Source of the DNA: a virus
Virus record (IMG/VR): IMGVR_UViG_3300021185_002592
Location: 1 to 23,946 of that record
Direction: 5' to 3' (one strand)
Length of the DNA: 23,946 bases
The notes beneath the pieces were generated by a model. It was not told the origin of the DNA and did no database searches. It saw only the letters and a program-made list of their open reading frames with translations. This document shows, piece after piece, positions 1 to 23,946 of this stretch. Position 1 is the stretch's first letter, and every line of letters starts with the position of its first letter. The position numbers and the translations under genes were made by a program.

Positions 1-3000
1 CAGATGCTATCCACGGACCTACATTTTTAGGTACTCCTTCATTTTACATATCAGGATCAGCATCTGCCACAGATCATTTTATATCTGCATCTAACTTTAG
101 CCTTAAAGGTAACGGTGACATTACAGGATCAGCAGTACTATTTTCCGGAGGTAAAATAGCCGGATGGGAAATTACCAATACTCAAATAAGAAAATCTACT
201 AATGTTGTACTAGATGCGAATGCAGGTAGTGTAACTATAAACGATAGCACTTTCGGTAATAAAGGTATTCAGTTAGAATATAACGAAGGTACACCTAGAT
301 TTTATTCTGGGGATGGGACAGGAAGTTTTGTAAAATTTGACGGAACAGATGTTGCTATAGCGACAAGACTATTAGAAATTTCTGCTTCTGATATAGAGAT
401 ATCTTCTACAGAAGCTTCAATGTCTTTAGGAGGAGGTGATATAAAGCTTCTAGGTTCAGATGCTACAATAGAAGTAGGTTCAATAAATAAAGTTAAATTA
501 GTAGGAACTTCCACAGATGCGTTTATAGTAGCAGGAGATAAAACAGGCTTTGCTAGCAATGATGCCGGTATTATAATGGGTACCGATTCAACAGTTGCTA
601 CACTGGATCTTACTAAAGATGCTAGTAACTACTTTAGGTTTAACACAACAAGTGGTGTTGATATTAAGACAGATAGTTTTAAGTTAGACACGACTTATTT
701 CGATATAGATACAAGTACTCAAAGATTAAATATATTCGATACAGGATCAAAGGAAATAATTAGATTAGGAGAAATCTCTGACGATGCTTCTGACCTGTAC
801 GGTATTAAAATATTCGACGGATCAGGAACAGGAAGTGCTGAAACAATTGCAATGTTCGGCCAACAAGGTAATAAAATTGCCGGATGGGAAGTAACAGACT
901 CACAAATAAGAACTATACCCGCTGCAGGATTTGGAGAACAATACGCAGAAAACGAAGTAGGTCTAGTTATACATTCCTCAGGTAAGTTAGAATCTTCTAA
1001 TTTTGCTACTAACCTAAAAGGTTGGAGAATCGATACCCTAGGTAATGGGTCTGCTGAGTTTGAAAATATGAGAATACGTGGTACATTAAAGACCACTGTA
1101 TTTGAAAAAGAATCTGTAAACGTAGTAGGGGGTCAACTTATGGTAGCTAACTCTACTACAATAGAACCTCTAGTAAACGAATCAGGAGTAGTAATAGCAG
1201 GATCAGCTTCTTACGATGAAAACGCAGTTACTTTTTCTGTAGCAAATGTTTCTGGATTTGAAGAAGGTGAAATACTAAAAATTAAATCAGTTGATGACAC
1301 AGGATTCTCAGTTGAGTATCTATATGTATCAGGTTCAAAAAGGTATTCGCAAGATAGTAGCTTAGTCTATAACACAGGTTCTATTGACCCTGATGGTTTA
1401 TTTGGAGAACTATATGTAGAGAGATCTTACGGAGGTATAATAAATGTATCTTCTTCGATAGCAACATTAGGTGAAGATATAGATAATATAGAAACTACAT
1501 TTGATGTCAGCGATGGAAGCGGAATACTTCCTCAAAGTATTATCAAAGTAGGAGAAGAGAGATTTAAAGTAACCGGGATTGACTCTAATACATTAACCGT
1601 AATTAGAGATTACCACGATACTGTAGCAGACTCCCACAGCAATGGAACAACAGTATTTTTAATAGATACAGATAAAGAGTTCTTAGCAGGATTAGTTTCA
1701 ACAGCTAAACCGTATAATGCTGGACAGGTACTAGTCTCTACCGGGGTTTACAATACGCAAAAAGATATATCCTCAGGTTACATTTTAATGAATGCAAATC
1801 CTAGAGACGTTTCTACTCCTTATATGGACATAGTAGAAAGAACAGGCTCAGGGGTATATGATTTGCAACTAAGGTCTAGGTTAGGAGATTTATCCGGATT
1901 ATCATCAGCATACCTATACGGAAACGATGAACCAGGTTTTGGATTATATACTGAAAATGGTTTCTTTAGAGGAGCAATAACAGCACAAACAGGATCTATT
2001 GCTGGTATACTACATGTAGCAACAGTAGCAGGAGGACTTGAAACAGGTCAAAAGATATCTATCGGTAGAGATGTATCAGGAACTAATGATGGAATATATG
2101 TTAACAATAATAATTACTGGTACACAGACGGTGCTTGGAAAGTAGGCGGTAGTAACAACTTTATATCGTTAGATAACTTTACAGATGGTAATTTAGTAAT
2201 TAGTACTGAAACCTTTAGCTTAGATACTCCTAATATGATTATTTCAAGCTCACTTAATAGCGGATCAATTGCTATGGGTGTAAGTGCTAGTGCAATAACA
2301 GAGACAGCTGAAACCGGAATATATTTAGACGGTTTAGGTAAGTTTAGAGTTGGTACAGGTACATCAGGAAATAATTACATATACTGGGATGGTACTACAC
2401 TTAACATTAAAGGTTCAGTAGATATCACAGGAGGAACTGGTGCTACTACAGCTTATGTAGATCAAGCAGAAACAGATGCAGTATCTAGTGCAGAAACATT
2501 TACTAATTCAGCAACTGCATCTCTTGCAGGAATAGTAGAAGGAGTTACTGATACATTAGACGGTAAAATATTTACAGATAGTGCCGGTAGAGCAGTTAGA
2601 CCACCAACAGCATCAGCTGAAGGATTATATCTAGCATCTACTAACTTAGGGTTCTATAAGGATGGTGAATGGAAAACCTACATGGACAACCAAGGAGATT
2701 TCTTCTTAACAGGATCAGCAGGTAATAAACTAGCTTGGGACTCTTCAACAGGTAATTTAGAAATTAAAGGTTCGATAACCATTACAGGCGGAAATGCAGC
2801 AACACAAGATTTTGCATCTTCAAGTGCAGCAACAGCAGAATCAGCTTCATTAGCTGCTTTAACTAATGTATCATCTTCTTTAGCAACAGATTTAAGTGGA
2901 TCTACATTTACATTAACTAGTGCAATAGAATCTGCTGAATTAATAGCAAATAGTAAAGCAGCTATATTTAAACAAGCAACTCCTCCAACAGCAACCGCTA

Positions 3001-6000
3001 TTGGGGATATGTGGATAGAAACAGATGAAGGTAATAGAGTAAGAATATGGGACGGTACAACATGGGCAACTAGTCCTGATAGTACCTTTGATCAAACAGC
3101 GCTAATAAATGCAACATCAGCATCTCTATCTTCTTCTATAGCATTAGACGTATTTACAGATTCTTCTGGTAAGTTAGTTAAAACACCTTCAACCTCTTCA
3201 GCAGGTTTATACTTAGGAGATACCAATTTAGGGTTCTACTCAGGAAGTGAATGGAAGACTTACATGGCTAATAATGGTAATTTTTATCTAACAGGAAGTG
3301 ATACTAATTACCTATTCTGGGACGGTACTAGTTTAAATATAGCAGGTGCAATAAATATTACAGGAGGTAACGCTACTACAACAGATGACCTAAACTCAGC
3401 GGTAACCGAATCAAAAAATCATGCAGACAGTGCAGCATCAACAGCACAAACCAATGCAAATAATTATACGAACTCAGCAACCAGTTCATTATCTGGTTCT
3501 ATAGCAGGAGCTATAAATACAGTTTCTGGAGCATTAGCAGAAAATATACAATCCGGTTCAGACCTTAATACAGCAATATCAGCATCTCAAGCGTTAGTCA
3601 ACGAAGGACTTCAAGGAGTAGTTGATGGTAAGAATTCAATCTTTAGACAAGCAGATGCTCCTACCGCAACAGCTGTTGGAGACACTTGGATAGAAACAGA
3701 TGAAGGTAATAGAATAAGAATTTGGACTGGTACACAATGGGAAATATCATCTGATAACACATACGACCAAACTGGCTTAATATCATCAACATCAGCATCA
3801 GTAGCTTTAGATATATTTACAGACAGTACAGGTAAAATACAAAAACCAGCAACCTTATCTGGCGAAGGTTTATTTATGGATTCTACCAACCTAGGTTATT
3901 ACTCAGGAAGTGAATGGAAGACATACATGGCTAATAACGGTAACTTTTATTTAACTGGAAGTGAAACTAATTATTTAGCATGGGACGGATCTTCGTTAAC
4001 TATCTCCGGTAATATAAATGTAGTAGGAGGAAATGCAACAACTCATGCAGAGCTAGATACCGCTACCGGATCTTTAGAAACATTTGCCACAACCGCAGCA
4101 AGCGAAGTATCTTCTAGTTTAACCGGATCTATCGATAATGCACAAGAAACTGCAACCATAGCATCAGGAACAGCAACATCTGCAGCACAAGCAGCAGTAA
4201 CCGCTAGTGCAGAAGCATTAGCTGCCCAAGCAGCAGCGGCAACAGCAATAAGTAGATCGGTAGATGCAGACGGAAAAATAAGCTTTAACCCAGCTCCTTT
4301 AGGAGAAGGTTTATATATGAATGCTGATAACTTAGGATTTTATTCCGGAAGTGAATGGAAAACATATATGTCAGCATCAGGAGACTTTTATCTGTCTGGA
4401 GACGGTGATAACGGTCTTTCTTGGGATGGAGAGGATTTATCCGTAGACGGTACTATTGTAGCTAGAGCTGGTGAAATAGGTGGCATTACATTAGAAAGTA
4501 ATAAACTATATAATGGAACAGGTACTCACGGTAATTCCAATACAGGTTTCTATATAGATTCTGCTAGTAAATTCTCATTAGGAGATAAGTTAGTCTGGGA
4601 TGGTACAAACCTATCAATTGCAGGAAGTATAACTATTACTAACGCTACATATGCAACACAAACATCTGTCGACGCAGCAACCGGTTCATTAGAAACTAGT
4701 ATAAGTAATACGGCAGCAACTGCTAGTGCAGAAGCAAGCGCAGCACAAACTGCAGCAGAAACAACTGCTAATAGCGCATTAACATCCGCTACAGGTTCAC
4801 TAGAGACTAGCATAAGTAATACTGCAGCAACTGCTAGTGCAGAAGCAGCAGCAGCACAATCCGCAGCAGAATCATACACAGATAATAATGCAGTAGCTAA
4901 TGGAGACACTGGCTCTATGTTAGACCCCTACACCACACATGCAGCAACTAGTTCACTAGTAAATCCTAGTTCTTATTCATTTGGAGGAAGCGGGTTTACT
5001 TTAGATGCTGTACCTTCACCATCTGCAGGTCTACATTTAGGATCAGACAAGTTAGGGTATCATAATGGAAGTAGTTGGTTAACCTATATAGATTCAAGCG
5101 GAAACTTCTTATTGAGCGGTAGTGGAGATGATTCATTATCATGGAATGGAGAAGAATTGAGAATAGGAAACAGAGGAGTAGGTCCAACAGTAACATATCA
5201 ATTTAGTGGATCCTTAGATACTAATATTTTTGATAGTAGTATTACAACAACAGATACTTATATCACCCCAGTACTCGGTAATCGTTTTCTAAATAACGCA
5301 TCCGGATGGGATGAAGGGTTCCACACAAAAGCAGTTTTTGATAGAAACGATGGACCTACTTTTGAATGGGACGTTGTAGTGGGGGCTCAGAATCCTGCTA
5401 CTATGATTGGGCTATTTAAAGAAACCCCAACTACCTATCACTTTGATCAACAACACCATACCTTCTACTTACAGAGTAGAGATATATCAATTAGAGAAAA
5501 CGGAATTCAGATCGACGCAGGTCTGTCAAATGATTGGGTAGATGATGCTGATTTTTCTGAAAACCAGACATATAGATTAAGAATAACTCTTTTAGCAGCT
5601 GGAGCTAGATATGAAATTTATAGAAATGGAGACTTTACTGTCCCTGCATACGTTTACTCTTCTACTACCCTCACAGACCAATATCTAAGACCTGGTGCTT
5701 CAATACATTACAGTACCGCTGGTTTAGTTTTTAGAGGTTTAGCAGCAGGTACACAACTAGGAGCATCTACTAAAATATCAGGTAATACAATTAAAACTGG
5801 TAAGATATTATCAAGTAACCACTCTGGTACATCAAACGGATCCGCAATGTCATCAGCAGGTATGGCTATTGATTTAGATAACGGGGCAATATCTGCCAAA
5901 AACTTTAGGATAGCTTCCGATGGATCAGCTGTATTCTCAGGTACTATGCAAATAGGAGGAACAGATCTAACTTCAAATAACACATTAAATTCTAATACAA

Positions 6001-9000
6001 CTGCTACAGATGTAGGATTAAATAATGTAAATAATACAAGTGATGCCACAGTTCTTTCAGCAGCGGAAGCAACCGCACAAGGTCTTTCACCTATACTTTA
6101 TACCTTTGACGATGATGAAGGTATAAATACAAGTACCAATGAAGCAGGAGCAGATTCATTTACATTTAGTTCTACTAGAGCAGGAACAGCAAGACTTTCT
6201 TTAACTATAACAGATGCCGAAGCAACTGGTAACTACCCAGGCCCTTATGCAGGTATTCAAGCTTCCTTCAATGGTACAGCTTTTACCACTAAATTAAGCG
6301 GAACAGACAATGCTACAGTCGTGTATGAACAAGTAGTACAGGTTGTATCCGGTACAAATACACTTAAAGTATGGTCCTCTAATGGAGATGGAGGAACTAT
6401 AAGAAGAGTAGAGGTACTATACACACAGACAGAAGATTCAACTGCTGGTTCAGTAGGTGGGTGGACTATCGACCAATTTGCAATCTTCTCAGGTACCAAA
6501 GATACCGACGGATATACAACTGGAGGAATTACTCTTAACAGTCAAGGTTCTATTCACTCTAAAAAGTTCTATATAGATACATCTGGTAATGCATTCTTTA
6601 AAGGTGATATTACAGGAGCAAGCGGAACATTTTCTGGGACTCTGCAAATAGGAGGAACAGATTTAACTTCAAATAACACTTTAAACGCTAACACAACTGC
6701 AGATGATGTAGATTTAGGAAATGTAGATAACGATTCAACAGCAACCATAAGAGCTACAGGATCAGCAACATCCGGAACCGTAGGAGGATGGACTATCAAT
6801 AGTACTAATATATTCTCTGGAACAGCAGACTCTAATGGGTACACAACAGATGGAATAACATTGCATAGTGGAGGTTCTATTCATTCTCCAAACTTTTATA
6901 TAGATACATCTGGTAATGCTAAATTTAGAGGAGATCTAGAAGCAGCAGGAGGTACATTTGCAGGTAGTTTAAGAGTAGGAACAACTAATACAGCAGTAAG
7001 CACTGTTATATCAGGAGCAGCAGATGGTTCTACTGCGCTACAAGATGGAGAAGCAGCAACAGATGTTAACAACAACACAACAACCATATCCGGTAATAAG
7101 ATTAGAGCAGGTGCTTTATTAGCAAACAATCATTCAGGAACCTCAAATGGATCTAATTTCAGTGAAGCAGGAATAGCGATAGACTTAGTTAATGGAGGTA
7201 TATCAGCACCTAACTTCTTTATATCAAGTTCTGGGGCAGCAGTTTTCGGAGGAGTAGTTAACGCTACTGCAGGTATTACAGGTAGTATAATTAAAGGAGC
7301 AGAAATACAAGGAGGTACCCTAACAGGAGGAATTGTAAACGGAGGATCCATAAATGTACCAGATGCAATTGATCCTCAATTCTCAGTATCGGCAGATGGA
7401 TTTATGACAGCATCCGATGCTCAAATTTCTGGTGAAATAACAGCAACAGCTGGACAGATTGGAGATTGGATAATTGACCCAATTACTAAAGCGTTAAGAG
7501 ATGATAATAGTGAGATAGTCTTTTCACCTGACCCTGCTGAGATTCAAATGTTTAGTGGAGCCGATAAAAAAGTTATTATAGCACCAAGTCTTAACTTAAC
7601 CTCTACTGCTGGTGGAGCAGCTAGTGTAAGTACATTAGGAGCACCTGCTGTACCTAGTATTACCGCAGTAAGTTATTACTACCCAGTAACTAATACGACT
7701 TTTGGATCAGTCTCTGCTAATATACCTAACTCCACCTCAGGTGATAAAGAAGTAACTCTTACTGTACCAACATGGCAAGTAGAATCTCCAGGAGCTAACC
7801 AAACTGTTACTGTAGCTTACCCAGATTACCTTGGAACTTATGAAAACCAAAAACATGGTTTTGGATCAGGTAATAGAAAAATTAATCGTGCATCTATATT
7901 TCTATATGCAGTAGCAAGTTCTAATACAAATACTGTATTAGGACAAGTACAACTAGGAACTTCAACTGTACAATCTGGACACGACAGTTATACATACTAC
8001 AATGCATCCGGATCAGATGCTACATCAGATGGACCTTTCTTAGAAGGAATCACCTCAGTAACTGGTGATGCAGAAATTAGTTTAGCCGATGGTAGTATTA
8101 AATTAGCTAAAAATATTAGCGAAGAAGATACATTAAAGGTATACGATTGGGTGGACGGTAGTAATATTATTAGTTCTGGGTCAATATCTAAAGTAGTTTC
8201 TACTAACGTAAATCACTACTATCGAGTTAAAACAAACAGTACAGAAGTAAAGGTAAGTGATACTCACGGATTCTGGATAGACGGTAATAAAGAAATAAAA
8301 GTAACAAGTTTAGTTGCTCAAGAGAGTAAAATTTATATAGTTCAAAACGAAAGTATAGTACTTGAAACTGTTGAAGAAGTAGAATTAATTAGAGAAGAAA
8401 TTGAGGTATTTACTTTTAAAGTACCTAAATATAATAACTATATTTCTAATAACATTCTCTCTCACAACCCATCTTACGGTACCGATTATGCCTGGGAAAC
8501 AGTAACTGCCCCTGCAAAAAATGGTATCACATCCTATAGCGGACTCAGTGCTGGATCAAAAACAATTAATATCAACGTAAGTCAAGCAGTAGACTTTAAA
8601 CTGAGATATGTTGTCTCCTTTACTGCTCAAGCAGGTAATAACAAAGCATATAGCGCAGGAGGATCAGCAGCAGTAACAACAACTGCACAAACCAACAACG
8701 GCTTTTATCCAAATGTAGCCCCATCTTATGACGGAACAGTAGAAGTATCTGTTCCTACTAACTTTGTAGAAATAAAAGCCGAGGGTATACAGATTGTATC
8801 TGATGCTACACAGTATGTAAGAATGCCTCGTTTAGCTCAAGGAGCATCCTCTTCATCTACAATATTTGAAGCAAAAGGTGGTACAGTAGTTACAGATGCA
8901 TTAAAACCTAGTTCTAATGGAGGTCATAATTTAGGTACATCTAGTAGAAGATGGAATTATTTATACAGTGAAGGCGGTAGTTTTTCTGGAGCAGTAGCAA

Positions 9001-9368
9001 CAGGAGCCTTGACCGTTACAGGAGCAATAACTGCAACTGGAAACATTACAGCATTTAATTCTTCAGATAAAAGATTAAAAAGTAATATTGTTACTTTAGA
9101 TGGTGCTTTAGAAAAAGTACTTAAACTTAGAGGTACAAGTTTTGATTGGAAAGAAGGTAAGGAAGACATACATCCTTATAAAGGAAACGATATAGGATTT
9201 ATTGCTCAAGAGTTAAAAGAAGTTATACCTGAAGTAGTAGGAGAGATGCATGGAGGATTTTATGGAGTAAAGTATGATAAATTAACACCTTTATTAGTTG
9301 AAGCAATAAAAGAACTAAAAGCGGAAATAGATATACTTAAGTCTAACTCATGTAAATGTAAAAGATAA
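1..9368 (+). CDS. Giant modular tail fibre with Hint and S74 chaperone domains (5' partial)
   Basis: The frame is open from base 3 to the stop at 9366-9368, giving 3121 residues with no start in the window, so the ATG at 420 is internal. Upstream of it the protein continues with the same fibre-type sequence, including a GGKIAGWEITNTQIR unit that recurs as GNKIAGWEVTDSQIR near 870. The protein is rich in Ser, Thr, Gly and Ala. It has repeated GLYL..TNLGFYSGSEWKTYM units (about 2571-5172), a lectin-like insert (about 5178-5760), VGGWTI/FYIDTSGNA units (about 6447-6980), a Hint domain (8055-8468) and a terminal S74 domain (9063-9365). A stretch near 1795-1900 (DIVERTGSGVYDL) resembles sequence I know from marine phage fibres. 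The likely role is host recognition as a trimeric fibre on the virion. The stop overlaps the next start as TAATG. Confidence 0.9.
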   Translation, partial: DAIHGPTFLGTPSFYISGSASATDHFISASNFSLKGNGDITGSAVLFSGGKIAGWEITNTQIRKSTNVVLDANAGSVTINDSTFGNKGIQLEYNEGTPRFYSGDGTGSFVKFDGTDVAIATRLLEISASDIEISSTEASMSLGGGDIKLLGSDATIEVGSINKVKLVGTSTDAFIVAGDKTGFASNDAGIIMGTDSTVATLDLTKDASNYFRFNTTSGVDIKTDSFKLDTTYFDIDTSTQRLNIFDTGSKEIIRLGEISDDASDLYGIKIFDGSGTGSAETIAMFGQQGNKIAGWEVTDSQIRTIPAAGFGEQYAENEVGLVIHSSGKLESSNFATNLKGWRIDTLGNGSAEFENMRIRGTLKTTVFEKESVNVVGGQLMVANSTTIEPLVNESGVVIAGSASYDENAVTFSVANVSGFEEGEILKIKSVDDTGFSVEYLYVSGSKRYSQDSSLVYNTGSIDPDGLFGELYVERSYGGIINVSSSIATLGEDIDNIETTFDVSDGSGILPQSIIKVGEERFKVTGIDSNTLTVIRDYHDTVADSHSNGTTVFLIDTDKEFLAGLVSTAKPYNAGQVLVSTGVYNTQKDISSGYILMNANPRDVSTPYMDIVERTGSGVYDLQLRSRLGDLSGLSSAYLYGNDEPGFGLYTENGFFRGAITAQTGSIAGILHVATVAGGLETGQKISIGRDVSGTNDGIYVNNNNYWYTDGAWKVGGSNNFISLDNFTDGNLVISTETFSLDTPNMIISSSLNSGSIAMGVSASAITETAETGIYLDGLGKFRVGTGTSGNNYIYWDGTTLNIKGSVDITGGTGATTAYVDQAETDAVSSAETFTNSATASLAGIVEGVTDTLDGKIFTDSAGRAVRPPTASAEGLYLASTNLGFYKDGEWKTYMDNQGDFFLTGSAGNKLAWDSSTGNLEIKGSITITGGNAATQDFASSSAATAESASLAALTNVSSSLATDLSGSTFTLTSAIESAELIANSKAAIFKQATPPTATAIGDMWIETDEGNRVRIWDGTTWATSPDSTFDQTALINATSASLSSSIALDVFTDSSGKLVKTPSTSSAGLYLGDTNLGFYSGSEWKTYMANNGNFYLTGSDTNYLFWDGTSLNIAGAINITGGNATTTDDLNSAVTESKNHADSAASTAQTNANNYTNSATSSLSGSIAGAINTVSGALAENIQSGSDLNTAISASQALVNEGLQGVVDGKNSIFRQADAPTATAVGDTWIETDEGNRIRIWTGTQWEISSDNTYDQTGLISSTSASVALDIFTDSTGKIQKPATLSGEGLFMDSTNLGYYSGSEWKTYMANNGNFYLTGSETNYLAWDGSSLTISGNINVVGGNATTHAELDTATGSLETFATTAASEVSSSLTGSIDNAQETATIASGTATSAAQAAVTASAEALAAQAAAATAISRSVDADGKISFNPAPLGEGLYMNADNLGFYSGSEWKTYMSASGDFYLSGDGDNGLSWDGEDLSVDGTIVARAGEIGGITLESNKLYNGTGTHGNSNTGFYIDSASKFSLGDKLVWDGTNLSIAGSITITNATYATQTSVDAATGSLETSISNTAATASAEASAAQTAAETTANSALTSATGSLETSISNTAATASAEAAAAQSAAESYTDNNAVANGDTGSMLDPYTTHAATSSLVNPSSYSFGGSGFTLDAVPSPSAGLHLGSDKLGYHNGSSWLTYIDSSGNFLLSGSGDDSLSWNGEELRIGNRGVGPTVTYQFSGSLDTNIFDSSITTTDTYITPVLGNRFLNNASGWDEGFHTKAVFDRNDGPTFEWDVVVGAQNPATMIGLFKETPTTYHFDQQHHTFYLQSRDISIRENGIQIDAGLSNDWVDDADFSENQTYRLRITLLAAGARYEIYRNGDFTVPAYVYSSTTLTDQYLRPGASIHYSTAGLVFRGLAAGTQLGASTKISGNTIKTGKILSSNHSGTSNGSAMSSAGMAIDLDNGAISAKNFRIASDGSAVFSGTMQIGGTDLTSNNTLNSNTTATDVGLNNVNNTSDATVLSAAEATAQGLSPILYTFDDDEGINTSTNEAGADSFTFSSTRAGTARLSLTITDAEATGNYPGPYAGIQASFNGTAFTTKLSGTDNATVVYEQVVQVVSGTNTLKVWSSNGDGGTIRRVEVLYTQTEDSTAGSVGGWTIDQFAIFSGTKDTDGYTTGGITLNSQGSIHSKKFYIDTSGNAFFKGDITGASGTFSGTLQIGGTDLTSNNTLNANTTADDVDLGNVDNDSTATIRATGSATSGTVGGWTINSTNIFSGTADSNGYTTDGITLHSGGSIHSPNFYIDTSGNAKFRGDLEAAGGTFAGSLRVGTTNTAVSTVISGAADGSTALQDGEAATDVNNNTTTISGNKIRAGALLANNHSGTSNGSNFSEAGIAIDLVNGGISAPNFFISSSGAAVFGGVVNATAGITGSIIKGAEIQGGTLTGGIVNGGSINVPDAIDPQFSVSADGFMTASDAQISGEITATAGQIGDWIIDPITKALRDDNSEIVFSPDPAEIQMFSGADKKVIIAPSLNLTSTAGGAASVSTLGAPAVPSITAVSYYYPVTNTTFGSVSANIPNSTSGDKEVTLTVPTWQVESPGANQTVTVAYPDYLGTYENQKHGFGSGNRKINRASIFLYAVASSNTNTVLGQVQLGTSTVQSGHDSYTYYNASGSDATSDGPFLEGITSVTGDAEISLADGSIKLAKNISEEDTLKVYDWVDGSNIISSGSISKVVSTNVNHYYRVKTNSTEVKVSDTHGFWIDGNKEIKVTSLVAQESKIYIVQNESIVLETVEEVELIREEIEVFTFKVPKYNNYISNNILSHNPSYGTDYAWETVTAPAKNGITSYSGLSAGSKTININVSQAVDFKLRYVVSFTAQAGNNKAYSAGGSAAVTTTAQTNNGFYPNVAPSYDGTVEVSVPTNFVEIKAEGIQIVSDATQYVRMPRLAQGASSSSTIFEAKGGTVVTDALKPSSNGGHNLGTSSRRWNYLYSEGGSFSGAVATGALTVTGAITATGNITAFNSSDKRLKSNIVTLDGALEKVLKLRGTSFDWKEGKEDIHPYKGNDIGFIAQELKEVIPEVVGEMHGGFYGVKYDKLTPLLVEAIKELKAEIDILKSNSCKCKR
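2571..5172 (+). repeat. Five-copy GLYL/EWKTYM repeat array in the fibre
   Basis: Five diverged copies of a roughly 76-residue unit occur at about 2571-2805, 3153-3380, 3816-4043, 4260-4494 and 4995-5172. The pattern is FTDSxGK, GLYLxxTNLGFYSGSEWKTYM, NGNFYLTGS and LxWDGxxLxIxGxIxITGGNAT. A partial unit precedes them near 2310-2450. Copies are separated by Ala/Ser-rich, probably coiled-coil spacers. Two spacers also carry a PTATAxGDxWIETDEGNRxRIW module (near 2990-3050 and 3660-3735). The array probably forms repeated beta-helical or beta-prism segments of the shaft. Confidence 0.85.
4677..4871 (+). repeat. Near-identical 84-base direct repeat pair in the fibre
   Basis: Bases 4677-4760 and 4788-4871 are close copies of an 84-base unit that encodes ATGSLETSISNTAATASAEA plus an Ala/Gln tail. 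They are separated by 27 bases, so the period is 111 bases (37 residues). The differences are mostly third-base changes and a few Ser/Ala/Thr swaps. The product is Ala-rich and probably coiled-coil. Confidence 0.85.
5178..5760 (+). other. Lectin-like beta-sandwich insert in the fibre (putative receptor-binding module)
   Basis: This stretch breaks the repeat pattern. It has aromatic, non-repetitive sequence such as FEWDVVVGAQNPATMIGLFK, followed by alternating beta-strand-like segments (HTFYLQ, NQTYRLRITLLAAGARYEIY). That layout resembles concanavalin/LamG-type carbohydrate-binding sandwiches. A second, smaller beta-rich insert lies at about 6090-6435. The assignment is from general pattern only; no diagnostic motif is present. 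Confidence 0.45.
6447..6980 (+). repeat. Two-copy VGGWTI / FYIDTSGNA repeat in the fibre
   Basis: Two copies start near 6447 and 6774. They share the pattern VGGWTI, IFSGT, GYTT, GITL, GSIHS, FYIDTSGNA, F(K/R)GD and GTF. An IGGTDLTSNNTLN block that ends the first copy is also found near 5949, after a related unit starting at 5778 (SGNTIKTGKILSSNHSGTSN). That unit in turn is matched by one starting at 7089 (SGNKIRAGALLANNHSGTSN). The region is an interleaved set of duplicated fibre modules. Confidence 0.8.
8055..8468 (+). other. Hint / mini-intein-like domain inside the tail fibre
   Basis: This 138-residue segment has the ordered blocks of a Hint domain. Block A is SVTGDAEISLADGSIK followed by NISEEDTLKVYDW, which matches the usual C/S-x-x-G-D-T-x-I-x-x-x-D-G and I-x-x-G-D-x-V patterns. 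Block B is VKVSDTHGFWI, with the S-D-T-H form of the TxxH motif. The C-terminal blocks are VFTFKVPKYNNYISNN then ILSHN, ending in the typical His-Asn at 8463-8468. The size leaves no room for a homing endonuclease. The first residue is Ser (8055) and the residue after Asn is Pro (8469), not Cys, Ser or Thr. Bacterial intein-like domains of this kind can cleave rather than splice. Activity is not shown by sequence. Confidence 0.85.
9063..9365 (+). other. Peptidase S74 intramolecular chaperone domain of the fibre
   Basis: The last 101 residues match the S74 auto-cleaving chaperone found at the end of many phage fibres and endosialidases. The signature SDKRLKSNI starts at 9063. By analogy with known members, the Ser at 9063 and the Lys five residues later (9078) form the catalytic pair, and the chain is cut just before that Ser. 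GNDIGFIAQELKEVIPEVV and YDKLTPLLVEAIKEL follow, which are the usual conserved helices, then a short coiled-coil tail ending CKCKR. The domain helps fibre trimers fold and is then released. Confidence 0.92.
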
Positions 9369-9592
9369 TGGCAATACAATCATCAGGAGCAATATCATTT
9401 GCTGATTTAAATACCGAAATAGGTAATACATCGACAACCACTATATCTTTAGGAGGAGCAGCAACCTCATTCGGCATAGACACTGATGAAACAAATTGGA
9501 GTGATTCAGTCGCCGGTATTGGTATAGATGAATTTTACGGTTTAGATATTACTGTAAATTACGGCGGCAGCAACAGCGGTGGTACCACTTAG
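9368..9592 (+). CDS. Small virion-associated protein (MAIQSSGAISF type)
   Basis: This 74-residue protein starts MAIQSSGAISFADLNTEIG, a pattern I recognise from many marine phages. There, short proteins or domains with GxISxxxIxxEFG and ISL motifs sit beside tail fibre genes. No enzyme motif is present. The C-terminus is Gly/Ser-rich (YGGSNSGGTT), like a flexible or beta-structured virion part. The start overlaps the stop of the fibre gene as TAATG, so translation is probably coupled. The likely role is an accessory tail or fibre protein, inferred from position and the N-terminal pattern only. Confidence 0.7.
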   Translation: MAIQSSGAISFADLNTEIGNTSTTTISLGGAATSFGIDTDETNWSDSVAGIGIDEFYGLDITVNYGGSNSGGTT

Positions 9593-9613
9593 GTAACATA
9601 AAAATTAGTTTTA

Positions 9614-10174
9614 ATGAAATATTTATATAGTTTAGGTACATATGAACACTATAAACCGTTCTCTTTACCAACACTTGAGTTACTTCTCAAATGGGCTAAG
9701 GAATGGTTAGACACGTACAATACCTCAGACTATAAGGTAGTACTTGTAGGAGGAACAGCAGAAAAACTTTTCGGAAAAGGTTTAAATAAAACTTTAGATA
9801 TAGATATAATTCTTATGAACGAAATCAAAGATCCACAAGTGTTATTTAATATGTTAGAAGGAGCAATAAAAATAGGATATAAACATAATGTTCTTGTAGA
9901 TATATTCCATGCTACTGAATTAAGTAAGAATGATAAATTTAGACCGTATATACAGACTAGATGTTACAGTACACTTACTAAGTTAGATAGTAGAGGTAGT
10001 AAAAAAATCATCGACTTAGGGAGTCACCAAATAATAAAAAGATACGATTGCGGTCTTATATCATTTCATAGAGATGTTCCTACAAGGTCATATATGAAGA
10101 CGCTAGATAGAGTAAGTCAAGGTATTTACCAAAACTTAAAAATAGATTTAAAAGAGACGATAGGATGGAAGTAG
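9614..10174 (+). CDS. Nucleotidyltransferase-fold protein
   Basis: This 186-residue protein shows the layout of the polymerase-beta-type nucleotidyltransferase superfamily. A Gly-Gly motif (VLVGGTAEKLFG, Gly46-Gly47) is followed by the acidic pair in TLDIDIIL (Asp62, Asp64), and a third Asp lies in VLVDIF (Asp96). These are the expected metal-binding residues for moving a nucleotide onto a hydroxyl group. The closest well-known relatives by pattern are AbiEii/MNT-like or sugar-nucleotidyltransferase-like proteins, but the substrate cannot be told. The final bases overlap the start of the next gene by 10 bases, so the two are probably translated together. It lies just after the fibre genes. 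A role in modifying the virion, the host surface or a competing system are all possible. Confidence 0.7.
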   Translation: MKYLYSLGTYEHYKPFSLPTLELLLKWAKEWLDTYNTSDYKVVLVGGTAEKLFGKGLNKTLDIDIILMNEIKDPQVLFNMLEGAIKIGYKHNVLVDIFHATELSKNDKFRPYIQTRCYSTLTKLDSRGSKKIIDLGSHQIIKRYDCGLISFHRDVPTRSYMKTLDRVSQGIYQNLKIDLKETIGWK

Positions 10175-11052
10175 TATGGGTATACGATAATATCAAACAA
10201 AATAAACACTTTTATAGTAAGTTTAACATTTTAATGCTGATAGCCTCAGTATCTTTATGGCGTAAGTACCACCCTCAACATAAAACAGTTATATATGTAG
10301 ACGATATGACAAATGATCTATTTTCAGAACTAGGTATAAAAGAAATCTGGCATTCAGTAAGAAAATTAGAATATCCAGAGAGGATAAATAAAAGTATATT
10401 TTGGTCAGGATGTAAAACGAAAATTATAAGTGAAACAGATATCCCGATATTATTGGTAGACCACGATTTTTTAATCTTTACTAACATAGATGAACATTTA
10501 AATGGTAGTATAATATGTAGCTATGATGAACTAACTACTAATTGGTACCCACATCAAAATGATATTTGGAATAAAAAACTTACAACCCCTATAGAACATA
10601 TAACAAATAGAGCAAGTAATGTAAGTCTATTTTATTTACCAAATCCTGAGTTTGCAAATCGATACGGTAAGCAGACACTAATTAACCATGAGGAATTCAG
10701 TAGTATGAAAGAGAAAGATATGACAGCAAATCATATGATATATTCTGAACAATTTATGCTGAGACAGTGGATTGAAAAAGAAAGTATAGATTATAAAACT
10801 CTCTCTAAAAACATATGGGACTGTAAAGAAGTTAAACCAACTTCCACCCTTTGGGAACATGGAATTTGGGGAGATCGAGAGTCTGTTAGGAACTATAAGC
10901 ATTATGGAATGGAAAAACGTTATATATTAGATGATAGGTTAAATTACGGATATGATCAAACTATGCACTATTTATATAGGTGTACTAATGCTGGAAGGTT
11001 ATTAGATATAGCTACACTAAAAACTAATTTAAAAACTATAGAAAATAGGTAA
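10165..11052 (+). CDS. Putative glycosyltransferase (GT-A-like, DxD)
   Basis: This 295-residue protein has the outline of a GT-A-type glycosyltransferase. The N-terminus is beta-alpha (VVWVYDNIKQNKHF), a strand and acidic loop TVIYVDDM follow, and then a likely DxD metal/nucleotide-sugar motif in ILLVDHDFLIF (Asp99, Asp101). Similar proteins occur in Bacteroidota and their phages near glycan genes. The rest is rich in Trp, Tyr and His and has no membrane segment, so it is probably a cytoplasmic enzyme. It overlaps the upstream nucleotidyltransferase gene by 10 bases and shares TAATG with the next gene. I infer a sugar-transfer role on a virion protein or on the host surface. The exact family is uncertain. 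Confidence 0.55.
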   Translation: MEVVWVYDNIKQNKHFYSKFNILMLIASVSLWRKYHPQHKTVIYVDDMTNDLFSELGIKEIWHSVRKLEYPERINKSIFWSGCKTKIISETDIPILLVDHDFLIFTNIDEHLNGSIICSYDELTTNWYPHQNDIWNKKLTTPIEHITNRASNVSLFYLPNPEFANRYGKQTLINHEEFSSMKEKDMTANHMIYSEQFMLRQWIEKESIDYKTLSKNIWDCKEVKPTSTLWEHGIWGDRESVRNYKHYGMEKRYILDDRLNYGYDQTMHYLYRCTNAGRLLDIATLKTNLKTIENR

Positions 11053-11576
11053 TGGGATTTAAAGTTAAAAGAACAGTAGAAGTACAGGGTACAGGAACAC
11101 TACAGGAATTTTATGTAAGAGTAGATAAGTATACAGTCTATAAAAATAGAAGCTGTATGACTATACTTACCGGACACTTTACTTCTCCCGAAGGAGCACA
11201 ATCAGCATCTGGAGAGTTCTTTAATGATGAACACGACTATACCCACCAAATACCTACTTCTATGTCTATTGATGGAACTCAAATAAACTATAACCCTAGA
11301 TTAGAAGTAGAACTATTTACTACTGTAGAAAACTGTGAACCCTATGTTTCAAGTTCTATACTAAGAGAAGTAGTAGATTATATAGACTTCAACGAAGACG
11401 GAGAAGAAGTAACAAAACAAAGAACAACATACTCAGTAGTGGAAACAGAAAGTACAACTAAACTCCGAAAAGATCTAAATAATATCACAGGAAGTCTCTA
11501 CACTTTTGCATACGATAGACTAAAAGAAAAGTATCAACAGGATTTTAATCCATGTGTTATTGAAGATATACTTTAG
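11052..11576 (+). CDS. Unknown phage protein, possibly virion-associated
   Basis: I do not recognise a family in this 174-residue protein. The first half alternates polar and hydrophobic residues (LQEFYVRVDKYTVYK, SCMTILTGHF), which suggests beta structure. The second half has an acidic strand region (VVDYIDFNEDGEE) and ends in a helix (LYTFAYDRLKEKYQQDF). There is no signal peptide, membrane segment or catalytic motif. It starts within the stop of the glycosyltransferase gene (TAATG). Its place between fibre-related genes and the nuclease gene suggests a late-expressed structural or assembly protein, but this is inference. Confidence 0.6.
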   Translation: MGFKVKRTVEVQGTGTLQEFYVRVDKYTVYKNRSCMTILTGHFTSPEGAQSASGEFFNDEHDYTHQIPTSMSIDGTQINYNPRLEVELFTTVENCEPYVSSSILREVVDYIDFNEDGEEVTKQRTTYSVVETESTTKLRKDLNNITGSLYTFAYDRLKEKYQQDFNPCVIEDIL

Positions 11577-11596
11577 TTGTTTTTCTGATTATTAAT

Positions 11597-11609
11597 TCTT
11601 AAATTAAGA
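11597..11609. promoter_or_regulatory. Short perfect palindrome just before the GIY-YIG gene
   Basis: TCTTAAATTAAGA is a perfect inverted repeat around a central A, three bases before the ATG at 11612. With a one-base bulge the pairing extends to an outer TT/AA pair. It could be an operator or a weak hairpin over the translation start. In such AT-rich DNA it could also be chance. Confidence 0.25.
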
Positions 11610-11611
11610 GA

Positions 11612-12094
11612 ATGATGGTAACAGTACCCAGTTGGACCTATGAAGGTCGCCTTGTAACACAAATAGAAGATATGCCGAAAGGCACTTACGGATTTATATA
11701 TGAAACAAGACATATACCTAGCGGTAAAAAATACCTAGGTAAAAAAGTACTTTATTTTGAACGAAATAAAAGACTAGGAAAAAAAGCACTAGAAAAACTC
11801 AGGTTAGAGAGAAAAGCTAAAGGTATAGGAGGTAGAACACCCTTAAAGCAAAAAATAATAACAGAGTCTGATTGGGAGGATTATTACGGGTCTCATAAAG
11901 ATATATTGAGATTAGTAAAAGAAGGTGCTCCAAAAGATTTTGAACGTAGAATACTATGCTATGTACCGAATAAGAAGCTTTTAACATATTTTGAATGTAA
12001 ATACCTATTTATAAATGAAGTACTAGAGAACAGAGACAACTACATTAATGATAACGTCTTAGGGAAGTTCTATAGAAAAGATTTCGAAATATGA
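11612..12094 (+). CDS. SegE-like GIY-YIG nuclease
   Basis: This 160-residue protein has the features of the T4 SegE-type GIY-YIG group. YGFIY (26-30) and YLGKK (41-45) stand for the GIY...YIG strands. A basic linker follows, then ESDWEDYYGS (85-94), a conserved motif of this group, and FERRILCY. Glu128 in TYFECKYLF is the likely catalytic acid that binds the metal. It should cut DNA. In T4, Seg proteins are homing endonucleases, while in many marine phages this version looks like a fixed gene. There are two adjacent ATG codons and I use the first. The 35 bases before it hold a short palindrome and no Shine-Dalgarno site. The 3' end overlaps the next gene as ATGA. Confidence 0.85.
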   Translation: MMVTVPSWTYEGRLVTQIEDMPKGTYGFIYETRHIPSGKKYLGKKVLYFERNKRLGKKALEKLRLERKAKGIGGRTPLKQKIITESDWEDYYGSHKDILRLVKEGAPKDFERRILCYVPNKKLLTYFECKYLFINEVLENRDNYINDNVLGKFYRKDFEI

Positions 12095-12510
12095 AGTTAA
12101 GAGATATTCTACTAAAAGAAGGAAATGAATCTTGCCCAGCAGCAACTCAAGACCTGATGTTAAATACTAAAAATAGAGATGCTTCTATAAAAGCAACTCA
12201 TATTCAATATGGTCCATTAAATGTAAGTAAACCCGGTACTTATTGGAAAGATATAGCAAAATACTGGAATACTACAGAAGATGCAGCAAAAGATACAAAC
12301 TGTAGCAACTGTGTAGCATTTGATATCTCACCAAGGATGGATGAATGTATGCCTGGAGTTACATCTGATGAAGATGGACGGTTAGGTTACTGTTGGATGC
12401 ACCATTTTAAATGCCACTCAGCAAGAAGCTGTAGAACTTGGGCTAAAGGAGGACCAATAAAAAAAGACTCTATATCACAAGACTGGCAAGAACGAAACGA
12501 TAATAAGTAA
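12091..12510 (+). CDS. Cys-rich, probably metal-binding protein with capsid-targeting-like leader
   Basis: This 139-residue protein has six Cys: Cys71 and Cys74 as CxxC, then Cys86, Cys101, Cys108 and Cys114. They are spread through NCSNCVAFDI, DECMPG, GYCWMHHFKCHSARSC and end in TWAKGGP. The spacing fits an iron-sulphur or zinc site and loosely recalls HiPIP-like small proteins seen in phages, but it does not prove that family. The N-terminus MKLRDILLKE, followed by Gly, fits a T4-type capsid-targeting leader with cleavage after L-K-E. If cut there, the mature protein would start GNESCPA. It overlaps the nuclease gene by ATGA. It may be packed in the head; function unknown. Confidence 0.7.
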   Translation: MKLRDILLKEGNESCPAATQDLMLNTKNRDASIKATHIQYGPLNVSKPGTYWKDIAKYWNTTEDAAKDTNCSNCVAFDISPRMDECMPGVTSDEDGRLGYCWMHHFKCHSARSCRTWAKGGPIKKDSISQDWQERNDNK

Positions 12511-12514
12511 TATT

Positions 12515-13300
12515 ATGATACAATTACAAGAAATAGTAGGACTACCATCTCTACAGTACCATTTAGATAACAACCTCTCATTACACGAGAATGTCTACCG
12601 TTATAACTCTGAAGCCTTTATACAATTGTTTACTGAGGCAAGACAAGCCCTTAGAGACGGTAAAATAAAACTTAACGAAGAAGATACAGTTCTACTAGAA
12701 ACAACAGATATCGGACTTCATGGAGAATACAATGGCATGAAAGTCCCATTAGACCTACCAATGGTATCATCAGGATACAATGCAATCTTCGAAATAGGGA
12801 ATGTTATTGATGAAATGATAGAAAACGAAGAAATGATAGATGAAGCTTTATCCATAGACGAAATGATAGATTTCGATATGATTAAAGAATTAGTAGAGTC
12901 TATTGGAGGAGTTATAGATATGGATAAATTTAAAAAAGCAGTAAGTATTCAAAATGAAACTTACGATTATAATGGATTTGACATGTTAAAAGCCTCAGTT
13001 AAATATATACCTGAAGCAGAATATAAAGGAAAAAAAGTTGCCCTTAACAAACCAAAACGTGGAGGATCTAAAAAATTCTACGTTTATGTTAAATCGAAGA
13101 AAGGTAATGTAAAAAAGGTATCTTTTGGAGATACTGGATTATCTGTTAAATTCAAAAAGAAAGGTGCTAGAGCATCATTTGCTGCTAGACATAAATGTGC
13201 TACTAAAAAAGATAAAACTAAAGCAGGATACTGGTCTTGTAATATAGGTAGATATTGGAAGTCATTAGGAGGAAGTGCAAACTTCTCCGGATATTGGTAA
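12515..13300 (+). CDS. Two-part phage protein with C-terminal FAARHKC/YWSC domain
   Basis: This 261-residue protein has an N-terminal part with ENVYRYNSEAFIQLFTEAR and TDIGLHGEYNGMKVPLDLP, a pattern I recognise from T4-like marine phages but whose function I do not know. It is followed by an acidic, Met-rich linker (about 90-130: VIDEMIENEEMIDEALSIDE). The C-terminal part (about 166-261) is very basic. It has KKVSFGDTGLSVKF, ASFAARHKCATKKDK and AGYWSCNIGRYWKS, a small domain that recurs in marine phage proteins and may bind DNA or metal. There is no signal peptide. The possible leader (LSLHE near residue 25) is longer than in the neighbours. No Shine-Dalgarno site precedes the ATG. Confidence 0.65.
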   Translation: MIQLQEIVGLPSLQYHLDNNLSLHENVYRYNSEAFIQLFTEARQALRDGKIKLNEEDTVLLETTDIGLHGEYNGMKVPLDLPMVSSGYNAIFEIGNVIDEMIENEEMIDEALSIDEMIDFDMIKELVESIGGVIDMDKFKKAVSIQNETYDYNGFDMLKASVKYIPEAEYKGKKVALNKPKRGGSKKFYVYVKSKKGNVKKVSFGDTGLSVKFKKKGARASFAARHKCATKKDKTKAGYWSCNIGRYWKSLGGSANFSGYW

Positions 13301-13314
13301 AAAGGTACTAAAAC

Positions 13315-13881
13315 ATGGGAGTAAATTCGAATAGTATAAATAATTTTGCAATGAGTGAAATAAAAGCATTCTCTGCATCTGCTGATCAAATAGAGACAAG
13401 TACAAATACTTCTCTCAATGATACATTCCTATACCATTACGCACCAGCATTAACCGGCACCAATAGAAAGTTTAGCTCAGCTAACTCTATAAGTCATAGG
13501 TATCTCGCTCTACAAGCAAATCGCTGCACAGTTACTGTAACTTATCCAACCTCAGGAGCAGTCGGGGGATGGCTATGGAAAGCTTCTGACGGTACTGGAT
13601 ATGCTAATGTACCTAATCAAAAGTTAAATGTAACTCACACTGACCATATAACTAACGGTAGGTCTTTATACCTTAGAGCAACTAGCTATTTAGCTTATAC
13701 CTACATATCACTCTCTATTACACCGGATTACGGATACTCAGTTAGTTCCTACGCTTGGTACTCCAATGAAGATAACTCAGTTTTTGTCACAGCATCTAGT
13801 ACTACATCAACATCATTAACATTGTATTCCTCTACACATGCAGAAACGACTAAAAAGTACTTAAAGTTTTTTGCCACCTAA
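13315..13881 (+). CDS. Beta-rich unknown protein, probably virion-associated
   Basis: No known family is recognised in this 188-residue protein. It is rich in Ser, Thr and Tyr and has alternating strand-like stretches (CTVTVTYPTSGAVGGWLW, SLYLRATSYLAYTYISLSIT, NSVFVTASSTTSTSLTLYSS). That composition is common in phage tail or decoration proteins. It lacks a signal peptide, so it is not likely to be secreted on its own. Its stop overlaps the next start as TAATG. A role as a small tail, fibre or capsid-surface protein is inferred from composition and neighbours. Confidence 0.6.
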   Translation: MGVNSNSINNFAMSEIKAFSASADQIETSTNTSLNDTFLYHYAPALTGTNRKFSSANSISHRYLALQANRCTVTVTYPTSGAVGGWLWKASDGTGYANVPNQKLNVTHTDHITNGRSLYLRATSYLAYTYISLSITPDYGYSVSSYAWYSNEDNSVFVTASSTTSTSLTLYSSTHAETTKKYLKFFAT

Positions 13882-14144
13882 TGAGCAGACCTTATATAGA
13901 AAATAAAGAAGGAGACTATACTGTAAGAGAATTTTCAAAAAATACTTCTACTTTTGAATTTGTATGGCATAGAGATAGAGAAGATAGATATGTACAGACA
14001 ACACATGAAACAGATTGGAAATTTCAGCTTGATAATAAAACACCAGAGAGATTAACAGAAAACAAACTATTTATACCTAAAGAGACCTATCACCGATTGA
14101 TAAAAGGATCTGGGGATCTAAAGGTTAAAATTTTTAAAGTATGA
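13881..14144 (+). CDS. Small cupin-like phage protein
   Basis: This 87-residue protein has the order FEFVWHRDREDRYVQ, WKFQLDN, LFIPKETYHRLIKG and DLKVKIF. I recognise the pattern WHRDxEDR, WxxQxD, IPxxxYHR from small conserved phage proteins. The spacing of His residues in beta-strand context suggests a minimal cupin-type barrel, but metal binding is not shown. It is joined to both neighbours by overlaps (TAATG before, ATGA after), so it is probably made with them. The function is unknown. Confidence 0.6.
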   Translation: MSRPYIENKEGDYTVREFSKNTSTFEFVWHRDREDRYVQTTHETDWKFQLDNKTPERLTENKLFIPKETYHRLIKGSGDLKVKIFKV

Positions 14145-14488
14145 AACTAAGAGATATAATTTTAGAAACAGATTTTGATAAATATAGAGATAAAGAACAA
14201 TCTCTTGCTAGTGAAATAAATAATAAGTTTGGAGGCGATCCTTATGTCTCTATGGGAGAATACGCTGGAGGAAGATCAGATGATGACCCAAGAAAAGGCA
14301 AAGGGTTTGGCTCTGTAACGTTTCGTATGAGAGGAGAATTTAAAGACAGTAAATGGAATCAAATATTAGATTATGTTAAGAGCAAAGGTTTAGACATACA
14401 ACAAGAAAGTAATTATTATGATTCTGAACCGGGAGAAAGAGAGTGGTTTCCAAAAGTGGATTTCCATTTTAATTTAAATGAAAGTTAA
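14141..14488 (+). CDS. Unknown protein with capsid-targeting-like leader
   Basis: This 115-residue protein starts MKLRDIILE and then Thr, almost the same leader as the Cys-rich protein 2 kb upstream (MKLRDILLKE). The I-L-E fits the cleavage rule of T4-type prohead proteases. The remainder is charged and Gly-rich (EYAGGRSDDDPRKGKGFG). It then has strand-like segments (SVTFRMRGEF, KVDFHFNL) around a helix (NQILDYVKSKGLDI), so it may be a small alpha/beta domain. No family is recognised. It overlaps the cupin-like gene by ATGA. It may be a head-internal protein. Confidence 0.6.
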   Translation: MKLRDIILETDFDKYRDKEQSLASEINNKFGGDPYVSMGEYAGGRSDDDPRKGKGFGSVTFRMRGEFKDSKWNQILDYVKSKGLDIQQESNYYDSEPGEREWFPKVDFHFNLNES

Positions 14489-14493
14489 TAAAG

Positions 14494-14922
14494 ATGAAAT
14501 TATCAAGAGTAATACTTGGTGAAATACTATACTACGATCCAGCATTTGAAAAGGTGACGGATCAGCTAAGAGATAAAGGAGCAAAATACTTAGGCTCAGG
14601 AGATTACGGATCAGCTTACCTACTTAATGGAAGAGTTTACAAAGCTACTACAGATGAAGTAGAATTAGAACATGCTGAAGTACTTAAAGGTAAAAAAACT
14701 AATAATTTTGCTAAAATATACGACGTAGAGGTTATAAATCCAAAATTAGGAATTATACAAATGGAAGTTTTAGGAGAGTTTAAAGGAGATATACCGGAAG
14801 AATGGGTAGAGGCGCTAGAAAAAGAATCAACCAGATTAGGTATAGACCCAGATGAACTAGATATTAGACCTTCAAATGTTATGGTCAATCAGAAAAATCA
14901 CTTAAAATTAGTTGATATTTAG
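14494..14922 (+). CDS. Mini protein-kinase-like protein with capsid-targeting-like leader
   Basis: This 142-residue protein follows the protein kinase fold motif by motif. There is a Gly-rich loop LGSGDYGSAY (33-42), Lys50 in VYKAT, a helix-C acid near Glu57/Glu59 and a hinge-like IIQMEVL (87-93). A catalytic loop LDIRPSNVMV has Asp123 and Asn128, and the DFG site is VDI with Asp141. The His of HRD is replaced (ELD), and the protein stops one residue after the DFG Asp, so the activation segment and C-lobe are missing. The N-terminus MKLSRVILGE, followed by Ile, fits a capsid-targeting leader (cleavage after L-G-E). It could be a minimal kinase or a pseudokinase that binds ATP. A gap of only 44 bases follows, so no lost C-lobe is hidden there. 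Confidence 0.65.
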   Translation: MKLSRVILGEILYYDPAFEKVTDQLRDKGAKYLGSGDYGSAYLLNGRVYKATTDEVELEHAEVLKGKKTNNFAKIYDVEVINPKLGIIQMEVLGEFKGDIPEEWVEALEKESTRLGIDPDELDIRPSNVMVNQKNHLKLVDI

Positions 14923-14930
14923 AATTATTT

Positions 14931-14952
14931 TTCTTATATTATAAGATAATAG
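14931..14952 (+). promoter_or_regulatory. Candidate promoter motif before primase
   Basis: TTCTTATATTATAAGATAATAG lies in the 44-base gap before the primase ATG at 14967. It resembles the motifs in the three other longest gaps (19835, 21036, 23041), with the shared outline TATATTA-AG-TATAA. No Shine-Dalgarno site follows it. The call rests on recurrence only. Confidence 0.35.
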
Positions 14953-14966
14953 TTACGGACAACTAC

Positions 14967-15890
14967 ATGGATTATACTTTTTTACTGGGTTCTATTGAGA
15001 ACCTTCTTGGGAAATCTCATAAAAGAGCTAGAGACAATCACGCTTTTCACTGCCCTTTCTGCAATCATAGAAAGCCAAAGCTTGAAATAAACATGGCAAC
15101 TAACGAAGAAGGTAAAAACTTTTGGGAATGTTGGGTATGCCAAACAAAAGGTAGAACTATCCGTTCCCTTCTTAAACAACTAAATACTCCAAAGGATACT
15201 GCAATAGAAGTTCTAAAATATGTACCGAGAGGTTCACAAATTGAATATAGAGAGCTATCTATAGTAGAACTACCGAAAGAGTATCAACCACTTTACTCCG
15301 CTTCAACTACCTCAGTGGTAGCTAACTTAGTAAGAAAATACTTATATGACAGAGGACTTACCGACAATGATTTTATTAAATATAGTATTGGATACTGCAC
15401 AACTGGAGACTATGGAGGACGAGTTATATTCCCAAGTTATACTGAATCCGGTACACTCAATTACTTTGTTGCAAGAAGCTATGATGGAAATTTCTTTAAG
15501 TACAAGAATCCTGAAACTAGCAAAGACATAATATTTTATGAGAACTTAATAAACTGGAATACTCCTATTATTCTATGTGAAGGAGTTTTTGATGCAATAG
15601 CAATCAGAAGAAATGCCGTACCTATACTAGGAAAAAATATGGCTACATCACTATATAAAAAACTATTAACAAGTAAATTAACCGACATCTATATCGCACT
15701 AGATACTGATGCTCAAACAGCCGCTTTAGGTATTGCTGAAAAACTAATATCAGCAGGATTTAGGGTGTATTTAATCGAACTCCCTGATAAAGATCCCTCT
15801 GAGATGGGGTTTATAAACTTTACAGAATTAGTTCAGAACGCAACTGAATTAGACTTTTCTAAAATAATGTTGCAAAAATTAAACTTATGA
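14967..15890 (+). CDS. DNA primase (zinc finger plus TOPRIM, T4 gp61-like)
   Basis: This 307-residue protein has an N-terminal zinc finger, FHCPFCNHRKPK with Cys29/Cys32 and WECWVC with Cys55/Cys58, then a middle region with LYDRGLTDNDF and GYCTTGDYGGRVIFP typical of bacterial-type primases. The TOPRIM core has ILCEGVFDAIAI (Glu205, Asp209) and IALDTDAQ (Asp246, Asp248), the metal-binding acids for primer synthesis. It should make RNA primers at the phage replication fork with a helicase that is not in this window. It is shorter than DnaG and near the size of T4 gp61. The start lacks a Shine-Dalgarno site and follows a 44-base gap with a candidate promoter. The stop overlaps the next gene as ATGA. 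Confidence 0.92.
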   Translation: MDYTFLLGSIENLLGKSHKRARDNHAFHCPFCNHRKPKLEINMATNEEGKNFWECWVCQTKGRTIRSLLKQLNTPKDTAIEVLKYVPRGSQIEYRELSIVELPKEYQPLYSASTTSVVANLVRKYLYDRGLTDNDFIKYSIGYCTTGDYGGRVIFPSYTESGTLNYFVARSYDGNFFKYKNPETSKDIIFYENLINWNTPIILCEGVFDAIAIRRNAVPILGKNMATSLYKKLLTSKLTDIYIALDTDAQTAALGIAEKLISAGFRVYLIELPDKDPSEMGFINFTELVQNATELDFSKIMLQKLNL

Positions 15891-16669
15891 TAAAGCAAGG
15901 TATGAACATTCTAGAACAGAATGACAAAAAAAGATTAGACTTTAACCCCGATTTAAAGCAAATTAACTTTTTAGACCGAAGGGTCTATAAGAGAGGCGAA
16001 GGAGTATATTACCCGTCCGTAACCACTATACTTCAATATATGCCCAAGAATAAATTCTTCGAAACATGGATGAAGGATGTTGGGCATAACGCCGATCTTA
16101 TTATGCGTAAAGCAGGTAAACAAGGCACACAAGTACATGAAGCATGTGAAAAGCTAGTACTAGGAGAAGAAGTTTCGTGGATGGATAATTACGGTAATGC
16201 TAAATACTCTCAAATAGTTTGGGAAATGATTTTAAAATTTGCGGATTTTTGGAGAACACATAAACCCGAATTAATATCTGCAGAAGACTTTGTATGGTCG
16301 GATAAACACAAATACGCTGGAACAGCAGATTTAGTGGTTAAAATGGATGGAGAAGTATGGTTGTTAGATATAAAAACATCTAATAGTATACATAAATCTT
16401 ACGACTTACAATTAGCTTCTTACGCTAAAGGTTTAGAAGAAGCAAAAGGTATTAAAATTCAAAGGACTGGTATAATTTGGTTAAAAGCTCATACGAGATC
16501 TGCTTCTAAAGTAAAAGGCAAGTACCAAGGAAAAGGTTGGCAAATTAAAGTAATAGATGAAATAGAAGAAAATTTTGAACTATTTAAAATGATATATAAG
16601 TTATATAGTTTAGAACATCCTGTAGTTGAACCTATTTATAATAGCTACCCTACTACTCTAAAACTATAA
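15887..16669 (+). CDS. PD-(D/E)XK exonuclease (RecB/Cas4-like)
   Basis: This 260-residue protein carries the PD-(D/E)XK core seen in Cas4, RecB and phage exonucleases. HKYAGTADLVV gives Asp148, VWLLDIKTS gives Asp161 and Lys163, and YDLQLASYAKGL is the usual conserved QxxxY helix. Upstream, VTTILQYMPKNKFFETWM and QGTQVHEACEKL match the substrate-binding front part of this group. It should degrade or process DNA ends in phage replication or recombination. It lacks the four Cys of an iron-sulphur cluster, unlike true Cas4. It overlaps primase by ATGA, so the two form one replication unit. An ILE at residues 8-10 matches the leader rule but is probably chance. Confidence 0.88.
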   Translation: MIKQGMNILEQNDKKRLDFNPDLKQINFLDRRVYKRGEGVYYPSVTTILQYMPKNKFFETWMKDVGHNADLIMRKAGKQGTQVHEACEKLVLGEEVSWMDNYGNAKYSQIVWEMILKFADFWRTHKPELISAEDFVWSDKHKYAGTADLVVKMDGEVWLLDIKTSNSIHKSYDLQLASYAKGLEEAKGIKIQRTGIIWLKAHTRSASKVKGKYQGKGWQIKVIDEIEENFELFKMIYKLYSLEHPVVEPIYNSYPTTLKL

Positions 16670-16672
16670 TGT

Positions 16673-17641
16673 ATGAAAGGAACAAAAAAATTTATTTACG
16701 TATACCTCTTAACAATACTACTAGCTTCGTGCTCATCAGTACAGTTTAAATACTCTACATTAAATCATGCACAGACCGTAGATGGTATATATAACAGCAA
16801 TACAGTATTTGTCGATGTACCAATTGGAACACAAATTGATACATTAAATTACTTTCAACTACAGAGAAAGTTGAGAACTGATTTTAGATTTAGATACGAC
16901 TATGCTCAATATGCACTCAGTCAACCAATATCGTTTGATTGGAATAATAGAACGTTAGGTAATAGGTACAACTTTTACAACCCATATTATAGTAGATCCC
17001 AAATGTGGGATGACTGGGTTTGGGGATATAATTGGAATTCACCTCACAGATGGTCGCCATTTGGGTATGATAGATGGGGATATAACAATTTCGGATGGAA
17101 TAACTACTATGGATGGAATAACTACTATGGATGGAATAACCACGGATGGGGAAGCTATTGGAATAACCACTCACCATTTTATGGTAATCGATGGAATAAT
17201 TATAATAGAAGAGGTAATGTAGCCTATATTAACGGTAGAAGAAGCAGTGGGACTTCTATAGTAGATAGAAGAGCACATGCTGCAATGATAGAAACTTCTA
17301 AACGTAGAAACTTTGTAATTGAAGAAGATGGAGTAAGATGGTATTCTGGTTCAGAACAAAATAATAAAGAAATAATAACACCTCTAGAAAAAGAAGTAAA
17401 GATATTAGAAAAAAGAATAATTAATAGCAGAAGAAATGATAAAACTATCAACACTAATACTAGAATCTACGTCCGCCCCGAAGGCAGTAATAATGGCAGG
17501 TGGAGGGGGAGTAGGCAAATCGTACCTACTAAACCAACTATCCTTAGACAGCCTACAACAGTACAACCCAGACAAGTACGTAGAGGATCCGGATCATCCG
17601 TACCACAACAAACTAGGACCCGCATCAAACCAGGTAGCTAA
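16673..17641 (+). CDS. Phage-encoded lipoprotein with Trp/Asn/Tyr-rich repeats
   Basis: This 322-residue protein has a clear lipoprotein signal: basic start MKGTKK, hydrophobic core IYVYLLTILLA and lipobox LASC with Cys20. It should be lipid-anchored in the envelope. The middle (about 100-185) is rich in Trp, Asn, Tyr and Gly, with three tandem GWNNYY-like units. The C-terminal part is basic and polar. The last ~68 residues (from 17436) are read from DNA that also encodes the leader and P-loop of the next gene in another frame. That tail is low-complexity (Pro, Gln, Arg, Thr) and may be a by-product of the other frame. Phage lipoproteins often block infection by related phages, so a superinfection-exclusion role is possible but unproven. 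Confidence 0.75.
   Translation: MKGTKKFIYVYLLTILLASCSSVQFKYSTLNHAQTVDGIYNSNTVFVDVPIGTQIDTLNYFQLQRKLRTDFRFRYDYAQYALSQPISFDWNNRTLGNRYNFYNPYYSRSQMWDDWVWGYNWNSPHRWSPFGYDRWGYNNFGWNNYYGWNNYYGWNNHGWGSYWNNHSPFYGNRWNNYNRRGNVAYINGRRSSGTSIVDRRAHAAMIETSKRRNFVIEEDGVRWYSGSEQNNKEIITPLEKEVKILEKRIINSRRNDKTINTNTRIYVRPEGSNNGRWRGSRQIVPTKPTILRQPTTVQPRQVRRGSGSSVPQQTRTRIKPGS
17093..17146 (+). repeat. Three tandem 18-base units in the lipoprotein gene
   Basis: The unit GGATGGAATAACTACTAT occurs at 17093-17110 and again at 17111-17128, followed by a diverged third copy at 17129-17146. It encodes repeated Gly-Trp-Asn-Asn-Tyr-Tyr. Looser Trp-Asn and Trp-Gly repeats continue on both sides, which suggests growth and loss of units by slippage. 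Confidence 0.85.
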
Positions 17642-18377
17642 AGATGTAGCAGCAGCTACTGAAGATAAGCAAAGCTTCGTTTGGGATACTACAGCATCAG
17701 GTGCTAGATTTATGTCCCAACTTGATAATATGATGTCCGCAGGGTACGATATTTACATGGTTATGGTGTATGCACATCCTATGATTTCATATGCTGCTAA
17801 TTTTGAACGTTCAGAAAGATCTCTTCCTTCTGTTGCAGTCTTCTCAACATGGAGAAATGCCTATCAATTAATCGGCGAATATCAAGAAAAATTAAAAGGT
17901 AACTTATCAATATACGTTAGTGATAGAGGAGGAAAATACTCTAAAGAAGTAGAGGGTTTCAATAAAGCAGCAGAAAAAGGAGTTGAAGGGATAAAAGAGT
18001 ATTTAAGAGCTTATAACGAAGAAACTGGTGCTGGAAAATCAACATTCTTTAAACCTGTAGAAATGTCTAAAGAAGAAGAAACTGCGTTTAATCAAGCAAT
18101 ACAAGACGTACAGTACGATAAAAATAACCGATCAGAAGATAAAGCTATTAAAACAGCATTCTTAAAAGCATTTAAAAAGAACGGAGTAAGTCCTGGAGGA
18201 GATAAATTAATAGATGCTGTAAAAAAGTACAGAGATAGTAAGAATAAATCTGACGAAAGAAATAATGATGTTCTAAAAAATATTGCAGAAATGCTATTCA
18301 GCCCTGTATTCCAGGAATTATTGAAACATTCAGAAGTAAGTGAAATAGATAGAAACGTACAATCCTTTTTAGCATGA
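17436..18377 (+). CDS. Zeta-toxin-like P-loop kinase with capsid-targeting-like leader
   Basis: In this 313-residue protein the Walker A motif is GGGGVGKS (22-29) after strand AVIM. FVWDTTASG (Asp84) sits where zeta-type kinases have their second acidic motif. GYDIYMVMVYAHPMISYAANFERSER follows the zeta pattern of a strand and an Arg-rich lid, here cut short. Zeta toxins phosphorylate UDP-N-acetylglucosamine; phage relatives may phosphorylate other small molecules. The C-terminal 100 residues are charged and helical. The start MIKLSTLILE, followed by Ser, fits a capsid-targeting leader (cleavage after I-L-E), which supports this ATG. Starting later would still leave the P-loop inside the 206-base overlap with the lipoprotein gene. 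No antitoxin is seen nearby. The stop overlaps the next gene as ATGA. Confidence 0.75.
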   Translation: MIKLSTLILESTSAPKAVIMAGGGGVGKSYLLNQLSLDSLQQYNPDKYVEDPDHPYHNKLGPASNQVAKDVAAATEDKQSFVWDTTASGARFMSQLDNMMSAGYDIYMVMVYAHPMISYAANFERSERSLPSVAVFSTWRNAYQLIGEYQEKLKGNLSIYVSDRGGKYSKEVEGFNKAAEKGVEGIKEYLRAYNEETGAGKSTFFKPVEMSKEEETAFNQAIQDVQYDKNNRSEDKAIKTAFLKAFKKNGVSPGGDKLIDAVKKYRDSKNKSDERNNDVLKNIAEMLFSPVFQELLKHSEVSEIDRNVQSFLA

Positions 18378-19675
18378 TAGCACTTTATCCCGGAGCTTAT
18401 AAACCACCACATAGAGGACATTTTAATGTAGTTAAATCTCTTTTAGATAATTCCTATAATGGATCAGTCTACGATAAAGATAATTACAAAGAAACTGGAG
18501 CAGAACTTCTTAAAGGCAGAAGTAACAAAAAACCTAAGATAGATAAAGTATTAGTTTTTATTGGAGCAGGTGAGAGAAACGGTATAACTAAGGAAGAGTC
18601 AATGTCTATTTGGAATATATACGCTAAATACTTAGGGAATGTAGAGATATTAGATGGAGGAGCAAATCCAATGTTTGCAGCAAAAGATTATGCTCAAGCA
18701 AATCCTGAATTAGAATTTGTTTCTGTGACAGGTATAAGAGGAGATAAAGATTTCGTAGACTTAAGAAGAGTAACTACATTTAAAAATGCTCCCAACGTTC
18801 AAGGACTAGCTCTTGCTGCAGAACCAGGATCAGGAGTCAGAGCTACAGATTTTCGTAATTCTATTTTATCCGGCAATTTAGACACTATTTCCGATTTTTT
18901 CCCTGAAGCACTTTCTAGAGAAGAAATTCTGAGTATACTAACTGATCTAAAAGATAAAATAGTAGCTGAAATATTAAGTTCCAACCTTGAAGGATTTGTT
19001 GAACAGTACTTTAACGTTAATGAAGAAGTAGTAGGTGAAAAAATTAAATGCGATAACTGTGGATGGAGTTGGAATATAGTAGATGGCGGAAATGATTTAT
19101 TTGTATGCCATAAATGTGGACATAATAATGAATCAATAGCAGAAACTAGAAACTTAGATAAAATACCAAGTGCTACAAAAAATAGCATAGACAACCTATA
19201 TAACTATCTATCTAGACTTATCCCACCTTCCTCACTTATTACCCACAACGGTAATCATTTACATATAGGAATTAAAGATATAAACGAGGATTTAAGTGAT
19301 AAACTTGAATTAAAAGATTACATTGCATCACTAACTGAGTATATGATTGACCAAGGGATGAATATACAACCTCTTCCTGAAGTAAAGATAAGAAAAGATG
19401 AAGTAAATGCTTCTAACTTTTTTGGTCGAACTGCCTATTACGATCCAAACTCAAGAGAAATAGTGTTATATGTTTCAGGTAGACACGAGAAAGATATAGT
19501 AAGATCATATTCTCATGAAATGATTCACCATATGCAAAACCTACAGGGTACTCTTCACAACATACAAACTCAAGATACAAATGCAGATAGTGCTTTACTA
19601 GAACTTGAAAAAGAAGCTTACTTACTAGGTAATATAACTTTCCGCAATTGGGAAGATAATTTAAAAAGCAACTAA
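18374..19675 (+). CDS. Fusion: HxGH nucleotidyltransferase, zinc ribbon, HExxH metallopeptidase
   Basis: This 433-residue protein appears to have three parts. The N-terminus has YPGAYKPPHRGHF with His13 and His16 of the HxGH motif and, near 155, SGVRATDFR, like the second signature of cytidylyl/adenylyltransferases (NMNAT or CTP-transferase type). A zinc ribbon lies at about 224-250 (CDNCGWSW with Cys226/Cys229, VCHKCGHNN with Cys245/Cys248). The C-terminal part has YSHEMIHHMQ, an HExxH zincin motif (His381, Glu382, His385), and a possible third ligand in ELEKEAYLLGN (Glu412 or Glu414). The enzyme could make a nucleotide-linked product and also cut peptides, but substrates are unknown. It is coupled to the zeta-like kinase by ATGA, so kinase and transferase may act in sequence. 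Confidence 0.75.
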   Translation: MIALYPGAYKPPHRGHFNVVKSLLDNSYNGSVYDKDNYKETGAELLKGRSNKKPKIDKVLVFIGAGERNGITKEESMSIWNIYAKYLGNVEILDGGANPMFAAKDYAQANPELEFVSVTGIRGDKDFVDLRRVTTFKNAPNVQGLALAAEPGSGVRATDFRNSILSGNLDTISDFFPEALSREEILSILTDLKDKIVAEILSSNLEGFVEQYFNVNEEVVGEKIKCDNCGWSWNIVDGGNDLFVCHKCGHNNESIAETRNLDKIPSATKNSIDNLYNYLSRLIPPSSLITHNGNHLHIGIKDINEDLSDKLELKDYIASLTEYMIDQGMNIQPLPEVKIRKDEVNASNFFGRTAYYDPNSREIVLYVSGRHEKDIVRSYSHEMIHHMQNLQGTLHNIQTQDTNADSALLELEKEAYLLGNITFRNWEDNLKSN

Positions 19676-19678
19676 TAT

Positions 19679-19822
19679 ATGAAATGTCACTGCGGAAGTT
19701 TTGTTATAAAAAGTTACTGGAAAACAGGATCATACTTAACTAAATGCCCAAAATGCAATTCAACAGGCATGATACAAGATAAACCCTATGAAAGAAAATC
19801 TACAAATAAAGTTGGAAAATAG
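19679..19822 (+). CDS. Small zinc-ribbon protein (47 residues)
   Basis: ATG at 19679 opens a 47-residue frame ending with TAG at 19820-19822. The product starts MKCHCGSFVI and has a second Cys pair in TKCPKCNSTG, a compact CxC/CxxC zinc-ribbon layout, with a basic tail. The start is three bases after the previous stop, which fits an operon. It fills a gap that would otherwise be almost 200 bases. Proteins this small are easily missed, but the Cys spacing and tight fit support a real gene. Function unknown; binding to nucleic acid or protein is likely. Confidence 0.65.
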   Translation: MKCHCGSFVIKSYWKTGSYLTKCPKCNSTGMIQDKPYERKSTNKVGK

Positions 19823-19834
19823 AAGAAATTTTCA

Positions 19835-19854
19835 TATATTAAGGTATAATATTG
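19835..19854 (+). promoter_or_regulatory. Candidate promoter motif before the HAD nucleotidase
   Basis: TATATTAAGGTATAATATTG sits in the 50-base gap before the ATG at 19873. It is the clearest copy of the motif shared with 14931, 21036 and 23041. An AAAGG about six bases before the ATG is one of the few ribosome-site-like sequences in the window. Confidence 0.4.
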
Positions 19855-19872
19855 TAAACTAAAATAAAGGTT

Positions 19873-20463
19873 ATGAGTAAAAGTTTAATTGATTTATTAG
19901 AAGCATATCCCCTTCCGGAACAAGAAAATAGACCACCTTACAAGTTATATTGTGATATGGATGGAGTATTAACAGATTTTGAAAGAAGGTTCCACGATAA
20001 GTTAAATACTGTAGGAAAAGAACATTACCCATTACGAGATATCTTAAAAGTAGTAAAACCTAAAGATTTTGAAGCTATATTTGGTATAACAGAATTTTGG
20101 AAGTTCATAGATCAAACAATAGGAGTAGGTTTCTGGGCTGGAATGCCATGGATGGAGAATGGAAAAGACTTATGGAACTTTATAAGTAAGTACAACCCTG
20201 AATTATTAACTTCTCCTTCTAGAGATAATACCTCTAGATTAGGTAAACAACTATGGGTAAAAAACCAACTTAACCCTAAACCTAGAGTTATATTTGCATA
20301 TTCAGCAGATAAACAAAGATATGCTAACGAAAATAGTATACTCATAGACGACAAACCCTCCAACATAGAACAATGGAGAGCAGCAGGAGGAATAGCATTT
20401 AGAGTAAAAAATGGTGACAATACAGAAGCAATAAACGGATTAAAAGAATTAGGATATGAGTAA
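19873..20463 (+). CDS. HAD-family 5'(3')-deoxyribonucleotidase
   Basis: This 196-residue protein has the HAD core. Motif I is LYCDMDGVLTDFERRF with nucleophile Asp28 and acid Asp30, motif II is ELLTSPSR, a conserved Lys sits in GKQLWVKNQL, and motif III is SILIDDKPSNIEQW. The order and size fit 5'-nucleotidases of the NT5C type found in phages, which remove phosphate from (deoxy)nucleoside monophosphates and so adjust nucleotide pools. The N-terminus MSKSLIDLLEAYPLPEQENR precedes the domain and includes L-L-E followed by Ala, so it may be a capsid-targeting leader. The 3' end overlaps the next gene by eight bases. It follows a candidate promoter. Confidence 0.85.
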   Translation: MSKSLIDLLEAYPLPEQENRPPYKLYCDMDGVLTDFERRFHDKLNTVGKEHYPLRDILKVVKPKDFEAIFGITEFWKFIDQTIGVGFWAGMPWMENGKDLWNFISKYNPELLTSPSRDNTSRLGKQLWVKNQLNPKPRVIFAYSADKQRYANENSILIDDKPSNIEQWRAAGGIAFRVKNGDNTEAINGLKELGYE

Positions 20464-21028
20464 TGCCCTTAAAAAGGAGTTTAAACATTCAGATGTAGAA
20501 AGAATTAGGAATTTAGTTAAAAAAGACTTTACTAATAAAACAAAAGCTCAATCTGGTTACAGCAGAACAACAATACACCGTAAAGAAGGAGAAGTGTGGG
20601 AAGAAGCAGGTAAAGAGTGGACTATTAAAAACGGCATCAAGCAAAACATAACCAGACTTGATGCAGCAAAAAAAGCTACTCAAATTCCTTTAACCTGTCC
20701 TAAATGTAACGGCTCTATGTCTTACTACCTGAGCAAACAGGTATACAAAATTAATAAAATGTGCTTTCATTGTTTTATAGATTACGAAGCAGAGCTTAAA
20801 AAGAATGGAGTATACGAAGATTATTTAATACATGCTAGGAAAGGTAACCTTAAATTTTTTATTGCAGAATTAGAACAAAAATTTGCAGAAGCATTAAAGG
20901 ACGATGGAACATTCGTTACAGAGCAAGGAGATATAGAATCATGGAAAGTAAATAAATCTGCACAAGACGCAAAGGTTACTGAGGAATTTAAGGAATATAT
21001 TACGTATTTAAAGAGTAAGTTGGATTAG
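20456..21028 (+). CDS. Zinc-ribbon phage protein of unknown function
   Basis: This 190-residue protein carries a CPKC pair (Cys81, Cys84) and a CFHC pair (Cys103, Cys106) around a short beta turn, which fits a zinc ribbon. Before it, EWTIKNGIKQNITRLDAAKK is a pattern I recognise from T4-like marine phages. The C-terminal part is helical and charged (NLKFFIAELEQKFAEAL), possibly a coiled coil. There is no signal peptide or catalytic motif. The start overlaps the end of the HAD gene by eight bases. A DNA- or protein-binding role is likely. Confidence 0.7.
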   Translation: MSNALKKEFKHSDVERIRNLVKKDFTNKTKAQSGYSRTTIHRKEGEVWEEAGKEWTIKNGIKQNITRLDAAKKATQIPLTCPKCNGSMSYYLSKQVYKINKMCFHCFIDYEAELKKNGVYEDYLIHARKGNLKFFIAELEQKFAEALKDDGTFVTEQGDIESWKVNKSAQDAKVTEEFKEYITYLKSKLD

Positions 21029-21035
21029 GTATATA

Positions 21036-21057
21036 TTTATATTAAGATATAACAATA
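21036..21057 (+). promoter_or_regulatory. Candidate promoter motif before the coiled-coil membrane protein
   Basis: TTTATATTAAGATATAACAATA lies in the 43-base gap before the ATG at 21072. It shares TATATTAAG-TATAA with the copy at 19835. No Shine-Dalgarno site follows. The call rests on recurrence only. Confidence 0.4.
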
Positions 21058-21071
21058 TCATTAAAAATATT

Positions 21072-21428
21072 ATGACACAAAAACAACTACTAGAGTCAGT
21101 ACTCTCAGAATTAGTTCACATTAAGAAACACATGCCTAATGGCGAGCTAAAACAAATGCAGAAAGATGTAGAGTCACTGAAAGAGGATATGTCGGATTTA
21201 AAATTTACTCTACTAAACCCCGAAGACGGTGTAATAGTAAAGACCAACCAAAATTCTGCTTTTAGAAGAAAAATGGAAGGTGGAGAAAAAGAATTTGACG
21301 ATAAAATGTTAGAAGTTAAAGACCTTAAAAGGTGGAGAGACGGAGTAAACAAGGCATTGTGGATTATTTTTGCAACATTATTTGGAGTGGTAGTTAAACT
21401 ACTTTCTGAAGTTATAAAACTAGGTTAA
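21072..21428 (+). CDS. Coiled-coil protein with C-terminal membrane segment (holin-like)
   Basis: This 118-residue protein has a helical, charged N-terminal region (residues 1-45, with heptad-like spacing in LKQMQKDVESLKEDMSDLK), a linker, and one membrane segment at about 95-114 (ALWIIFATLFGVVVKLLSEV). This layout resembles XhlA-type and other small phage proteins that help holins, with the N-terminus in the cytoplasm. A lysis role is only inferred, since no endolysin lies next to it. The start MTQKQLLESVLSEL contains L-L-E and L-S-E, so a processing leader is possible, but a coiled coil explains it as well. The stop overlaps the next start as TAATG. Confidence 0.65.
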   Translation: MTQKQLLESVLSELVHIKKHMPNGELKQMQKDVESLKEDMSDLKFTLLNPEDGVIVKTNQNSAFRRKMEGGEKEFDDKMLEVKDLKRWRDGVNKALWIIFATLFGVVVKLLSEVIKLG

Positions 21429-22012
21429 TGAAAATACCAGCAGATATAAATAATATAGTAAAAGAATCTCTAAGAGACTGGTTTAAGAAAGAAAAATGGG
21501 TTCGTATATCCTCTTCTGGAAATATTGCAGGAGACTGTGGTACTTCTAAAAATAAAAAGAATCCTGATAGATGCCTACCAAAAGCGAAAGCACAAAGTTT
21601 AACTAAAGGCCAAAGAGCCGCTACTGCAGCCAAGAAAAAGAAAGCAGGAAGTAAAGGAAAGACAGTCGTGAAAAATACAAAGAAAGCAACAGTAAAAAAA
21701 GAAGGCCTTTGGGCTAATATTAATGCTAAGAAAAAAGCAGGTAAAAAATCTTCTCATAAAAACTCTAATGCATATAAAGATGCAAAAAAAGCAGGTACAT
21801 CCTTAGAGAAGACTAAAGAAGGTGTAACTAAAGAAGATATTAGAAACTTAGTAGCAGGTACTATATATGAAGCTACTAATGAAAATACTATCATGGAAAA
21901 AGATGATAGATGTACTAGATTAGCTAAAAGTAAATATGACACCTGGCCATCAGCATACGCCTCCGGGGCAGTTGTCCGTTGTAGAAGAGGTGATATTTGG
22001 AAAAAGAAATAA
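21428..22012 (+). CDS. Very basic phage protein with three conserved motifs
   Basis: This 194-residue protein is strongly Lys-rich in the middle. I recognise three patterns common in marine phages: WVRISSSGNIAGDCGTSKNK with PDRCLPKAKAQSLTKGQRAA near the start, GLWANINAKKKAGKKS in the middle, and DDRCTRLAKSKYDTWPSAYA with GAVVRCRRGDIWKKK at the end. The family roles are not known to me. The charge suggests binding to DNA, perhaps inside the head. The N-terminus MKIPADINNIVKESLRDWF is a weak match to the leader pattern (V-K-E). It overlaps the membrane-protein gene by TAATG. Confidence 0.7.
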   Translation: MKIPADINNIVKESLRDWFKKEKWVRISSSGNIAGDCGTSKNKKNPDRCLPKAKAQSLTKGQRAATAAKKKKAGSKGKTVVKNTKKATVKKEGLWANINAKKKAGKKSSHKNSNAYKDAKKAGTSLEKTKEGVTKEDIRNLVAGTIYEATNENTIMEKDDRCTRLAKSKYDTWPSAYASGAVVRCRRGDIWKKK

Positions 22013-22013
22013 A

Positions 22014-22211
22014 ATGCCAGTAAAAATTAAACCGAGTTCTAAACAGTATAAAAAAGATAAAAACGGTAAAATGACCAGTCAATGGGCATGGGTTCATTAT
22101 ACAGTAACTAATACCAAAACAGAAGAACTAAAAAAACTTTATGTTAGTCCTTCTTATAAAAGAAAGAAAGAAGTAATAAGAAAAGAATTAATAAAGAGAA
22201 ATGCCATTTAA
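22014..22211 (+). CDS. Small basic phage protein
   Basis: I choose the ATG at 22014, one base after the previous stop, which gives 65 residues starting MPVKIKPSSKQYKKDKNGK. The frame is open to 21936, but those extra residues (TPGHQHTPPGQLSVVEE) are simply the upstream gene read in another frame. The protein has WAWVHYTVTNTKTEELKKLY and a basic helical end. I know similar short proteins in T4-like marine phages but no function. It overlaps the next gene by 11 bases. Confidence 0.65.
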   Translation: MPVKIKPSSKQYKKDKNGKMTSQWAWVHYTVTNTKTEELKKLYVSPSYKRKKEVIRKELIKRNAI

Positions 22212-22407
22212 GAAATCTAATTTAAGATCGCTAGTGTTAGAGGTAATGTACGAAGGGGTGCATGATCCTGTTAAGCCAGGTATCTTAAAAAAAAGACTAG
22301 GTAAACTTTCCTGTTCTAAAGTTAAATCTGCAAAAGCAGGACTTAAGGATAAAGGTACACATTACGCTAAGGCATTGCAACGTTATATGAATTACCATTG
22401 TAAATGA
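22201..22407 (+). CDS. Small basic phage protein (KPGILKKRLGKLSC type)
   Basis: This 68-residue protein ends with a pattern familiar from marine phages: VHDPVKPGILKKRLGKLSC followed by GTHYAKALQRYMNYHC. Elsewhere this forms the tail of larger phage proteins. Here it stands almost alone after a leader-like start (MPFKKSNLRSLVLE) that has V-L-E, a weaker match to the processing rule. The basic charge suggests nucleic-acid binding. It overlaps both neighbours (11 bases before, ATGA after). Confidence 0.65.
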   Translation: MPFKKSNLRSLVLEVMYEGVHDPVKPGILKKRLGKLSCSKVKSAKAGLKDKGTHYAKALQRYMNYHCK

Positions 22408-23033
22408 AGTTAACTAAGAATCAACTACATCGAAATGCATACTTTTTAGACCCCACTGAGAACGTTGATGTCTTAAAAGATCCAAATTGTGTAGATTTAT
22501 TTGATCAAAATGGTTACCATCTTACAAAAGCAGAACAAGTATACTTACCCTACAATGGGTATAGTTTGATAGAAAGAAGACATGAAGACTGTATGAGATA
22601 TGATTGGCTGACCTGCGATAAAAAAGAAGGAGCCCATATAAATCATTCAGACTTATTTGAAAGAAAAGGATTTTACTCAGTAGCATTAGAGCAAATTACA
22701 GCAATAGCAGATGAATTTAATCCAATGCTTTATAAATTAGTAAAAATGAAACCTAAATGGGGTATAGATATCTCCATAGATTATGTATCACCAGATGCAG
22801 TATTTGAAGTCTTTCATTATGAATGGGACTCTTTTAATTTTTGTAAAGTGGCAGAGAAAAAATTAGAAATAGAGCAATTTGTATTAAATCAAGATTGGGA
22901 TAAAGTTGCAAAGAAACTTTGGAGAAAGAAGAAAGAGTGGTATAATTTAGATTTTTTTCAACAAACACAGTGGAGAACTAACTATTTCGGTTTAAGCCCT
23001 GAGAAGTTTAAAAATGTTATTTGGGAAGAGTAA
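22404..23033 (+). CDS. Unknown phage protein rich in Trp and Lys
   Basis: No family with a known role is recognised in this 209-residue protein. It has aromatic and charged stretches (YLPYNGYSLIERRHEDCMRYDW, FEVFHYEWDSFNFCKVAEKK, KLWRKKKEWYNLDFFQQTQW) and looks like a soluble alpha-rich protein. It starts MKLTKNQLHRN, without an (L/I)-x-E site, so it does not fit the leader set. It overlaps the previous gene by ATGA and is followed by a 42-base gap with a candidate promoter. Confidence 0.65.
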   Translation: MKLTKNQLHRNAYFLDPTENVDVLKDPNCVDLFDQNGYHLTKAEQVYLPYNGYSLIERRHEDCMRYDWLTCDKKEGAHINHSDLFERKGFYSVALEQITAIADEFNPMLYKLVKMKPKWGIDISIDYVSPDAVFEVFHYEWDSFNFCKVAEKKLEIEQFVLNQDWDKVAKKLWRKKKEWYNLDFFQQTQWRTNYFGLSPEKFKNVIWEE

Positions 23034-23040
23034 TCTATTT

Positions 23041-23060
23041 ATTTATATAGCTATACAATA
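23041..23060 (+). promoter_or_regulatory. Candidate promoter motif before the last gene
   Basis: ATTTATATAGCTATACAATA lies in the 42-base gap before the ATG at 23076. It is the most diverged of the four gap motifs (14931, 19835, 21036, 23041). The spacer to the start is A-rich, with no Shine-Dalgarno site. Confidence 0.3.
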
Positions 23061-23075
23061 AAAAAACACAATATA

Positions 23076-23946
23076 ATGACATACGAGGAACTAAAGAATC
23101 GTTTAACTCAAGTTGAAACAGCCTTACAGAGCTTAGGTAACCAACAAACCGGAACATTAGATTCAGCTTATACAGCAAAAAGCCTTCAAGAACTAAATAC
23201 AATAAAAGAGTCAATTCTATCTAAAATGAAAGTATTAAAAGAAGAAGAGACTATGTTTGTTAGTACATTAGGTGGAGATACCAAAGCAGTAAAGATGGAT
23301 ATGAAAACAGCGATGGACTTAAAAAACGATCCTGCTATTACTGCAATAGATACAGCAAAAGGTAAATCACTTAAAGAAACCGATGGAGTTAAATTCTCAA
23401 TAGACGAAACAAAAGCGATAGCTAAGTCTGTTGGAAAGTCATTAATCAAAGCTTTAAAGACTTTAGGAGACGAAGTAGCAAGAATTAAAGCACACCGTTT
23501 AGAAGAAGGAAGTTTCGATATACACATTACATATAAAGGAGAATTAGGAGAAGATGAATTTTCTTTTTATATTACCGATGACGAGTTACACTTAGTGGAC
23601 TTTTCTTTCGATAAAAAATTAGTAGAAGTAGGTGTAAAACCCTCAGGAGAAGCTATTGTAAATATAGATGTACTAACAAATGAACTACTTAAACACTTTA
23701 GATCTCTAAGCGAAGGAGAATATAACCCAGATCAAGAACAGAAAGACGATGAAGAAGATCATGGAGTAGGATATGACGACGAAGGGCGTCCATTAGGAGA
23801 AGGTGAAGGAGATGATCATCATTATATTAAAGTAAAAGCACACGACTATAAGAAAGCTATGGCTATCTTAGATCAGAACGTAGATCCAACTTACGTTAAA
23901 ATGGAAGTAGTGGATAACGATGGAGCAGGTAATGTAATTATCTACT
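23076..23946 (+). CDS. Conserved T4-like marine phage protein (3' partial)
   Basis: The frame opens at ATG 23076 (MTYEELKNRLTQVETAL) and runs to the window end, giving 290 residues without a stop. Motifs include MFVSTLGGDTKAVKMDMKTA, ITAIDTAKGKSLKETDGVKF, DETKAIAKSVGKSLIKAL and LVDFSFDKKLVEVGVKPSGE, a series I recognise as a conserved phage protein of unknown function. The N-terminus is coiled-coil-like. An acidic stretch at about 222-250 (EYNPDQEQKDDEEDHG) comes before a new alpha/beta-looking segment (HHYIKVKAHDYKKAMAILDQ). It may be structural or assembly-related. Confidence 0.75.
   Translation, partial: MTYEELKNRLTQVETALQSLGNQQTGTLDSAYTAKSLQELNTIKESILSKMKVLKEEETMFVSTLGGDTKAVKMDMKTAMDLKNDPAITAIDTAKGKSLKETDGVKFSIDETKAIAKSVGKSLIKALKTLGDEVARIKAHRLEEGSFDIHITYKGELGEDEFSFYITDDELHLVDFSFDKKLVEVGVKPSGEAIVNIDVLTNELLKHFRSLSEGEYNPDQEQKDDEEDHGVGYDDEGRPLGEGEGDDHHYIKVKAHDYKKAMAILDQNVDPTYVKMEVVDNDGAGNVIIY

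Follow-up and report, generated by a model that had tools for sequence, protein, structure and literature searches.

Hint domains are known as inteins, as bacterial intein-like (BIL) domains, and as the processing domains of Hedgehog proteins. Among BIL domains, those of A-type carry a conserved terminal His-Asn and are located in variable proteins (PMC7765530), and BIL domains without a nucleophile at the +1 position, i.e., the first residue after the domain, yield mainly cleaved products (PMC7664689). Here we evaluated a Hint candidate in the tail fibre of a virus, using the entire 23,946-base record as the window of analysis. The phages carrying this type of fibre are uncultured and aquatic.

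Hint domain and layout of the fibre

The fibre-encoding frame is open from the first bases of the window to position 9368 and reads 2982 aa when counted from the first ATG at 420, so that the fibre is at least 2,982 aa long, the 5′ end of the ORF being open. Its C-terminus matches PHROG baseplate and long tail fibre families, and a Peptidase_S74 domain (PF13884, 61.6 bits for a cut-off of 22), with Ser-Asp at its start, begins at 9063. The following features were delineated:

3–9368 (+): tail fibre ORF, 5′ end open, with C-terminal baseplate/tail-fibre PHROGs and S74
7641–8015 (+): beta-rich fibre domain 5′ of the Hint (AlphaFold model of 7620–9065, residues 8–132, pLDDT about 75–92)
8016–8054 (+): linker to Ser1, variable and often Gly/Ser-rich (family sequences; pLDDT <50 at model residues 133–142)
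8055–8468 (+): Hint domain, Ser1 to Asn138 (translation, profiles, alignment, fold model)
8055–8093 (+): block A, SVTGDAEISLADG, with Ser1 at 8055–8057 (invariant in 27/27 family members)
8253–8282 (+): block B, VSDTHGFWID, with His71 at 8265–8267 (27/27) and S/T at His-3 (27/27)
8406–8468 (+): blocks F and G, VFTFKVPKYNNYISNNILSHN, with His137-Asn138 at 8463–8468 (both in 27/27)
8469–8471 (+): +1 residue, Pro by translation, variable among family members
8469–9062 (+): 198-residue tip segment from the predicted Asn138 cut to the S74 cut, the first ~92 residues modelling as a beta domain
9063–9365 (+): S74 intramolecular chaperone, starting Ser-Asp-Lys-Arg-Leu-Lys (PF13884, residues 2882–2940 of the 2982-aa reading)
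9368–9592 (+): next gene, a 74-aa small protein whose homologue in several relatives bears a second, C-terminal Hint, missing here

The initial annotation, made from the sequence alone, had placed a Hint/mini-intein-like domain at 8055–8468 within a tail fibre, starting with Ser and ending in His-Asn followed by Pro. Translation bears this out to the base: the segment encodes 138 residues (SVTGDAEISLADG...VSDTHGFWID...VFTFKVPKYNNYISNNILSHN), and the next codon, 8469–8471, is Pro. The NCBIfam profile TIGR01445 (intein_Nterm) scored 26.6 bits, above its cut-off of 24.5, while Pfam PF14890 (Intein_splicing) scored 35.5 bits, slightly below its cut-off of 35.8, and matched 25 of the 27 family members at E ≤ 0.01. 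Blocks A, B, F, and G occur in the proposed order, with two corrections of detail: block B reads S-x-x-H instead of T-x-x-H, and the usual His and Asp of block F are replaced by Asn and Thr. The domain is devoid of Cys, as are 22 of the 27 members.

The horseshoe Hint fold, whose absence had been set beforehand as grounds for discarding the proposal, was obtained with AlphaFold2 using the 27 homologues as alignment (pLDDT 89.4), and this model matched solved inteins and BIL domains with Z about 19–22. Foldseek and VIA-align searches returned only Hint proteins as top matches, including the Ssp DnaB intein (Z 21.6), Tetrahymena BIL2 (Z 20.9), Npu DnaB (Z 20.5), the C. thermocellum BIL (Z 19.2), and Hedgehog (1at0, Z 18.8). 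In the alignment with the Mtu RecA intein (2in0), model residues 9..146 pair with intein residues 1..440, which places Ser1 (model residue 9) on the first intein residue and Asn138 (146) on the last. A chance resemblance was rejected based on profile scores and fold, and the model identifies 8055–8468 as a Hint domain.

In a wider model of 7620–9065, the Hint is flanked by two beta domains, the first of which is connected to it by a loose linker (pLDDT <50); the pTM of 0.47 leaves the relative placement of these parts unsure. A structural search with this flank model was filled by matches to Hint proteins. Asn138 lies 198 residues ahead of the S74 serine, in line with the roughly 200 residues first estimated. 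Further upstream, the shaft includes diverged repeats (window 2616–4370 and 5933–6730), e.g., a 69-base unit (~GLYxxxxNLGFYSGSEWKTYM) present four times at spacings of 441–663 bases.

Outside of the fibre, a GIY-YIG SegE-like homing endonuclease gene (PF19835, 81 bits) is located a few genes 3′, at 11612–12094, and a Zeta-toxin-like kinase domain (PF06414, 36.3 bits) is encoded at 17436–18377, in a frame that shares ~200 bases with the 3′ end of the gene before it; its product is probably a polynucleotide or small-molecule kinase.

Family members, selection, and the +1 residue

Scanning viral contigs directly gave close relatives, and 30 stretches, mostly fibre Hints along with a few unrelated frames, were returned for a DNA pattern covering the end of blocks F-G including Pro. 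Because requiring Pro biases a survey of the +1 residue, we rescanned without reference to +1, with an alignment that ended ahead of the final Ser-His-Asn and patterns drawn from blocks B and F only, excluding Ser1, His137, Asn138, and +1. This yielded 43 loci. In total, 27 distinct Hints of sufficient length for comparison were aligned, i.e., the window and 26 further relatives in viral contigs; for four of these (L066, L078, L087, L088), the Hint start was shifted by eye a few residues 5′ of the tblastn start, to the SV motif. Most members are 34–48% identical to the window Hint. No relative of the fibre Hint was found in annotated phages or in the genome contigs scanned, nor did annotated phages include any relative of the fibre segments immediately flanking it; the nearest Hints in annotated phages were enzyme inteins in terminase and DnaB, at 24–26% identity. 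One candidate relative, LR745208, was rejected as an ordinary DnaB-type intein. Synechococcus phage S-SRM01 has only the S74 end in common with the window fibre, and Salicola phage SCTP-2 and Vibrio phage GR11A gave weak matches in hypothetical genes.

Twelve of the 136 comparable columns are invariant across the 27 members (S1, V2, A18, V67, H71, F73, W74, V118, N128, Y129, H137, and N138). All four catalytic residues (Ser1, His71 of block B, and the terminal His137-Asn138) are among these 12 (column-only hypergeometric 3.6e-5), with the qualification that H71, F73, W74, N128, and Y129 lie inside the search patterns, so that their invariance is partly built in, whereas Ser1, His137, and Asn138 lie outside. 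The +1 residue is Pro in 13 members, Val in 6, Ser in 3, Ala in 2, Thr in 2, and Phe in 1, and is thus incapable of serving as a splicing nucleophile in 22/27, with Ser or Thr in 5/27. On the Hint tree, +1 requires at least 8 changes, while Ser1 and His-Asn never change. Even two near-identical fibres (L076 and L079, Hints 97% identical) differ here, with HN-PIGM and HN-SPMGM, i.e., Pro and Ser at +1. The Pro singled out by the initial annotation is therefore one state of a freely varying position. The usual block F His is found in only two of the 27 members, and every member has Thr or Ser at the F4-aligned position.

Hint dN/dS ratios (Nei-Gojobori) were lower than those of both flanks in 14/14 pairs, which are non-independent and in some cases near saturation. 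For the window and L059, for instance, the ratio was 0.14 for the Hint, 0.36 for the upstream flank, and 0.25 for the downstream flank. Purifying selection is thus stronger on the Hint than on the adjoining fibre segments. A comparison with homologous fibres lacking the domain had also been suggested, yet searches of a partial collection with the upstream flank, the downstream flank, and the downstream NFVE motif recovered no Hint-less allele: all 27 loci with this motif and enough upstream sequence carried the Hint, two others being too short. Together with the strong purifying selection on the Hint and its invariant catalytic residues, this speaks for an autoprocessing domain that is fixed in the fibre: a mobile intein with empty alleles appears unlikely from the flank and NFVE searches of this collection, and a decaying one was rejected on the invariant catalytic residues and dN/dS.

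The co-occurrence of Hint and S74 in one fibre, initially deemed unusual, recurs in many fibres, and the Hint is also found in fibres without the strict S74 motif. Since this motif (SDxRLK) is present in 11 of the 27 Hint fibres and the others end differently, the two modules are not obligate partners, and their pairing is recurrent but not obligatory. The C-termini of L073 and L074 display SRRYKKEIEDW where SDxRLK is expected, which may represent a diverged chaperone of S74 type following the fibre Hint.

Separately, in several relatives (L010 2256–2981, L004 1594–2328, L015 745–1479) the small protein encoded directly 3′ of the fibre terminates in a second Hint, and such a Hint also adjoins the fibres of L065, L087, L088, and L090. 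This second Hint starts with Cys in L010 and L004, and its HN is followed by Ala, Ser, Asn, or Val. The corresponding window gene stops after 74 aa, ahead of any Hint. A 1304-aa protein of Phage NCTB (LT598654.1; L102 500–4414) bears the same kind of Cys1 C-terminal Hint, ending HN-APVDQKH.

Predicted self-cleavage and alternative explanations

Constant catalytic residues alongside a variable residue at the position needed for normal splicing suggest fibres that undergo self-cutting close to the tip in place of splicing. As initially argued, standard splicing is unlikely with Pro instead of Cys, Ser, or Thr at +1, and a bacterial intein-like reading fits a terminal His-Asn without a required +1 nucleophile. 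We consider it reasonably probable that the Hint is a fixed, autoprocessing domain with A-type-BIL-like behaviour in the distal fibre. We infer cleavage most likely after Asn138 and probably also at Ser1. After folding, Asn138 would cyclise with the assistance of His137, breaking the bond to the next residue, and an N-O acyl shift at Ser1 followed by hydrolysis of the ester would allow the Hint to leave on the N-side as well. N-side cleavage is likely because Ser1 otherwise need not be invariant, although it is less sure than the cut at Asn138. Trimer contacts would then retain the 198-residue tip on the fibre, with S74 removing itself following trimerisation. The likely use would be a tip freed from the shaft, e.g., for flexibility, exchange, or timed maturation, and not the restoration of a continuous chain: with the Hint between two separately modelled beta domains and behind a loose linker, there is no obvious need for splicing.

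The weakest point of the cleavage reading is Pro at +1, which is a poor residue for Asn cyclisation in the inteins studied and, in engineered inteins, generally among the worst for C-terminal cleavage; a literature search on Pro at +1 in inteins gave nothing usable. The block F His aids Asn cyclisation in many inteins, and its lack of conservation here (2/27) would count against cyclisation of Asn138. Asn-Pro does not undergo deamidation by backbone attack, since Pro is without an amide hydrogen, and on chemical reasoning side-chain cyclisation would be the remaining spontaneous reaction. The invariance of His-Asn could also be partly structural. In its strongest form, which we put forward tentatively and consider doubtful, this serine-based Hint family would be a dedicated fibre-maturation device, cutting, and perhaps re-joining via the free N-terminal amine (here Pro), every trimer strand near the tip. 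If true, this would amount to a programmed chain break or a side-chain-free ligation in a virion part.

A catalytically silent Hint acting as a structural module of the fibre, e.g., a knob or spacer, would be consistent with its presence at all assessable loci and with a Pro at +1 and a missing block F His/Asp that would weaken catalysis. This is nonetheless unlikely, as the catalytic residues, including the His-Asn at the exact end of the domain, are invariant among members mostly only 34–48% identical to the window. The related suggestion that activity had been lost is likewise improbable given this invariance in 27 divergent members and the strong purifying selection.

Similarly unlikely is a non-canonical self-splicing. 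Here, cleavage at both ends would expose the amine of the first tip residue (Pro, Val, Ala, etc.), and attack by this amine on the Ser1 ester would ligate tip to shaft with no +1 side chain involved. In favour, Ser1 matches Asn138 in its invariance, which a purely C-terminal cleavage would not require; in addition, Aranko 2013, as cited in PMC7664689, reported a BIL domain that ligates in the absence of nucleophilic side chains. However, an oxyester is less reactive than a Cys1 thioester, BIL domains mainly cleave (PMC7664689), and the modelled flanks resemble two independent domains with a loose linker.

We find it very improbable that the Ser1 ester instead serves in an acyl transfer that would couple the shaft to a further strand or to a small molecule, by analogy with Hedgehog and its cholesterol: both an invariant Ser1 and the structural match to the Hedgehog Hint (1at0, Z 18.8) would fit, but neither a region for acceptor binding nor a conserved acceptor residue was found, and the final His-Asn would not be needed. 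Least credible of all is the loss, past or ongoing, of the +1 nucleophile from an otherwise canonical mini-intein. Even though the nearest annotated-phage matches are the terminase and DnaB inteins and five members have Ser or Thr at +1, the nucleophile is absent in 22/27 over deep branches with no decay elsewhere, purifying selection is strong, and no empty allele was found among the 27 assessable loci.

Should the preferred reading of a fixed, self-cleaving Hint hold, the maturation of phage receptor-binding fibres would gain, through this family, a self-processing step in addition to that of S74. Fibre Hints would also represent natural Ser1, Asn-Pro domains for asking whether Asn cyclisation and ligation work without a +1 side chain.

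Comparison with known systems

Within the window fibre, the Hint is accompanied by the S74 chaperone (PF13884), a separate self-cleaving module. The 'large intein domain protein' of Phage NCTB (LT598654.1) is comparable in that a Hint ends a large protein whose gene adjoins a tail fibre gene, and in that HN is followed by a non-nucleophile (Ala). Unlike the fibre Hint, however, this Hint has Cys1 and occupies the extreme C-terminus, followed by a tail of a few residues, and is of another kind. Tetrahymena BUBL1 BIL2 (6y75, 6tmm) shares the fold (Z 20.9) and is among the top matches to the fibre Hint profile, but belongs to a eukaryotic ubiquitin-BIL locus and has Cys1 (C1A in the solved chain). 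This profile scored 39.6 bits for BIL2, 39.5 for the Spl DnaX mini-intein, and 30.8 for the C. thermocellum BIL, in one range with other inteins, so that by such scores the fibre Hint is not separated from inteins.

Class 1 mini-inteins (Ssp DnaB 1mi8, 6fre; Npu DnaB 4o1r) provide the closest fold (Z up to 21.6) and share the block order and a position-1 nucleophile, Cys or Ser in this class and Ser in 27/27 fibre members. They differ in requiring Cys, Ser, or Thr at +1, where the window has Pro and 22/27 members a non-nucleophile, and in their hosts, the fibre Hint residing in a fibre and not in a conserved enzyme. Class 1 inteins are sporadic insertions for which empty alleles exist; all 27 assessable loci in this partial collection carried the Hint. 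Class 3 inteins lack a position-1 nucleophile and have a Cys at position 4 of block F (WCT motif), whereas all fibre members have Ser1 and Thr or Ser at F4. With the A-type BIL of C. thermocellum (PDB 2lwy), the fibre Hint shares the fold (Z 19.2, 1.6 Å over 134 residues), the terminal His-Asn without a required +1 nucleophile, and a variable, non-conserved surface protein as host, the fibre flanks diverging faster than the Hint. It differs in the Ser1 of every member, in an identity of 16% to 2lwy, and in its location in a distal phage fibre between two fibre domains, where cleavage is predicted. Overall, the fibre Hint departs from class 1 inteins at +1 and from class 3 inteins in WCT, and displays the sequence characteristics of A-type BILs, and we favour a BIL-like reading.

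Follow-up and report, generated by a model that had tools for sequence, protein, structure and literature searches.

The question raised by this locus is why proteins with unrelated bodies should begin alike. The window analysed here is a 24-kb fragment (IMG/VR IMGVR_UViG_3300021185_002592) of an uncultured T4-like bacteriophage of marine origin, and it carries no head genes. Five short hydrophobic N-termini ending in (L/I)-x-E had been read in it as leaders cut by the T4-type prohead protease gp21. We consider it quite probable that they are indeed T4-type capsid-targeting propeptides, through which enzymes would be loaded into the head, freed by a gp21-type cut and likely injected.

Leaders and bodies in the window

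The five N-termini are exactly as first read, all five are closed by the gp21 site (L/I)-x-E, and the bodies behind them are mutually unrelated, with no significant similarity (best blastp E ~0.07). All features lie on the + strand. MKLRDILLKE (12091..12120) opens a Cys-rich protein of 139 aa (ORF 12091-12510), whose body (12121..12510) has no Pfam family and is described from homologue annotation: distant homologues in GenBank phages are annotated 'high potential iron-sulfur protein'. AlphaFold gave no usable structure for this protein (pLDDT 37). MKLRDIILE (14141..14167; ORF 14141-14488), recognized from homologue N-termini, heads a 115-aa protein with no assigned fold. MKLSRVILGE (14494..14523) precedes a mini protein kinase (14524..14922), MIKLSTLILE (17436..17465) a zeta-toxin-like P-loop kinase (17466..18377), and MSKSLIDLLE (19873..19902), the weakest of the five, a HAD/NT5C deoxyribonucleotidase (19903..20463; phrog_2643, E 6e-23).

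The mini kinase keeps the Gly loop G36-x-x-G39, the VAIK Lys K50, the catalytic Asp and Asn (D123, N128) and the DFG Asp D141, where the minimal fold stops. Its model (pLDDT 88) matches protein kinases of the PDB (best E 1e-5, TMq 0.45-0.59), and the sole disordered segment, residues 1-12, falls outside the folded domain. By its motif residues and modelled fold the product would qualify as a eukaryotic-like protein kinase, with uncertain activity because the C-lobe after DFG is absent. The zeta-like kinase matches PF06414 (E 5e-9; 36.3 bits against a cut-off of 22.3) from residue 11, directly after the leader, and is a predicted zeta-toxin kinase by this Pfam score. Bacterial homologues of it were sought and none was confirmed, and searching PDB sequences with the zeta and HAD proteins gave no matches.

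The weaker matches originally listed at 21072, 21428 and 22201 gave a mixed picture. The last held up, as a separate conserved class 'KxxLxxII/VL-x-E': its amphipathic leader MPFKKSNLRSLVLE (22201..22242; ORF 22201-22407), of this 'class D', is common to unrelated proteins in relatives and is assigned here with lower confidence. The 21072 product resembles a coiled-coil XhlA/holin-type protein (phrog_937), and at 21428 homologues retain x-E-S-LRDW, yet P3 is often not L/I. The first reading overlooked ORF 12515-13300, which is likely a further tagged member. Its candidate longer leader of 25 residues, MIQLQEIVGLPSLQYHLDNNLSLHE (12515..12589), ends in a putative cleavage site, L-(H/Y/S)-E around residues 23-25, that nearly all distinct homologues retain.

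Excess, conservation and portability of the leaders

Under a fixed rule that requires (L/I)-x-E with its Glu at residue 8-12 and at least 40% ILVMF among the residues ahead of it, 5/24 of the ORFs called in the window match, where internal positions predict 0.5 and shuffled N-termini 1.0. The ORF at 17436 is missing from the calls, as it overlaps a longer ORF and was dropped by the caller; for 6/25 in the window, the binomial P lies between 1e-5 and 5e-4 according to the null. Leader-like starts are enriched about ten-fold in the closest relatives, with 9 observed against 0.7 expected in genome G025, 11 against 0.9 in G011 and 17 against 1.5 in G012. One of the five matches, the exonuclease at 15887 (MIKQGMNILE), was rejected as cargo, its Glu not being conserved in relatives, and probably fits the rule by chance.

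An unbiased measure, N-terminus sharing among non-homologous ORFs within one genome, gave 70 pairs against 0.4 expected in G001, 34 against 0.1 in G006, 25 against 0.8 in Immutovirus and 12 against 0.1 in G012. In T4, used as a positive control, it recovers ipII/ipIII, that is, the known capsid-targeting sequence, and the same comparison found zero sharing in T7, lambda and P-SSP7. Cyanophage Syn33 encodes gp21 and lacks N-terminal sharing, so a phage with gp21 need not have a set of tagged cargo proteins. Signal peptides were rejected as the origin of the shared N-termini, as the excess persisted in most genomes after signal-like ORFs were removed. The pairs left in G003 are not leader pairs, so that support from this genome rests on the regular-expression and clustering tests.

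The leaders are conserved in homologues, a point on which the original prediction had staked itself, and the P1 Glu is among the most conserved residues. Sites were counted over distinct N-termini, and the rule for P3 was relaxed slightly to [LIVMF]. In the kinase family, E10 is invariant in 27/27 homologues and the site is present in 18/18 distinct N-termini; the zeta family has the P1 Glu in 55/55 and [LIVMF]-x-E in 47/47 distinct N-termini, and the 14141 family (L/I)-x-E in 19/19. Leader codons in three families show a pN/pS of ~0.3, indicating purifying selection; for the zeta-like kinase the value is 0.31 in the leader and 0.33 in the body, and for the HAD leader 0.49. The HAD family carries [LIVMF]-x-E in 39/41 distinct N-termini and Asp at P1 in the other two, and its nucleotidase is the least certain cargo among the five. 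This natural Asp parallels a change in T4, where Asp at P1 stops cutting and leaves targeting intact (PMC9026906, PMC3012670).

In the Cys-rich family the site is present in 25/41 distinct N-termini; a few homologues carry LLKG in its place, and the proteins of several phages have no leader at all. Among these homologues the leader switches between classes A, B and C while the body stays 74-93% identical, so that one body occurs with three leader classes or none and the leader is portable. Moreover, the dialect found on the Cys-rich body matches the leaders of unrelated genes in the same genome: class C heads 16 of the 106 other ORFs in C loci and none of the 534 in A loci (P 1e-13). At the locus of 14141, G003 has an unrelated replacement body under a similar leader, MKLTNIIFE.

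The tag system extends far beyond this window. Superoxide dismutase (SOD) is tagged in 22/24 contigs, and one untagged copy has no T4-type head neighbours; the SOD domain begins at residue 12, and bacterial SODs align to the tagged protein from residue 12-13. ADP-ribosyltransferase (ART) and Nudix are further ordinary enzymes that carry tags. A second leader class reproduces the scaffold C-terminal tail, RMQKLAGI, which was found at 57 scaffold C-termini, 13 cargo N-termini and 2 other places. Sample-wide, tag-like starts were counted on 518 distinct ORFs, which fall into 137 body clusters; chance hits are among them, and the count is an upper bound.

Link to the head module and proposed role

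The gp21-like protease that the prediction called for was found in close relatives; the window itself yielded none on searching, as expected of a fragment. Among related contigs, 13/25 encode a gp21-type S77 prohead protease (E down to 1e-37), and G025, a relative at 88% identity, encodes this protease together with scaffold, portal and gp23. In a 168-kb relative, leader genes make up 12/33 ORFs inside the head module vs 4/157 outside it (P 1e-7). Some tagged proteins adjoin gp21/gp22 and appear hydrophobic. A late-promoter scan with TATAAATA gave a roughly two-fold excess over shuffles, mostly on the opposite strand, and was not used.

At the level of sequence, comparison with relatives shows a real leader that is under selection as protein, portable, genome-specific, clustered with head genes and co-occurring with gp21. 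It has the properties of a capsid-targeting sequence: a peptide of 7-20 residues lying outside the fold, an (L/I)-x-E end, sharing by unrelated proteins, and portability. Capsid targeting by a T4-type system, in new dialects and with enzyme cargo, is very likely on this evidence, and cleavage of the leaders after the Glu is likely; cleavage, core docking, injection and whatever the cargo would do in the host we infer from T4. During head assembly, the leader would dock its protein onto the scaffold core, and a gp21-type S77 protease would then cleave after (L/I)-x-E, so that the folded body is released within the head. The mini protein kinase, the zeta-like kinase, the Cys-rich protein and others, probably including the nucleotidase, would travel with the DNA and likely enter the host by injection at infection.

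Alternatively, the leaders might bring structural or assembly components (core, vertex or internal shell) into the head core instead of enzymes destined for the host. In T4, gp21 also cuts gp24, gp22, gp67 and gp68, none of which is an effector, gp22 and gp24 are the best likeness of class-A leaders, and hydrophobic-looking tagged proteins sit beside gp21/gp22; we nevertheless regard this as unlikely, given that the tag occurs on intact enzymes whose families play no part in structure (SOD, ART, Nudix, zeta kinase) and that the tagged protein kinase retains its catalytic residues. Docking to another phage structure (tail, membrane or replication compartment), independently of gp21, would fit the hydrophobic profile of class-A leaders and is very improbable: tagged genes are concentrated among the head genes, (L/I)-x-E is precisely the motif at which gp21 cuts, phages without gp21 lack leaders as a class, and the scaffold C-terminus equals one leader class. 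Coincidence, whereby N-termini come out similar because early codons are AT-rich (ATG AAA TTA ...) and the starts short and hydrophobic, probably accounts for the exonuclease match, would suit G002, where class-A starts are not in excess by the fixed-rule count, and could still explain single weak cases, but is scarcely credible overall and is refuted for zeta, kinase and 14141, as MKLRDI at 12091 and at 14141 differs at 3/5 codons despite identical residues, the P1 Glu is invariant, purifying selection acts on the leaders, and the excess is strong above two nulls.

Returning to capsid targeting, we lean towards a broader proposal: T4-like phages, notably around Immutovirus, would share a head-loading address code with phage-specific dialects, packing dozens of single-domain enzymes (kinases, ARTs, SOD, Nudix, nucleotidase) for injection, one leader class being a copy of the scaffold C-terminal tail followed by the protease site. 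Large marine phages consist mostly of genes without a known function, and a readable tag would sort a large share of these as head cargo and single out weapons of early infection, a packaged SOD or kinase for example. It can be tested directly by mass spectrometry in a cultured phage. The mechanism of targeting, including the binding partner of the tag in the core, may be approached through the genome-specific dialects and the scaffold-tail leader. Which phage proteins are delivered to the host may be predictable from sequence alone; the set that uncultured phages inject would then become readable.

Comparison with known systems

A cultured relative is Flavobacterium phage immuto (MW353175), whose gp21 is 77% identical, whose region is syntenic and whose kinase, HAD and other proteins carry tags; unlike here, these are mainly class B, class D and scaffold-tail leaders, not class A.

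In T4, IPI-III and Alt bear capsid targeting sequences that are cut by gp21, and targeting requires the first 10 residues only (PMC9026906, PMC3012670). As there, a short N-terminal propeptide ending in (L/I)-x-E is found on unrelated proteins of a lineage with a gp21-type protease. The differences are the dialect (MKLRDIILE here vs MKTYQEFIAE in T4), a cargo that includes metabolic and signalling enzymes, and the position of the leaders in one operon-like block adjoining head genes. The T4-type reading of the leaders is supported, whereas the likeness to the internal-protein leader MKTYQEFIAE did not bear out, and such likeness is not needed for function. By eye, class C leaders MKKLLTEWRKYINE are nearer to it. 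Run over 243 T4 ORFs, the class-A profile ranked gp22 3rd and gp24 8th, and failed as a detector of internal proteins (93-146). Class-A leaders resemble the N-terminal gp21 sites of gp24 (propeptide MAKINELLRE) and gp22 (start MLKEQLIAE), which are shell and scaffold proteins rather than cargo.

In the giant phages SPN3US and phiKZ, proteins that are packaged in the head and ejected similarly have N-terminal segments cut by a protease, with paralogues sharing identical N-termini, but their propeptides are mostly >100 residues and cut at A-x-E or S-x-E (PMC5694885), in contrast to the short (L/I)-x-E leaders described here. Finally, polyvalent proteins also comprise predicted injected effector domains, including ARTs, and the ART-PolyVal family is tagged here; they are multidomain giants, whereas the present system would deliver individually tagged single-domain proteins (PMC5512222).

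Short leaders on unrelated proteins

All five of the leaders proposed in the original prediction, short hydrophobic N-termini ending in (L/I)-x-E, are present in the window, and comparison of the bodies behind them (a Cys-rich protein at 12091, the 14141 protein, a mini-kinase at 14494, a zeta-like kinase at 17436 and a HAD nucleotidase at 19873) confirmed that these are unrelated. Counted by a rule fixed from the wording of that prediction, leader-like starts exceed expectation in the window, and do so strongly in related contigs: 9 vs 0.7 expected in G025, 11 vs 0.9 in G011, 17 vs 1.5 in G012, 10 vs 1.4 in G015, and 16 vs 4.1 in the 168-kb G003, but without excess in the distant T4-like contig G002 (5 vs 4.7). 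Grouping by body sorts the 518 distinct leader-like ORFs of all loci into 137 clusters; because chance matches are counted too, this is an upper bound.

The leaders are conserved in homologues. Glu is the sole invariant leader column among 55 distinct zeta sequences, and E10 is invariant in 27 kinase homologues (identity down to 42%), alongside the Gly-loop, Lys50, Asn128 and Asp141. The zeta leader has a pN/pS of 0.31 (body, 0.33), with similar leader values in the 14141 (0.33) and kinase (0.37) families and looser leaders in the Cys-rich (0.58) and HAD (0.49) proteins. The leader is an add-on to a folded body: residues 1-12 are the single disordered segment of the kinase model (pLDDT 88), whose body resembles protein kinases in the PDB (best E 1e-5); the Pfam zeta match starts at residue 11; and the 14141 locus of G003 carries another body behind a similar leader, MKLTNIIFE. 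MKLRDI is common to 12091 and 14141, and since three of the five codons after the start differ, recent copying of DNA does not account for these leaders. The kinase itself (14494-14922, 142 aa) has all catalytic motifs and ends just past the DFG-type Asp; this predicted kinase is possibly the smallest fold of its kind.

Sequence comparison establishes that the leaders are real, under selection, portable, genome-specific, clustered with head genes and, in relatives, accompanied by gp21. As a predicted cargo tag, the leader merits high confidence in the zeta kinase, mini-kinase and 14141 protein, good confidence in the Cys-rich protein of the window's lineage, and moderate confidence in the HAD protein. 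The proteins at 12515 and 22201 are candidates; the latter was among the weaker matches originally proposed, of which 21072 and 21428 proved weak or were rejected. The same holds for the exonuclease at 15887.

Head genes, protease and host

The window, an entire IMG/VR record, is a fragment of 23,946 bp that opens with a giant tail-fibre-type gene, followed by a small-gene block, DnaG-type primase and PD-(D/E)XK exonuclease, and ends in a cut-off large ORF. A related contig of 70.9 kb, whose zeta protein is 62% identical, and others keep this gene order, with terminase, portal, gp21, scaffold and gp23 coming next. The gp21-like protease that a T4-type scheme called for was recovered as Peptidase_S77 in 13/25 related contigs (E down to 1e-37); gp23 was also matched in 13/25, and G025 (30.5 kb; zeta kinase 88% identical) has both. 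The expectation of the same cleavage site in the capsid protein was borne out as far as candidate processing sites: (L/I)-x-E occurs in the N-terminal region of all 12 gp23 sequences read (GLLE-G, xLLE/MLE-N). Leader-like starts concentrate in head-gene blocks, with 12/33 ORFs in a 31-kb block of G003 vs 4/157 elsewhere (P 1e-7) and 16/41 vs 1/30 in G012.

A DNA-level search with a relative's locus (L025) gave no cultured phage match. By gp21, the nearest cultured relative is Flavobacterium phage immuto (77% identity), which is also syntenic with the window, so that a Bacteroidota host is likely. Immutovirus (L223) carries queuosine-type genes and DpdA, which suggests 7-deazaguanine-modified DNA; this is relevant because T4 internal protein I counteracts a restriction enzyme attacking modified DNA. 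In the window, about 200 nt at the start of the zeta-kinase gene are shared, in a different reading frame, with a lipoprotein-like ORF (16673-17641); the two genes are separate in G011.

Lineage dialects and the scaffold tail

In an unbiased test, 13-residue N-termini were compared among non-homologous ORFs of one genome, with random internal windows as null. Pairs scoring >=30 numbered 70 vs 0.4 expected in G001, 34 vs 0.1 in G006, 26 vs 0.8 in G004, 25 vs 0.8 in Immutovirus and 12 vs 0.1 in G012, and 67, 30, 25, 17 and 12, respectively, without signal-like ORFs. T7, lambda, P-SSP7 and cyanophage Syn33 showed no such sharing. The 3 pairs in T4 (0.4 expected) are precisely those among ipII, ipIII and 61.1 (MKTYQEFIAE/MKTFKEFIKE); gene 61.1 (L184:18966), whose start MKTFKEFIKE resembles an internal-protein leader, may encode overlooked head cargo.

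The shared N-termini vary by lineage: MKLRDIILE (class A), MNNFDLRKFLTE (B), MKKLLTEWRKYLNE (C) and MKITKQQLKQIIKEE (D). The conserved Cys-rich body bears a leader of class A, B or C, or none, and class C starts occur on 16/106 other ORFs in loci with a C-tagged Cys-rich body vs 0/534 in A loci (P 1e-13). Near-identical MNNF(D/N)LRKFLxEN starts open a run of four genes, and a further gene near gp21, in L177-L178 (G012, 21.6-23.9 kb) and L087, again before unrelated bodies.

For how proteins might be targeted to the head, the scaffold offers the most direct clue to mechanism: in the window's lineage it ends in ...RMQKLAGII(K). Scanning the collection for RMQKLAGI gave at least 72 distinct contexts; among the matches listed, at least 57 lie <=4 residues from the C-terminus and at least two in other positions. 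At least 13 fall within residues 7-16 of proteins that are short and mostly unrelated (MKKQILSEEFxRMQKLAGIITE...), most, among the matches listed, with an I/L-x-E site a few residues on. Among the matches listed, the motif is almost confined to two places, the very C-terminal end of gp22-type scaffolds and the very N-terminal end of small unrelated proteins (L186:16676, L223:25061, L314, L327, L335, L337, L338, L343, L344, L370, L378, L379, L387). The simplest reading of these sequences is that such cargo leaders would borrow the scaffold's own docking tail.

Predicted enzyme cargo and comparison with T4

Other tagged bodies include an Fe/Mn superoxide dismutase (SOD), two ART-PolyVal ADP-ribosyltransferases and a Nudix hydrolase. 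The SOD has a leader at the start of 22/24 contig copies (MKLSKLILE, SDILLE, MKIKDILFE, MRFSKLSNIILE), and solved bacterial SODs align to it only from residue 12-13. Of the remaining copies, the one in L302 has an ambiguous start, and the one in L306, a contig where no T4-type head genes are visible nearby, begins directly at the SOD domain. Head-type SOD leaders occur in >20 marine contigs, many T4-like (L284-L305, L307, L308), reading MRFSKLSN/DIILE in L303/L304/L308 and heading a longer fusion in L287/L288. In L303 the SOD gene directly follows a gp23-like ORF, just downstream of ORFs resembling scaffold and gp23 when read by eye.

Targeting leaders in T4 and longer propeptides in giant phages are already known; in the open-access papers searched we found no report of the wider code, the dialects or leader-tagged phage SOD, and as far as that literature goes the scaffold-tail leader is unreported. 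The first 10 residues of T4 internal proteins suffice for packaging, with residues 4 and 7 serving targeting and 8 and 10 cutting; Asp at 10 stops cutting, not targeting (PMC9026906). The gp21 site is (L/I)-x-E. By analogy, HAD leaders that naturally read LLD would fit a packaged-but-uncut protein. Class A is a dialect distinct from the T4 internal-protein leader, since its profile ranks gp22 third and gp24 eighth among T4's 243 ORFs and the internal proteins far down; class C appears, by eye, nearer to that leader. The tagged ADP-ribosyltransferases matter because T4 Alt is such an enzyme, packaged and injected (PMC5512222), and those of L102 and L097, with class C (EWRKYLxE) leaders, parallel it.
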